A DNA stretch of 47,042 nt from positions 1 to 47,042 of the IMG/VR virus record IMGVR_UViG_3300048091_000152; one strand, written 5' to 3'. Made by a program: the position numbers and the translations under genes. Position 1 is the first letter of the stretch; each line of letters opens with the position of its first letter. The notes under the pieces were generated by a model. It saw only the letters and a list, made by a program, of their open reading frames with translations, was not told the DNA's origin and did no database searches. Shown here in pieces: positions 1 through 47,042 of this stretch. The DNA comes from a virus.

Positions 1-477
1 GCGGAAATCGGAGACGATCCCCGGCAGTTCGCTGATGTCCAGTGCGCGCGGCTCGGAGACGTCTTCAAAACGGTTGTTGACGAACACTTTGGTGGCGGCG
101 CGCAGTGCAGAAGGGGCCACAGGAGCGGCGCCGTTTTCTTGCAGATCAACATGCGACACGCGGCCGACATGCCACAGTTGCAGAAAGATTTTTCCGCCCT
201 TGGCATGGACGGCATCGGTCACGGTGCGCCAGCCGTCTATCTGCGCCTGCGTGTAGATCCCGGGGGTGTCCTGATAGCCCTGGCCCTGTCGGGAAATCTG
301 CGTGGCTTCGCTGATCAGCAGGCCGGCGCTGGCGCGTTGGCTGTAATAGGTGGCCGCGAACTCGCTGGGGACGAAGCCCTGGCCTGCGCGGTTACGTGTC
401 AGCGGCGCAAGGACTACCCGGTTCGACAGCGTTAGGCTGCCAAGGGTGTAAGGGGTGAACAGATTCTGATTGGTCAT
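1..477 (-). CDS. Old Yellow Enzyme family alkene reductase, N-terminal part
   Basis: This gene runs off the left edge; the first 159 codons are visible. The protein starts MTNQNLFTPYTLGSLTLSNR and continues with the OYE signature: APLTRNRA near residues 24-31, then ISEATQISRQGQGYQDTPGI and LQLWHVGRVSH. These segments build the FMN-binding half of the barrel and the region around the active site. Family members (NemA, XenA/B) are cytosolic NADPH-dependent reductases of activated alkenes, maleimides and nitro compounds. It is divergent from a TetR gene, the same arrangement as nemR/nemA, so repression by that neighbour is likely but inferred. Confidence 0.9.
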   Translation of the reverse strand, partial: MTNQNLFTPYTLGSLTLSNRVVLAPLTRNRAGQGFVPSEFAATYYSQRASAGLLISEATQISRQGQGYQDTPGIYTQAQIDGWRTVTDAVHAKGGKIFLQLWHVGRVSHVDLQENGAAPVAPSALRAATKVFVNNRFEDVSEPRALDISELPGIVSDFR

Positions 478-560
478 CTGGTATTTCTTCCGTGCCCGTT
501 GATGGAGATCGGTGTTGCGTGCAATTAGGATGATGATCGAAATCTAAACTGTCAACGGTT

Positions 561-588
561 TTGATTATGACCAGCATCTATGTATGAT
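561..588 (+). promoter_or_regulatory. Candidate promoter of the TetR gene
   Basis: TTGATT at 561-566 and TATGAT at 583-588 are separated by 16 bp and lie 38 bp before the chosen GTG start. A TTGACA on the opposite strand (550-555) may be the -35 of the divergent reductase gene, but its -10 is weak. The 478-626 gap is therefore a shared divergent control region where a TetR dimer could act on both genes. Confidence 0.5.
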
Positions 589-626
589 TGGACGCATGAT
601 TTCCCGGTAAACACGAGGTATTGCAC

Positions 627-1226
627 GTGAGAGTGACCAAGGCCCAGGCGCAGGCCAATCGAGAGCACATCGTTGAAACGGCCTCAGAGCTGTTCCGTGA
701 GCGCGGCTTTGACGGCGTCGGTGTGGCGGATCTCATGGCAGCTGCCGGTTTCACCCATGGAGGCTTCTACAAGCACTTCGGGTCGAAGGCCGACCTGATG
801 GCCGAAGCCTCGGCCTGCAGTCTTGCCAAATCGCTGACTGGCGCCCAAGCGCTCGATGTTCCGGGCTTCATCAACGTCTATGTGACCCGAGAACATCGGG
901 ACGGACGTGGCAGCGGTTGCACCATGGCCGCGTTGTGCAGCGACGCGGCGCGTCAATCGGATGATGTGAAAGCGACATTTGCCGAAGGCATTGAACACAC
1001 CCTGCAAACGCTGGGAGAGAAATATCCGACGGGACCGGATGCCGAGGCGGGAGAGGGGAGAAAGAAAATGATCGACCTGCTGTCTCGTGCTGTCGGCGCG
1101 ATTATTTTGTCGCGTGCCTGCCCGGATGATTCTGCACTCGCGGATGAGATCCTTGAGGTTTGTCGCGCTGAAATGTTGGCTTCGTTGCCGGTCGATGAAG
1201 TTGAACCGGTGTTGAAGGAAGATTAA
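627..1226 (+). CDS. TetR/AcrR family transcriptional regulator
   Basis: About 199 residues, the usual TetR length. The N-terminal helix-turn-helix is clear: HIVETASELFRERGFDGVGV, then LMAAAGFTHGGFYKHFGSKA, in roughly the first 55 residues. The rest is a helical ligand domain of the type found beside reductase genes (GSGCTMAALCSDAARQ). I chose the GTG at 627 (MRVTKAQAQ) over a TTG at 621 because ACGAGG ends 8 nt upstream of it. It is divergent from the Old Yellow Enzyme gene and probably controls it; electrophilic inducers would be expected by analogy with NemR. Confidence 0.88.
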   Translation: MRVTKAQAQANREHIVETASELFRERGFDGVGVADLMAAAGFTHGGFYKHFGSKADLMAEASACSLAKSLTGAQALDVPGFINVYVTREHRDGRGSGCTMAALCSDAARQSDDVKATFAEGIEHTLQTLGEKYPTGPDAEAGEGRKKMIDLLSRAVGAIILSRACPDDSALADEILEVCRAEMLASLPVDEVEPVLKED

Positions 1227-1394
1227 TTCAAAGCGTGAACGGCCTATTCGCGCGATCAAAATACGCTACACAGTTTTTTTGACCAATTTGATTTGAGCGG
1301 GATTTGTAGAAAACCAGCTAAGAAATTTAGCTATATATTAGTTTTGCTATCCTCTTTGCGGTCAGTCATGCGTCGTCTGAATAAGGAAACTTCT

Positions 1395-1931
1395 ATGACT
1401 ACTGCACATGTTTTCATCGCCATCAGTCTAGATGGCTATATCGCCAGATCCGACGGTGACATTGACTGGCTATTGCAGCGCGATGATCAGAGTGAGGATC
1501 ACGGCTACCTGGGCTTCATCGCCGATAAGGATGCTATCGTGATGGGGAGGGGGAGCTATGAGAAAGTGCTGACCTTCGACACTTGGTTCTACGACCTGCC
1601 AGTAATCGTGTTGTCTCAACAGTTGGCCGATTCACAGGTGCCTAATGCGCTAGAGGGAAAAGTGCGTTTTTCCAACCTCACTCCTTCAGACCTGCTGGCG
1701 GAACTGGCGAGGCAAGGTGTGCATCGAGTCTATGTCGATGGCGGGCAATTGGTGCAGTCATTCCTGCGTGACGGGTTAGTCGCCGATATGGTGATCACCA
1801 CTGTTCCCGTGCTGATTGGGTCGGGAAGACCATTGTTCGGGGCCCTTACGCAGGACATTGAATTGAAGCTAGTAAATAGCCGGTGTTTTCCTTCCGGTCT
1901 AGTGCAGTCAACCTATCAGTTGGTTCCTTGA
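1395..1931 (+). CDS. Dihydrofolate reductase family protein (RibD C-terminal-like)
   Basis: 178 residues. The start MTTAHVFIAISLDGYIARSD and the motif DAIVMGRGSYEKVL are typical of the DHFR/RibD-C fold that binds NADPH; VYVDGGQLVQSFLRDGLVAD and IPVLIGSGRPLF-like text (here VPVLIGSGRPLFG) finish the fold. Members such as YwjB/YyaP are small stand-alone reductases whose substrates are mostly unknown. The ATG at 1395 is preceded by AAGGAAAC. An upstream in-frame ATG at 1293 lacks a good ribosome site. No operon partner is seen; decayed phage DNA follows directly. Confidence 0.85.
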   Translation: MTTAHVFIAISLDGYIARSDGDIDWLLQRDDQSEDHGYLGFIADKDAIVMGRGSYEKVLTFDTWFYDLPVIVLSQQLADSQVPNALEGKVRFSNLTPSDLLAELARQGVHRVYVDGGQLVQSFLRDGLVADMVITTVPVLIGSGRPLFGALTQDIELKLVNSRCFPSGLVQSTYQLVP

Positions 1932-1949
1932 TTTTCCGGAGGGAGGCCC

Positions 1950-2338
1950 GATCCAAAACGCTGGGCGCTCTGGTCGCCAAGATGGCCAAGGAGCATGCTA
2001 CATTGCGGCCGTAGCGCCGGAGCTGGCAAAGCATGTTTTCAGCCATATCGACCAGCGCGCCGAATCCGATATGAACCTACTGACGCGTTTGGCACGTGAA
2101 CTGGGCGCCGTGGCGAAGCCGGTCGACGGTCGCCTGGTGGTGGTGCCCAGGGGCGTGGCTCAGATCGACCATGTCCATCACTCGGCCGCTGACGCCTGGA
2201 ATGGTCGCCGAGGGGCGGATCGATGTGCGCAACCATCGCGCCAGCGCGAACAGACTTTGGCAGGTCGAGTCGGTCATGCATGTCATTGGTTCGGGCGGGG
2301 TGTCATCGTCGGCGGCGGAATGTGTGACGCCAGCGTGA
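1950..2338 (+). pseudogene. Remnant of a P2-type late control gene D
   Basis: Pieces of a gpD-like baseplate/late-control protein appear in successive frames. TLGALVAKMAKEH comes first. After a frameshift comes APELAKHVFSHIDQ, then ESDMNLLTRLARELGAVAKP with VDGRLVVVPRG. After another frameshift comes a C-terminal piece, WQVESVMHVIGSGGVSSS, ending at TGA 2336-2338. The same landmarks exist in the intact gpD at 42372-43421 (NESDFNFITRLAKQYDCTAK, VADGKLLVMPRQG, DSVEQTYTQAGWSTT). The middle is deleted. This is the end of an older tailed prophage or tailocin that has decayed. Confidence 0.7.
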
Positions 2339-2918
2339 GGCCGTCGGGGGAGATCAAGGGACCTACTCGGCCACCGTACGCGGCCCCATGCCGCCCCGAG
2401 AAGGAGTTCCAACGCTTGTCTTAGCAGTTGATGGTGATCTTGCAGGCGCCGGTCTTGTAGTCAGGGTTGTCTTTGTGGCCGCAGCCCTGCAGCCCGAAGG
2501 GGGGTCGGGTCGAGCCATGGCGTACCGGTGATGACCAGCTTGGTTAACGCCGTAGTCGGAATCTTTGCAAGCTCCGCTCGCTTGAGAAACCTCCCGAGTC
2601 ACCTCGAAGAGCATAGAGGCTTGCCCTGTAGAGGGCCGTTCTTCGAGAGCAACCAAAACTCCGGATTTTTTTATAGGCCCATTCCCAACCCCGAGACTTG
2701 GTCTTTTCGGCAGGTGTTAATTTCACTTCAGAGCCTCTAGCAGTGGAGTTTGCCGGGATCATAGCAATGTGCCTCTGTTAGAAAAGCGTCAAATAATAAC
2801 CTTTCATGTATCAGGGTTAATACATATCCGGCGCTTGGTCTGTAGGAGGAAAAAACACGCTGAATACTCGGTTTTTTGGCTGGTGCGTAAGGGCAGGGGC
2901 AAACTAGGGGCTTGGGGT
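2339..2918. other. Non-coding or decayed stretch
   Basis: No convincing intact gene. On the minus strand a short open frame ends at TAA (2421-2423) with the text GCGHKDNPDYKTGACKITIN, which looks like the genuine C-terminus of a cysteine-containing protein I do not recognise. Its upstream part is not readable in one frame. The stretch lies between the gene D remnant and a small leftward ORF and is best read as scar tissue of former mobile elements. Confidence 0.4.
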
Positions 2919-3095
2919 TCAGGTCGGCAGAACGCCTGGAAGGGAGGGCACTACTGTCGGAAAATGTACAACCTCGTGTCCCTCGTCCCGGTCTACCTTG
3001 TCGCGATCCAGCAACCCGGTGTAATGCGGGTTGTCGCCTTGATCTGCCGACCAAGTGTACTTGTACACCAAGTCACTCTTCGTGATTACAGCCAT
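2919..3095 (-). CDS. Small hypothetical protein, possibly truncated
   Basis: 58 residues beginning MAVITKSDLVYKYTWSADQG and continuing DNPHYTGLLDRDKVDRDEGH. The composition is that of a real soluble protein (charged and aromatic residues, few low-complexity runs), but the last residues (VVPSLPGVLPT) look like frameshifted tail. I do not recognise the family. It probably is the 5' part of a longer gene cut off during decay of the region. No function can be assigned. Confidence 0.35.
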   Translation of the reverse strand: MAVITKSDLVYKYTWSADQGDNPHYTGLLDRDKVDRDEGHEVVHFPTVVPSLPGVLPT

Positions 3096-3324
3096 GTCCC
3101 TTCCTCGAGGTGACGGGCAGACAATTCTACGCCATCTCGAAGTTCTAGCGGATGCAGAAAGTTTCGCAATGTCACCTCGTCATTCTCCTGCGGTGGCTTG
3201 CGCAAAACCTCCTCTGGAGGCCGCGTGTTTCCGTTTGCATAAGCACAAAAAATCGAATGTTTTGCCACTCTTAAAGGTGGTCATATTCGTTCTAAAACAA
3301 TAGCTTAGGTCGTTACAGTCCCCG

Positions 3325-3371
3325 GCATGAGGTGCTAGGGGTCGAGTGTTCGAATCACTCCGTCCCGACCA
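3325..3371 (+). pseudogene. 3' half of a tRNA-Pro-like gene (att scar)
   Basis: The sequence has a T arm with stem GAGTG (3344-3348), loop TTCGAAT and stem CACTC (3356-3360). Next come the 3' acceptor strand CGTCCCG (3361-3367), discriminator A and encoded CCA (3369-3371). An anticodon-arm-like piece precedes it. The implied 5' strand CGGGACG, with a C1:G72 pair, fits a bacterial tRNA-Pro, but no D arm or 5' strand is present. The present anticodon position reads GAG rather than GGG. A duplicated tRNA 3' end is what an integrated element leaves, and an integrase C-terminus lies 66 bp away. Confidence 0.5.
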
Positions 3372-3436
3372 TATTTCGTGAGGAGATCAAGCGCTTAGTG
3401 GCTTGGTCCCCCTTCTCGTTTCAGGTCTACGCAAAA

Positions 3437-4147
3437 CTACCCAGTGATTTCGCTGATATTCAGATCCGGTATCGCCTCAGGCCGGACGATTTTCTCGTGG
3501 TCCCGCTGGTAGTTTTTGGTCATGCCCTCGCTCGCGTGCCCTGCGATCTTCTGTCCATCGTTTCCGGCGTTCTTCCACAGGTGCAGCGACAGCGCCCGCA
3601 TTTCATGGAAGCTCGGCACCTCCTCCGTGCCAGAGCCGCTACATACGTCAACCCAATAGGCAGATGCATCGGCTAGCAAGTAGATGCTGTGGCGGGGGGG
3701 CGAGCAGCGCTTCCAGGTTTTTTCATCGCATGCGGTATGCCTGTTAGATAAGTCCTTCTCAATGTGTATTGTTTGGACGATGCAGTAGCCGCGATTTCTC
3801 ACCGAGCGGAAAAGGTTATCTCCTCTAGCGGACCTCTTGAACTTCGCTTGTAGCCTGCTGAGGCACATCACCAGTCCCTTATAGTGGTCAAGGTTTTTGT
3901 TTAGTTTTTTGGCAATGGCATCATTACTTACTATCCGTTCTGTGCTGCTTATTAACAAGTCGAGTACTGCGTACTCCATCTTGGTTAGATTGATAGTTTT
4001 TTCATTGTTAGTAAGTAATCGCAGAGGCTCGACTAGCATCCATGCATTTGAACTTTGTGCGCGTATTGCGTTGAACATACTCTTTTCAACGGGGGCGTGC
4101 GCCTCGAAAGCGGAGGGTCGTCTGGAGGGGGGCGTATCGATATTCAT
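3437..4147 (-). pseudogene. Winged-helix regulator ORF fused to an integrase C-terminal remnant
   Basis: One open frame of 236 codons joins two unrelated pieces. Residues about 33-125 resemble the OmpR-type winged helix (INLTKMEYAVLDLLISSTER, then FRSVRNRGYCIVQ). Residues 173-236 (3437-3631) are the end of a phage tyrosine recombinase: SFHEMRALSLHLW carries the HxxR motif, and GQKIAGHASEGMTKNYQR carries the second His and the nucleophile Tyr. About 45 residues between them match neither. The integrase part cannot work alone because its first catalytic Arg is missing. The winged-helix part could still be functional. The nearby tRNA-Pro scar supports a deleted integrative element. Confidence 0.6.
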
Positions 4148-4458
4148 CTAAGTGAGGATGTTTCTTTGGATGTATTGCTCTTCCGCTAGCTGGCTCGAAA
4201 TAGAGAAATTCCTAGGTCAGCGGAGATGGCGCAGTGCAATGCAGAGTGTATTTCGGTTAAAACCGGCTAATTTCGGTGATGATACGTTTCAGCAATCATA
4301 AAATCTTTAAAAAAGATCGAACGTACGTTGGTTTTGATAGGGAGGATTAAGGACATTCCAGCCAGTTGCGGGTGTCTTCGATTTCGTACGGATCCACGGT
4401 TTCGCCTCAGTATTTGAGGCGAGGTGGTAGCGGGGTAGCGATAAGATGCAGTGCTAAT
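4148..4458. other. Intergenic stretch without a recognisable gene
   Basis: About 310 bp between the winged-helix/integrase ORF and the small duplicated ORF. It is AT-richer than the flanks in its first part and probably contains the promoter of the leftward winged-helix ORF, but I see no promoter good enough to place. Open frames here are short and have no supporting ribosome sites. Confidence 0.4.
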
Positions 4459-4667
4459 TCACTCCAGCGTCATCAGTACCGCGAGCGTCATCTTGATGAA
4501 CTCTTCGTTCTTGTCGATGGTGTCCAAGGCGCCGCGCACGTTGTCGGCGACGTCGGCTGAGCCGCGGGCTTCGACCCAGTTGGAAAGCTCCATGATGGCG
4601 GCTTCGAGCGCGAGTTGGTTTTCGTTGATCTTGTACAGCAGGGAGGGGGGAGGTCCGAATGTGGCAT
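4459..4667 (-). pseudogene. Frameshifted copy of a small acidic hypothetical protein
   Basis: The frame ending at TGA (4459-4461) encodes NENQLALEAAIMELSNWVEA and then GSADVADNVRGALDTIDKNE. It is clearly the same protein as the right-end ORF at 46396-46605. The natural ATG is at 4667 (MPHSDL) with a purine-rich upstream region, but a one-base deletion in a C/G homopolymer (about 4641-4653) shifts the frame between start and body. This copy lies outside attL, the other inside attR. The function is unknown; the protein is small, helical and cytosolic. Confidence 0.6.
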
Positions 4668-4839
4668 CGCAAATCCTCGGTTTTGAGGACAGCGTAGCAT
4701 CACCTTACGTGAAGGATTTTTAACGATCAGCAGGACGCCGGAGGAGGGGGTTCAGCCGCTGAGTTCTGGAACACGTCCATAGTCCATAATAGTTATGGAA
4801 CACATGCCGAGAGCCGAGATTTTCACCAAACCCCAGAAA

Positions 4840-4871
4840 CGACAAAGCCCTGAAAAATCAGGGCTTTGTCG
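4840..4871. terminator. Terminator hairpin beside attL
   Basis: A 32-bp hairpin with stem CGACAAAGCCCTGA and a short A-rich loop. In the leftward direction it follows the tRNA 3' end. A nearly identical hairpin stands at 46781-46812 in the same position relative to the intact tRNA-Ser, so this is probably the tRNA terminator duplicated with the att region. Confidence 0.7.
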
Positions 4872-4875
4872 TATA

Positions 4876-4939
4876 AAGATGGCGGAGGCGATGGGATTCG
4901 AACTCATGGACCTGTTACAGTCGACGGTTTTCAAGACCG
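4876..4939. repeat. attL: attL core repeat (3' part of tRNA-Ser)
   Basis: The 64 bp from 4876 are identical to 46818-46881, which is the 3' portion of the intact tRNA-Ser(TGA) on the minus strand. Past 4939 the left copy continues ATATTC, whereas the right copy continues TTGCCT into the rest of the tRNA. Perfect identity with abrupt divergence marks a site-specific integration core. The integrase gene ends 124 bp inside. Confidence 0.9.
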
Positions 4940-4979
4940 ATATTCAAAGCCGCTAAAACCGTGGTCTGTAGCTCTTTTT

Positions 4980-5053
4980 CGTTACAGTATTTTTGTTTTT
5001 CGGCTCCTCTGTAGACCGCATTCTACAAGGGGCCAAGTTTGAGTTTTGTAACG
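4980..5053. promoter_or_regulatory. Candidate integrase arm-type sites, left
   Basis: AGTTTTGTAACG at 5042-5053 is repeated exactly at 46710-46721 and 46732-46743, inside the opposite prophage end. An inverted partial match (CGTTACAGT) lies near 4980. Short repeats at both ends just inside the att core are what lambda-type integrases use as arm sites. The assignment rests on position and repetition only. Confidence 0.4.
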
Positions 5054-5063
5054 GGTTTTTGGG

Positions 5064-6113
5064 CTATTTTGACGGCTTTGCAATGGCGCCGATGCGGCGG
5101 TAAACGCGCTCAGTGATGTCTCCCTTTGTGTGCCCCAGGAGCAGGCTCGCATCACTGACGTCGAGGATTTCTGACGCAGCTTTTGGCCTGATGTCACGGA
5201 ACTGGAAGCTGCCGATTTTTTCGGCCAGGAGAGTGTCGCCGAGTTCATCCGCCTCCTTTTTGGCCTTTTCCCGAGCCTTGTCCCACCGGTCACGAAGCAT
5301 CTTCGCGGTCATGCGCTTGCCGCGCGTGCTCACAATCAGATAACTGCAAATGTGCTGAGCATTGCGCTCGGCCATCTTCGCAATCAGCAGCCCCAGGCTG
5401 TTTGCCTCGTCGCCGTCAGTCATCTGGATACGTAGCTTCTTGTGTGTCTTGTTCTGCTGCACGCCCAAATATTTCCCCTCGACATTATCCTTCCTCATGA
5501 CCAGAACATCTGCCGGCCGTTGCCCGGTCAGATAAGCCAGGTCCATTGCGTCTTTCAGCTCTTGAGCTGCCTTCTTGTAAACAGCATCCCAAACCACGTC
5601 ATTCGCGTAGTAGTCCCGCGGCGTTTCCTTGTTTTTGCGCACGCCTTGGCACGGATTCTCCTTGGTCGTGAGCCCCCACTCCCGGGCGATATTGAAAACG
5701 TGGGAGAGGGTGGCGATCTCCCTGTTCGCCCGAACCTTTGCCGTCCGTGCATCCCGGTACCCGGCAATCGTGGCCGGGGTGATCGAGTCAATGGGAGCAC
5801 CGTCAAACATCGGCCGCAGCTGCTTGATCTCCGACAGATTGTCCTTTTGGGTGCGCGGCGCTTTCTTGGAGACGATGTCGCGGATGTACCTGTCGAAGAT
5901 GCCCTTCATGGTGCGCAGATCGAGGGGTTTTTCCTTGGCTTCGAGTTCTGCCCATTTGATCCTGGCCAGGTCCAGGTCTTTACCCAATGGGATCGCCTTG
6001 CCGGTCAGGTCCAGGTAGTAATAGGCAATCCAATCCTTCCCACTTTTCCGTTTCCGCGTCCATTGATACATCCGGGGCGGCAAATTGCGTGTTTCGGCCT
6101 TGCGGGGTCGCAT
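5064..6113 (-). CDS. int: Phage integrase (tyrosine recombinase)
   Basis: 349 residues. N-terminal arm-binding region, SAM-like core-binding domain around residues 68-145, catalytic domain from about 165. Visible catalytic residues are Arg199 (TGQRPADVL), Lys222 region, Arg309, His328 (LLLGHTKGD) and nucleophile Tyr338 (ITERVYRR). The usual His of the HxxR box is Arg306 (FRDIRPKAAS). It lies next to attL, so it should integrate and excise this element at tRNA-Ser. The ATG at 6113 is 1 bp from the stop of the upstream excisionase candidate. It is the last gene of the leftward PL operon. Confidence 0.95.
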   Translation of the reverse strand: MRPRKAETRNLPPRMYQWTRKRKSGKDWIAYYYLDLTGKAIPLGKDLDLARIKWAELEAKEKPLDLRTMKGIFDRYIRDIVSKKAPRTQKDNLSEIKQLRPMFDGAPIDSITPATIAGYRDARTAKVRANREIATLSHVFNIAREWGLTTKENPCQGVRKNKETPRDYYANDVVWDAVYKKAAQELKDAMDLAYLTGQRPADVLVMRKDNVEGKYLGVQQNKTHKKLRIQMTDGDEANSLGLLIAKMAERNAQHICSYLIVSTRGKRMTAKMLRDRWDKAREKAKKEADELGDTLLAEKIGSFQFRDIRPKAASEILDVSDASLLLGHTKGDITERVYRRIGAIAKPSK

Positions 6114-6114
6114 A

Positions 6115-6357
6115 TCAGTTCACTCGGGAGAAGTCGGGCGTCCATGCCGGCGTCGCCGGGTGAGGGTTTGGGTCAGCGATGGTCGGGGAGATCATGCCCA
6201 GCTTCATGCGGGCGTACATGCGGCCAACCAGAGGGCGTTTGCCGCGGCTTTCGACGAACACCCAATGACGATCCAGCAGCCAGCGCCGTTGGTAGGCCCT
6301 GGCCTTGTAGCCGGTGATGTCTGCCAGCTCTTCATCCGAGAGAATTTCAGTTTCCAT
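6115..6357 (-). CDS. DUF4224-type protein, candidate excisionase
   Basis: 80 residues. LSDEELADITGYKARAYQRR is the DUF4224 signature, found in small phage proteins encoded directly upstream of integrases. The following text (LLDRHWVFVESRGKRPLVG) fits the rest of a small winged-helix fold. Size, basic charge and position 1 bp before int suggest it is the recombination directionality factor, which binds att DNA and favours excision. The role is inferred from position and family. The ribosome site before the ATG at 6357 is weak, so coupling to upstream translation is possible. Confidence 0.75.
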   Translation of the reverse strand: METEILSDEELADITGYKARAYQRRWLLDRHWVFVESRGKRPLVGRMYARMKLGMISPTIADPNPHPATPAWTPDFSRVN

Positions 6358-6394
6358 GTTGATGCTCCATGCTGCGCGTGGCGGTAGAAGGTGG

Positions 6395-6859
6395 TTATTG
6401 GGTGGCTTTGGCGATCACAGCTTCTGCGTGCGCAAGGGCTGCGTGGTACTTGCCGAGGTGCGCAGCGCCGAGTTTGGCCAGGCCGACAAGATTGGTGAGG
6501 CTTTCCAGCAACTCTTCCTTGATCGCAGCCTCAGCCCGACCGATATCCCAGAAGCGCTGCCCCCAATGTCCAGCCGGTGACGGGTTCCGGTTCTGCGAGC
6601 CGAATGCCAGGGCTCCGACAATCGAATCGCACAGGTCGCGCTTGTAGGCGTTGTCGCCGTCGATGCTCAGGCCGCGCCGGCGCAAGGTGCTAACCACCTC
6701 GTCGTTGTCCAAGCCTTGATCCTTGAGTGCGATGTCTTCCTCGGGCTTGCCGGGGGTGTAGATCACCAGCGCGATCTTGGCGCCGGGCAAGCAGTTCTCG
6801 CTGATTCTGACCAGGGCATCGTTGGCGATCTGATGGAAGCGTTGAAGAATTGCTGACAT
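6395..6859 (-). CDS. Hypothetical phage protein
   Basis: 154 residues from the ATG at 6859 (MSAILQRFHQIANDALVRIS), which has AGGAATTC just upstream. The protein is soluble and mixed alpha/beta by eye; a conserved-looking middle is VVSTLRRRGLSIDGDNAYKR and the C-terminus is Ala-rich helical. I do not recognise a catalytic motif. It lies in the leftward early operon, a place where temperate phages keep recombination, host-takeover and anti-defence genes. Confidence 0.65.
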   Translation of the reverse strand: MSAILQRFHQIANDALVRISENCLPGAKIALVIYTPGKPEEDIALKDQGLDNDEVVSTLRRRGLSIDGDNAYKRDLCDSIVGALAFGSQNRNPSPAGHWGQRFWDIGRAEAAIKEELLESLTNLVGLAKLGAAHLGKYHAALAHAEAVIAKATQ

Positions 6860-6913
6860 ACGAATTCCTCGCCCGCCGTACACCGGCAGGCTGTTGAGTT
6901 GGGGTAGGGGTTA

Positions 6914-7238
6914 CTATTGGATGAGTTTGGCGGGGACGCTGACGTTGGTGCCGTGCTTGGCAAAGACCACGGCTCGGAACACAGCAATGGATCGCGTTTC
7001 GCCGTCCATGCGGTGCCAGGGTTCGCGGTCAGTGGCGGCCAGCCACGGGTAGCGGTAGCCACGTTCGCACCAGACGCAATACTTCTCGATCAGTTGCTCG
7101 GCGTCGATTTGGTCGAAGAGTTGCAACTGCCCGGTGGTGGGTTGCTGGTCGCCCTCGATCGCTGAGATTGCCCAGTCCAGTCCAGTCCAGCGCAGGGCCG
7201 GCCAGTTCCTCGGTGCGGATCCTGACCATTCTGTTCAT
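6914..7238 (-). pseudogene. DUF2591-like phage gene split by pentanucleotide repeat slippage
   Basis: The 5' part reads MNRMVRIRTEELAGPALDW. The body in another frame reads AISAIEGDQQPTTGQLQLFD and ends RAVVFAKHGTNVSVPAKLIQ. The two frames meet at a run of CCAGT units (7172-7190). One unit at this point would restore the expected ALDWAISAIEG; the present three add 10 bp and shift the frame. The start overlaps the upstream stop (ATGA). Related phage proteins of this layout are about 100-130 aa and of unknown function. It is either inactive or switched by repeat number. Confidence 0.6.
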
Positions 7239-7387
7239 TGCTTCCGCCTCTGGAATTCAGTGCAGCGGACTATCACTGTCTGAGCGTCCCGGGCCAGCGC
7301 CGGCATGGTGTTGAATGGAAGGTGGCTGCAATTGCGGTGGGCATGGACGCAGGTGCGACACATGCCGCCTTTCGGTTGATGAGTCAT
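7235..7387 (-). CDS. Small cysteine/histidine-rich phage protein
   Basis: 50 residues: MTHQPKGGMCRTCVHAHRNC, then SHLPFNTMPALARDAQTVIV, ending RCTEFQRRKQ. The CxxC and following His/Cys residues could bind a metal ion. It is translationally coupled on both sides: its ATG overlaps the stop of a 17-codon ORF, and its TGA overlaps the ATG of the next gene. It is too short for most gene finders, but the coupling and codon use support it. No function is known to me. Confidence 0.6.
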   Translation of the reverse strand: MTHQPKGGMCRTCVHAHRNCSHLPFNTMPALARDAQTVIVRCTEFQRRKQ

Positions 7388-7440
7388 CACTTAGGCCCCT
7401 TGTAGCAATACACGTAGGCGAACCAGGCGAGGGCGATCAT
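7387..7440 (-). CDS. 17-residue hydrophobic micro-ORF
   Basis: The ORF MIALAWFAYVYCYKGPK starts on an ATG that overlaps the TGA of the upstream gene and stops on a TGA that overlaps the next ATG. It therefore fills the gap between two coupled genes exactly. The peptide is a short hydrophobic segment with a basic end, so it might insert in the membrane. It may equally serve only to carry ribosomes between the two genes. Confidence 0.35.
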   Translation of the reverse strand: MIALAWFAYVYCYKGPK

Positions 7441-8003
7441 GTTGCCACCTGCTGGCGGATCAATACGTCGGCGACGACTTCCCAGAGTTGGGTCGGCGAC
7501 CACTGGAACCGGTCGAAATCGGTGTCTGGCTGGATGCCGAACCTGCAGGTGGAGTGGGCGCCCGCCGGATATTCACCGCGTTTCGCCATGATCGTGGCCA
7601 CTCGACCTTCACCACCGGGCCGGGTTCGGTGATAGACGTATGCCTGGGTGTTGTAGTCGTTGCCCGCCGATATTGATTCGGCACCGGTCGGGATCAGGAA
7701 GGCGCGACCGTCAGGCGTCCATGGTCGGCCACCGGCGGCAGTTCGCGCGCCTTCATGCAGGTACAGAACGAAGTCGCCGGCATCATCCCGGACAAGACCA
7801 AACTCTTCGTTGATCTGCGTGCCGACGATCACCCGTGAGGTGAAGTTGAAGCGATGGTCGTGGATCGCCGAGTGCTCGAAGCAGGTTCGGCGGGGCAACT
7901 CCGGGTGCCAAACGTGCAGCCGTTGATTGCCCTGGAGCTGGACCTGCACAAAGCCGAGTCCGTGCAGGGTGATTTTGTCCGTCATTACGTCATCAATGAT
8001 CAT
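7437..8003 (-). CDS. Hypothetical phage protein
   Basis: 188 residues from the ATG at 8003 (MIIDDVMTDKITLHGLGFVQ), which overlaps the stop of the preceding gene in an ATGA. The protein has many His and aromatic residues (HVWHPELPRRTCFEHSAIHD, HRFNFTSRVIVGTQINEEFG) and beta-strand-rich text, compatible with a cupin-like fold in which HxH and later His residues bind metal. That fold guess is mine and uncertain. It belongs to the leftward early operon of small genes. Confidence 0.65.
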   Translation of the reverse strand: MIIDDVMTDKITLHGLGFVQVQLQGNQRLHVWHPELPRRTCFEHSAIHDHRFNFTSRVIVGTQINEEFGLVRDDAGDFVLYLHEGARTAAGGRPWTPDGRAFLIPTGAESISAGNDYNTQAYVYHRTRPGGEGRVATIMAKRGEYPAGAHSTCRFGIQPDTDFDRFQWSPTQLWEVVADVLIRQQVAT

Positions 8004-8446
8004 CAGTAATCCCCCCAACCCATGCCTTGGATGTACTCGTTGGGGATGATCAGCTTTTCGGCGACGGGCGCCTCATTCATCACCGACAAGTCACCGAAGT
8101 AACCCAGCGCCGCGCGGGCGCGCTCCAGGGTAAGCTCGGCATGCCCCAGCTGACGCGACTTGCGCAATTTGTAGGAGCGCAGGGCGTGAGCCTTGTCCGG
8201 GTAGGCAAAGCGCTTGCTGTGCGCATCGGTTTCCTTGAGAACGCGCTTTCGGCGCTTCTTCACGGCATCTGCCGTCCAGCTGTGCTGGTAACCGTTAATC
8301 ATGTTGACGGTGTATTCATCACCGATGTACCAGCACTGCGCCGTTTCACCGATCACCGTGTAGGTGATGCAATTCACTTCGAGGCCATCAGGGCCGACTG
8401 CATCGACATAGCGGAAGTGATCCGGGCCTGCCTTTTTGTTTTCCAT
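8003..8446 (-). CDS. Hypothetical phage protein
   Basis: 147 residues beginning MENKKAGPDHFRYVDAVGPD; the ATG at 8446 has AAGGACGAG upstream. The N-terminal half is beta-rich (GLEVNCITYTVIGETAQCWY). The middle is strongly basic (DAVKKRRKRVLKETDAHSKR), suggesting nucleic acid contact. The C-terminus ends YIQGMGWGDY. I do not recognise the family. The stop overlaps the next ATG, so it is coupled to the downstream gene. Confidence 0.65.
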   Translation of the reverse strand: MENKKAGPDHFRYVDAVGPDGLEVNCITYTVIGETAQCWYIGDEYTVNMINGYQHSWTADAVKKRRKRVLKETDAHSKRFAYPDKAHALRSYKLRKSRQLGHAELTLERARAALGYFGDLSVMNEAPVAEKLIIPNEYIQGMGWGDY

Positions 8447-8625
8447 GGGCACACTCGTCCTTGCCGCTATAGCGGCTGACTTTGAAGGTGGAGTCTGTTT
8501 ACCGGCGGTCTGGTAATACGGAATTACTAAAGCGGGTGGTAATCCACCAACTGAGGAGCAAAAGATTCTCGACGGCGGAGATCGCCGTTCGAGACAACAC
8601 TTCAACCTGTCTCGGGAGAATTCCT

Positions 8626-8829
8626 ATGAGTCGGCGGGAAGAATTTCTGGAGAAGGCCTTAGATCTTCATCATGAATACAAGGACGCAACATCAGATATA
8701 CAAGCGATGATGCGCGAGAACAAAGCCGTGGGCCCGGCGTGGGACGTTGCTGTAGCGCGACAGCTAGCAGCCCTTGATGCCTGGATGGAGTTGCCTCTCG
8801 AGTATGAGGACCTAACTGCAAAGGACTAA
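8626..8829 (+). CDS. Small rightward moron-type protein
   Basis: 67 residues: MSRREEFLEKALDLHHEYKD and so on, acidic and helical throughout. The ATG has GGGAGA 7 nt upstream. It is encoded opposite to the leftward operon and is AT-richer than its neighbours, and its stop overlaps the stop of the convergent DUF4406 gene. Such insertions with their own expression signals are called morons. The function is unknown; a small acidic protein in this setting could be a host- or defence-modulating factor, which is speculation. Confidence 0.55.
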   Translation: MSRREEFLEKALDLHHEYKDATSDIQAMMRENKAVGPAWDVAVARQLAALDAWMELPLEYEDLTAKD

Positions 8830-9155
8830 TTATCTGCAATCTCCATCGATACCAGATCATGGGCATTCACAACCGTCATGCCGAGGCAGTCTGCGTCAAT
8901 ACTTCGAGGTGGGCGCCCTTGAATGCTTTCAGCCGGAAGCGCGGCCATAGTGTCGCAATACATTGCGGCGGCGATGTCGCGGCGCGTACAGTCGTTCCAG
9001 GTTCCGCCGTCCGGGTTGATCTCGGCGGGGTTGGTGACGACATGGCCGTCGGCGCGCAGACTGGCGGTCATTGCATCGAAGGCGGGGAAGTTGAGGTCGG
9101 GTAAGCCAGTCATCGGCCCGCTGAGGTAAATCGACTTACGGTTTTCTATTGGCAT
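8826..9155 (-). CDS. DUF4406 family protein (deoxyribosyltransferase-like fold)
   Basis: 109 residues starting MPIENRKSIYLSGPMTGLPD. The YLSGPMTG box followed by FPAFDAMTASLRADGHVVTN is the DUF4406 signature, related to nucleoside 2-deoxyribosyltransferases. An acidic residue and a C-terminal VVNAHDLV-type segment complete the Rossmann-like domain. Phages carry these often; a role in nucleotide handling is plausible but unproven. The start at 9155 follows GAGAGG. A second, truncated copy of the same family begins at 9509. Confidence 0.75.
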   Translation of the reverse strand: MPIENRKSIYLSGPMTGLPDLNFPAFDAMTASLRADGHVVTNPAEINPDGGTWNDCTRRDIAAAMYCDTMAALPAESIQGRPPRSIDADCLGMTVVNAHDLVSMEIADN

Positions 9156-9182
9156 TGAAGCCTCTCTGAAATCGACTACATT
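9155..9182 (+). promoter_or_regulatory. Candidate promoter of the zinc-ribbon moron
   Basis: TTGAAG (9155-9160) and TACATT (9177-9182) are spaced 16 bp and lie 28 bp before the rightward ATG at 9211, which also has AAAAGGAG. This would let the gene be expressed from the prophage while the surrounding leftward operon is silent. Confidence 0.4.
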
Positions 9183-9210
9183 TTGAAAACTCAGCCAAAA
9201 GGAGTAGCTC

Positions 9211-9498
9211 ATGACTTGCTTGATTTGTGGTGAGCCTGCGTTGGTCGTCGATGTTAGTGGTGGTGATTACGAGGAAGGGCTCTGCCCGAAATGCGGACAA
9301 TATAGGGTTACCGATACAGCTATATTGCTCTTGAAAGCTCACGGATGGCGCTTCGACGTGGATCTGGCTCGAAAGTGGATCGCAGAACGCCAAGGCCACG
9401 GAATGATTCCGACCATCGATCCGCACCAGGTAGCTCGCATGATTGACGTTGAAAGTGTGGCTACTTGGGGCATGCCGCTCATTAGGCCACTGAGGTAG
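9211..9498 (+). CDS. Zinc-ribbon moron protein, paralogue 1
   Basis: 95 residues. Four cysteines in two knuckles (MTCLICGEPA and EEGLCPKCGQYRVT) form a zinc ribbon in the first 33 residues. A helical part follows (FDVDLARKWIAERQGHGMIP). It is related to the gene at 10179, sharing the Cys spacing, the TxxALLL-like helix, RxWxA and IPTID. The last 20 or so residues (ATWGMPLIRPLR) are not native: they are antisense to the start of a DUF4406 gene, showing a recombination joint near 9455-9470. The function is unknown. Confidence 0.65.
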   Translation: MTCLICGEPALVVDVSGGDYEEGLCPKCGQYRVTDTAILLLKAHGWRFDVDLARKWIAERQGHGMIPTIDPHQVARMIDVESVATWGMPLIRPLR

Positions 9499-9509
9499 AT
9501 GCGCTTCAT
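9339..9509 (-). pseudogene. Truncated second DUF4406 gene
   Basis: The frame from the ATG at 9509 begins MKRIYLSGLMSGMP, the same start as the intact DUF4406 protein at 9155, and its ATG overlaps the upstream stop (ATGA). After 14 residues the family text ends and the frame runs through sequence that is antisense to the zinc-ribbon gene. The body of the gene was evidently replaced when the zinc-ribbon cassette arrived. Confidence 0.6.
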
Positions 9510-10093
9510 GCTGCCACCTTCGGCGTGTATGTCAGCGTGCCGTCGAGGATCGCTTCCTTGATGGCTTCGAACTCCCAGGCGTAGTACTGCGACTCGACGT
9601 AAACGCGCATTTCGCCGTAGTCGTGCTGCTTGCGTCGGATGAACGCTTCTGCGGCATCCCTGGTGAAGTGGCTGTTCACGATCTCCCAGCGCTTGTTCCA
9701 ACCCGTGACGGTGTGGTCATCGCACTCAGCGAAATATTCCCACTGATCGTCCTCGTCCATATCCATGAACTCGCACTCTCGATCAGCCATCAATGCCAGG
9801 TCGATTTCTGCGCGCTCTTCGTCGTCCAGATCGTCCCAGTATTCCTTCGGGCTGAACCACGAACGATCCTCTAGACACACGACCCGGCCTTCGGCGTAAT
9901 CGATCTCGAAGCCATAGTCGATTCGCTTGGTTTGCACGGTGAAAAGCGCGGCTGCGGTGTGGTGCCAATTAACGCCGGCGCCGTTGCAGTGATAGCGGAG
10001 GCGCTCTACGAAGTCAGTCCAGGTCGCTGAATCGAGGGCGGCACCGGTTGCCAAGCTCGGGAGCGGCTCGGCCGGTTTGTTTTCTGTGGGCAT
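9506..10093 (-). CDS. Hypothetical acidic phage protein
   Basis: 195 residues, starting MPTENKPAEPLPSLATGAAL. The centre is strongly acidic and aromatic (EYWDDLDDEERAEIDLALMA, then MDMDEDDQWEYFAECDDH), which recalls DNA-mimic or protein-sequestering phage proteins, although I recognise no named family. It contains FTRDAAEAFIRRKQHDYGEM near the C-terminus. It is coupled to the truncated DUF4406 gene downstream and is part of the leftward operon. Confidence 0.65.
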   Translation of the reverse strand: MPTENKPAEPLPSLATGAALDSATWTDFVERLRYHCNGAGVNWHHTAAALFTVQTKRIDYGFEIDYAEGRVVCLEDRSWFSPKEYWDDLDDEERAEIDLALMADRECEFMDMDEDDQWEYFAECDDHTVTGWNKRWEIVNSHFTRDAAEAFIRRKQHDYGEMRVYVESQYYAWEFEAIKEAILDGTLTYTPKVAA

Positions 10094-10178
10094 GGGGCGT
10101 CCTATGCCGGGTCATGCCCGGGCGGTGGAGGGTGGTGAGGGATCAGCTACAGTTCAGCGATCAAGAAAGGAGGGCGCC

Positions 10179-10409
10179 ATGAACTGTTTCATTTGCGGGA
10201 AAGCGGTTGAGCCAATTGTGTTTACCGATTGCAACGAGTATCCGTGTCCGGATTGTGGTCACTACCGGATATCTGGGACGGCAATGGCGCTCTTCGAGCT
10301 GAATAATTGGAAATTTGACATCGAGCTGACCCGGCGCTGGCTTGCATCGCAGCAAGGGAGCGGCACTATTCCAACGATCGATTCGAACAGGGCTGCATCT
10401 CTCATCTGA
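10179..10409 (+). CDS. Zinc-ribbon moron protein, paralogue 2
   Basis: 76 residues: MNCFICGKAVEPIVFTDCNE then YPCPDCGHYRISGTAMALFE. Two CxxC pairs form a zinc ribbon, followed by a short helical part (FDIELTRRWLASQQGSGTIP). AAAGGAGG precedes the ATG. It faces the leftward operon and ends two bases before the stop of the convergent methyltransferase gene. It preserves the native C-terminus that paralogue 1 has lost (TIDSNRAASLI). Its position between two conserved leftward genes marks it as a moron of unknown function. Confidence 0.65.
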   Translation: MNCFICGKAVEPIVFTDCNEYPCPDCGHYRISGTAMALFELNNWKFDIELTRRWLASQQGSGTIPTIDSNRAASLI

Positions 10410-10411
10410 AT

Positions 10412-12469
10412 TCAAGCTGCTTCGGCTTGGCGCTCGGCAACACGCCATGGGTCATTGGCGCGGGCCAGTGCGGCCATTGGCGGTGGGCTGACGCTGTTGC
10501 CGCACATATGGACCTGTTGGGTTTTAGTGAACGGCTTGCCGTCAGCGCCGTGGCTGATGATGTAGTCGGCGGGAAAGCCCTGGGCCTTGTACAACTCTGC
10601 CGGTTGCAGCATCCGTAGGCAGATATCGACGATCACGTACGGCGTGCCTTTGATGGTGACGGTGACCAGGCCCAGGCGATCCTTGGTGGTAATCGTTGGG
10701 GCTGGCGTATCGGCGGGGCTCATGTTCTCGGTGCCGTAGTAACTGATCAGGAACGCCGCGACCCGCAGCGCACCGGCTTCAACCTCTGGCGAGAGCTGCA
10801 ACTCGACCAGCGAGCTCTTTCCGCCACCGCCGGCGGTGATGGTCGGCGCCGATTCGTCCACGCCCTGGCCGACGCTGGATCCGAACTGACGCTCCATGAA
10901 GGCGGTGACCAGCCCGTGATGAGTGCCGCCGGCGCTGATGGTGTACAACGGATCTTCGGCGTCCCGCGCATCGCAGTTGCCGCGCAGGTGCACCAGGTTC
11001 GCGGTCACCAGCTGCTGCTGGCTGCCGGTGTTGGTCACCGTCGTCATCGGGTCCTCGATGCTCTTGGCGGTCGTGGTGTTGAAGCCGCCATTCATCTGGG
11101 CCATGAACACCGTGGAAATCCCCATGGCGTGCGCGGCGCCGGCCGGGCGCTGGTAGTTGCCGCCGCTGGTGATAGTCGGCAGCGGCTCGTCGAGTGCCTT
11201 TCCTTCGTCCTCAAACCGGAACTTCACCAGGTGCGCCGCTGCAAGTGCGTGCTTCGTGCCGCCAGCGACAACTGTACCCAGCGGCTGGTCGAGTCCTGGC
11301 ACGCGTGGCTCCTGACCCGCTCGTTCGCCGTAACTGGTTTGAATCAGGGTAGGGCTGATCAGCGTCAGTTCGCCTCGGTTGGCGCATGTCACCGTCGGCG
11401 GCGGTGTGTGCGGATCGTTTACCCGGTCGCTGCCCTGATGCGTGGCTGGCGCTATGATCGGGCTGGCCATGGCGAAGGATCCGCCGCGCGGCCAAGAGGT
11501 GACAGTGCGCAGCGGGTCGTGCGCTGACTGGACGCTTTCGCCTGACCAGTTCGCGATCGGCACGATGAACGGGTCAGCGGCATCAATGACGAATTTCTTC
11601 ATGCCCTTTGCGATCCGGCGCAAGGTTGCCGGTGCCAGCGGCTTCGCTCGGTCGAAAATGCTTTTGCTCGGGATCGTCCAGTCGATGCACTCGGCGGCGG
11701 TGCGCCACTTCTGTTGGCCTTTGACTGGGTGCTTGGCGTGGGTCGGTGCTGGCCAGACAATCGGCTCGCCGTCGCAGCGGGCAATCATGAACAGGCGTTC
11801 GCGGCTGGTCGGCGCGCCGAAGTCACAAGCCTTCAGCACTTGCCACTCAACGTCGTAGCCCAGGTGCTTCAGCTCGGCGACAAACGTGGCCCAGGTCTGA
11901 CCGCGACGCTTCGGATCGGGCACCAGGAACTGCTGGCCGACCGGTACAACCTCACCCGGCTCGGCAACGCCGCCGCCCAGTTTTACGACGCGGCCGGTGG
12001 TCTTGCAGCGCTTCGCGATCAGCGGCCCCCACTGGAGGATCTGTTTAACGTTCTCCAGGCTGATGACCCTGGGCTTCTTTTTGCCGGCCCACTTAAGGCC
12101 GATCCACGACAGGTTGCGAATCTCGCGCTTTCGCGGCTGACCGCCAGCGGCCTGGCTGTGGTGCGTGCAGTCCGGCGACATGTGAAACCAGCCGACGGCC
12201 TTGCCGCCGCATTCCGTATCTGGATCGCCGTCGAACACGTCGGTGGTGAAGTGCACGGCGCCCGGGTGATTCGCGGTGTGCATGCTGATCGCGCTGGCGC
12301 TGTGGTTCTTCGCGACATTCACCGCGCGGCCCAGGCCCATTTCCAACCCGGTACCGGCACCGCCACCACCGCAGAAGAAGTCGACAACGATCTCATCATC
12401 CTGAGGGTTGAAGCCAAGTCCGTACTGGGTCTTAAAGTTGGCGGCGTGCATCTTCTGGTGAACGAACAT
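10412..12469 (-). CDS. DNA cytosine-C5 methyltransferase
   Basis: 685 residues. Motif I is VVDFFCGGGGAGTGLE (about 28-43) and binds AdoMet. The catalytic loop is SPDCTHHS with Cys101. ENV (139-141) is motif VI, SRERLFMIA is motif VIII, and CGNSVSPPP near the C-terminus is motif X. Between about 290 and 560 lies a target-recognition region built of repeated units of the type DxPLxTITSGG. The enzyme should methylate phage DNA, probably against host restriction; the target site cannot be read from sequence. It is a leftward operon member and the longest gene of the left arm. Confidence 0.93.
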   Translation of the reverse strand: MFVHQKMHAANFKTQYGLGFNPQDDEIVVDFFCGGGGAGTGLEMGLGRAVNVAKNHSASAISMHTANHPGAVHFTTDVFDGDPDTECGGKAVGWFHMSPDCTHHSQAAGGQPRKREIRNLSWIGLKWAGKKKPRVISLENVKQILQWGPLIAKRCKTTGRVVKLGGGVAEPGEVVPVGQQFLVPDPKRRGQTWATFVAELKHLGYDVEWQVLKACDFGAPTSRERLFMIARCDGEPIVWPAPTHAKHPVKGQQKWRTAAECIDWTIPSKSIFDRAKPLAPATLRRIAKGMKKFVIDAADPFIVPIANWSGESVQSAHDPLRTVTSWPRGGSFAMASPIIAPATHQGSDRVNDPHTPPPTVTCANRGELTLISPTLIQTSYGERAGQEPRVPGLDQPLGTVVAGGTKHALAAAHLVKFRFEDEGKALDEPLPTITSGGNYQRPAGAAHAMGISTVFMAQMNGGFNTTTAKSIEDPMTTVTNTGSQQQLVTANLVHLRGNCDARDAEDPLYTISAGGTHHGLVTAFMERQFGSSVGQGVDESAPTITAGGGGKSSLVELQLSPEVEAGALRVAAFLISYYGTENMSPADTPAPTITTKDRLGLVTVTIKGTPYVIVDICLRMLQPAELYKAQGFPADYIISHGADGKPFTKTQQVHMCGNSVSPPPMAALARANDPWRVAERQAEAA

Positions 12470-12548
12470 AGAGAGTCCTCGCCGGCTGGCGTGATTTGAG
12501 TTTGTGGGCTATGTATTGATGCTCTATGCAGCCTGACGGGAGACCGAC

Positions 12549-12731
12549 ATGAGATTGCAAAGCGATATCGATGCACTCGCGGCGATCGAGGAAGACGCCC
12601 GAGCGATGCTGAAGCGAATAGGAATTCCCGACGACAAACAGAAGCTTGAGGTCGTTATTTGCTTGCGGCAGATAATTGAGCTTGCTACATACAGGCAGTC
12701 TATTGACCTATTTACAGACCATTCAGCGTAA
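12549..12731 (+). CDS. Small rightward hypothetical protein
   Basis: 60 residues: MRLQSDIDALAAIEEDARAM, then LKRIGIPDDKQKLEVVICLR, ending with an acidic tail. The ATG follows CGGGAGACCGAC. It is helical and acidic. It lies opposite to the leftward operon between the methyltransferase and the next gene, in the same arrangement as the other four rightward inserts of the left arm. I do not recognise the family. Confidence 0.45.
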   Translation: MRLQSDIDALAAIEEDARAMLKRIGIPDDKQKLEVVICLRQIIELATYRQSIDLFTDHSA

Positions 12732-12746
12732 GTAGGTGAGGGTGGA

Positions 12747-13109
12747 TCAGGCGGCCGCAGTCGACTCCGGCGAATAGTCCATCCACGAAAGCTTGGTGGG
12801 CGACTTCTTCCGCAAATCGTCCTGCGGCAGCTTGATCTTCGCCCTGATGATGACGTCGCGGCAGCGCCCCAGCTTGCGAATGCGATCCGCGTAGTCAGCG
12901 GCGTACTGGGGGGCATCGAACATGCTGCTGAGCTGGGCGACACGCTTGCCGTCCATGATCTTAATAACGCGATCCTCGACCGCTTCAAGCCACTGACTCA
13001 TCGAGAGATCGATCCGGCGGCCATCTTTGATCTTGAAGTCGCGAACTTTGCGCTTCGCCTCTTCGCGAGCGAAGTGCTCATTCATTCCGAATACAGCAAA
13101 GGTGCTCAT
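12747..13109 (-). CDS. Hypothetical basic phage protein
   Basis: 120 residues from the ATG at 13109 (MSTFAVFGMNEHFAREEAKR), preceded by GGAGTAATGCC. The protein is rich in Lys/Arg and helical (KVRDFKIKDGRRIDLSMSQW, YADRIRKLGRCRDVIIRAKI), so nucleic acid binding is plausible. Upstream in-frame codons lack a ribosome site. It lies 4 bp after the preceding gene of the leftward operon. The family is unknown to me. Confidence 0.6.
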   Translation of the reverse strand: MSTFAVFGMNEHFAREEAKRKVRDFKIKDGRRIDLSMSQWLEAVEDRVIKIMDGKRVAQLSSMFDAPQYAADYADRIRKLGRCRDVIIRAKIKLPQDDLRKKSPTKLSWMDYSPESTAAA

Positions 13110-13113
13110 GGCA

Positions 13114-13422
13114 TTACTCCAGGCAGTCGAGCGCTTTCTGCAGCAGCGCATTCAGTGAAAGCTCCCGGTCTTCCGGGTCCATGGCCCGCTTGATCCACTC
13201 GCAAGCTTCTGCCGCGCCATCGCGTAGGTTTTCAGCCTCTTCCTCGGCGTCTTCATTCGCGATTTCGAGGCGGCGAATGTCTTCTTGCATCTCTTCGCGC
13301 TCGGCGCTCGGGTCGATGCACTGCGCGGTGAGGCGACGGGTCAGTTCGGCGGCGGCCGCCGGATCGAGCGCTGCGTAGTGCAGACACTCTTCGTCGCTTA
13401 AAGCATTTGCTGGAATGCTCAT
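13114..13422 (-). CDS. Hypothetical coiled-coil phage protein
   Basis: 102 residues starting MSIPANALSDEECLHYAALD. Residues about 40-75 form a heptad-rich acidic coiled coil (EREEMQEDIRRLEIANEDAE). The start has GGAGACAACCC upstream. It probably oligomerises. It sits in the leftward operon next to the basic protein at 12747-13109, and an acidic/basic neighbouring pair could interact, which is a guess. Confidence 0.6.
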   Translation of the reverse strand: MSIPANALSDEECLHYAALDPAAAAELTRRLTAQCIDPSAEREEMQEDIRRLEIANEDAEEEAENLRDGAAEACEWIKRAMDPEDRELSLNALLQKALDCLE

Positions 13423-13533
13423 GGGTTGTCTCCAGTCAGGCGCCGCCCTCCGTGACCGGATGCGACAGGTGGTAGATATGAATTTTGGCGGTGAACTAAA
13501 CTGATCTGGTTAGACTTACGAAAGGAATTCGTT

Positions 13534-13782
13534 ATGAGTAACGATAACAAGCCGTCGCAGCGGGAACTGGCTGAAGCGCTAAACCTCAGCGAGAGCGAAA
13601 TTGCACTCTATGTTTTAGACACCGATCAAATGTCTGACGGTTCCGGGCACTGGATTCACTTTCGGACCACTACGCCGAAAAAATTACTTTCCAGGCTTGA
13701 GGTGGGAAGTGATCTCCGGCTGCAAACTCATTCCGTCAATCATCTTCGAGAGATGCGCATCAGATATCCAGCCACTGAATGA
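13534..13782 (+). CDS. Small rightward hypothetical protein
   Basis: 82 residues: MSNDNKPSQRELAEALNLSE, then SEIALYVLDTDQMSDGSGHW, later FRTTTPKKLLSRLEVGSDLR. AAAGGAATTCGTT precedes the ATG. The beginning looks like a short helix-turn-helix-like segment (QRELAEALNLSESEI), but the rest is not a known HTH fold. It is opposed to the leftward operon and AT-richer, like the other moron-like inserts. Confidence 0.5.
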   Translation: MSNDNKPSQRELAEALNLSESEIALYVLDTDQMSDGSGHWIHFRTTTPKKLLSRLEVGSDLRLQTHSVNHLREMRIRYPATE

Positions 13783-13825
13783 TCATGCCATCCTCCCAGG
13801 TTCATGCAGTTGATGGCAGGATTGG

Positions 13826-14137
13826 TTATTCATCTCGACAGATGCGAAGGGATTCGCGGTTGAAGGCGAGCTTCAATTTCCGCGACACGTTTTCGGGTAT
13901 CGCGTATTCGTGTCGCGGCGGTTCGAGCAGCGGCAGCGCGCCGCCCGGGCCAAGCCGGTGCAAGTGGTGAATCATCAGGGTGATGGCCTCGCCCTGTTCC
14001 TCGATGCCACTCCAGGCCATCAGCTCAGCAAGGGCTTGGCGCGTGCCGGGCAGGCAGTGCAGCCGAATTTCCTCTTCGCCGCGGCTCTTTCTCTTCGCCG
14101 CTGCTTTTGCTGAGCGATCTTTCTGTGTGGCTGCCAT
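13826..14137 (-). CDS. Small ribbon-helix-helix-like protein
   Basis: 103 residues from the ATG at 14137 (MAATQKDRSAKAAAKRKSRG), with AGAGG 6 nt upstream. A basic N-terminal arm is followed by EEEIRLHCLPGTRQALAELM, which has the strand-helix pattern of ribbon-helix-helix DNA binders, then helix GEAITLMIHHLHRLG. Such proteins act as small phage repressors or Arc-like regulators. The assignment is by pattern only. It is the second gene of the leftward PL operon. Confidence 0.55.
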   Translation of the reverse strand: MAATQKDRSAKAAAKRKSRGEEEIRLHCLPGTRQALAELMAWSGIEEQGEAITLMIHHLHRLGPGGALPLLEPPRHEYAIPENVSRKLKLAFNRESLRICRDE

Positions 14138-14218
14138 GGCCTGCCTCTTCAATTCCGTGGGCCGGTAGATCCAGCCATGTCTGTCGTCGGCGCTGGCGCA
14201 CCTGGTTGTTGAGGGGCC

Positions 14219-14581
14219 TCAGTGCCCCGCTCCGTAGTATGCAAATACCAAGAGCATTGCGGTGAGGACTAAAGCCCAACGCAACATCCGGCCAGCGAAC
14301 TGCTTTGTTGCTGACCGAGTTGAAGCGAAGAGGTCCGCGTTGTCCTCTAGCTGCTGGGCGAGCTGGCAGGCGTTGACGTGTCCGAGCCGTTCACCCTTTG
14401 ACGTGCCAGTGGAGCGATCGATTACCACGAAGGTGTTATTTCCTCGAGGCAAGACGTTGTAGCGAGGTGCGTGGACGGGTTCGTCGCGGCCGATCATTTG
14501 ATACATGGCGCTGGTTTCGAGTGATGTCCGGAGCCGCAACCCCTGAAGAATGGCTTGGCTCTGTCTGATGGTTTGATTCAT
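14219..14581 (-). CDS. Membrane-anchored phage protein, first gene of the PL operon
   Basis: 120 residues starting MNQTIRQSQAILQGLRLRTS. The C-terminus LRWALVLTAMLLVFAYYGAG is a single transmembrane segment, so it is a tail-anchored protein facing the cytoplasm. AGAGGAATCGCC precedes the ATG. As the first gene after PL and the boxA leader it holds the place of lambda N, but no arginine-rich motif is visible and an antiterminator function is not supported. Superinfection exclusion is another possibility for a membrane protein here. Confidence 0.6.
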   Translation of the reverse strand: MNQTIRQSQAILQGLRLRTSLETSAMYQMIGRDEPVHAPRYNVLPRGNNTFVVIDRSTGTSKGERLGHVNACQLAQQLEDNADLFASTRSATKQFAGRMLRWALVLTAMLLVFAYYGAGH

Positions 14582-14880
14582 GGCGATTCCTCTGGGTAGG
14601 GGTTACATCCCGATGCACCCTGTTGCCAAGGTGCAGCAGTGATGCTGTATGTCCTATTGCCGCCGGAAGGGCGGGGCGCATTGCATGCCGGGTCATTCAC
14701 ACGGTTCTGGCGTTTCACCATCGAGCAGCCGTCCAGGTTGTTCCTGTCGTTGGCAGGCTTTCGGGCCTGTCTGCTCGCCGGTCGCCGGTAGAGGCAATGC
14801 GGTCTGTTGTTTGTTGCGCTGACTGTTAAAGAGCGGCGGGGCTCTCACCCCATTCGCTGCGATGCCGCCGCGATGAATTA
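14582..14880 (-). other. Leader of the leftward operon
   Basis: Three hundred bases separate PL from the first leftward gene. I find no gene in it. It carries a boxA-like element and several GC-rich potential hairpins. A long untranslated leader with boxA is the layout of a nut-type antitermination site. Confidence 0.5.
14821..14835 (-). promoter_or_regulatory. boxA antitermination element
   Basis: On the minus strand this reads CGCTCTTTAACAGTC. The core CGCTCTTTAACA matches the NusB/S10-binding boxA of lambda nut sites and rRNA leaders almost perfectly. It lies about 45 nt downstream of the PL -10 region, the expected place for nutL. Confidence 0.6.
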
Positions 14881-14909
14881 AATTTAGAAAACTAAACAGA
14901 GGTCGTCAA
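14881..14909 (-). promoter_or_regulatory. Leftward early promoter PL
   Basis: On the minus strand TTGACG (14904-14909) and TAAATT (14881-14886) are spaced by exactly 17 bp. The spacer and -10 are covered by a perfect operator (14883-14896), so binding of the repressor would shut off the whole leftward operon down to int. Confidence 0.7.
14883..14896. promoter_or_regulatory. Operator OL1
   Basis: TTTAG-AAAA-CTAAA, a perfect inverted repeat with a 4-bp spacer. It has the same form as the operator beside cI at 16235-16248. It overlaps the PL -10. Confidence 0.65.
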
Positions 14910-14916
14910 CAACTAT

Positions 14917-14930
14917 TTTAGATATCTTAA
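14917..14930. promoter_or_regulatory. Candidate operator OL2
   Basis: TTTAG-ATAT-CTTAA, one mismatch in the second half-site. It lies just upstream of the PL -35, starting 34 bp from the start of OL1. It is a weaker match than OL1. Confidence 0.45.
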
Positions 14931-15013
14931 TTATTCTTTCGAAGGGAAATGAGTAAAACGCTCGAAGTCAAGACTTACGGCGGGGGAGATCTTCAGATAA
15001 AATTTCTCAAAAC

Positions 15014-15029
15014 CTGTATGTATATACAG
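15014..15029 (+). promoter_or_regulatory. LexA (SOS) box
   Basis: CTGTATGTATATACAG is a CTG-N10-CAG site with an alternating TA centre, nearly the gammaproteobacterial LexA consensus. It lies 15 bp before the ATG of the rightward gene at 15045 and overlaps where its promoter must be. The host LexA should therefore repress that gene until DNA damage. Confidence 0.8.
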
Positions 15030-15044
15030 TAAAAGGAGAGATTC

Positions 15045-15359
15045 ATGGCGAAGCCGCAGAAGCAGCAGGAAAGAGTACCGATGTCAGGCATAGAGCGGCT
15101 AAACCTCAGGGTATCGGGGATGATTAACCATCCGATTGCCCAGGACAGGCGCTGGACAACAATCCATCGCTTGGACACGGATGGCGACCGAGAATGGGAA
15201 GAGGTCTTGAACGTACTATCTGAAGTGGACGGTATCGAAATGACATTCAACGACGAAGACGAATCAGTGACGTTGAGATGGGAGGCGCCCTCTGACAACG
15301 ATGCCCAGGTCGAAATCCACGATGAGTTTGACTCGATTGAGGAAGCGATACCTTTCTAA
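15045..15359 (+). CDS. LexA-controlled phage protein, candidate antirepressor
   Basis: 104 residues, acidic: MAKPQKQQERVPMSGIERLN, LDTDGDREWEEVLNVLSEVD, ending DEFDSIEEAIPF. AAAAGGAGAG precedes the ATG and a LexA box lies directly upstream. I do not recognise the fold. It sits between PL and cI, is convergent with cI and is separated from it by a bidirectional terminator. Temperate phages whose repressor is not cleaved by RecA use LexA-controlled small antirepressors (Tum of phage 186, Gifsy Ant proteins). By position and control this gene fits that role; there is no direct evidence of binding to CI. Confidence 0.75.
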   Translation: MAKPQKQQERVPMSGIERLNLRVSGMINHPIAQDRRWTTIHRLDTDGDREWEEVLNVLSEVDGIEMTFNDEDESVTLRWEAPSDNDAQVEIHDEFDSIEEAIPF

Positions 15360-15366
15360 CGCGCAC

Positions 15367-15395
15367 AAAAAAGCCCGCCGAGTAGCGGGCTTTTA
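15367..15395. terminator. Bidirectional terminator between the SOS gene and cI
   Basis: Stem GCCCGC (15373-15378) and GCGGGC (15385-15390), with A6 before and T4 after. It serves both the rightward SOS gene and the leftward cI gene. Confidence 0.75.
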
Positions 15396-15405
15396 GGTGT
15401 GTGGA

Positions 15406-16233
15406 TCAAGCCTTGCGGGCGTTCCAGATCAACAGCACTTTGGCGTGGATTGTGACGTCGTCGATTCTTGCCGTCTGGTTTTCGTAATGCTGGTTGTCCG
15501 AGATCAACCGATAATGCTCCTCGTCCAGGCGCATCATCCGCTTGATGTACAAATCCTGATGCCAAGTGAGCACGTAGATTCCTTCGCCGACAAAGTCTTT
15601 GATGCCCCGATCTACGATGACGAAGTCCTTGTCGTTGATCGTCCCTTCCATGCTTTGGCCCCAGCCGTTGATCATCGCCAGTGCCTCTGCGGAGGTGTAG
15701 GTGATGCCTTTCTCGCGCAAGACTTCTTCGCGAACAACCAGATTTCGGATCACCTCATTGTACTCAGATGGGACTTGCCCATGACCCATAGCAGCCCGCA
15801 CATCATAGTGGGGGATCAGAATCTCTTCGTTCGTGGGACGCAAAGTCGCAAAGCTCGAAGGCAGGTAGCTGGGGCCTTTCTCGGTTGGATTGTCCGCTTC
15901 GGCAGCCGCTGCGAGCATTGTTTCCCGAGCTTTTTCAGAAAGATTCTTGCCAGCCTTTGATGCAAGCATTTTTGCCATCAGTTCCACTGTAGACATCCCT
16001 GCCTTCGTGTCATCCGCCGACACCTGGTCGGGCGTGCCAACTCCGTCAGAGAGCCAATCCGGCGAACACTCCAATGCCTTCGCCAGCGCCAAAAGATTCT
16101 TTCCTTTCGCACCATTGGTTCCACTCACCCAAAAGCTGACCGTCGCCTTTGATACGCCAGTCAATCTACTGAGGTCGGTGGCGCTGAGTTCGAGCGCCTT
16201 CATGCGTGAGGTGACGCGGTCTTTAAATTCCAT
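15406..16233 (-). CDS. cI: CI-type phage repressor (HTH plus S24 peptidase-like domain)
   Basis: 275 residues from the ATG at 16233. N-terminal XRE helix-turn-helix: LSATDLSRLTGVSKATVSFW, then GTNGAKGKNLLALAKALECS. C-terminal S24/LexA-like domain with Ser in NGWGQSMEGTINDKDFVIVD and a Lys in LYIKRMMRL. A clear Ala-Gly cleavage site is not obvious (VRAAMGHGQ occupies that place), so RecA-driven self-cleavage is uncertain. It should keep lysogeny by binding the TTTAG-N4-CTAAA operators. The operator lies directly before this ATG and there is no ribosome site, so the mRNA may be leaderless as for lambda PRM; an ATG at 16251 is the alternative. Confidence 0.9.
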   Translation of the reverse strand: MEFKDRVTSRMKALELSATDLSRLTGVSKATVSFWVSGTNGAKGKNLLALAKALECSPDWLSDGVGTPDQVSADDTKAGMSTVELMAKMLASKAGKNLSEKARETMLAAAAEADNPTEKGPSYLPSSFATLRPTNEEILIPHYDVRAAMGHGQVPSEYNEVIRNLVVREEVLREKGITYTSAEALAMINGWGQSMEGTINDKDFVIVDRGIKDFVGEGIYVLTWHQDLYIKRMMRLDEEHYRLISDNQHYENQTARIDDVTIHAKVLLIWNARKA

Positions 16234-16234
16234 A

Positions 16235-16248
16235 TTTAGGATTCTAAA
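16235..16248. promoter_or_regulatory. Operator next to cI (OR3 position)
   Basis: TTTAG-GATT-CTAAA, a perfect inverted repeat immediately upstream of the cI ATG at 16233. Binding here would block cI transcription, i.e. negative autoregulation. Confidence 0.65.
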
Positions 16249-16258
16249 CATTTCGCCG

Positions 16259-16272
16259 TTTAGATAACTTGC
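16259..16272. promoter_or_regulatory. Middle operator (OR2 position)
   Basis: TTTAG-ATAA-CTTGC has a good left half and a degenerate right half. It starts 24 bp from its neighbour on the left and 23 bp from the one on the right. The regular spacing supports it more than the sequence does. Confidence 0.45.
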
Positions 16273-16297
16273 CTTGTATTGTTAAGAACTCTAAACT
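16269..16297 (+). promoter_or_regulatory. Rightward early promoter PR
   Basis: TTGCCT (16269-16274) and TAAACT (16292-16297) with a 17-bp spacer, pointing at cro. The right-hand operator lies across the spacer and -10. Confidence 0.6.
16282..16295. promoter_or_regulatory. Operator over PR (OR1 position)
   Basis: TTAAG-AACT-CTAAA, one mismatch from the perfect repeat. It overlaps the PR -10, so CI binding here represses the rightward early genes. Confidence 0.55.
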
Positions 16298-16323
16298 CGA
16301 CGAAGACATTGGAGACAAGCCCC

Positions 16324-16530
16324 ATGACCTACGACGAAGCCCTGAAACATTTCGGCACTGGCCGCGCTATTGGTGACGCCCTCGGCGTGAGCGGTAGTCG
16401 CGTATCACAGTGCCGCGCTATAGGCGGTTTCTCCTACCCCATGCAATGCGTGTTGGAGAAGGAGTCGGGTGGGGTCTTGGTCGCCAAGCGAACTGATGAT
16501 CCTGCTCAGGCGCTCAAAAGATCCACGTAA
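16324..16530 (+). CDS. cro: Cro-type regulator
   Basis: 68 residues: MTYDEALKHFGTGRAIGDAL then GVSGSRVSQCRAIGGFSYPM. This is a short Cro/DNA-binding helix-turn-helix (FGTGRAIGDALGVSGSRVSQ). GGAGA precedes the ATG. It is the first gene from PR, divergent from cI, as in all lambdoid switches. It should compete with CI for the shared operators and commit to the lytic programme. The C-terminus is short and polar. Confidence 0.85.
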   Translation: MTYDEALKHFGTGRAIGDALGVSGSRVSQCRAIGGFSYPMQCVLEKESGGVLVAKRTDDPAQALKRST

Positions 16531-16598
16531 GCCCAACGAGAAACATTTTGCAATGCGTGATGGCACGCAACCACATAAACAAAATTGAGGTTTTACGG

Positions 16599-17021
16599 AT
16601 GCACGATTTTCTGAAGGCTTGCGACAGCGTGGTTGATGAGGCGAACACAAAGAATCTCGCGACGCTGATGAATATGCCCCCGGTGAGCTTGCTTCAGCGT
16701 GCCAACGCGAATTACGACGGTGCCTGGTTCAACGTCAAGCACCTGTACGCATTGATGCTGCATACAGAAGACATGCGTCCATTGGCTGCCCTGGCGGGTG
16801 AGTTCGGTTATTCGATCTTTAAGACAGATCAGCCTATGGCACTCGACATCCACCAGGCGCTCGGCCGCGCCACATTGGAATTTGCTGAGGTCACGGTTGA
16901 GACGCACACCGCGATGGCCGATGGCCGCGTCGACCAGGTGGAGCGCGCCCGAATCTTGAAAGAGATCGCCCACGCCGAACAGGCGCTGGCGCAGCTGAAG
17001 GCGTCAATAAAGGTTGCCTGA
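16599..17021 (+). CDS. CII-type phage regulatory protein (CP76 family)
   Basis: 140 residues from the ATG at 16599 (MHDFLKACDSVVDEANTKNL). The text ATLMNMPPVSLLQRANANYD and the LMLHTEDMRPLAALAGEFGY helix match the phage regulatory protein CII/CP76 family. The C-terminus is a helical, probably multimerising region (GRVDQVERARILKEIAHAEQ). It is placed directly after cro, as cII is, and probably tunes the lysis-lysogeny decision. An in-frame ATG at 16548 exists, but the 16599 start with GAGG upstream matches the family start. Confidence 0.8.
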   Translation: MHDFLKACDSVVDEANTKNLATLMNMPPVSLLQRANANYDGAWFNVKHLYALMLHTEDMRPLAALAGEFGYSIFKTDQPMALDIHQALGRATLEFAEVTVETHTAMADGRVDQVERARILKEIAHAEQALAQLKASIKVA

Positions 17022-17032
17022 GTCGCTGGCAC

Positions 17033-17062
17033 AAAAAGCCGGTGGCTAGACCGGCAATTTTT
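17033..17062. terminator. Bidirectional terminator after the CII gene
   Basis: GCCGGT (17038-17043), loop GGCTAG, ACCGGC (17050-17055), flanked by A5 and T5. It lies between the convergent CII-type gene and the leftward gene at 17117-17437. In the rightward direction it would limit early transcription, like lambda tR1. Confidence 0.7.
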
Positions 17063-17116
17063 ACGACAACGGAAGGGCACACCCAAATGGCTCGAATTGA
17101 ACTGCGGCGTGAAGGA

Positions 17117-17437
17117 TCACTGATTTTTGTGAGCGGGGTGAGTCTGATTGATCTTTTGGGCTGCCTGGAAGCTTGCAAATGCCATGCGACCCTTGGCATC
17201 GAGCCCTTGGTTGTGCGTGGCGCACCAAGCCTTGAATTCTTCAGGGCTTGCATACGCTTTGATGATGACGCCACCGGTATTGATGATGTTGTCGTGCATC
17301 TGCGTCGCGCGCTCCTGCCACTTGGAAAAGGTGCTTGGCATAACTTCGGCGTCTTCGAAAATAGCAAGGAAGTCCTTGTACTGGCCTGCGCTACTGAACC
17401 ACAGCATGCCAACGGCGCTGATTCCCATCCGTTCCAT
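17117..17437 (-). CDS. Leftward hypothetical protein in the early right arm
   Basis: 106 residues: MERMGISAVGMLWFSSAGQY then KDFLAIFEDAEVMPSTFSKW and KMAFASFQ-like helices (KGRMAFASFQAAQKINQ). AGGAGATTCAG precedes the ATG. Codon use is typical of the phage and clearly better than that of the open frame on the other strand (17087-17527), which I treat as a shadow. It ends just before a bidirectional terminator. The function is unknown. Being leftward inside a rightward early operon, it is likely a moron or lysogeny-expressed gene. Confidence 0.6.
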   Translation of the reverse strand: MERMGISAVGMLWFSSAGQYKDFLAIFEDAEVMPSTFSKWQERATQMHDNIINTGGVIIKAYASPEEFKAWCATHNQGLDAKGRMAFASFQAAQKINQTHPAHKNQ

Positions 17438-17524
17438 CTGAATCTCCTGGTAATTGCTTTGCGTAAGAACTTAGCAGCGTACCAGCGAGGTTCAGACCTT
17501 AGTAGTGCCTGTAAATCGCAGGCA

Positions 17525-17555
17525 TAAAAAAGCCGGGCTGCAACCCGGCTCTTTC
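17525..17555. terminator. Hairpin terminator before the replication genes
   Basis: GCCGGG (17532-17537) and CCCGGC (17544-17549). The leftward U-tract is strong (six T), the rightward one weak (TCTTTC). The rightward sequence GGCTCTTTCAACAAC directly after it resembles a degenerate boxA, so this could be a nutR-like place, with low confidence. Confidence 0.5.
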
Positions 17556-17584
17556 AACAACTTGTAAAACAATGTTGGGCCATT

Positions 17585-17701
17585 ATGAACATGAACGCCA
17601 CCCTCGGCAATACCCGCTATGTCGCGACCCTTTTGAGCGAACTGCAAAAGGTGTCACGACTAGACGTCACGGTTGAATCTGAGACTGGAGATCGGCTGTG
17701 A
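17585..17701 (+). CDS. 38-residue protein coupled to the replication gene
   Basis: The ORF MNMNATLGNTRYVATLLSEL with tail QKVSRLDVTVESETGDRL starts at an ATG 35 bp after the hairpin and stops in TGA overlapping the GTG start of the next gene (GTGA). The overlap indicates translational coupling. It is too short for most annotation. The function is unknown; it may only set the expression level of the initiator. Confidence 0.5.
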   Translation: MNMNATLGNTRYVATLLSELQKVSRLDVTVESETGDRL

Positions 17702-18405
17702 GCACAATAATCATGAGCTTGTGCTGGCCGCTTCAGGGCATGAGCGGGCCGCAAAAGGCTGTGCTGATCTCGTTGGCGGACAACGCAAACGATGAGGGCG
17801 TTTGCTGGCCATCAGTCGCCCGTATTTCGGAACGCACTTGCCTCGCTGAAAGAACGGTCCAGACCGCGATCAAGTGGCTTGGCCAAGTGGGGCTGTTGTC
17901 AGTTCGCGAGCGGATGGGTCGTTCGACGATGTACACCCTAACCCCGGCAGCATATGCACCCCCGCAATCGTCGCACCCCGCAGCAGATGCACCACCACCC
18001 CCGCAGCTCACGACAGAAACCCCCGCAGCAGCTGCACCCAGAACCGTAATAGAACCATCAAGTGAACCGTCACCTCTTGTTGACGATGAGCAGCCACCAA
18101 AGATTTCGAAGCCGAAGTGCCCGACTCAGGCAATCGTTGATTTGTTCAACGCGACGATTCCGGAGTTTCCTCGAGTCGTGATGCTGACCAAGGATCGTAT
18201 CGCCAAGATCAATGCCCGCTGGAACGAGAGCGACGTGCACCAGGATCTCGGCTTCTGGGCTGAGTATTTCGCACAGGTGCGTTCGAGCAAGTTCCTGATG
18301 GGCGAGGTGTCCGCCTCTGGTGGCAGTCCTTTCCGTTGCAACTTCGACTGGCTAATCGCGCCGAGCAATTTCGTCAAGGTCGTTGAGGGCAATTACAATG
18401 CGTGA
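17698..18405 (+). CDS. Phage replication initiator, lambda O-like
   Basis: 235 residues from a GTG that overlaps the upstream stop. Residues about 12-85 form a winged helix of the HTH_36/phage O type (GPQKAVLISLADNANDEGVC, RTCLAERTVQTAIKWLGQVG). A Pro/Ala-rich linker of about 45 residues follows, then a C-terminal domain (TQAIVDLFNATIPEFPRVVM, then HQDLGFWAEYFAQVRSSKFL and SPFRCNFDWLI) of the DnaD/O type that contacts DnaB. It is followed by dnaB with a short overlap. The DNA coding the linker carries iteron-like repeats, so the origin may lie inside the gene as in lambda. Confidence 0.82.
   Translation: MSTIIMSLCWPLQGMSGPQKAVLISLADNANDEGVCWPSVARISERTCLAERTVQTAIKWLGQVGLLSVRERMGRSTMYTLTPAAYAPPQSSHPAADAPPPPQLTTETPAAAAPRTVIEPSSEPSPLVDDEQPPKISKPKCPTQAIVDLFNATIPEFPRVVMLTKDRIAKINARWNESDVHQDLGFWAEYFAQVRSSKFLMGEVSASGGSPFRCNFDWLIAPSNFVKVVEGNYNA
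17941..18036 (+). repeat. Iteron-like direct repeats, candidate replication origin
   Basis: Units of the form ACCCC(C)GCAGCANNTGCA begin at 17941, 17958, 17975, 17997 and 18019, about 17-22 bp apart, in the linker region of the initiator gene. The reading frame turns them into Pro/Ala repeats. Four or five iterons inside an initiator gene is the lambda ori design, but protein-level Pro/Ala drift could also create them. Confidence 0.45.
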
Positions 18406-19777
18406 CCCCTACAACATCGAGGCTGAACACGGCCTTCTGGGTGCGATGATGCAGCGCCCTGAACTGATCGACTCCCTGAGCGACGACCTGTCCGCCGAAT
18501 CGTTCTACTTTCCGGAAAACGCCGAGGTGTACCGGGGAATCATGGCGGTTCGCTCGGCCGGCAAAGCTGTCGACTTCCTCACCGTTGGCGACCACGTTGG
18601 CGTCTTGCCGGACGGCACTCCTGCTTTTGCCTACTGCGCCGAAATCGTAAACGGTACTCCCAGTGTTGCCAGCGCCAAGACTTACGCGGGCATTGTGCGT
18701 GAACGGGCAATCGAACGAGCCCTGTTCGACCTCGGCGGCCAAGCGATGGATATCGCGCACAGCGATCAGGATGTGCAGGCGAAAATCGCCGCCGTCCAGG
18801 CTGCTGCCATGGCCATTGATTGCGGTTCCGGTGATGACGACATCGTCAAAGTGGGTGATGTGCTGGTCGACCAGCTGGAGGTGTGGCAGGAGCGCCATGA
18901 TCGTCATGCCCGCGGCGAAACACTGATCGGTCTATCGACCGGCCTGCGCGACCTGGACGAGAAAATCGGCGGCCTTCAACCAGACCACCTGTACGTGGTT
19001 GCGGGGCGTCCCGCCATGGGCAAGACCACGTTGGCGATGGGTTTTGTTGTCGATGCGGCCGTACGCCAAAGCAAGTCATCACTCGTCATCAGCCTGGAGA
19101 TGAACAAGGGTCAGCTGCTGGATCGGGCCGTGGCTTCAGAGGGTCGTATTCCGCTCACCCTGGTGAAGAACGGAACGGCGTGCCAGAGCCACGGCACGGA
19201 GCTGGCCGCGGCGGCCGGTGTACTGCGTCGCGCCCCGCTGTACATCGCCGACCGGGCCGGCTCGTCGATTGGGCGCATTCGCTCATTGGCTCGCCGCCAC
19301 AAGATGCGTTACGGCCTCGACCTGCTGATGATCGACTACCTGCAGCTGTTGGAGGGCGAGGGCGGTAATCGGACCGAAGAGGTCAGCAGCATCAGTCGCG
19401 GTTGCAAGCTGCTCGCCAAGGAGCTGGGCATTCCCGTCGTGCTGCTGAGCCAACTCTCCCGCAAATGCGAAGAGCGCCCCAACAAGCGGCCAATCCCCTC
19501 GGACTTGAGGGAGTCAGGCGCCATCGAGCAGGACGCCGACGTGATCTTGTTCGTGTATCGCGACGAGGTCTATCACGAAAACACCGAAGCCAAGGGGATT
19601 GCCGAAATCATCATCGGCAAGGGCCGCGACATCGAGATGGGCACGGTCCGCACTGCATTTCTTGGGCAGTACAACCGCTTTGAAAACCTTGCTGCCGGGT
19701 GGAAGCCGGAGGCTGTCGAGCAGCCGGAAAAGGTCACCAGCCTGGCCAACCGTTACCGAAAAAAGGAATCGTTCTGA
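18398..19777 (+). CDS. dnaB: Replicative DNA helicase, DnaB type
   Basis: 459 residues from the ATG at 18398, 8 bp inside the end of the initiator gene, with TGAGG upstream. The N-terminal DnaB domain begins NIEAEHGLLGAMMQRPELID. The linker is followed by the RecA-like motor: Walker A GRPAMGKTT (203-211), Walker B LLMIDYLQLL, and the motifs LSQLSRKCEERPNKRPIPSD and GAIEQDADVILFVYRDEVYH. It should be loaded at the phage origin by the preceding initiator, as P22 gp12 is by gp18. Full length, no defects seen. Confidence 0.95.
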   Translation: MRDPYNIEAEHGLLGAMMQRPELIDSLSDDLSAESFYFPENAEVYRGIMAVRSAGKAVDFLTVGDHVGVLPDGTPAFAYCAEIVNGTPSVASAKTYAGIVRERAIERALFDLGGQAMDIAHSDQDVQAKIAAVQAAAMAIDCGSGDDDIVKVGDVLVDQLEVWQERHDRHARGETLIGLSTGLRDLDEKIGGLQPDHLYVVAGRPAMGKTTLAMGFVVDAAVRQSKSSLVISLEMNKGQLLDRAVASEGRIPLTLVKNGTACQSHGTELAAAAGVLRRAPLYIADRAGSSIGRIRSLARRHKMRYGLDLLMIDYLQLLEGEGGNRTEEVSSISRGCKLLAKELGIPVVLLSQLSRKCEERPNKRPIPSDLRESGAIEQDADVILFVYRDEVYHENTEAKGIAEIIIGKGRDIEMGTVRTAFLGQYNRFENLAAGWKPEAVEQPEKVTSLANRYRKKESF

Positions 19778-19986
19778 TGGACTCTCAGCGACTCGCTGTT
19801 CCCGAGCCGTCCACCTACCGCTTCGCGGTGTTCTGCTGCTCTTTCAAAATGGATTTGAGCAGTACACCAGACCATGCCTTGGCGTTGTTCGCCGACGAGG
19901 CCATGGCCAATCGGTATGGCGCCTGGATGTGGCCTACAACCTTCGAGGTGGTCGACCGTCTCGCCCAGCCGGAGGCGACCGATTGA
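19777..19986 (+). CDS. Small hypothetical phage protein
   Basis: 69 residues: MDSQRLAVPEPSTYRFAVFC, then DHALALFADEAMANRYGAWM. The ATG overlaps the dnaB stop (TGATG) and the stop overlaps the TTG start of the recombinase (TTGA), so three genes are translationally linked. The protein is small and soluble with a helical middle. No family is recognised. Confidence 0.6.
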   Translation: MDSQRLAVPEPSTYRFAVFCCSFKMDLSSTPDHALALFADEAMANRYGAWMWPTTFEVVDRLAQPEATD

Positions 19987-21311
19987 GCGCTCTAATCAAG
20001 ACCCTGACCGTGAAGCTGTCAGACGCCGAAATTCAGCGCAACGCCAAGCTTGAGCATGTGCGCGACCTGCGTGATGCCAATCACCCCGCGCTGCACTTTC
20101 GTTATGCGAAGAATCGTGCGCGCGGGTCTTGGTATCTGCTGAACAAACGCAAGTGGCACCGTATAGGCGCCTTTCCCGATCTTTCCACCAAGCAGGTTCT
20201 TGCGGCCTTACCGGCGGTGCGCTTGCGAGTGGCTGGCGACGGTGCCGCCAGCGTTTCTGGTTGGGTGACTGTCGGCGAACTGCTGGACTGGTTTGGCGAT
20301 CGCATGGCCCGCTCGCGCGCGCTCTCTGCCAAGCGTCGTTCAGCTGGCAAGTCAGCCATCAGTTGCCAGCTCAAGCCGCGCCTAGGGGATCTGCTGATTC
20401 GCGATGTGAGTGCCCAGACCCTCGACAAGCTGCTGATGTGGCCGGCTCAGGAAGAGTTGTCGCTGTCGTACGTCCAGCAGTTGTACCGCCTGCTTGCTGT
20501 GGCCTTTCGGCAGGCCCGAAAGCTGGACTTGATCCCGGCCAATCCGATGGCCGAGCTCAAATTCATCAACTTCACGACGGCGCGCATTCTGCCGAAACCG
20601 GCCCGCCTGCGCGATGTCCAGTTGCCCGAGCTGGTGGAGCAACTGACCGAGCGCTTTGAGAGTGCTCCAGGTGACGCCATGCTGGCCCTGATGATGCTTT
20701 GCCACGGCACCCGTATTGGCGAAACCCGCCAGGCTCGCTGGGCCGACATTACGCTGCCTGAACGTGAGTGGTTCCTGCCGGCCGAACACACCAAGAGCAA
20801 GACCGAGCTTCGAGTGCCACTGACCGACCAAGTATGCGCGTTGCTTCGCCGCTACCGTGACCAACAGTCCGCCCAAGGTTACGAGGGTCCATTTCTGTTC
20901 CCATCCCGCCGAGGGAAGTCGCTGAGCGAAAACCAAGCCAGTGCAGTGTTTACCCGGCTGGGGCAGGGCGCTTGGACCAGTCACGACTTGCGCAAGGTGG
21001 CCCGTACCGCGTGGACCGACCTGGGCGTCGACGGCCACATCGGCGAGATGCTGTTGAACCACTCCCTTGGCAAGATCGCTTCGACCTACATCAACACTCA
21101 GGCCAAGGAACAGCGTCGTCTGGCTTTGGTGAAGTGGCACAACTGGTTAGATGAACGCGGCTTCAAGTCGATCCACGAGCAGACAGACGTTAGATATAAA
21201 GATTCGCAAAACCTCGTAGACGCCTTGAATAGCTTGGCCTGCGAGTCAATTCCCCAATTTGTTAAGGGCGAGGTTTCAAAACATGCAGAAAGGGCTAGTG
21301 CCTGGCTTTAA
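19983..21311 (+). CDS. Second tyrosine recombinase, in the replication module
   Basis: 442 residues from a TTG that overlaps the preceding stop. N-terminal DUF4102-like part (LHFRYAKNRARGSWYLLNKR, IGAFPDLSTKQVLAALP), SAM-like domain, then the catalytic domain with a full set: Arg244 (GTRIGETRQARW), Lys271/273, His334 and Arg337 (TSHDLRKVART), His360 (LLNHSLGK) and Tyr369 (ASTYINTQ). Unlike int it is not next to att. It is expressed with dnaB, so a role during lytic replication (multimer or concatemer resolution) or against a host site is possible. A trapped foreign integrase is the alternative. Confidence 0.85.
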   Translation: MSALIKTLTVKLSDAEIQRNAKLEHVRDLRDANHPALHFRYAKNRARGSWYLLNKRKWHRIGAFPDLSTKQVLAALPAVRLRVAGDGAASVSGWVTVGELLDWFGDRMARSRALSAKRRSAGKSAISCQLKPRLGDLLIRDVSAQTLDKLLMWPAQEELSLSYVQQLYRLLAVAFRQARKLDLIPANPMAELKFINFTTARILPKPARLRDVQLPELVEQLTERFESAPGDAMLALMMLCHGTRIGETRQARWADITLPEREWFLPAEHTKSKTELRVPLTDQVCALLRRYRDQQSAQGYEGPFLFPSRRGKSLSENQASAVFTRLGQGAWTSHDLRKVARTAWTDLGVDGHIGEMLLNHSLGKIASTYINTQAKEQRRLALVKWHNWLDERGFKSIHEQTDVRYKDSQNLVDALNSLACESIPQFVKGEVSKHAERASAWL

Positions 21312-21603
21312 ACGGGAACGGATCGAGCTGGAGCCTTGCACGATCTGCAAGGGGAAAGCGGTAGTAAAAGGGCTGTTTTATGAGTTGGTTTGTACTGATT
21401 GCAACGGCTCAGGTTGGGTTGTTCGGGGTAGCAAGTTGGTGCTTTCTTCTGATGAGTTAGTCACCCAGTTAAGTTTCAAACTGCAGCACGCTCAGCGTGA
21501 AATTACGGCGCTGAAAGGTTCACCACCTACAGCTGGGCCGCAAAGACAGTACGAACATTCGAACCGCCTGGGACCGGGCGGCACAAATTACACAGGGGAT
21601 TGA
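21283..21603 (+). CDS. Zinc-finger-like hypothetical protein
   Basis: 106 residues from the ATG at 21283 (MQKGLVPGFKRERIELEPCT), which lies inside the end of the recombinase gene. Two pairs, CTICKG and CTDCNGSGW, are DnaJ-type CxxCxG knuckles that bind one zinc. A helix SDELVTQLSFKLQHAQREIT follows. It sits just before the Q-type antiterminator. In many phages small zinc proteins at this position assist late control, but no function can be read here. Confidence 0.65.
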   Translation: MQKGLVPGFKRERIELEPCTICKGKAVVKGLFYELVCTDCNGSGWVVRGSKLVLSSDELVTQLSFKLQHAQREITALKGSPPTAGPQRQYEHSNRLGPGGTNYTGD

Positions 21604-21607
21604 GAGC

Positions 21608-21997
21608 ATGATGATTCGTAAGCCGGCAGGGCGACCACTGGGAGACACCGAATACCTACTTGAACAGTGGGGCTGGTGGCGAATGGATGGAATGGGGGTT
21701 CCTGGTTACACGTCCCCAACTTTAGCGCTGATGCGCCAAGCGGTAGCCCAGCCGTCTGCAAGCAAGAACTACTGCATTACGGACGACTGGGCTATTGCTA
21801 TCGACAATGCAGTGGCCAGGCTCACACATCGGGATCAGCAAATGGGCGATGTACTCTGGCTGTACTTCGGTGAAAAGTGGCCCATGGTGCGAGTGGGAAA
21901 ACACTTTGGGATCAGTGAGGGAAAGGCGAGGGAGCTAGTCAGGGCCGGGGCGGCGTGGGTCGACTGTGCAGTAAGTGACATGAGGGTGGCCGCTTGA
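21608..21997 (+). CDS. Antitermination protein Q-like
   Basis: 129 residues: MMIRKPAGRPLGDTEYLLEQ, then helices with WLYFGEKWPMVRVGKHFGIS followed by EGKARELVRAGAAWVDCAVS. The WPMVRV-G-ISEGKxRELVRAG box is the helix-turn-helix typical of the phage antitermination protein Q family (PF06530 type). It is the last early gene before tandem terminators and the late region, exactly where Q acts. It should let RNA polymerase pass the late terminators. An ATG three bases later is an equally good start. Confidence 0.75.
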   Translation: MMIRKPAGRPLGDTEYLLEQWGWWRMDGMGVPGYTSPTLALMRQAVAQPSASKNYCITDDWAIAIDNAVARLTHRDQQMGDVLWLYFGEKWPMVRVGKHFGISEGKARELVRAGAAWVDCAVSDMRVAA

Positions 21998-22050
21998 CCT
22001 TGATGGCCTATTGCTGGCTATCATCAGTGTTTTAACATCGAGACATTCAC

Positions 22051-22461
22051 ATGGATGGGTATGTAAAAGGTGCACTGGCTTTGGTTGCGATTGCTTTTGT
22101 AGTGCTTCGATTTAGAAAAAAGTCCGGGAGTGTCGAGGCTAGTGACTGGAGAGAGGGGGAGCTGGAGCAGGTGGAGCAAGCGGCACAGGTTGCGCAGGTG
22201 GAACAGTTGGTGCCACCGTCGACGCCAGCTTCCAGGGTCAGACTGACAGAGATCCAAAGCGTGGCACTCAATTCTGCTTCCCTTGGTTACGTGCTTTACC
22301 CAGACAGTAAGTTTCAGCGTGGGCCTGAAGAATTAGAAACTTACTCTTTCAGGACAATCGACTCATTGGTCAAACGTGGCTTTCTTGAGTCAAATGGCTC
22401 GGACGGTTATGTGATCACGCAAGCAGGACGCGACGGGCTGAGGAATCATGACGGATTCTGA
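22051..22461 (+). CDS. Membrane-anchored protein with winged-helix-like C-terminus
   Basis: 136 residues. Residues 4-21 (YVKGALALVAIAFVVLRF) are a transmembrane segment. A charged linker with repeats of VEQ/AQ (QVEQAAQVAQVEQ) follows, then a C-terminal domain ending TIDSLVKRGFLESNGSDGYV ITQAG-like wing. The DNA of the linker is itself repetitive (GCAGGTGGA units). It sits between Q and the late terminators, AT-richer than the late genes. It may be a moron involved in exclusion of other phages; that is a guess. Confidence 0.55.
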   Translation: MDGYVKGALALVAIAFVVLRFRKKSGSVEASDWREGELEQVEQAAQVAQVEQLVPPSTPASRVRLTEIQSVALNSASLGYVLYPDSKFQRGPEELETYSFRTIDSLVKRGFLESNGSDGYVITQAGRDGLRNHDGF

Positions 22462-22540
22462 AAAAAGATCTTTTCCGCGCGGAATAGATTTGTTTTTATA
22501 GCAGCGTGTGTTGCTGTGAACGCAGCGAGACGCTTTCAAA

Positions 22541-22606
22541 AACCCGGCCATCGAGTCGGGTTTTTTGTACCTACTTACAAGCCCTGCCATTGAGCGGGGC
22601 TTTTTC
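22541..22606 (+). terminator. Tandem terminators before the late genes
   Basis: First hairpin AACCCG/CGGGTT (22541-22562) followed by T6; second hairpin AGCCC...GGGCT (22580-22601) followed by T5. Two terminators after Q and before the holin correspond to lambda tR', the target of Q antitermination. The rest of the 22462-22684 gap holds no gene. Confidence 0.7.
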
Positions 22607-22684
22607 GTTTTCGGCCCCATGCCTGGCTCTTTGCCCTGCGCGGATGACAGTGACATGGAGGCCGAACCTATTTGAGGACTACAG

Positions 22685-23029
22685 ATGAACACAGAGCATC
22701 AAGCTCTCGCCGATGTGCCCCTTTGGCTGTTGGTGTTGTTGAGCATGGCCGGTTTGTCTGGGGAGATGCTGAGGGCATCAGGTAGCGATCTTGGACTGCG
22801 TCAGATCCTGCAGCGCGTGGCTTTGCGCTTTCTGGCATCTGGTCTTTTGGGTATGGCCACTTTGCTCCTCGCAATGGCCCTTTGGAGCAACCTGTACCTC
22901 GCAGCCGGACTCGGCATAGTCATCGCGGTTATTGGTGCTGATGTTGCGGGCGGCCTCTACACGCAGTTTTTGGCAAGGAAGGCAGGTGTTAGCAGCCCAT
23001 CGACAACGAACAATGTGCGCGATCAGTAA
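22685..23029 (+). CDS. Phage holin
   Basis: 114 residues with three hydrophobic segments: VPLWLLVLLSMAGLSGEML, VALRFLASGLLGMATLLLAM and YLAAGLGIVIAVIGADVAGG, then a polar C-terminus (TTNNVRDQ). Size and topology are those of class I holins of Pseudomonas phages and pyocins. It should form inner-membrane lesions that release the GH19 endolysin made from 43477. Holin at the start of the late operon and endolysin near its end is a split seen in several Pseudomonas phages. Confidence 0.8.
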   Translation: MNTEHQALADVPLWLLVLLSMAGLSGEMLRASGSDLGLRQILQRVALRFLASGLLGMATLLLAMALWSNLYLAAGLGIVIAVIGADVAGGLYTQFLARKAGVSSPSTTNNVRDQ

Positions 23030-23056
23030 GGCCTTGAATGAGGGGAGGGCGATCCA

Positions 23057-23794
23057 GTGTTCAAAGTAGGCTTTGGATTGGATTCAGCTCCGCTTCTTTG
23101 GGAACTGGACGACATCGAGCATCGGCAATTGCCGTTCGTGCAGATGCTGGCCGCGACCCGGCTGGCTCAGCGGGTCAAGAAGGGCATGTTGCCGGTGATG
23201 AAGGCCAGGCTTGATCGGCCGACCCCTACCACGATGAACAGCCTGTTTGTGAACAAGGCCACCAAGATCAAGGCGGCCGAGGTCTATTTCAAGGACTCAT
23301 GGGCGTCAGGTGTACCGGCAGATGCCTATCTACAGCAGGCGGTCAGCGGCGGCATTCGGCCCCACAAGCGTTTCGAGAAGGCGCTGATCGCTCGCGGCAT
23401 CATGCAGGCCAGTGAGTACGCGGTGCCCACCACCCCATTCATGAATCAGTACGGCAACGTCTCGCGCGGCACCATGACCAAGATCCTGTCGGGGTTGGGT
23501 GCGGCCGAGACGCGGTCGGGCTATCAGGCCAATGCCACGGGCAGCAAACGAAGCAAGCGCAAGGGCAATGCCCATCGGTTCTTCTCCGGTGAGGTCGACG
23601 GCACGCGGGCAGTGTGGGAGCGCAAGGCGATGGGCAAGGGCGATGAAGTTCGTCCGGTCTTTGTCTTCAGTGCTTCCGCCCCGCGCTACCGCGTCATTTT
23701 CCCGTTCTTCAAGATCGGCGAGAACATCGTAAAGGCGCATCACGCGGCCGAGTTCGCCCAGGCATTCGCCGATGCGCGGGCGACGGCGCGCTGA
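23057..23794 (+). CDS. Phage protein of unknown function upstream of terminase
   Basis: 245 residues from a GTG (MFKVGFGLDSAPLLWELDDI). The middle is basic (YQANATGSKRSKRKGNAHRF) and the C-terminus reads RYRVIFPFFKIGENIVKAHH followed by an Ala-rich helix. The pattern resembles minor virion structural proteins with a long N-terminal helix, but I cannot name the family. Between holin and terminase it is probably made late and may be part of the virion. Confidence 0.65.
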   Translation: MFKVGFGLDSAPLLWELDDIEHRQLPFVQMLAATRLAQRVKKGMLPVMKARLDRPTPTTMNSLFVNKATKIKAAEVYFKDSWASGVPADAYLQQAVSGGIRPHKRFEKALIARGIMQASEYAVPTTPFMNQYGNVSRGTMTKILSGLGAAETRSGYQANATGSKRSKRKGNAHRFFSGEVDGTRAVWERKAMGKGDEVRPVFVFSASAPRYRVIFPFFKIGENIVKAHHAAEFAQAFADARATAR

Positions 23795-23854
23795 TCTGGC
23801 GTCGAGGCTGAAAAAATGTCGAAAAAAGGCCACTTTCCGTTGGTTTTTCGCTTG

Positions 23855-23930
23855 ACAGGGGGGTGGGGGGCAAATCCAAAAGGTACTCCCGGACCCCACC
23901 CCCATAGGGGGTAATTCGGGCCCCGCTTCA
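23855..23930. other. Candidate cos region
   Basis: A gene-free stretch just upstream of the small terminase gene contains strong G runs (GACAGGGGGGTGGGGGGC) followed by C runs (GGACCCCACCCCCA) and AGGGGG. In lambda- and HK97-like phages with Nu1/A-type terminases, cos lies at this position and is GC-rich with partial dyad symmetry. Virion ends would be needed to prove it. Confidence 0.35.
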
Positions 23931-23974
23931 TCGCTATGTATGACCCATTTTCAGAGGTTGGTTGTTGTGTAGTT

Positions 23975-24520
23975 ATGGCTAATCCATCGATCACTCGTAA
24001 GCCTGAATGGCTAAACAAATCCCGCATGGCTGAAAGTCTGGGTATCACGACTCAGGCCTTCGATAAATGGGGGATCGTGGCGGTTGCCAAGATCGGTCGA
24101 GAGTCCTTTTATGACGTCCGGTCAGTGGTCGATAACCGCCTTCAACACCAAACCGGAAAGCAACAACCTGGCTCCGAAGAAGTCGATCCGCTCATTGGTT
24201 ACAAGATCGATTGCGAGCGACTGCGGTTGACCCGAGAGCAGGCCGACGCCCAGGCACGCAAAAACAAGGTCGGCGACAAGGAGCTTGTCCCGGTCGGTTT
24301 CATGATTTTCGCGCTATCCAGCCTGTCGGCGCAGTTGGCCTCAACCCTTAACACCATCCCCAAAAGCGTAAAGCGCAAGCACCCCGATATCGCTGTGCGT
24401 CACCTTGACGCTGTCGAGAACGAGATTGCCGTTACGCGTAACGCTGCTGTCGGGTTGGCTGACCGCATACCGGAGCTTCTGGATGAGTACATCGCCTCCT
24501 TGGATGAGGCCACTGGTTGA
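23975..24520 (+). CDS. Terminase small subunit, Nu1-like
   Basis: 181 residues from the ATG at 23975 (MANPSITRKPEWLNKSRMAE). The helix-turn-helix SRMAESLGITTQAFDKWGIV with a wing (ESFYDVRSVVDNRL) is the lambda Nu1 DNA-binding domain that recognises cosB. A helical part rich in charge follows (YKIDCERLRLTREQADAQAR). An earlier in-frame ATG at 23936 has no better ribosome site. It forms the packaging motor with the large subunit gene that overlaps its end. A GTTACGCGTAAC palindrome lies in its 3' part. Confidence 0.85.
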   Translation: MANPSITRKPEWLNKSRMAESLGITTQAFDKWGIVAVAKIGRESFYDVRSVVDNRLQHQTGKQQPGSEEVDPLIGYKIDCERLRLTREQADAQARKNKVGDKELVPVGFMIFALSSLSAQLASTLNTIPKSVKRKHPDIAVRHLDAVENEIAVTRNAAVGLADRIPELLDEYIASLDEATG

Positions 24521-26534
24521 CGCTGTCCGGCGCGGGCTGAAAAGCCTTCACAAAGATGCCCCTATGACGGCGGTCGAGTGGGCAGACGAATATTTCTACA
24601 TGTCGTCGGAGTCCTCCTACGGGGAGGGCAAGTGGACGACCGAGGCTTTTCAGGTGCCCTTGCTTAACGCCATGGGGAACGACCTGATCGAAGAGCTGAA
24701 CCTGCTGAAGTCGGCGCGGGTTGGTTACACCAAGATGTTGGTGGCGAACATCGCCTACAAGATCGAGCACAAGAAACGCAGCGTCTGCATGTGGAGTCCG
24801 ACCGACGACGACGCCAAAGACATCATGAAAAAGCACGTCGACCCGATGATTCGTGACGTGCCGGTGATCAAGGCGTTGGCGCCCTGGTGCGGAAAGAAGC
24901 ACGGCGACAACACCCAAGAATCCAAGGTGTTCGAAAACCGCAAGGTGCTGTGGTGGCTGGGCGGTACTGCTGGCGGTAACTACCGGGAGAAAAGCCCGGA
25001 TGAAGTCGGATACGACGAGCTGTCGAACTTCGATGAGGATATCGACGGTGAGGGGTCGCCGACCTTCCTGGGTGATAAGCGCCTGGAAGGGGCGACCTAT
25101 CCCAAGTCAATTCGCGGTTCCACGCCAAAGCTGGCCGGAACCTGCCAGATCACACGGGCGGCCGAGGAATCGGCCTACCTGATGCGGTTTCACATCCGCT
25201 GCCCGCACTGCCGCACTGAACAGACGCTGAAGTGGGGCGGGCCGGATGAGCCGTATGGCATCAAGTGGCTGAAGGATGAGCGCGGCGAAGTCGTCAAGGC
25301 CTGGTATTTGTGCGAGTCCGGTCACGGCTGCACGTTCGAACATCACGAGATGATCGAGGCGTCACGTTCGGGCCGTTACATCTGCGAGAAAACCGGCATC
25401 TGGACGCGCGACAGCATGGAGTGGTTCGAGGCGGATAACACGCCGATGCGCACGCCGCGCCGTCTCACGTTCCATATCTGGACGGTCTATTCGACGTTTA
25501 CGACGTGGGTAAAGATCGCCGACGAGCGGGTCAAGGCCGGTAAGGACCGAGGCAAGCTCAAGACGTTTACCAACACCACGTTGGGCGAGACATGGGAAGA
25601 AGACCAGACCGAGAAAGTCGACTGGGAGCTGCTGCACGCTCGGCGTGAGGTTTACGCCGCCCAGGTGCCGCCGCGCGTTGTCGTGCTGACTGGCTCGATC
25701 GACACCCAAGACGACCGATACGAGCTGCGTGTATGGGGTTGGGGGGCTGGCGAAGAGGCGTGGTTGATCGACCGCAAGATTCTGTACGGCGACCCTGACA
25801 GCGCGGTTCTCAAGCGCAAAGTCGGGCGCGAGCTGCACCGCATGTACACCCGTGCAGACGGCGCAAAAATGCGGGTAGAGCGTTGGTGCTGGGACTCCGG
25901 CGGCCACCACTCGGACGCTGTGCGGGCCGAAAGCCGCAAGCATGGCGTTCATTGGGTGATCCCGATTTTCGGGGCAAGCACCTACGGCAAGCCGATTGCG
26001 AGCTTCCCGCGTCGCAAGGAAAAGAAGTCCAAAACCTACCTGACGGAAATTGGTACCGACAACGCCAAAGAGGTGATCTACAACCGCCTCAAGCTGCAGC
26101 CGGACGGCCATCGTCCGGTGCCGGGTCTGGTGCATTTCCCTGCCGACGACCAGATCTGCGACGGCGACGAGCTGAAGCAGCTCACCAGTGAAACCAAGAA
26201 ATGGATCATGGCCCGAGGGCGCCGCGTGCTTCGCTGGGATGCCAGCAAGAAGCGCAACGAGGCGCTCGACTGCTTTGTGTACGCCTTGGCGGCGCTGCGC
26301 ATCAGTCAGGAGAAGTTCGGCCTCGATCTGGAGTATCTGGCTCGGCAGAACTCGGCAGCGAGTGATGAGGGCGAGCTGGACGAGCCAGACGAATCGATCG
26401 ACCTTGACGAGCCACAAGCACCGGCCCCCGCGCCGGAGCCTGAGCCAGCCCCGGCCCCGATCCAATCTCAACCAGACCACCAGCCTGCCGCCGGCGGCTG
26501 GATTGATACAGGAGCGAGCGCATGGCTGCGTTAA
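24483..26534 (+). CDS. Terminase large subunit, GpA family
   Basis: 683 residues from the ATG at 24483 (MSTSPPWMRPLVDAVRRGLK), chosen because GGAG lies 7 nt upstream; an ATG at 24504 is possible. KSARVGYTKMLVANIAYKI is the Walker A-like region of GpA, and DEVGYDELSNFDEDIDGEGS holds Walker B. CPHCRTEQTLKW is the zinc-like insert. The C-terminal nuclease has SIDTQDDRYELRVWGW and WCWDSGGHHSDAVR with acidic residues. It ends in a Pro/Glu/Ala-rich tail. It cuts at cos and pumps DNA into the prohead. Confidence 0.95.
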   Translation: MSTSPPWMRPLVDAVRRGLKSLHKDAPMTAVEWADEYFYMSSESSYGEGKWTTEAFQVPLLNAMGNDLIEELNLLKSARVGYTKMLVANIAYKIEHKKRSVCMWSPTDDDAKDIMKKHVDPMIRDVPVIKALAPWCGKKHGDNTQESKVFENRKVLWWLGGTAGGNYREKSPDEVGYDELSNFDEDIDGEGSPTFLGDKRLEGATYPKSIRGSTPKLAGTCQITRAAEESAYLMRFHIRCPHCRTEQTLKWGGPDEPYGIKWLKDERGEVVKAWYLCESGHGCTFEHHEMIEASRSGRYICEKTGIWTRDSMEWFEADNTPMRTPRRLTFHIWTVYSTFTTWVKIADERVKAGKDRGKLKTFTNTTLGETWEEDQTEKVDWELLHARREVYAAQVPPRVVVLTGSIDTQDDRYELRVWGWGAGEEAWLIDRKILYGDPDSAVLKRKVGRELHRMYTRADGAKMRVERWCWDSGGHHSDAVRAESRKHGVHWVIPIFGASTYGKPIASFPRRKEKKSKTYLTEIGTDNAKEVIYNRLKLQPDGHRPVPGLVHFPADDQICDGDELKQLTSETKKWIMARGRRVLRWDASKKRNEALDCFVYALAALRISQEKFGLDLEYLARQNSAASDEGELDEPDESIDLDEPQAPAPAPEPEPAPAPIQSQPDHQPAAGGWIDTGASAWLR

Positions 26535-26731
26535 CACCTCAGGAAATGCTTGATAAGTACCTGCAAGCCGAGGCGGACGTGCTGGCCGGCAAGGACGTGC
26601 AGTTCAACGGCCGGCGTGTCGTCATGGCGGATCTGCCGCAAATCAGACAGGGCAGGGTGGAATGGGAGCGCCGCGTGGCCCAGGCACAGCGCGGAGGCCG
26701 CCCGGCGTATTCCCTGGCGTCGTTTGAATGA
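26522..26731 (+). CDS. Head-tail joining protein W
   Basis: 69 residues: MAALTPQEMLDKYLQAEADV, then GKDVQFNGRRVVMADLPQIR. It has the length and pattern of lambda gpW, which seals the portal and is the platform for the head-tail connector. It overlaps the terminase end by 13 bp and the portal start by an ATGA, as in lambda (A-W-B). Confidence 0.88.
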   Translation: MAALTPQEMLDKYLQAEADVLAGKDVQFNGRRVVMADLPQIRQGRVEWERRVAQAQRGGRPAYSLASFE

Positions 26732-28263
26732 ACCTGCTGGATAAGGCCCTTGCGCCGCTGTTCCCGGGTTTTGTCGCTGAACGGTTGCGTGCGCGTAACG
26801 TGATCATGGCGTTTGAAGCCGCCACGGTGACCCGCACGCACAGGGCCAAGAAGCAAACCAAAAGCGCTGATGCCTCACTGAACAAAACGCTGAAATCGTT
26901 GCGTGAGCAGTGCCGCAAGCTGGACGAAGACCACGACATTGTCACGGGGCTTTTTGATCGTCTGGAAGAACGGGTGGTGGGTGGTCCTGGTATTGCGGTG
27001 GAGCCGATTCCGCTGGGGTACGACGGCACGATCCACGCCGCGTTTGCGGCGGCGATCAAGGCGCTGTGGGGGGAATGGTCGCTCACGCCTGAGACGTCCG
27101 GGGAGCTGACCCGGCCGCAAATGGAACGGCTGATGTGTCGCACCTGGCTGCGTGATGGCGAGGGATTGGCCCAGATGCTGATGGGCAAGGTGCCCGGTTA
27201 CGACCATCTGCACGGTGTGCCGTTTGCGCTGGAGCTGCTGGAGCCGGATTACCTGCCCATTGAATACACCGACTTGTCCAAGGGTATCGTCCAGGGCGTC
27301 GAGCGCAATGCGTGGCGGCGCAAGCGCGCTTATCACCTGTTTAAGGGGCATCCCGGGGATCAGCGCGGCATTTTTGCGCAGAACACCAAGCGCGTGCCGG
27401 CCGAGCAGATGATTCACATCGCGCACCGTAAACGCATTGGTCAGAACCGTGGCCAGCCGTTGCTACACGCGGTGTTGATCCGCTTGGCGGACATCAAGGA
27501 CTACGAGGAAAGCGAGCGGGTCGCCGCGCGGATCAGTGCCGCGTTGGCCATGTACATCAAGAAGGGGCTTCCTGACGATTACATTCCGCCGGCAGAAGGT
27601 CAGGTGCGCGCAGAGCGAACCTTCCCCATCGCGCCGGGCATCGTGATCGACACGCTGCTGCCCGGCGAAGACGTCGGGATGATCGAAAGCAACCGCCCGA
27701 ACCCGTTCCTTGAAGGGTTCCGCAATGGCCAGCTCAAGGCGGTCGCGGCGGGTACGCGCGGCACCTATTCCAGTGTCGCGCGCAGCTATGACGGCACCTA
27801 CTCGGCGCAGCGTCAGGAGCTGGTCGAAGGCCAGTTGGGCTATGACCTGCTGCAACACGAATTCATCGACTACTGGTGCCGTCCGGTTTATCGCAAATGG
27901 CTCGAAATGGCGATTCTGAGCGGTCAACTGGTTGTGCCTGCCGATGTTGATCCGCGCACGATTTACGGCGCGTTTTATCAAGGCCCGGTAATGCCCTGGA
28001 TCAATCCGGTGCATGAGGCTACGGCGTGGAAACTTCTGGTTGAGGCCGGCTTTGCAGATGAGGCCGAGGTGGCCCGATCGCGGCAGCGCAACCCTTCAGA
28101 ACTCAAGGCGTCGCGCAAGGCGGAAATCGCCGCGAACCGCGAGAACGGGCTGGTGTTTAGCTCGGACTACTACCACCAAATCTACGGGAAGAATCAGCCC
28201 AATGATGACGAAAAACAACGGGCCGCTGATGCGGCCACGGGCATCGATAAGCCCGACGAATAA
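26728..28263 (+). CDS. Portal protein, lambda B family
   Basis: 511 residues beginning MNLLDKALAPLFPGFVAERL. The lambda-family portal core is recognisable: EDHDIVTGLFDRLEERVVGG, then GVPFALELLEPDYLPIEY, and RGTYSSVARSYDGTYSAQRQ before the C-terminal part. Twelve copies form the DNA channel at the capsid vertex. It starts in an ATGA with gpW and its end overlaps the protease-capsid gene by about 60 bp. Full length. Confidence 0.93.
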   Translation: MNLLDKALAPLFPGFVAERLRARNVIMAFEAATVTRTHRAKKQTKSADASLNKTLKSLREQCRKLDEDHDIVTGLFDRLEERVVGGPGIAVEPIPLGYDGTIHAAFAAAIKALWGEWSLTPETSGELTRPQMERLMCRTWLRDGEGLAQMLMGKVPGYDHLHGVPFALELLEPDYLPIEYTDLSKGIVQGVERNAWRRKRAYHLFKGHPGDQRGIFAQNTKRVPAEQMIHIAHRKRIGQNRGQPLLHAVLIRLADIKDYEESERVAARISAALAMYIKKGLPDDYIPPAEGQVRAERTFPIAPGIVIDTLLPGEDVGMIESNRPNPFLEGFRNGQLKAVAAGTRGTYSSVARSYDGTYSAQRQELVEGQLGYDLLQHEFIDYWCRPVYRKWLEMAILSGQLVVPADVDPRTIYGAFYQGPVMPWINPVHEATAWKLLVEAGFADEAEVARSRQRNPSELKASRKAEIAANRENGLVFSSDYYHQIYGKNQPNDDEKQRAADAATGIDKPDE

Positions 28264-30262
28264 GCCAGAGGAAAGCTGGTACTCCATTCGCGCCGCGTCG
28301 CGGGGCGTGGCGGAAGTCATGCTCTATGACGATATCGGCGCCTGGGGAATCTCGGCTCGCCAGTTCGCTCGCGATCTGGCAGCGCTCGGTGACGTGTCTC
28401 AGATCAACCTGCGGATTCATTCCGGCGGCGGTGACGTGATGGACGGCACGGCCATGTACAACATTCTGCGCGGCCATTCGGCCCGCGTAGAGGTGTACAT
28501 CGACGGTATGGCTGCTTCGATGGCCAGCGTGGTCGCGATGGCGGGTGATGTGATCTACATGCCGGCCAACTCCATGATGATGATCCACAAGCCCTGGGGT
28601 GGGCAGATTGGGGATGCCGATGACCTGCGCGAATACGCCGATTTGCTCGACAAGGTCGAGGGCACGTTGGTGCAGGCGTATGCGCGCAAGACGGGCAAGT
28701 CTGCCGAGGAAATCGCAGCAATGCTCAAGGTAACAACGTGGATGGACGGAAGCGAAGCGGTGGCGGCCGGCTTCGCGGATCAGGTGTTAGAGCCTATCAA
28801 GGCCGCCGCACAACTCAATTCGAAACGCCTGGAGGAATACACCAGCATGCCTCAACAAATGCACACCTTGATGAATCCGCGCGGTTCGATTCCTGCACCT
28901 GCACCTGCACCTGCACCTGCACCCGCTCCAGCGCCTGCCCCGGCGCCCGTTAACCTGACGGCTGACCAGATCCGCGCTCAGGCGCTGGCGGATGATGTGG
29001 CCCGTCGTGGCAGCATCGTGGCGGCCTTCGGCGCTTTCGGCGAGGCTCATGCGCAGTTGCTGCGAACTTGCCAGGATGACGTCAATTGCACGGTGGCACA
29101 GGCCCGCGAGCAACTGCTGGCGGCAATGGGCGCGGCAACCACCCCGACCGCCAGTACGCGCCACCCGGGCCATGTCGGCAACGGCAATCTGGTGGGTGAT
29201 TCGGTGCGGGCCTCGCTGTACGGTCGCCTCGGCATGGAAGAAAACCAAGCGGATAACGCATACAACCACATGACAATGCGAGAGCTGGCCCGAGCGTCCT
29301 TGGCCGATCGCGGCATTGGTGTGGCGACGCTGCGCCCAATGGACATGGTCGGTCTGGCGTTTACCCATGATGCCAGCGACTTCGGCAATATCCTGCTGGA
29401 TGCTTCGCATCGCTCGCTGTTGGCGGGTTGGGAGGACGCCGAGGAAACCTACCACCTGTGGACTCGCCAAGGCCGTTTGAGCGACTTCAAGGTGGCCAAC
29501 CGAGTCGGCTTGGGTTCGATGTCGACCCTGCGCGAAGTTCGCCCAGGTGCTGAATACAAGTACATCACCCTCGGCGACACCGGCGAGACGATCCGTCTGG
29601 CCACCTACGGTGAGATTTTCAGCATCAACCGTCAGGCCATCATCAACGACGACCTCGACGCCCTGAGCGCAATTCCGCGTCTGATGGGGGCCGCGGCTCG
29701 CGCAACGATCGGTGATCTGGTGTATGACACCCTGATCAACAACGGAAAGATGAAGGACGGGAAACCGCTGTTCGACGCCTCGCGCAAAAACCTGTTCACC
29801 GGTGCCGGGTCGGCGCTGTCGATCGCGGCCATGAGCGCGGCAAAAACCGCCATGGCGTTGCAGAAGGGCAAGCCGGCTAAGGAGGGCGAGAAAACCCGCA
29901 CGCTGAATGTGCGTCCCGCCTATCTGCTGTGCCCGGTCGCGCTGGAAGATCAGGCCAATCAGTTGATCCGCTCGACGTCGGTACCGACCGCGCAAGTCAA
30001 CGCCGGTGTGGTCAACCCGATTCAGAACTTTGCCCAGGTAATCGGCGAGCCGCGTCTGGACGACAATTCGTCGTCGGCCTGGTATCTGGCTGCGAAGCAA
30101 GGCAGCGACACGATCGAAGTGGCCTATCTGGACGGCGTTGACGTGCCCTACATCGACCAGATGGAAGGCTTTACCAGCGACGGTATCGCGACCAAGGTGC
30201 GCATTGACGCCGGTGTGTCCGCGCTCGATGCGCGCGGCCTGAACAAGTCCAACGGCGCATAA
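28205..30262 (+). CDS. ClpP-like prohead protease fused to major capsid protein
   Basis: About 685 residues. The N-terminal 200 residues are a ClpP/S14 protease: LRIHSGGGDVMDGTAMYNIL, nucleophile Ser in DGMAASMASVVAMAG, His in MMMIHKPWGG. Next come an Ala-Pro linker coded by a hexanucleotide repeat and a helical, scaffold-like part. The C-terminal 350 residues resemble the Mu gpT-type major capsid protein (MDMVGLAFTHDASDFGNILL, LATYGEIFSINRQAIINDDL). The protease probably cleaves itself off during maturation. The start is one of two adjacent ATGs (28202, 28205) inside the portal gene. Confidence 0.9.
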   Translation: MTKNNGPLMRPRASISPTNKPEESWYSIRAASRGVAEVMLYDDIGAWGISARQFARDLAALGDVSQINLRIHSGGGDVMDGTAMYNILRGHSARVEVYIDGMAASMASVVAMAGDVIYMPANSMMMIHKPWGGQIGDADDLREYADLLDKVEGTLVQAYARKTGKSAEEIAAMLKVTTWMDGSEAVAAGFADQVLEPIKAAAQLNSKRLEEYTSMPQQMHTLMNPRGSIPAPAPAPAPAPAPAPAPAPVNLTADQIRAQALADDVARRGSIVAAFGAFGEAHAQLLRTCQDDVNCTVAQAREQLLAAMGAATTPTASTRHPGHVGNGNLVGDSVRASLYGRLGMEENQADNAYNHMTMRELARASLADRGIGVATLRPMDMVGLAFTHDASDFGNILLDASHRSLLAGWEDAEETYHLWTRQGRLSDFKVANRVGLGSMSTLREVRPGAEYKYITLGDTGETIRLATYGEIFSINRQAIINDDLDALSAIPRLMGAAARATIGDLVYDTLINNGKMKDGKPLFDASRKNLFTGAGSALSIAAMSAAKTAMALQKGKPAKEGEKTRTLNVRPAYLLCPVALEDQANQLIRSTSVPTAQVNAGVVNPIQNFAQVIGEPRLDDNSSSAWYLAAKQGSDTIEVAYLDGVDVPYIDQMEGFTSDGIATKVRIDAGVSALDARGLNKSNGA
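28893..28922 (+). repeat. CTGCAC hexanucleotide repeat in the Ala-Pro linker
   Basis: Five perfect CTGCAC units, followed by degenerate GC-rich units that still encode Ala-Pro. Because the unit is 6 bp, changes in copy number keep the frame and only alter the length of the linker between protease and capsid domains. Confidence 0.8.
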
Positions 30263-30279
30263 CGCGTCACCCATCCCAA

Positions 30280-30307
30280 AGCCCCGCCCAGTGCGGGGTT
30301 TGTTGTT
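30280..30307 (+). terminator. Terminator after the capsid gene
   Basis: CCCCGC (30282-30287) and GCGGGG (30293-30298) followed by a T-rich run. It lies 20-odd bases before the start of the decoration gene and has the same build as the hairpins before other late cassettes. Confidence 0.65.
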
Positions 30308-30329
30308 TCTGGACAGGAGAAAATAGGCT

Positions 30330-30644
30330 ATGGCCACGAATTATGTAAGTACCGGTGAAACCACTACGTTGCCGGCTCCCACCGGTGGCTCTGTCGCCGG
30401 CGTGCCGCAGGTGATCAATGATCTGGCGGTGATGCCGTTGCAAAGCGGCTCGAAAGGCACGCTGATCGTTTACCGCACAGGGGGCAACTGGAGCGTTCCG
30501 GCGGATGCCGCGCTGAAAGCCGGCATGAGCGCCAGCGTCAAGGCGGGTGCCCTGGTGCCGGCCGGCACTGCTGATTCGGCGCCCTACGGCAAGCTGTTGA
30601 CCGATGCGGTCGGCGGCTATGCCGAAGTGCTGATTGTTCAGTAA
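30330..30644 (+). CDS. DUF2190-type capsid decoration protein
   Basis: 104 residues: MATNYVSTGETTTLPAPTGG, then GSVAGVPQVINDLAVMPLQS with GAALVPAGTADSAPYGKLLT-like text (KAGALVPAGTADSAPYGKLL). The pattern of a beta-rich small protein with V-x-GA-v-P-aG..gi matches the DUF2190 family, which acts as capsid cement. CAGGAG precedes the ATG. Lambda gpD holds the equivalent place next to the capsid gene. Present at high copy in the virion if so. Confidence 0.75.
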   Translation: MATNYVSTGETTTLPAPTGGSVAGVPQVINDLAVMPLQSGSKGTLIVYRTGGNWSVPADAALKAGMSASVKAGALVPAGTADSAPYGKLLTDAVGGYAEVLIVQ

Positions 30645-31027
30645 TGCCGTTCGATCGGTTTCGGGCCTTGGCTGATCGCACTGACGCGTTGCTGGTGGCG
30701 CGTCTGGGCGACAAGGCGATTCTTGACGATGGCCGCACGGTCTACGGCGACTTCACGTCGCCTTTTGTCGGCGCCGAGATTGGCGGCGGCAAGGCAGGAT
30801 CTGCGCGCTTGGGGGCGGCCATCAACGCCGATGCGGTGCTTGAGCCGAATCTGAATGCGCGGACGGTCGATGTGCAGGGCGTCAAAAAGGGCGACTTTAT
30901 TACCATCGACTTGCCGGCCCATTTGGGCGGTGGCCGCTACAAGGTCAGCCGCTTGAAGCCTGACGGTACGGGCATGGTCGATCTGGTGTTGAGTGTGGGC
31001 AATGAGCGAACTGACGACATTACATGA
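30644..31027 (+). CDS. Head-tail attachment protein, lambda FII-like
   Basis: 127 residues: MPFDRFRALADRTDALLVAR, later YGDFTSPFVGAEIGGG and VKKGDFITIDLPAHLGGGRY followed by KVSRLKPDGTGMVDLVLS. The final block, gD-x-x-x-x-y-x-V-x-r-x-x-pDg-G, is that of lambda gpFII, which joins head and tail. It begins directly at the end of the preceding gene (TAATG). Confidence 0.75.
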   Translation: MPFDRFRALADRTDALLVARLGDKAILDDGRTVYGDFTSPFVGAEIGGGKAGSARLGAAINADAVLEPNLNARTVDVQGVKKGDFITIDLPAHLGGGRYKVSRLKPDGTGMVDLVLSVGNERTDDIT

Positions 31028-31514
31028 GGCCATCACCCGCACGATCAGCGCGGCCATGCCGAGGTTCCTGCACGTCGAGCAATTCCCCGAGCTGGGTTCT
31101 GAAGTGCAGACGCCGGCACTGCTGTACGGGCTGACAGACATGACCCTTGGCACCGATCGCGGTGAAGGGAAAACGGCCCTGATCGGCCGTTTTCAGTCGT
31201 GCATTCTGGTCGATGCGACGCGCAAAAAGGCGTCGCTACAGGCGGCCATTCTGGCGTCTCAGATGGTCGCGATTCTGAGTTACCAGATGTGGGATCTGGA
31301 TTTTGTCACCGGCCCGCCGGAGAACATCCACGCCCAGCCCGAGGCGCCGACGCAAGACCTTGAACAGTTCGTCATGTGGTCGGTGCAGTGGACGCAAAAC
31401 TTCGAAGTCGGAGAGCTTGAGTGGCCGTGGCCGGACGAGCCGCCGGGATCGCTGATGTTTGGCCTCAGTGGCGATTCGGAAGGCGAGTTTTTCCCGCCGG
31501 AGACGCCGCCATGA
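31002..31514 (+). CDS. Probable tail terminator/completion protein
   Basis: 170 residues from the ATG at 31002 (MSELTTLHEAITRTISAAMP), overlapping the FII-like gene. Text such as FPELGSEVQTPALLYGLTDM and GRFQSCILVDATRKKASLQA resembles small tail terminator proteins that cap the tail tube and accept the head. The function is inferred from position between head and baseplate genes; I cannot match it to a named family with certainty. Confidence 0.6.
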   Translation: MSELTTLHEAITRTISAAMPRFLHVEQFPELGSEVQTPALLYGLTDMTLGTDRGEGKTALIGRFQSCILVDATRKKASLQAAILASQMVAILSYQMWDLDFVTGPPENIHAQPEAPTQDLEQFVMWSVQWTQNFEVGELEWPWPDEPPGSLMFGLSGDSEGEFFPPETPP

Positions 31515-32068
31515 GTTTCGCCCTGGGTGAGCATGACCGCATGATCGCGGCCATGCTGATGCCGTGCGTGGTAGTGGGGGTGGATCTGGCGATGGGGGCT
31601 GTGCGGGTGTCGAATGGCGAGTGGACAAGTGCCTGGGTACGCTGGCACAGCCTCGCGGCTGGTAAGGCGCGGCACTGGCGATCGCCGAGCCTGAGCGAGC
31701 AGGGGGTGCTGTTCAACCCCAGCGGTCAGGCTGGCATGGGCACCTTCATTCCGGGGCTGTACGGCAACGCCGGCGCCCAGCCGGACAATCGCGACCACGT
31801 CGAGGTCTGGCGTTTTGATGATGGTGGTTCGCTGGTCTACGACTGGCAGGCCAAGAGTTACACCATCACCCTGCCGACCGGCACGGTGACGATCAAGGTA
31901 GGTAGTACGGAGGTCGTCGTTACGGATAACGCGGTGACGGTGAAGTCTGGAACGATCGACCTTGAGGGGGCTGTGAACATCAAAGGCCCGTTACGCGTAA
32001 CAGGCAACATCGACGGAGCTGCAAACATCATGGCGGCCGGCAACAGCGACAACCACCACACGCATTAA
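31511..32068 (+). CDS. Baseplate assembly protein V (tail spike)
   Basis: 185 residues, starting in an ATGA with the previous gene (MSFALGEHDRMIAAMLMPCV). The N-terminal OB-like part (GVLFNPSGQAGMGTFIPGLY) is followed by a repetitive beta-helix (TIKVGSTEVVVTDNAVTVKS, IDLEGAVNIKGPLRVTGNID). The C-terminus ends NSDNHHTH, which fits the HxH iron-binding tip of P2 gpV. It is the membrane-piercing spike at the end of the contractile tail. Confidence 0.9.
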   Translation: MSFALGEHDRMIAAMLMPCVVVGVDLAMGAVRVSNGEWTSAWVRWHSLAAGKARHWRSPSLSEQGVLFNPSGQAGMGTFIPGLYGNAGAQPDNRDHVEVWRFDDGGSLVYDWQAKSYTITLPTGTVTIKVGSTEVVVTDNAVTVKSGTIDLEGAVNIKGPLRVTGNIDGAANIMAAGNSDNHHTH

Positions 32069-32083
32069 TCATTCATTCATCCG

Positions 32084-32106
32084 GCCCGCCAAGTGCGGGC
32101 TTTTTT
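32084..32106 (+). terminator. Terminator after gene V
   Basis: GCCCGC (32084-32089), loop CAAGT, GCGGGC (32095-32100), T6. The next gene's ribosome site (GGAGG) follows within 12 bases. Confidence 0.75.
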
Positions 32107-32123
32107 GTGCCCGGAGGAAACCC

Positions 32124-32339
32124 ATGGCCAAGACCGCTGCAACACCCGTCGACGATCAAGCGCCGGAGGCGGATCTGCTGCTGAAGTTCCGCGACAAGCT
32201 CTTTACCTCGCGCACCCTGTGCATCCCCGGAACGGAGCGCACGCTGGCGGTGGCCAAGGCCATTGTCGAGGTGTCGGCGTCCGATGAACAGGCTGTCAGC
32301 TACCTGAAAACCCATCCCGAACTTGAAGCCCTGGAGTGA
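32124..32339 (+). CDS. Small hypothetical protein in the baseplate cluster
   Basis: 71 residues: MAKTAATPVDDQAPEADLLL, then SRTLCIPGTERTLAVAKAIV and VSYLKTHPELEALE. The second half (VSASDEQAVSYLKTHPELEA) is a helix pair ending in a motif often seen in short phage proteins that end their baseplate clusters. GGAGGAAACCC precedes the ATG. I cannot assign a function; being between V and W it may be a chaperone or minor baseplate component. Confidence 0.7.
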   Translation: MAKTAATPVDDQAPEADLLLKFRDKLFTSRTLCIPGTERTLAVAKAIVEVSASDEQAVSYLKTHPELEALE

Positions 32340-32344
32340 CGTAG

Positions 32345-32671
32345 ATGATCGGAATGGATCGCCACACCGGCCAACCCATTTCCGGCATCGCGCATGTGCT
32401 TCAGGCCATCCAGGACATTCTCGGCACGCCGCTGGGTAGTCGTCGGGAGCGCCCGGACTACGGTAGCAAGCTGCGCACCTACGTGGATTTGCCGGTAAAC
32501 GCCGGCTGGAAAAGCTCGGTGCAGGCTGAGGCGGCGCGCGCGATCGGCATGTGGGAGCCGCGCGTGAGGCTGGAGAGTGTCCGCGTGGTGGCCGTGCTGG
32601 GCGGGGAAATTGTTCTGGTTGTTGCCGGCGAGTACCTGGGCGACAGCTTTGTGGTCGAGGTGAGCGCATGA
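32345..32671 (+). CDS. Baseplate wedge protein W (gp25-like)
   Basis: 108 residues: MIGMDRHTGQPISGIAHVLQ, AIQDILGTPLGSRRERPDYG and SKLRTYVDLPVNAG. This is the P2 gpW / T4 gp25 fold, a core piece of the baseplate wedge related to lysozyme fold. The TPLGSRRxRPDYGS box is diagnostic. It overlaps the J gene by ATGA. Confidence 0.93.
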   Translation: MIGMDRHTGQPISGIAHVLQAIQDILGTPLGSRRERPDYGSKLRTYVDLPVNAGWKSSVQAEAARAIGMWEPRVRLESVRVVAVLGGEIVLVVAGEYLGDSFVVEVSA

Positions 32672-33555
32672 GTATCTTGGATCTGTCAGCGCTGCCGGCG
32701 CCGGACGTGCTGGAACCGCTGGAGTATGAGCTGACCTATGACGACTGCCTGAGCACCTTTCGCGGGCACATGGGCGATAACTGGACGGCTAGCCTGGAGT
32801 CCGATCCGGTGGTCAAGCTGCTGGAGGTCGGGGCCTATATCAAGCTCGGCAACCGTGCCCGGGTCAACGACGCGGCCAAGGCGCAACTGTTGGCGTATGC
32901 GACCGGGAGTGACCTCGATCAGCTTGGGGCCAACGTCAATCTGCCGCGCCTGGTGATTCAGGCCGAGGATCTGACGGCTGTGCCGCCAGTGCCCGAGGTC
33001 ATGGAAGAACACGACCCCTACCGCGAGCGCATCCAGTTGGCCTACGAGGGGCTGACCACGGCCGGGCCGCGTAACAGCTACATCCTGCACACGCGCAACG
33101 CCTCGGGGTTGGTGGCCGACGCCACCGCCGAAAGTCCGGCGCCGTGCAACGTTACGGTAACGGTGCTGAGTACCGAGGGTAAGGGTGAGGCCAGCGCCGA
33201 GCTGCTGGCCATCGTCGCGGCGGCATTGGACGACGAAGACACCCGCCCGGTCGGTGATCGGGTCAAGGTGCAAAGTGCGGAAATCCTCGACTACCGCATT
33301 GAGGCGATTCTGCACATGAGCAGCGCCGGCCCGGAAGGGGATGCCAGTTTGGCCGAGGCCATCAAGCGACTGGCGGCGTGGATCAATCCGCGCAAACGGC
33401 TGGGGGTCGAGGTGTCGCGGTCGGCCGTGGACGCCCAGTTGCACATTGCCGGCGTTTCGCGGGTCGAGCTGACCGGATGGGCTGATCTGGCACCGACCAA
33501 GGCGCAGGCGGCTTATTGCACGGGTTACAGCGTGGCGATGGCGGGGGCGACATGA
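32668..33555 (+). CDS. Baseplate assembly protein J
   Basis: 295 residues: MSILDLSALPAPDVLEPLEY then ELTYDDCLSTFRGHM, with HDPYRERIQLAYEGLTTAGP followed by RNSYILHTRNASGLVADATA. These are landmarks of P2 gpJ / gp47-like wedge proteins. J builds the baseplate periphery that links the spike hub to the fibres. The start overlaps gene W and the end overlaps gene I (ATGA each). Confidence 0.93.
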   Translation: MSILDLSALPAPDVLEPLEYELTYDDCLSTFRGHMGDNWTASLESDPVVKLLEVGAYIKLGNRARVNDAAKAQLLAYATGSDLDQLGANVNLPRLVIQAEDLTAVPPVPEVMEEHDPYRERIQLAYEGLTTAGPRNSYILHTRNASGLVADATAESPAPCNVTVTVLSTEGKGEASAELLAIVAAALDDEDTRPVGDRVKVQSAEILDYRIEAILHMSSAGPEGDASLAEAIKRLAAWINPRKRLGVEVSRSAVDAQLHIAGVSRVELTGWADLAPTKAQAAYCTGYSVAMAGAT

Positions 33556-34160
33556 GAAGCCTGCTGCCGAGCAATAGCACGCCACTGGAGCGGGCAATTG
33601 AGGCGGCTTTCTATGAGCGCACCATTGTCCCGCTGCGCACGCTGTACAACCCCGACACCTGTCCGGTGCACCTGCTGCCGCATCTGGCGTGGGCATGGTC
33701 GGTCGACCGCTGGGATTACCGGTGGTCTGAGGCGACCAAGCGCGCCGCGATCAAGGCCTCGTTCTACATCCACAAGCACAAGGGCACCATCGGCGCGTTG
33801 CGTCGGGTGGTCGAGCCGCTGGGTTATCTGATCGAGGTGCTGGAGTGGTGGCAGACCGTGCCTTTGGGGGTCCCGGGTACTTTCGCGCTGAAGGTCGGCG
33901 TTCTGGATACCGGGATTACCGAGGAAATGTATCAGGAGCTGGAGCGCCTGATCGACGACGCCAAGCCCGTGACCCGGCACCTGACCGGGCTGGCGATCAG
34001 CCTCGAAACCCAAGGCAATTTGAATATCAGCGTTGCCCTCTACGAAGGCGACGAAATCGACGTTTACCCACCGGTGATGCGTGACATTGAGGTCACGGGC
34101 CGCTTCGGTGTGGTCGGCCGCGAACACTCCATAGACACCCTGGACGTTTATTATGATTGA
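33552..34160 (+). CDS. Tail protein I
   Basis: 202 residues: MRSLLPSNSTPLERAIEAAF, YNPDTCPVHLLPHLAWAWSV and ASFYIHKHKGTIGALRRVVE. The LPHLAWAWSVDxWD box and HxxKGTxxAxRR are the phage tail protein I (P2 gpI) family signature. It connects baseplate and tail fibre. It overlaps J and the fibre gene. Confidence 0.93.
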   Translation: MRSLLPSNSTPLERAIEAAFYERTIVPLRTLYNPDTCPVHLLPHLAWAWSVDRWDYRWSEATKRAAIKASFYIHKHKGTIGALRRVVEPLGYLIEVLEWWQTVPLGVPGTFALKVGVLDTGITEEMYQELERLIDDAKPVTRHLTGLAISLETQGNLNISVALYEGDEIDVYPPVMRDIEVTGRFGVVGREHSIDTLDVYYD

Positions 34161-35919
34161 TGCGAATTCGCAGTTTTTCGCGATCCTCACAAACGTGGGG
34201 ATGGCCAAACAGGCGAACGCCGACGCGCTCGGCATTCCCTGGAAGATCACCGACATGGGCGTCGGGGATGCCAACGGCACCGACCCGATCCCCAGCGCAA
34301 CGCAAACCCAACTGATCAGCGAATGGCGCCGCCGGCCGTTGAATCAGCTCAAGACTGATCCGGCTAACCCGACGGTACTGATCGCCGAGCAGATTATCCC
34401 GGCCGATGAGGGCGGCAAGTGGATTCGCGAAATTGGTCTGTACGACATCGACGGCGATCTGGTGGCGGTGGCCAACTGCGCGCCGAGTTTTAAGCCGCTC
34501 CTGTCGCAAGGTTCGGGCCGCACGCAGATTGTGCGGATGAACTTCATTGTCACCAGTACCGGCAACATCACGCTTAAGATCGATCCGGGCGTGGTGGTGG
34601 CGACGCGTGACTACGTCGATCAAAAGGTATTGGAGGAGCTGGGCAAGCAGGACTTTAAACACTCGGTGCGGGTGGCGACTACGGTCAACATCGCGCTGGC
34701 GGGGCTTCAGACCATTGACGGGGTCGCCCTGGTTGCCGGTGATCGCGTGTTGGTGAAAAACCAGGCCGCAGCCAAGGACAACGGCCTGTATAGCGTGTCT
34801 GCGGCGGGTGTGTGGACGCGTAGCGCGGATGCCGATAGCAGTCTGGAAGTCACGCCCGGGTTGTTTGTGCATGTCGAGCGCGGCACCACCAACGGCGACA
34901 GCATTTGGCAACTGGTGACGGATGCGCCGATTGTCCTGGGCGTGACGGATCTGCTGTTTGAAATGGCGGCCGGGCGCACTGGTATCAATGCCGGCACCTA
35001 CCGCAGTGTGACCGTGGACAAATACGGTCGGGTGGTGGGTGGGACCAGCCCGACCACGCTGGCCGGTTATGCGATCACGGACGCCTTCACCAAAACTGAA
35101 ACACTCGACTTGATTAACAGCACGAGCCAAGTCCCTTTGGTGGAGGTCAGCACCTCAAGGCCCTTGGTGGCGAACGAGTTGGGGCTTGTCCTGATTGATG
35201 CCAGCGCGGCGGCGTTGACGGTTGAACTGCCCGATGCCAACGCAGCGCTGGGTGTTCGTGGTGTGGTGGTGCGACGGGTCGATAACACCAGTAACCGGCT
35301 GGTGATCAAGGCGGCCGGTAGCAACAAAATCAAGTTCCATACTCATCTGAATGCGGCCGGCTATTCGTTCCTGGTCCTGATGGGGGCCGGGGATTATTGG
35401 CATTTGCGCAGTGATGGCAAGGGCAACTGGATACCGATTGCGCGCTTAGACGGTACGGCACTCGGGCGGCCCGTGTTTGAAACGACCACCGTATTGAATC
35501 CAGGGGGGCATGCCCCGTTGGGCAATGCCCTCTTTGTTCGTGCCGATTGGCCATGGTTGTGGGACCACGCTCAGCAGTCGGGAATGTTGACTACGGAAGC
35601 CGCTCGTGGGGGTATGGAGGGCGGTTGGACCTCGGGCGATGGTGCGACCACGTTCCGCTGTCCAGATGCGCGCGGTAAATTCTTCCGACCCCTTGACGAG
35701 TCTGCCGGGATTGATCCGGGCCGTGTGGCGGGCAGCTATCGGCTCGATGATTTAAAGAGTCACGCCCACTATATCGGTTCCGTAAGTTACGGCACGCAGG
35801 CGATGGGCGGCGGTAGCGTCACCTATGCCGCCTGGAGTGGCGGCAACACGGGCGCTACGGGCGGCGCTGAGACGGTTCCGAAAAACATTGCCTATCCGGG
35901 CCGAATTAAAGTGATCTGA
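34153..35919 (+). CDS. Tail fibre protein H
   Basis: 588 residues. N-terminal P2 gpH-like part: NSQFFAILTNVGMAKQANAD, GIPWKITDMGVGDANGTDPI, IREIGLYDIDGDLVAVANC. A middle repeat region of the HYD/fibre type follows (TVNIALAGLQTIDGVALVAG, DRVLVKNQAAAKDNGLYSVS). The C-terminus is a collar domain (DARGKFFRPLDESAGIDPGR). It binds the host surface receptor, probably LPS. The middle is the part expected to vary among related phages. Confidence 0.92.
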   Translation: MIDANSQFFAILTNVGMAKQANADALGIPWKITDMGVGDANGTDPIPSATQTQLISEWRRRPLNQLKTDPANPTVLIAEQIIPADEGGKWIREIGLYDIDGDLVAVANCAPSFKPLLSQGSGRTQIVRMNFIVTSTGNITLKIDPGVVVATRDYVDQKVLEELGKQDFKHSVRVATTVNIALAGLQTIDGVALVAGDRVLVKNQAAAKDNGLYSVSAAGVWTRSADADSSLEVTPGLFVHVERGTTNGDSIWQLVTDAPIVLGVTDLLFEMAAGRTGINAGTYRSVTVDKYGRVVGGTSPTTLAGYAITDAFTKTETLDLINSTSQVPLVEVSTSRPLVANELGLVLIDASAAALTVELPDANAALGVRGVVVRRVDNTSNRLVIKAAGSNKIKFHTHLNAAGYSFLVLMGAGDYWHLRSDGKGNWIPIARLDGTALGRPVFETTTVLNPGGHAPLGNALFVRADWPWLWDHAQQSGMLTTEAARGGMEGGWTSGDGATTFRCPDARGKFFRPLDESAGIDPGRVAGSYRLDDLKSHAHYIGSVSYGTQAMGGGSVTYAAWSGGNTGATGGAETVPKNIAYPGRIKVI

Positions 35920-35926
35920 GGTGCTA

Positions 35927-36481
35927 ATGAATATCTATGTGTTCGACCCGTTCGGCATCCTGACCGGGCCGTTTGAGTTGTCAGCGTTTCCAGAGGTCCC
36001 GGGATTTGGCCAGTATCTGCCGGGCAATGCCGTCCAGCTAGAAAAGCCTCTGAGCCAAGCCGAGGCTGGCCACGTATGGGCGCTGGTCGAGGGGAAGCCG
36101 CAACTATTGGCCGACTATCGCGGCATGGTTTACCACACGGACACCGGCGCCGAGGAAGAGCATTTCGAGCTTGGCGATCTGCCTGAAGGACTGACCGCCA
36201 AGCGCCGGCCAGGTCAGTTCTATGTGTGGGCTGGTGGGGATTGGGTTCTGGATGAGGCGGCGCAGATTGCAGCGGCGCAAGCGGGCGAGCGAGCATGGCG
36301 CAATGTCCAGGTTGCCGCGACTGACTATCTGGTAATGCCGGATTATCCGATCACCGCTGAGCAGCGATCCGAGCTTTATGCCTACCGCCAGGCGTTGCGC
36401 GATTGGCCGGATGTGACGCTGTTCCCTGATCAGTCAGGCCGCCCCCAGCCCCCGGCATGGATTGCCAGCTTGGCCCAATAA
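35927..36481 (+). CDS. Tail fibre assembly chaperone G
   Basis: 184 residues from the ATG at 35927 (MNIYVFDPFGILTGPFELSA), with GAGG upstream. The C-terminal part RNVQVAATDYLVMPDYPITA followed by SELYAYRQALRDWPDVTLFP is the tail fibre assembly (Caudo_TAP) domain. It helps the fibre trimerise and is not in the virion. It follows its client gene directly. Confidence 0.88.
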   Translation: MNIYVFDPFGILTGPFELSAFPEVPGFGQYLPGNAVQLEKPLSQAEAGHVWALVEGKPQLLADYRGMVYHTDTGAEEEHFELGDLPEGLTAKRRPGQFYVWAGGDWVLDEAAQIAAAQAGERAWRNVQVAATDYLVMPDYPITAEQRSELYAYRQALRDWPDVTLFPDQSGRPQPPAWIASLAQ

Positions 36482-36564
36482 CGCCCCGCACTGACGGGGC
36501 GTTTTCTTTTCCGTTACGCGTAACACGAACATTCCTCACAGCCTCGCTTATGCGGGGCTTTTTT
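36482..36564 (+). terminator. Two terminators before the sheath gene
   Basis: CGCCCCG/CGGGGCG (36482-36501) with a T run, and GCCTCGC/GCGGGGC (36541-36558) with T6. Between them is a GTTACGCGTAAC palindrome (36513-36524). The sheath start at 36586 follows closely, with GGAG upstream. Confidence 0.7.
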
Positions 36565-36585
36565 CGTTTCTGGAGATTGACCCTT

Positions 36586-37752
36586 ATGAGTGGTTTTTTT
36601 CACGGCGTCACGACCACGCTGATTGATACCGGTGTGCGCACTATCTCGCTGCCGTCGTCCGCGATCATCGGTCTGTGCGACACCTTTACCCCGGGCATCC
36701 TCGGCGGCGGCACGGCCAAAGCCGGCGAGCTTAAGCTGATCACCACCGAGCGCGAAGCGATTGCCGCGTTCGGCGCCGGTGCGGCGATTACCAAGGCCTG
36801 TCAGGCGATCTACGCCAAGGCCAAGGCGGTGATCGTCGCTGTCGGCGTGCCCAAGCTCGAGGACGCCGCGCTGCAAACCTCCGCCATCATTGGTGGCGTT
36901 CTTGCCGATGGTCAGCGTACCGGCCTTCAGGCGCTGCTGGACGGCAAGAGCAAGCACAACGCCCAGCCCAAGCTGCTGATCGCCCCGGGGCATTCGGCGA
37001 CCCAAGCCGTGGCCACCGCCATGGATGCCCTGGCCGGCAAGTTGCGCGCGATGGCGATCATCGACGGGCCGAATACCACCGATGAGGCCGCCATGGCCTA
37101 TGCCTTGAACTTCGGCAGCAAGCGGCTGTTTCTGGTCGATCCGGGGGTGCAGTTCTGGGACACGATCGAGAGCGCGACGATCGACGCGCCGGGCTCGGCG
37201 TGGACGGCGGGTCTGTTTGCCTGGACGGATGCGACTTACGGCTATTGGGCGTCGCCGTCGAACAAGGAGTTTGTCGGCATCACCGGCACGAGTCGCCCGG
37301 TCGAGTACCTGGACGGCGACGCCACCTGCCGGGCCAACCTGCTGAACAACGCCAATATCACCACGATCATTCGCGACGGCGGTTTCCGTCTGTGGGGCAA
37401 CCGCACGCTGTCCAGCGATCCGAAATGGGCGTTCGTCACCCGCGTGCGCACCTGCGACATCCTCATGGATGCGATTCAGGCGGGCCACAAGTGGGCAGTC
37501 GACCGCTCGATCACCAAGACCTACGTCAAGGACGTGACCGAGGGTTTACAGGCGTTCATGCGCGACCAGAAGAACTCCGGCGCGGTCATCAACTTCGAAG
37601 TCTACCCGGACACCGAACTGAACACGGCCAGCCAGATCGAGGTGGGCAAGGTGTATTGGCGTATCCGCTTCACCGACGTGCCGCCGGCCGAAAACCCGAA
37701 TTTCCTGATCGAAGTCACCAACGAGTGGCTGACCGAAGTGCTTGAAGCCTAA
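36586..37752 (+). CDS. Tail sheath protein FI
   Basis: 388 residues: MSGFFHGVTTTLIDTGVRTI, SLPSSAIIGLCDTFTPG, later APGHSATQAVATAMDALAGK and CRANLLNNANITTIIRDGGF. The last is the conserved sheath box (LNxxNItTIIRxxGfRlWGNRT). P2 gpFI family; it forms the contractile outer tube. The start is fixed by GGAG and family alignment; the frame is open further upstream but unsupported. Confidence 0.95.
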   Translation: MSGFFHGVTTTLIDTGVRTISLPSSAIIGLCDTFTPGILGGGTAKAGELKLITTEREAIAAFGAGAAITKACQAIYAKAKAVIVAVGVPKLEDAALQTSAIIGGVLADGQRTGLQALLDGKSKHNAQPKLLIAPGHSATQAVATAMDALAGKLRAMAIIDGPNTTDEAAMAYALNFGSKRLFLVDPGVQFWDTIESATIDAPGSAWTAGLFAWTDATYGYWASPSNKEFVGITGTSRPVEYLDGDATCRANLLNNANITTIIRDGGFRLWGNRTLSSDPKWAFVTRVRTCDILMDAIQAGHKWAVDRSITKTYVKDVTEGLQAFMRDQKNSGAVINFEVYPDTELNTASQIEVGKVYWRIRFTDVPPAENPNFLIEVTNEWLTEVLEA

Positions 37753-37764
37753 GGGGGCTAACCG

Positions 37765-38268
37765 ATGATTCCTCAAGTTCTTAAGAACATGAACCTGTTT
37801 GTGGACGGCGTCAGTTTCTCCGGCGACGTGCCGGCCCTATCGCTGCCCAAGCTGACCCAAAAAGTCGAGGACTATCAGGGCGGCGGCATGTTCGCCCCGA
37901 TCGAATTCGCCGTGGGAATGGAAAAGCTGGAGTCGGCGTTTACCACCAACGGCGTGCGCCGCGAGTCGCTGAAGTTCTTCGGTCTGGCTGACCAGACGGC
38001 GGCCAGTCTGGTATTCCGTGGCGCCTTCGCAGACCTCAAGGGCCGCGTGGTGCCGGTGATTGTCACCCTGCGCGGTGGCGTGAAAGAGGTGGACATGGGC
38101 GACTGGAAGCCGTCCACCGTGGGTGAAATCAAGCATGGCGTGAAGATCACCTACTACAAGCTCGAAATCGATGGGCGCCTGATGTACGAGATCGATCCGC
38201 TCAACATGATCATGGTTGTCGATGGCGTTGACCAATTGGCTGCTGAACGTTCGGCCCTCGGCCTGTAA
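37765..38268 (+). CDS. Major tail tube protein FII
   Basis: 167 residues: MIPQVLKNMNLFVDGVSFSG, LPKLTQKVEDYQGGGMFAPI, VKITYYKLEIDGRLMYEIDP. This is the P2 gpFII tail tube family: inner tube inside the sheath, at matching copy number. AAGGGGGC precedes the ATG. It lies directly after the sheath gene as in P2. Confidence 0.95.
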   Translation: MIPQVLKNMNLFVDGVSFSGDVPALSLPKLTQKVEDYQGGGMFAPIEFAVGMEKLESAFTTNGVRRESLKFFGLADQTAASLVFRGAFADLKGRVVPVIVTLRGGVKEVDMGDWKPSTVGEIKHGVKITYYKLEIDGRLMYEIDPLNMIMVVDGVDQLAAERSALGL

Positions 38269-38279
38269 GGACTTAGAAA

Positions 38280-38591
38280 ATGACTCAAGCAAGTGCAAAC
38301 AAAGTGGTGCCTTCGTGGCTGAAAGTGAGCGATGACAGCGTGATCGTCACCATGAAAGGCGCGGTCAATATCGGCGGGCTTCTGGTGGACAAGCTGACCA
38401 TGCGCGCGCCGACGGTGCGCGATCAGCGCGCCGCCACTGCGACCGCAAACAACGATTACGAACAGATCGAAATCAACATGCTGTGTAGCCTGTTGACGGC
38501 GACCGAGGCGGAGATTGCGGCCCTCAGTGTGCGCAACTACAACCGCTTGCAGGCAGGCTATTTTCGTCTGGTCGAAGAGGACGAACTTTAA
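38280..38591 (+). CDS. Tail assembly chaperone E (short form)
   Basis: 103 residues: MTQASANKVVPSWLKVSDDS, then KLTMRAPTVRDQRAATATAN and LNSLLTAT-like text (IEINMLCSLLTATEAEIAAL), ending LVEEDEL. It is the phage tail assembly chaperone of the P2 gpE class, placed between tube and tape measure. Its stop TAA forms part of CTTTAAC, a candidate +1 shift site leading into E'. The short form should be made in excess over the fused form. Confidence 0.9.
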   Translation: MTQASANKVVPSWLKVSDDSVIVTMKGAVNIGGLLVDKLTMRAPTVRDQRAATATANNDYEQIEINMLCSLLTATEAEIAALSVRNYNRLQAGYFRLVEEDEL

Positions 38592-38703
38592 CGCCGAGAC
38601 CCAAAGGATTGCGGCCAAGCGCTTGGCGAGAGAGACCGGTTTCTCTGCCGCCGAGATCGAGGCCATGACCTTTGACCGGATGCTGTGGTGGCTCACGGAT
38701 TGA
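38280..38703 (+). CDS. Tail assembly chaperone E+E' via candidate +1 frameshift
   Basis: The E frame ends at GAA CTT TAA C (about 38583-38592). The +1 frame then reads NAETQRIAAKRLARETGFSA, AEIEAMTFDRMLWWLTD and stops at 38703. There is no separate start with a ribosome site for E'. The fused protein would be about 140 residues, like P2 E+E' (142). CTT-stop-C preceded by AGAGGA resembles the RF2 (prfB) +1 site CUU UGA C with its internal Shine-Dalgarno. In P2 itself the shift is -1, so this is a different mechanism for the same product. Confidence 0.65.
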
Positions 38704-38738
38704 GCCGCTTTCGACTCGATGACGAATAGGGCACGCAC

Positions 38739-41237
38739 ATGAGCAATAAACTCGCGCTCGGCTTGGTCATTGGCGGCGCCGTCAGCTCCACGGTGGGGGC
38801 GGCGTTCAAGGACGTCACCAGTCGCATCAAGAAGCTGGAGGACACCGGGAAAAAAGCCCGGGTGCTGGAAAAGACCATTGGCGACACCATGCGTCTGCGC
38901 GACGAATGGCTTAAGGCGCACAGGGCGGGCGAGAAGGGCGCCGATGCGCTGCGCATGAAGCTGGAAAACAACCTTGCGGCCCTGAAAAAACAGGGTGTCG
39001 AGGTTCGCAATCTGGGCAAGGCTTACACCCAGATGGGGAAAACGGCGCGGGCCGCCGAGCTGAAGGCCAAGGGGCATATGCAGCTCGATGCCGGCAAGCA
39101 GCAGATGAAAAGCAGCATCGGGCAAGCCACGGCGGCCTCGGCCGCGATGATCATTCCGGCGAAGATCAGCGCGGACTATGGCGCGATCATTCGTGACATT
39201 GCGATCAAGGCCAACATTGCCAACACGCCCAAAGAGGCGGCGCTATCCAAGACGGTGATCGACACGTCACGCGACACCGGCATGGCGCGCAATCAGGTGG
39301 CCGAGGTGGTCAACGCCTTGGTGGGCGCCGGCATGGAGCTGGACAAGGCACTGTCGTATGCCCCGACGGCGGCCAAGTTCGCCGTGGGCCAAGGCTCGGA
39401 TGGCGGAGAAACCGCCCGCATGATCAACGCCTTGGGGCAGAACGCCAAGATCACCGACCCCGAGGTGATGCAAAAGGCGCTGGAGGCGATTGCCTACCAA
39501 GGACAGGCGGGCAGCTTTGAGGCGGCCGACATGGCGCGCTGGTTCCCCGAGCTGCTGGCAGGCATGGGCAAGCTGGGCATTACCGGGATGGACTCGGTGA
39601 CGCAACTGGGCGCGATGCTTCAGGTGCAGATGAAGACCGCCGGCGGTTCGGACGAAGCGGCCAACAACCTCAAGAACTGGATGGAGAAAATCGGTTCCGG
39701 TGACACCGTCGAGGCGTACAAGAAGGCCGGCATCGACTATCAAGGCTCGATGAATACCGGCCTGCAGAATGGCAAGTCCACCTTGGAATCCAGCTTTGCG
39801 CTGGCCCAAAAGTATATTGAGGCGACCGACCCGAAGAAGGCCGCCGAAATGGCGAAAGCCACGGCCGCGATCAGTAAGGAGTCTGATCCCGAGAAAGCCA
39901 AGGCCATGATCGCGTCCCTTGAATCGGCGCTGCGTACTGGCGACCTGTTCGCCGATATGCAGGTCAAGGGCGCCTTGACCGCGTACATGCAGAACAAGGA
40001 TCTGTACGACAAGTTGAAAAAGGAGTCGGCCAGCGCGACCGGGATTCTGGACAAGAACCTGGCTGAGCGTCGGGAATCCTCGGCGCAGAAACAGGCCGAG
40101 ATGGTGCAAGGGCTCGATGAGTCCATGCGTGCCATTGGCGATGCCATGCGCCCGGTGACGGATGCGGTGGTGGACGGCATCACGTCCGTGGCTGGAGGGC
40201 TGGCCAAGCTGGCGGACGAATCGCCCCGCCTGGTGACGGGCATCGGTCTGGCCACTGCCGGCTTGATCGGTCTGTCGGCGGCGGTGAGCGGCTTCAAGAT
40301 GGCCAAGGGGCTGATGAACATCGGCCGCGGCTCGCTGATGGGCAATCCGAACATTCCGCAAAAAGTGATCGTGACCAACCTACCGGCCGGTGGTGGCGTC
40401 GGTGATGGGCTGGACGTCGGCGACGTGGATGCCGGCGACGACAAGAAGGGCAGGAAAGGCAAGGGTGGCGGCAAGGGAGGTCGGGGTGGCGGCATGGGTC
40501 GCGGTGTCGGCAACGTTGTGAAGGGGGCGGCGGTGCTCGCTGTCGCTGACGCCGGGTTCAAGGCCTATGACACCTACCAGAACGCCGAGACGCAGGACGA
40601 GAAGGCCGTGGGTTACGGCGCGGCCGCCGGTGGTTTGGCCGGGTCGCTCTCCGGTGCAGCGGCGGGTGCGGCCCTCGGTACGCTGATCCTGCCGGTGATC
40701 GGTACGGCGATCGGCGGGCTGATCGGGGGTGTGATCGGCAACATGGGCGGCGACGCCCTGGGCGGCTACGTGGGCAAAGCGCTGTTCGGCGCGAACGATG
40801 CCACGAAGAAGATGCCCGACGCCGGTCCGCTGATGATGACCAACGCCGGCAAGGGCATTGCGCCGGTGATGGGCGACATCGCCAAATCGTTCACCAAGCC
40901 GCCGGGGTCGGCACCACTGATGATGGCGCCGCCGGGTCAGTCGCCAGCACCGGCCGCGTCGGCGCAGATCGGCGATGCCGGGCGTTCGATGATGCTGCCG
41001 GAGGCCAGTGCCGACGCCAAGGCCGGGCCATTGGCCAAGCCAGCGCCGACCGCTACGCCGCCGGCCAACATCGAAGCCAGGGTGGACATTCAGGCGCCGT
41101 TTTCGTTGACCGTGCAGGGCGACGTACAGGACGCCAACGCGCTCTACAACAAGCTCAAGCCGATGCTCGATCAGCACTATCGCGATCTGGCCAAGGCGCA
41201 GGAAAGCCGCAAGTTGTTTGATGCGCCGCACGTTTAA
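38739..41237 (+). CDS. Tail tape measure protein T
   Basis: 832 residues. Helical N-terminus (LVIGGAVSSTVGAAFKDVTS, RIKKLEDTGKKARVLEKTIG), then the tape measure core domain (YGAIIRDIAIKANIANTPKE, TRDTGMARNQVAEVVNALVG-type text). Next come a Gly/Lys-rich hinge (about 568-590) and a hydrophobic Gly/Ala stretch (LGTLILPVIGTAIGGLIGGV) that may cross the host inner membrane during DNA entry. The gene length sets the tail length. It follows E/E', the chaperone that coats it. Confidence 0.93.
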   Translation: MSNKLALGLVIGGAVSSTVGAAFKDVTSRIKKLEDTGKKARVLEKTIGDTMRLRDEWLKAHRAGEKGADALRMKLENNLAALKKQGVEVRNLGKAYTQMGKTARAAELKAKGHMQLDAGKQQMKSSIGQATAASAAMIIPAKISADYGAIIRDIAIKANIANTPKEAALSKTVIDTSRDTGMARNQVAEVVNALVGAGMELDKALSYAPTAAKFAVGQGSDGGETARMINALGQNAKITDPEVMQKALEAIAYQGQAGSFEAADMARWFPELLAGMGKLGITGMDSVTQLGAMLQVQMKTAGGSDEAANNLKNWMEKIGSGDTVEAYKKAGIDYQGSMNTGLQNGKSTLESSFALAQKYIEATDPKKAAEMAKATAAISKESDPEKAKAMIASLESALRTGDLFADMQVKGALTAYMQNKDLYDKLKKESASATGILDKNLAERRESSAQKQAEMVQGLDESMRAIGDAMRPVTDAVVDGITSVAGGLAKLADESPRLVTGIGLATAGLIGLSAAVSGFKMAKGLMNIGRGSLMGNPNIPQKVIVTNLPAGGGVGDGLDVGDVDAGDDKKGRKGKGGGKGGRGGGMGRGVGNVVKGAAVLAVADAGFKAYDTYQNAETQDEKAVGYGAAAGGLAGSLSGAAAGAALGTLILPVIGTAIGGLIGGVIGNMGGDALGGYVGKALFGANDATKKMPDAGPLMMTNAGKGIAPVMGDIAKSFTKPPGSAPLMMAPPGQSPAPAASAQIGDAGRSMMLPEASADAKAGPLAKPAPTATPPANIEARVDIQAPFSLTVQGDVQDANALYNKLKPMLDQHYRDLAKAQESRKLFDAPHV

Positions 41238-41249
41238 TCAGGGGGATTC

Positions 41250-42095
41250 ATGGAAGCATTGGGGCAGTTGCAATCGGGGATGAAGTACTTGGCCACGGCC
41301 GGCGAGACGGGCCGGCGCAGCCTTGACGGGATGATGGCGCCGGTGAATGGCGCGATCGGGGAAATCACTGGCGCCGCGTCCGAGCTGGAGGGGTTGCCCT
41401 TTGTAGGGCCGGCGATCGGGGCCAAGCTTCAGCGCGTCATGCGAGGGGTCAATGCGGCACAGGCGCAGGTCGGGCGGGTGGTGGCCATGTATAGCACGGC
41501 CACCCGTGCGGCCGCACAGATTGACGAGCGCCTGGGGGTGTTGAAGGAACAGGCCGGCCGGGCTGCCACGGCCATCAACAAGATTGCCGGCAAGGCCAGC
41601 CCGGCGCTGGCCAACATCGTGCCCACCGGGGCCTTTGCCACGGATCAGACGCCGGCGCCGGAAGCGGTGAAGCCGTTCCCGCACCTGCTGATCATCCAGC
41701 CGCAAGACCCGAAGGCGCCGCAGTACACCTTCAACCTGGACACGGCCGCCTTTGACGAACTGCGCCGGTCGACCGAATTCCGCTGGGCTTCGCAGGAGCG
41801 CCTGTCGCGGCGTCCGGCGCAGCAGGCGGTGGGCATCGGCGACGAGAAGATCACCCTCAAGGGGGTGATCTTCCCGGGCTTCAAGGGCGGGCTAAAGCAG
41901 CTCGACACGCTGCGCGCGCTTGGTGCCCAGCTCCAGCCGCTGACCCTGACCACGGGGTATGGCGACGTGCTGGGGACGTGGTGCCTGAAGAGCGTGGACG
42001 AGGAACAGAGTTCGCTGATGGCCGGCGGCATTCCGCGCAAGCAGGCCTTTACCTTGGAGTTTGTACGCTATGGCGACGACATGCAGAACGTCTGA
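41250..42095 (+). CDS. Tail protein U with N-terminal extension
   Basis: 281 residues. The last 135 match P2 gpU (PFPHLLIIQPQDPKAPQYTF, GDEKITLKGVIFPGFKGGLK, LGTWCLKSVDEEQSSLMAGG, RKQAFTLEFVRYGDD), a tail completion protein. The first 145 (MEALGQLQSGMKYLATAGET and an Ala-rich helical part) are absent from P2 gpU. The end overlaps the X gene. GGGGGATTC precedes the ATG. Confidence 0.85.
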   Translation: MEALGQLQSGMKYLATAGETGRRSLDGMMAPVNGAIGEITGAASELEGLPFVGPAIGAKLQRVMRGVNAAQAQVGRVVAMYSTATRAAAQIDERLGVLKEQAGRAATAINKIAGKASPALANIVPTGAFATDQTPAPEAVKPFPHLLIIQPQDPKAPQYTFNLDTAAFDELRRSTEFRWASQERLSRRPAQQAVGIGDEKITLKGVIFPGFKGGLKQLDTLRALGAQLQPLTLTTGYGDVLGTWCLKSVDEEQSSLMAGGIPRKQAFTLEFVRYGDDMQNV

Positions 42096-42276
42096 TGGGG
42101 ATCTGCTGGATACCATCTGTCACAACTTTTACGGGCACCTGAATGGCTGCGTCGAGGCGGTGCTGGATGCCAATCAGGGGCTGGCCGATGAGGAGCAGCC
42201 CTACCGCGCCGGCGTGGTGATCGTCCTGCCAGATCTGGCGCACCCGGTGGCCGAGGCAGTCACCTTGTGGGACTGA
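42070..42276 (+). CDS. Tail protein X
   Basis: 68 residues: MATTCRTSDGDLLDTICHNF, YGHLNGCVEAVLDANQGLAD, YRAGVVIVLPDLAHP. The pattern is the Tail_X/LysM-like domain of P2 gpX: the DGDxLDxIC start and I-x-LPD-x end are diagnostic. It binds near the hub at the baseplate. It overlaps the end of U, and an in-frame TTG at 42061 is less likely as start. Confidence 0.88.
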   Translation: MATTCRTSDGDLLDTICHNFYGHLNGCVEAVLDANQGLADEEQPYRAGVVIVLPDLAHPVAEAVTLWD

Positions 42277-42335
42277 TCCCGTCCGTAGGCGCCGCCGGCG
42301 ACCTCTCGCGTTACGCGTAACGCTCCGCTTACTTG

Positions 42336-42360
42336 GCCCGCCCCGTGCGGGCTTTCTTTT
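42336..42360 (+). terminator. Terminator before gene D
   Basis: GCCCGC (42336-42341) and GCGGGC (42347-42352) followed by TTTCTTTT. A GTTACGCGTAAC palindrome lies 15 bp upstream (42310-42321). The D start follows at 42372. Confidence 0.65.
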
Positions 42361-42371
42361 GGAAAAAATCT

Positions 42372-43421
42372 ATGACCCCCCGATTCCGCATTGTTGCCGA
42401 CGGCAACGACATCACGGCGCTGTTGAATGACCGGCTGATTCAGTTGAGTGTCACCGACAAGGTCGGCATGGAGTCCGACGAATTCGAACTGCGCATTGAC
42501 GATCGCGACGGGCTGGTGACGTTGCCGCGCAAGGGCGTGGGGATTGAGGTCTATCTGGGCTACCTTGAGACGTCGCTGGCGCGGCTGGGCCGCTACGTGG
42601 TCGACGAAGTCACGGTGTCCGGCCCGCCGGATACCATCGTGATCAAGGGCAAGGCCAGCGACATGCGCGGCAGTGGCAAGACCCCCCGTAGCGGGAGCTG
42701 GGAAGACGTGCCGCTGTCGAAGATCGTGGCCGACGTCGCCGCGCGCAATGGCTGGGCGCCAGTGTGTCCAGTCAATACGAAGGTGGCGCGGGCCGATCAG
42801 CTCAATGAATCCGACTTCAATTTCATCACGCGCCTGGCTAAGCAGTACGACTGCACGGCGAAAGTCGCCGACGGCAAGTTGCTGGTGATGCCGCGTCAGG
42901 GCGGGCAGAGCGCAAGCGGCAAGGCATTCGCACCGATCGTTATCACGCGCCGCGACGTCAGCCGCTGGCAGTTCCACCTGGGCGATCGCGACTCGCACAA
43001 GACGGTCGGGGCCAAGCATCAGGACAAGAAGACCGGCAAGCTCGCCGTGGTGTCGCTGGAGAACGACGACGCTCCGGCCGGCCTGCCGGCGGTGCATACC
43101 GATCGGCACATTCATCCGAACAAGACGGCGGCCGAAGCAGCGGCCAAGGCGCGCTTGGCGGCGTTCAACCGCTCGACCGCCGGTGTGCGCTTCGAAATGC
43201 CCGGCCGCACGGACCTGTTTGCCGAACGGCCAGTGATCGCCCAGGGCTTCAAGATCGGCCTTGACGGTGAATATCTGGCCGACTCGGTGGAGCAGACCTA
43301 CACCCAAGCCGGCTGGTCGACCACCGTCGAATGTAACGGCGGCAAGAATGGTAAAGCCAATGCCAAAGGCAAGAAAAAGAAGAAGGAGGCGAAGCCGGTC
43401 AAAGTCGTATCCCTGAAGTAA
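42372..43421 (+). CDS. Late control / baseplate hub protein D
   Basis: 349 residues: MTPRFRIVADGNDITALLND, DRLIQLSVTDKVGMESDEFE (continuing ELRIDDRDG), ADQLNESDFNFITRLAKQYD, ADSVEQTYTQAGWSTTVECN. This is the P2 gpD family, a gp27-like hub protein between tail tube and spike, named for its late-control phenotype. The C-terminus is Lys-rich. The decayed copy at 1950-2338 belongs to the same family. Confidence 0.93.
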   Translation: MTPRFRIVADGNDITALLNDRLIQLSVTDKVGMESDEFELRIDDRDGLVTLPRKGVGIEVYLGYLETSLARLGRYVVDEVTVSGPPDTIVIKGKASDMRGSGKTPRSGSWEDVPLSKIVADVAARNGWAPVCPVNTKVARADQLNESDFNFITRLAKQYDCTAKVADGKLLVMPRQGGQSASGKAFAPIVITRRDVSRWQFHLGDRDSHKTVGAKHQDKKTGKLAVVSLENDDAPAGLPAVHTDRHIHPNKTAAEAAAKARLAAFNRSTAGVRFEMPGRTDLFAERPVIAQGFKIGLDGEYLADSVEQTYTQAGWSTTVECNGGKNGKANAKGKKKKKEAKPVKVVSLK

Positions 43422-43439
43422 CGCTACCGCGAATCCATA

Positions 43440-43461
43440 ACCCGCCGAGTGCGGTTTTTTT
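43440..43461 (+). terminator. Terminator before the endolysin gene
   Basis: CCGC (43442-43445), loop CGAGT, GCGG (43451-43454), T7. The stem is short but the U-tract is strong. The endolysin ribosome site follows at once. Confidence 0.6.
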
Positions 43462-43476
43462 ATGCCTGGAGTTTGT

Positions 43477-44136
43477 ATGTCCCTCACTAAGCAGCAGTTG
43501 CTGCAAATCCTCCCCAACGCCCGCCCAATCGCGGGCGTTTTTGTGTCTGCGCTCGGCCCGGCCATGGCGCGCTTCGGCATCACCTCGCCGGTGCGGCAGG
43601 CGGCGTTTATCGCCCAGTGCGGGCACGAGTCGCAGCACCTGACCAAGCTGTCGGAAAGCCTTTACTACCGGGATGCCGAGCGGGTCGCGCGGCTGTTCAA
43701 GTACGGCTTCGACCTGAACCGAAACGGCCGGGTCGATCCGGCCGAGATCGAGGACGCCAAGCGCTACCTCTGCAATTCCGAAAAGCTGGGCAATCGGGTC
43801 TATGCCGGCCGCATGGGCAACGGCCCAGAGGCGTCCGGCGACGGTTACCGCTACCGCGCGCGCGGCCTGATCGGCATCACCGGCCGCGACATGTACCGCC
43901 TGTGCGACAAGGCGCTGGGCCTGCCTTTGCTTGAGCAGCCCGAGCTGCTGGAGCGGCCGGAGTATGCCGCGTTGTCGGCGGCGTGGTTCTGGTGGGATCG
44001 AGGCTTGAACGAGCTGGCCGACGCCGGCCTGTTCGATCGCATCAGCACCATCATCAACGGCGGCGACAACGGCCGGGCCGAGCGCCGCGAGCTGTGGTCC
44101 AAGGCCAAGGCGGTGCTATGTCAATCCTCGATCTGA
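43477..44136 (+). CDS. GH19 endolysin (chitinase-like lysozyme)
   Basis: 219 residues from the ATG at 43477 (MSLTKQQLLQILPNARPIAG), with TGGAG upstream. The glycoside hydrolase 19 core has Glu51 and Glu60 in QCGHESQHLTKLSESLYYRD as catalytic acid and base, RARGLIGITGRDMYRLCDKA and WFWWDRGLNELADAGLFDRI. There is no signal peptide, so it depends on the holin. Residues 79-90 (DLNRNGRVDPAE) fit an EF-hand loop, suggesting calcium binding. It cleaves peptidoglycan at lysis. Confidence 0.93.
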   Translation: MSLTKQQLLQILPNARPIAGVFVSALGPAMARFGITSPVRQAAFIAQCGHESQHLTKLSESLYYRDAERVARLFKYGFDLNRNGRVDPAEIEDAKRYLCNSEKLGNRVYAGRMGNGPEASGDGYRYRARGLIGITGRDMYRLCDKALGLPLLEQPELLERPEYAALSAAWFWWDRGLNELADAGLFDRISTIINGGDNGRAERRELWSKAKAVLCQSSI

Positions 44137-44651
44137 TCCCGGCGCCGGTGCGGTCGTGGGCGGTCGCCCTGGTACTTCTGTCGAGCGCCTGCGCCGGCGC
44201 TGCAGGTGCCTGGGCGGTGCAGGACTGGCGCTACGACAAGCAGCTGGCGGAACAGGCTGGCCTGCATCAGGACGATCTGACCGCTATCAGCAAGGCAGCC
44301 GCCGCTCAGGTGCGTGCCGATCAGGACAAGCGCCTGGCCCTCGAGCAGCGTCTGTCGGCCAGCGAACAAACTCACTACAAGGAACTGACCGATGCTCAAA
44401 CCAATCAGGCTCACCTGCGCGATCGCCTTGCCACTGCTGATGTGCGGCTGTCAGTCCTCCTCGATGCGGGTTCAACCGGTAGCTGTTCAGTGCCAACCGG
44501 TACCGAAGCCAGGGGCATGGTTCATGGAGGAACGCGCGCCCGACTTGACCCAGCGCATGCTCAACGAATTATCGGGATCACCGATGCCGGTGATCAAGGA
44601 CTAATTGCCCTGGCGGCGTGCCAGGCTTATGTGCGGGAGGTAGCGCACTGA
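44118..44651 (+). CDS. Inner-membrane spanin (Rz-like)
   Basis: 177 residues, overlapping the endolysin by 19 bp. One N-terminal membrane segment (VRSWAVALVLLSSACAGAAG AWAV) is followed by a periplasmic coiled coil (KAAAAQVRADQDKRLALEQR, SEQTHYKELTDAQTNQAHLR). This is the LysB/Rz layout. With the nested outer-membrane partner it fuses the two membranes in the last step of lysis. Confidence 0.85.
   Translation: MSILDLIPAPVRSWAVALVLLSSACAGAAGAWAVQDWRYDKQLAEQAGLHQDDLTAISKAAAAQVRADQDKRLALEQRLSASEQTHYKELTDAQTNQAHLRDRLATADVRLSVLLDAGSTGSCSVPTGTEARGMVHGGTRARLDPAHAQRIIGITDAGDQGLIALAACQAYVREVAH
44392..44604 (+). CDS. Outer-membrane spanin lipoprotein (Rz1-like), nested
   Basis: 70 residues in the +1 frame inside the Rz gene: MLKPIRLTCAIALPLLMCGC, then QSSSMRVQPVAVQCQPVPKP. 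A signal peptide ends in a lipobox (LMCG before Cys20), and the mature part is Pro-rich and short. This is the Rz1/LysC arrangement known from lambda and P2. It should reach across the periplasm and bind the Rz coiled coil. Confidence 0.82.
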   Translation: MLKPIRLTCAIALPLLMCGCQSSSMRVQPVAVQCQPVPKPGAWFMEERAPDLTQRMLNELSGSPMPVIKD

Positions 44652-44652
44652 T

Positions 44653-44883
44653 CTACTTTCTCCGGCGAGAAAGTTTGAACACGGCTGGCTTGCCTTTGTT
44701 GCTTATCGTTGCACCGATAACATAATTGCTGACTGCTGCCATTCCCGCCTCGGTCAATACGTTGTACCCGCCTCGGACCTTGACGAGGTCGCCGTTGGCG
44801 ATGAGTGCATCTACGTCCGGATACGGGGGGAAGTTATCAATGAGGTCCTTTATTTCCTTGTAACGCTCTTCGCTTATCTGCAT
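44653..44883 (-). CDS. Small winged-helix-like cargo protein
   Basis: 76 residues from the ATG at 44883 (MQISEERYKEIKDLIDNFPP), with AGGAAG 7 nt upstream. The text DVDALIANGDLVKVRGGYNV LTEAG suggests a short winged helix (helix, strand, wing), similar to the C-terminus of the protein at 22051. The basic tail is SRRRK. It is leftward, behind the lysis genes, in the lysogenic-conversion zone. The function is unknown. A start at 45000 in the same frame is unsupported. Confidence 0.6.
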   Translation of the reverse strand: MQISEERYKEIKDLIDNFPPYPDVDALIANGDLVKVRGGYNVLTEAGMAAVSNYVIGATISNKGKPAVFKLSRRRK

Positions 44884-45036
44884 TGCATACGCTTCCTGGC
44901 AGGGGAGAATCTGTTTGAAAAGTATGCGGGGCACCGCATTGGCAAAGGAGTGTGGATGATTGTCATCACAATTTGGGGGGGGGGATGGCAGGTGCACCAT
45001 CTATGCCCGCCGTCCTTGGCGGGGCTGCTCAAGGGA

Positions 45037-45060
45037 CCAGGCGACCATTTGGTCGCCTGG
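45037..45060. terminator. Strong hairpin after the 38-residue gene
   Basis: CCAGGCGACC (45037-45046), loop ATTT, GGTCGCCTGG (45051-45060): a perfect 10-bp stem 11 bp downstream of the stop of the leftward gene. There is no U-tract, so it may stabilise the mRNA end or be a protein site rather than an intrinsic terminator. Confidence 0.5.
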
Positions 45061-45070
45061 GTGATACGCA

Positions 45071-45187
45071 TCAGGCGCGGCCGATGTAAATCTTGAAGGG
45101 CTTGCCGACTGCACGTTGGATCTGTCCGCTTTTCAAGCGGCGAGTCCAGCGCAGAATAAAGGTGCCCCGTTCGTCGGTGTAGGTCAT
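45071..45187 (-). CDS. 38-residue basic protein
   Basis: The ORF MTYTDERGTFILRWTRRLKS followed by GQIQRAVGKPFKIYIGRA has AGGAGATAGG directly before its ATG, a very good ribosome site. The protein is strongly basic and beta-like. It is leftward, like the other cargo genes of the right end. Too short for ordinary gene finders but likely real. The function is unknown; nucleic acid binding is possible from charge. Confidence 0.6.
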   Translation of the reverse strand: MTYTDERGTFILRWTRRLKSGQIQRAVGKPFKIYIGRA

Positions 45188-45377
45188 GACCTATCTCCTA
45201 GCGAGAGTTGCCACTACTTACCGGGCTGGACAACCAGTTTCTCTATGCGTATACTTAGCTCTTGTCGAGGGAGTCTTCGCTAGCATAAATTTTTGCTGGT
45301 TGCAAGAAGCGAGTGGAGAACTTCTTTGGTTGGCATGCCAACCACCTGTTCTGTCTGGCTAGCTAGTAACTATCCTT
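45188..45377. other. Gap with a 16-bp palindrome
   Basis: About 190 bp between the ImmA-type gene and the 38-residue gene. No gene is supported. It contains a perfect palindrome GGTTGGCATGCCAACC (45328-45343) without U-tracts on either side, so it is a candidate operator rather than a terminator. Confidence 0.4.
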
Positions 45378-45863
45378 TCAGAACACAAATTCCAGTTGAG
45401 CTTCAGCTTTCGGCAGTCCTAGAAGCTCAATCATTGCGTCAGCGAAATAGTCTGCTTGCCACTCCGAGTCCTCATTCTCCACAGGCATGCCCTCGGAGAA
45501 GTGAAGTAAGGGTTTATGTCCTAGGACAATATGGCCGAGTTCGTGCAGAAAAATTCTGACGGCTTTGGCTTTTCCTCTGCAGATCTCACTGTAGAGTTTC
45601 TCCGGAACGTAGATCATTCCCTTCTGTGGATCAACAGTTGCTTTAGTAGCGTCGATCCATTCGGCATCATGAATTACATCGATGTTGATTCCATATTTCT
45701 CTAGGCTTGAAATCAGCTTTTCCGGGTTTTTTCCTTGGAAAGAGCGTTTTCGAATACCTAGGACGTCGCGAACCCTCACTGTTACCTGTTGAATAAATTC
45801 TGCAGTTAGGGCCGGCACGCGATGGCCTCGCATGCCGTATTCCGGTGGGTTTTCAGGTGTCAT
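45378..45863 (-). CDS. ImmA/IrrE family metallopeptidase
   Basis: 161 residues from the ATG at 45863 (MTPENPPEYGMRGHRVPALT), 11 bp inside the end of the XRE gene. HELGH (107-111) gives two zinc-binding His and the catalytic Glu; EWQADYFADAMIELLG supplies the third ligand (Glu134). The N-terminal helix region LISSLEKYGINIDVIHDAEW is typical. ImmA-type enzymes cut their XRE partner repressor (ICEBs1, phage phi105). Here the XRE partner is the overlapping upstream gene. The pair is placed as lysogenic cargo beside attR. Confidence 0.88.
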   Translation of the reverse strand: MTPENPPEYGMRGHRVPALTAEFIQQVTVRVRDVLGIRKRSFQGKNPEKLISSLEKYGINIDVIHDAEWIDATKATVDPQKGMIYVPEKLYSEICRGKAKAVRIFLHELGHIVLGHKPLLHFSEGMPVENEDSEWQADYFADAMIELLGLPKAEAQLEFVF

Positions 45864-46230
45864 TCTTAGGGCTCTCCCCATAGATGTCGGCAAGCAATTT
45901 ACCCAGTTTCGTAAGCTGCTCCTGGTTAAGATCGGAGTTTGCGAATCCTGCTATTAGCATCTTGTGGTGCGGCGGAAGTCCCTCCAGCGAGACGCTATCG
46001 TTGTCCTCGCAAGCCATTGCTTTTAGCTTCTGCCGGCTTACATCCATTCCGGATTTTTCGAAATAGGTAGCGATCTTTTCAACCCAGTCCATTGGGATTT
46101 TGCTTCGCCCGGTTTCCATTGCGCTCAAAAAGGCTGGTGACGTATTAAGTGAAGTCGCCATTGAGCTGAGCGTAATGTTTAGGACGCGCCGGTATTCCCT
46201 AACGGTGACGCCGAATTTTGAAAGCGACAT
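45853..46230 (-). CDS. XRE family transcriptional regulator
   Basis: 125 residues: MSLSKFGVTVREYRRVLNIT, LSSMATSLNTSPAFLSAMET, GRSKIPMDWVEKIATYFEKS. The helix-turn-helix with AFLSAMETGRSKIP is of the XRE class. The C-terminal half (LPPHHKMLIAGFANSDLNQE) may be the part recognised by the metallopeptidase. AGGAGAGAGGACC precedes the ATG and a strong promoter lies upstream. It probably represses its own operon. Confidence 0.88.
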   Translation of the reverse strand: MSLSKFGVTVREYRRVLNITLSSMATSLNTSPAFLSAMETGRSKIPMDWVEKIATYFEKSGMDVSRQKLKAMACEDNDSVSLEGLPPHHKMLIAGFANSDLNQEQLTKLGKLLADIYGESPKNDT

Positions 46231-46268
46231 GGTCCTCTCTCCTGCTGCTTGGTCTACAACCTAGGTGA

Positions 46269-46297
46269 ATTAAAGCCCAGAACGTGGTGGTCGTCAA
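46269..46297 (-). promoter_or_regulatory. Promoter of the XRE-ImmA operon
   Basis: On the minus strand TTGACG (46292-46297) and TTTAAT (46269-46274) are spaced 17 bp, 39 bp before the ATG. Nearby short repeats of ACTTGAA/CTTGAAA (about 46306-46322) may be regulator sites. Confidence 0.65.
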
Positions 46298-46395
46298 CCA
46301 TTTTACTTGAATACTTGAAAGGTTGAAAAATTAGTCCGGTGCATGTCTGGCCGGGCGGGTGTAGGTGTCTACTATCTGGAGCCTATGTTATGAGG

Positions 46396-46605
46396 TTATT
46401 CGGGGGACATCAGCACCGCTAGCGACAATTTGATGAACTCCTCATTGCGGTCGATGTCTTCGAGGGCGCCGAGCACGTTGTCGGCGACGTCGGCCGAACC
46501 GCGCTGCTCGACCCAGTTCGAAAGCTCCTGGGTGGCAGCCTCAAGGGCGAGTTGGTGTTCGTTGATCTTGTTCAGGAGGGAAAGGAGCAAGTCTGAATGT
46601 GGAAT
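46396..46605 (-). CDS. Small acidic hypothetical protein beside attR
   Basis: Open frame of 69 residues containing NKINEHQLALEAATQELSNW, VEQRGSADVADNVLGALEDI, RNEEFIKLSLAVLMSPE. The related copy at 4459-4667 has an ATG where this copy has ATT (46603-46605). Translation must therefore begin at ATT, at the TTG at 46590, or not at all. The frame is otherwise intact. The function is unknown; the protein is helical and acidic. It lies between the XRE operon and attR, within the prophage boundaries. Confidence 0.5.
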   Translation of the reverse strand: MPHSDLLLSLLNKINEHQLALEAATQELSNWVEQRGSADVADNVLGALEDIDRNEEFIKLSLAVLMSPE

Positions 46606-46709
46606 CGCGAATCCTCAGTTTTGAGGTCAGCGTAGCAGCGGAAATGTGGTGACACATATGGGGAGGTGAAGCGGTCGGCAGGACGCCGGAAGAGGGGGCA
46701 AAAGCGGAA

Positions 46710-46743
46710 AGTTTTGTAACGGTTACCAAATAGTTTTGTAACG
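46710..46743. promoter_or_regulatory. Candidate integrase arm-type sites, right
   Basis: Two direct copies of AGTTTTGTAACG at 46710-46721 and 46732-46743, 22 bp apart (two helical turns), 75-108 bp inside attR. The same 12-mer lies at 5042-5053 at the other end. A pair of phased repeats next to att fits arm sites for the integrase. Confidence 0.45.
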
Positions 46744-46780
46744 ACGCCCAAAAGCAGCGCTGATTCCCAAACCTCAGAAA

Positions 46781-46812
46781 CGACAAAGCCCTGAATAATC
46801 AGGGCTTTGTCG
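46781..46812. terminator. tRNA-Ser terminator hairpin
   Basis: The same 32-bp hairpin as at 4840-4871 (CGACAAAGCCCTGA stem, one loop base different), just downstream of the tRNA-Ser 3' end in the direction of tRNA transcription. Confidence 0.7.
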
Positions 46813-46817
46813 TACAT

Positions 46818-46881
46818 AAGATGGCGGAGGCGATGGGATTCGAACTCATGGACCTGTTACAGTCGACGGTTTTCAAGACCG
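46818..46881. repeat. attR: attR core repeat
   Basis: 64 bp identical to 4876-4939. It covers the T arm, variable arm and 3' anticodon side of the tRNA-Ser gene, so integration leaves the tRNA intact on the right. Confidence 0.9.
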
Positions 46882-46909
46882 TTGCCTTAAACCACTCGGC
46901 CACACCTCC
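46822..46909 (-). tRNA. tRNA-Ser(TGA)
   Basis: 88 nt on the minus strand: 5' GGAGGTGTGGCCGAGTGG..., anticodon loop CTTGAAA (anticodon TGA), long variable arm GACTGTAACAGGTC, T arm GAGTTCGAATCCC, acceptor and encoded CCA at 46822-46824. The long variable arm and 88-nt length are class II, as expected for Ser. It is the prophage target. Its promoter lies just upstream. Confidence 0.95.
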
Positions 46910-46927
46910 GTTTGCGTTGCGGGCGCC

Positions 46928-46955
46928 ATAATACCTGAATGAAACACACTGTCAA
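46928..46955 (-). promoter_or_regulatory. tRNA-Ser promoter
   Basis: On the minus strand a perfect TTGACA (46950-46955) and TATTAT (46928-46933) with a 16-bp spacer, 19 bp before the tRNA 5' end. Confidence 0.75.
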
Positions 46956-47032
46956 ACTCTCTGCATGGCTTGTTACAGAGCGTCTGTTATGATCTTTGCG
47001 ACTGAACGTTTCAAACCAACAGGAGTGTCGCC

Positions 47033-47042
47033 ATGCGCGAAC
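47033..47042 (+). CDS. Start of a BI-1/YccA-like gene
   Basis: Only ten bases are visible: ATG CGC GAA C (Met-Arg-Glu) after AGGAGTGTCGCC, a good ribosome site. In Pseudomonas the gene beside this tRNA-Ser is commonly a Bax inhibitor-1/YccA family membrane protein starting Met-Arg-Glu-Gln, so this is the likely identity. It rests on synteny, not on the visible sequence. Confidence 0.45.

Follow-up and report, generated by a model that had tools for sequence, protein, structure and literature searches.

Regulators that couple prophage induction to the SOS response of the host have been described in several temperate phages. The Gifsy prophages encode GfoA and GftA, small phage proteins under LexA control which inactivate a repressor that has no cleavage signature (PMC3121763). 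In Pseudomonas putida, the resident prophage gene PP3901 is described, in the passage of PMC4595014 that cites Abella et al. 2007, as being controlled by LexA1 and LexA2. In the same passage it is said to be required for the DNA-damage induction of other prophage genes. Here we consider a viral locus within a stretch of 47,042 nucleotides, referred to as the window, in which a small gene beginning at position 15045 faces the phage repressor gene cI. The most likely reading, and one that we consider probable, is that this gene encodes a LexA-controlled antirepressor acting on the C-terminal S24 domain of CI. The features of the locus are as follows.

15014–15029, plus strand: LexA box CTGTATGTATATACAG, conserved at the same place in 83 of 83 viral relatives
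15034–15039, plus strand: ribosome-binding site AGGAGA, read from the sequence
15045–15359, plus strand: DUF1654 gene, 104 aa, proposed LexA-controlled antirepressor (Pfam PF07867, phrog_2707, AF2 model)
15324–15356, plus strand: C-terminal tail EFDSIEEAIPF, resembling the C-terminal tip of SSB (6 of 11 residues identical to SSB DFDSFDDDIPF)
15367–15394, no strand assigned: terminator-like hairpin (A6, stem, T4), possibly bidirectional, between the facing DUF1654 and cI genes
15406–16251, minus strand: cI, repressor with HTH and S24 domains, the proposed target (Pfam HTH_3, 9.5e-11; Peptidase_S24, 2.4e-19)
15541–15543, minus strand: codon of CI Lys237, a dyad residue that is present
15652–15654, minus strand: codon of CI Ser200, the other dyad residue, also present
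15784–15789, minus strand: codons of CI Met155-Gly156, at the usual position of the Ala-Gly cleavage site (alignment of 83 repressors)

The hairpin between the two genes (15367–15396) has a calculated free energy of -16.7 kcal/mol, and it is not among the hits of a simple consensus terminator scan. Elsewhere in the window, a 685-aa open reading frame on the minus strand (10412–12469) encodes a putative cytosine DNA methyltransferase.

A preliminary description of this DNA had pointed to an acidic, rightward-transcribed protein of 104 aa facing cI. This is confirmed, the product of 15045–15359 having a pI of 4.3 and a net charge of about -15 and its gene facing cI at 15406–16251. The same description had not recognised the family of the protein, and here it needs correction: the protein belongs to the catalogued family DUF1654 (PF07867), matching with E = 8.7e-22 and 77.1 bits against a curated cut-off of 27, and residues 15–83 cover positions 2–69 of the 70-position profile. 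Comparison with the PHROG collection assigns it to phrog_2707, a group of unknown function. A Pfam search detected neither an SSB nor a DinI domain, an NCBIfam search gave no match and a sequence search of the PDB gave no relative. In the AF2 model the core, residues 15–80, is predicted with a pLDDT of about 90 and an H-H-E-H-E-E topology, whilst the tail is predicted to be disordered. Foldseek and VIA-align yielded no convincing structural relative, an absence which is no proof of a new fold; the best Foldseek E-values were 0.06 in the PDB and 0.005 in BFVD, the latter to an unnamed protein. The best structural Z score, 6.6, was obtained with ribosomal protein S8, and R3H and similar small alpha/beta domains were also matched.

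The LexA box predicted earlier over the promoter region of this gene stands up well. A search of the 47-kb window for CTGTATN4ATACAG with up to two mismatches gave a single match, CTGTATGTATATACAG, with no mismatches, where 0.39 matches with two mismatches or fewer were expected; it lies 15 bp upstream of the 15045 reading frame. The bare CTG-N10-CAG pattern occurs nine times in the window against 14.5 expected, which is the level of chance, and the evidence therefore rests on the inner bases of the box and on its conservation. A CTG-N10-CAG box is found just upstream of DUF1654 in all 83 viral relatives and, when viral and genomic copies are pooled, in about 222 of 224 DUF1654 genes (221 picked automatically, with L129 added by inspection). 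In the remaining two, L112 and L198, the box has one half-site base changed. The distance from box to start codon is 13–23 nt in nearly all DUF1654 genes. By comparison, 122 kb of control cI loci contained three such boxes scoring at least 11/16, one of them at least 12/16, and LexA boxes are all but absent from the surroundings of CI relatives that lack DUF1654. The conservation of the box across relatives is decisive for its being real, and, judged from these sequences, predicted LexA control is a trait of the whole DUF1654 family. A simple promoter scan of the plus strand found no sigma-70-like promoter for the 15045 gene.

Known cleaved repressors carry Ala-Gly at the cleavage site. The window CI had been described as an S24-like repressor without such a site, and this is upheld by the alignment, in which Met-Gly occupies the usual cleavage position in 82 of 83 repressors and the Ser/Lys dyad is intact. 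Other repressors faced by DUF1654 carry Leu-Gly, and one or other of these pairs is present in nearly all facing repressors. The loss of Ala-Gly suggests that CI may not be self-cleaved. Ala-Gly repressors also accompany DUF1654, in F116, L193, L196, L197 and the tandem-class prophages, and a restriction of DUF1654 to repressors lacking Ala-Gly was rejected on these cases. Nor is Met-Gly exclusive to phages with DUF1654, since L307–L313 have Met-Gly repressors without DUF1654 within about 6 kb. The notion that DUF1654 serves solely as a remedy for an uncleavable repressor is not sustained, given its occurrence with Ala-Gly repressors and as a SOS gene of the host chromosome. In eight loci (L186, L191, L205–L208, L216 and L220), an S24 repressor gene with Ala-Gly at the usual cleavage position is closely followed by DUF1654 in the same orientation, and the DUF1654 proteins of this layout have no EExAPF tail. 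Five elements (L307–L311) contain Met-Gly repressors with neither DUF1654 nor a LexA box nearby; L309, which carries an integrase, a CII-like protein and a Prim-Pol primase, resembles a phage satellite. All five may need to have their inducer provided in trans.

The linkage between the two genes is close. Almost every viral DUF1654 gene is placed past the 3' end of an S24-type cI gene and points towards it. When loci were sampled by CI, a facing downstream DUF1654 was present in 74 of the 74 that had 4 kb or more of room, a figure which includes loci with less room where DUF1654 was visible; the six loci without it are contigs ending sooner. Among 99 Pseudomonas genomes, 33 of 44 CI matches had DUF1654 within 8 kb, including most of the close ones. 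The others are for the most part more distant CI matches, some of them within integrase–primase elements; one close CI match, G087:C7, is on a contig where DUF1654 gave no match.

The two proteins also vary together. Matrices of pairwise protein distances were compared over 153 distinct loci, and DUF1654 against the CI C-terminal domain gave r = 0.63, a value that no other tested gene pair reached. The corresponding value was 0.27 for the CI N-terminal domain and 0.06–0.23 for six other phage genes, and control gene pairs reached at most 0.37. The distances of different pairs are interdependent, and r is due in part to physical linkage, the C-terminal end of CI being the part of the gene nearest to DUF1654 in some loci. 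In loci with 700 bp or more between DUF1654 and cI, r was 0.57–0.70 for the C-terminal domain, 0.02–0.18 for the N-terminal domain and 0.20 for an equally distant control gene. The bootstrap interval for the difference between the C-terminal and N-terminal domains excluded zero in four of four comparisons, and that for the C-terminal domain minus the control gene in three of four. This co-variation favours a functional partnership of DUF1654 with the C-terminal domain of CI, as support and not as proof. With its predicted response to bacterial DNA damage and a family history in step with that of CI, the 15045 product probably acts as the trigger for waking the dormant phage.

DUF1654 is a nearly Pseudomonas-only family, found in 86 of the 99 Pseudomonas genomes surveyed (about 86%) and in five of 146 genomes from the rest of the order, a count which includes at least two genomes (G001 and G085) from the genus draw. 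The 20 top-scoring copies are chromosomal SOS genes. No S24 repressor was found within the 12 kb fetched around each, and 18 of them had a box in the first-pass span, with those of L176 and L177 appearing after a widened search. At L174 (compare L166–L185), outside any prophage context, a boxed DUF1654 gene (5995–6264) precedes an endonuclease I gene (5301–5990) of the same orientation, and a gene for a SRAP (SOS-associated peptidase) protein lies about 4 kb away; the arrangement suggests a Pseudomonas SOS operon.

A further feature of the proteins that face cI is their C-terminus. The window tail, EFDSIEEAIPF, shares 6 of its 11 residues with the Pseudomonas SSB tip, DFDSFDDDIPF, and among about 14,600 other C-termini scored from the loci only SSB ranked above it. 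Acidic, predicted to be disordered and ending in (I/A)PF-COOH, it has the form of the SSB C-terminal tip motif. A terminal Pro-Phe is present in 141 of the 146 distinct cI-facing proteins, extended to Ala-Pro-Phe in 127 and mostly preceded by Glu-Glu, whereas all 19 chromosomal and all 19 tandem-class DUF1654 proteins lack it. Third codon positions within the tail vary, indicating that selection acts on the protein. The acidic EExAPF tail of cI-facing DUF1654 is a new observation and, from its sequence, suggests mimicry of the SSB tail. Another SSB-like tail, PDFSDEIPF, ends a 217-aa phage protein with no Pfam match (L269:11213–11866), possibly a phage single-strand-binding protein.

PP3901 could be placed in the same family. 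Two primers from PMC4595014 were searched and had contig IMGVR_UViG_637000222_000004 as their sole match, the other two being readable in the same sequence. The promoter fragment is given there as -146 to -1, which runs exactly up to the GTG of L085:3041. This gene, PP3901, is a DUF1654 member (E 1.7e-32) with its own box, CTGTCTATGCATACAG, and hhalign matches it to the window family with 99.5% probability at 25% identity. The one paper found to mention DUF1654 by name does not link PP3901 to the family.

Taken as a switch, the locus would operate as follows. In the lysogen LexA would keep the DUF1654 gene silent. On DNA damage LexA would be cleaved and DUF1654 made, a step expected from the box and from known SOS biology. 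DUF1654 would then inactivate the facing CI through its C-terminal S24 domain, and lytic transcription would start. The suggestion of a LexA-controlled antirepressor had been made in the preliminary description, and it has been strengthened by the box, the linkage to cI, the co-variation with the C-terminal domain and the report on PP3901. Direct binding of DUF1654 to CI, with inactivation of the repressor, is what we infer. On the other side, CI retains its catalytic dyad, PP3901 is only 25% identical and tail-less, and DUF1654 is also found beside Ala-Gly repressors and on chromosomes without a repressor nearby; the chromosomal copies, which place the family outside prophages, are the main reason for caution.

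It is conceivable, albeit unlikely, that DUF1654 is an SOS effector acting through host repair or replication proteins, its tail docking on partners of SSB such as RecO, PriA, ExoI and Pol III chi, with induction an indirect outcome. The SSB-like tail on 141 of 146 unique cI-facing proteins, with its free C-terminal Pro-Phe and synonymous codon variation, would suit such a role, as would the chromosomal DUF1654 that has an endonuclease I gene behind it and no repressor nearby. However, PP3901 has no tail and is nonetheless reported, in the passage of PMC4595014 concerned, as needed for induction, and co-variation with the C-terminal domain of CI alone would not be expected of a host-directed protein. 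Somewhat more doubtful is a scheme in which CI is cleaved normally with RecA, at Met-Gly or elsewhere, and DUF1654 is an accessory gene of early lytic or post-induction expression. The intact Ser/Lys dyad of the aligned repressors is in keeping with cleavage, and so is the presence of DUF1654 next to Ala-Gly repressors, including that of F116; set against this are the retention of Met-Gly in 82 of 83 repressors, where known cleaved ones have Ala-Gly, and the requirement for PP3901 in prophage gene induction given in that passage (PMC4595014).

There is little to recommend the view that DUF1654 activates lytic promoters, in the manner of PrtN at the pyocin genes, in place of opposing the repressor, and we regard it as very improbable. 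The phenotype of PP3901, so far as the passage relates it, fits either role, and the weak structural likeness to small nucleic-acid-binding folds (S8 and R3H, Z at most 6.6) could be taken in its favour. Yet the protein is strongly acidic (pI 4.3) with no recognised DNA-binding domain, and it is hard to see why an activator would co-vary with the C-terminal domain of CI but not with its DNA-binding domain.

If DUF1654 is indeed an antirepressor, this would account for the sensing of DNA damage by a large set of Pseudomonas prophages whose CI repressors are atypical, and would give a function to a DUF found in most of the Pseudomonas genomes surveyed. The tail further suggests that the action of the phage inducer extends to host proteins of repair or replication. 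As a tentative extension, which we hold to be rather less than an even chance, cI-facing DUF1654 may be a two-part SOS switch in which an inactivator of the CI C-terminal domain is fused to an SSB-tail mimic that, at induction, draws in or obstructs the repair and replication proteins which bind SSB, whilst the tail-less chromosomal copies may act in trans on Met-Gly elements without a DUF1654 gene of their own.

A number of parallels can be drawn with the described systems. As with GfoA and GftA, the proposed role of DUF1654 is that of a small LexA-controlled protein directed against a repressor without a cleavage signature. The Gifsy repressors, however, have no C-terminal cleavage domain, whereas the window CI has an S24 domain, and the Gifsy antirepressor gene lies outside the immunity region while the window DUF1654 faces cI. 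The window family gave an hhalign probability of 3.5% with the Gifsy-2 gene after dinI, taken as gftA by position only, and profile comparison with Gifsy-2 DinI indicated no homology (0.4%). Tum of coliphage 186 is likewise a LexA-controlled antirepressor with an additional SOS-linked part, but this is a DinI-like half where cI-facing DUF1654 has an SSB-like tail. No resemblance to Tum had been recognised earlier, and profile comparison again indicated no homology (hhalign 0.4%), with no DinI match in Pfam. With the SSB tip, cI-facing DUF1654 shares a disordered acidic tail followed by a hydrophobic residue, Pro, Phe and a free carboxylate; most members have EExAPF where SSB has DDDIPF, and no OB-fold SSB domain was detected in DUF1654. 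PP3901 of P. putida KT2440 differs in its length of 86 aa, in having no EExAPF tail and in its nearest S24 repressor, which lies 3.4 kb upstream on the same strand and does not face it. It nevertheless shares with the window gene the Pfam family, the placement of the LexA box and the prophage setting, and the antirepressor reading, if true, would give the PP3901 phenotype a molecular target.
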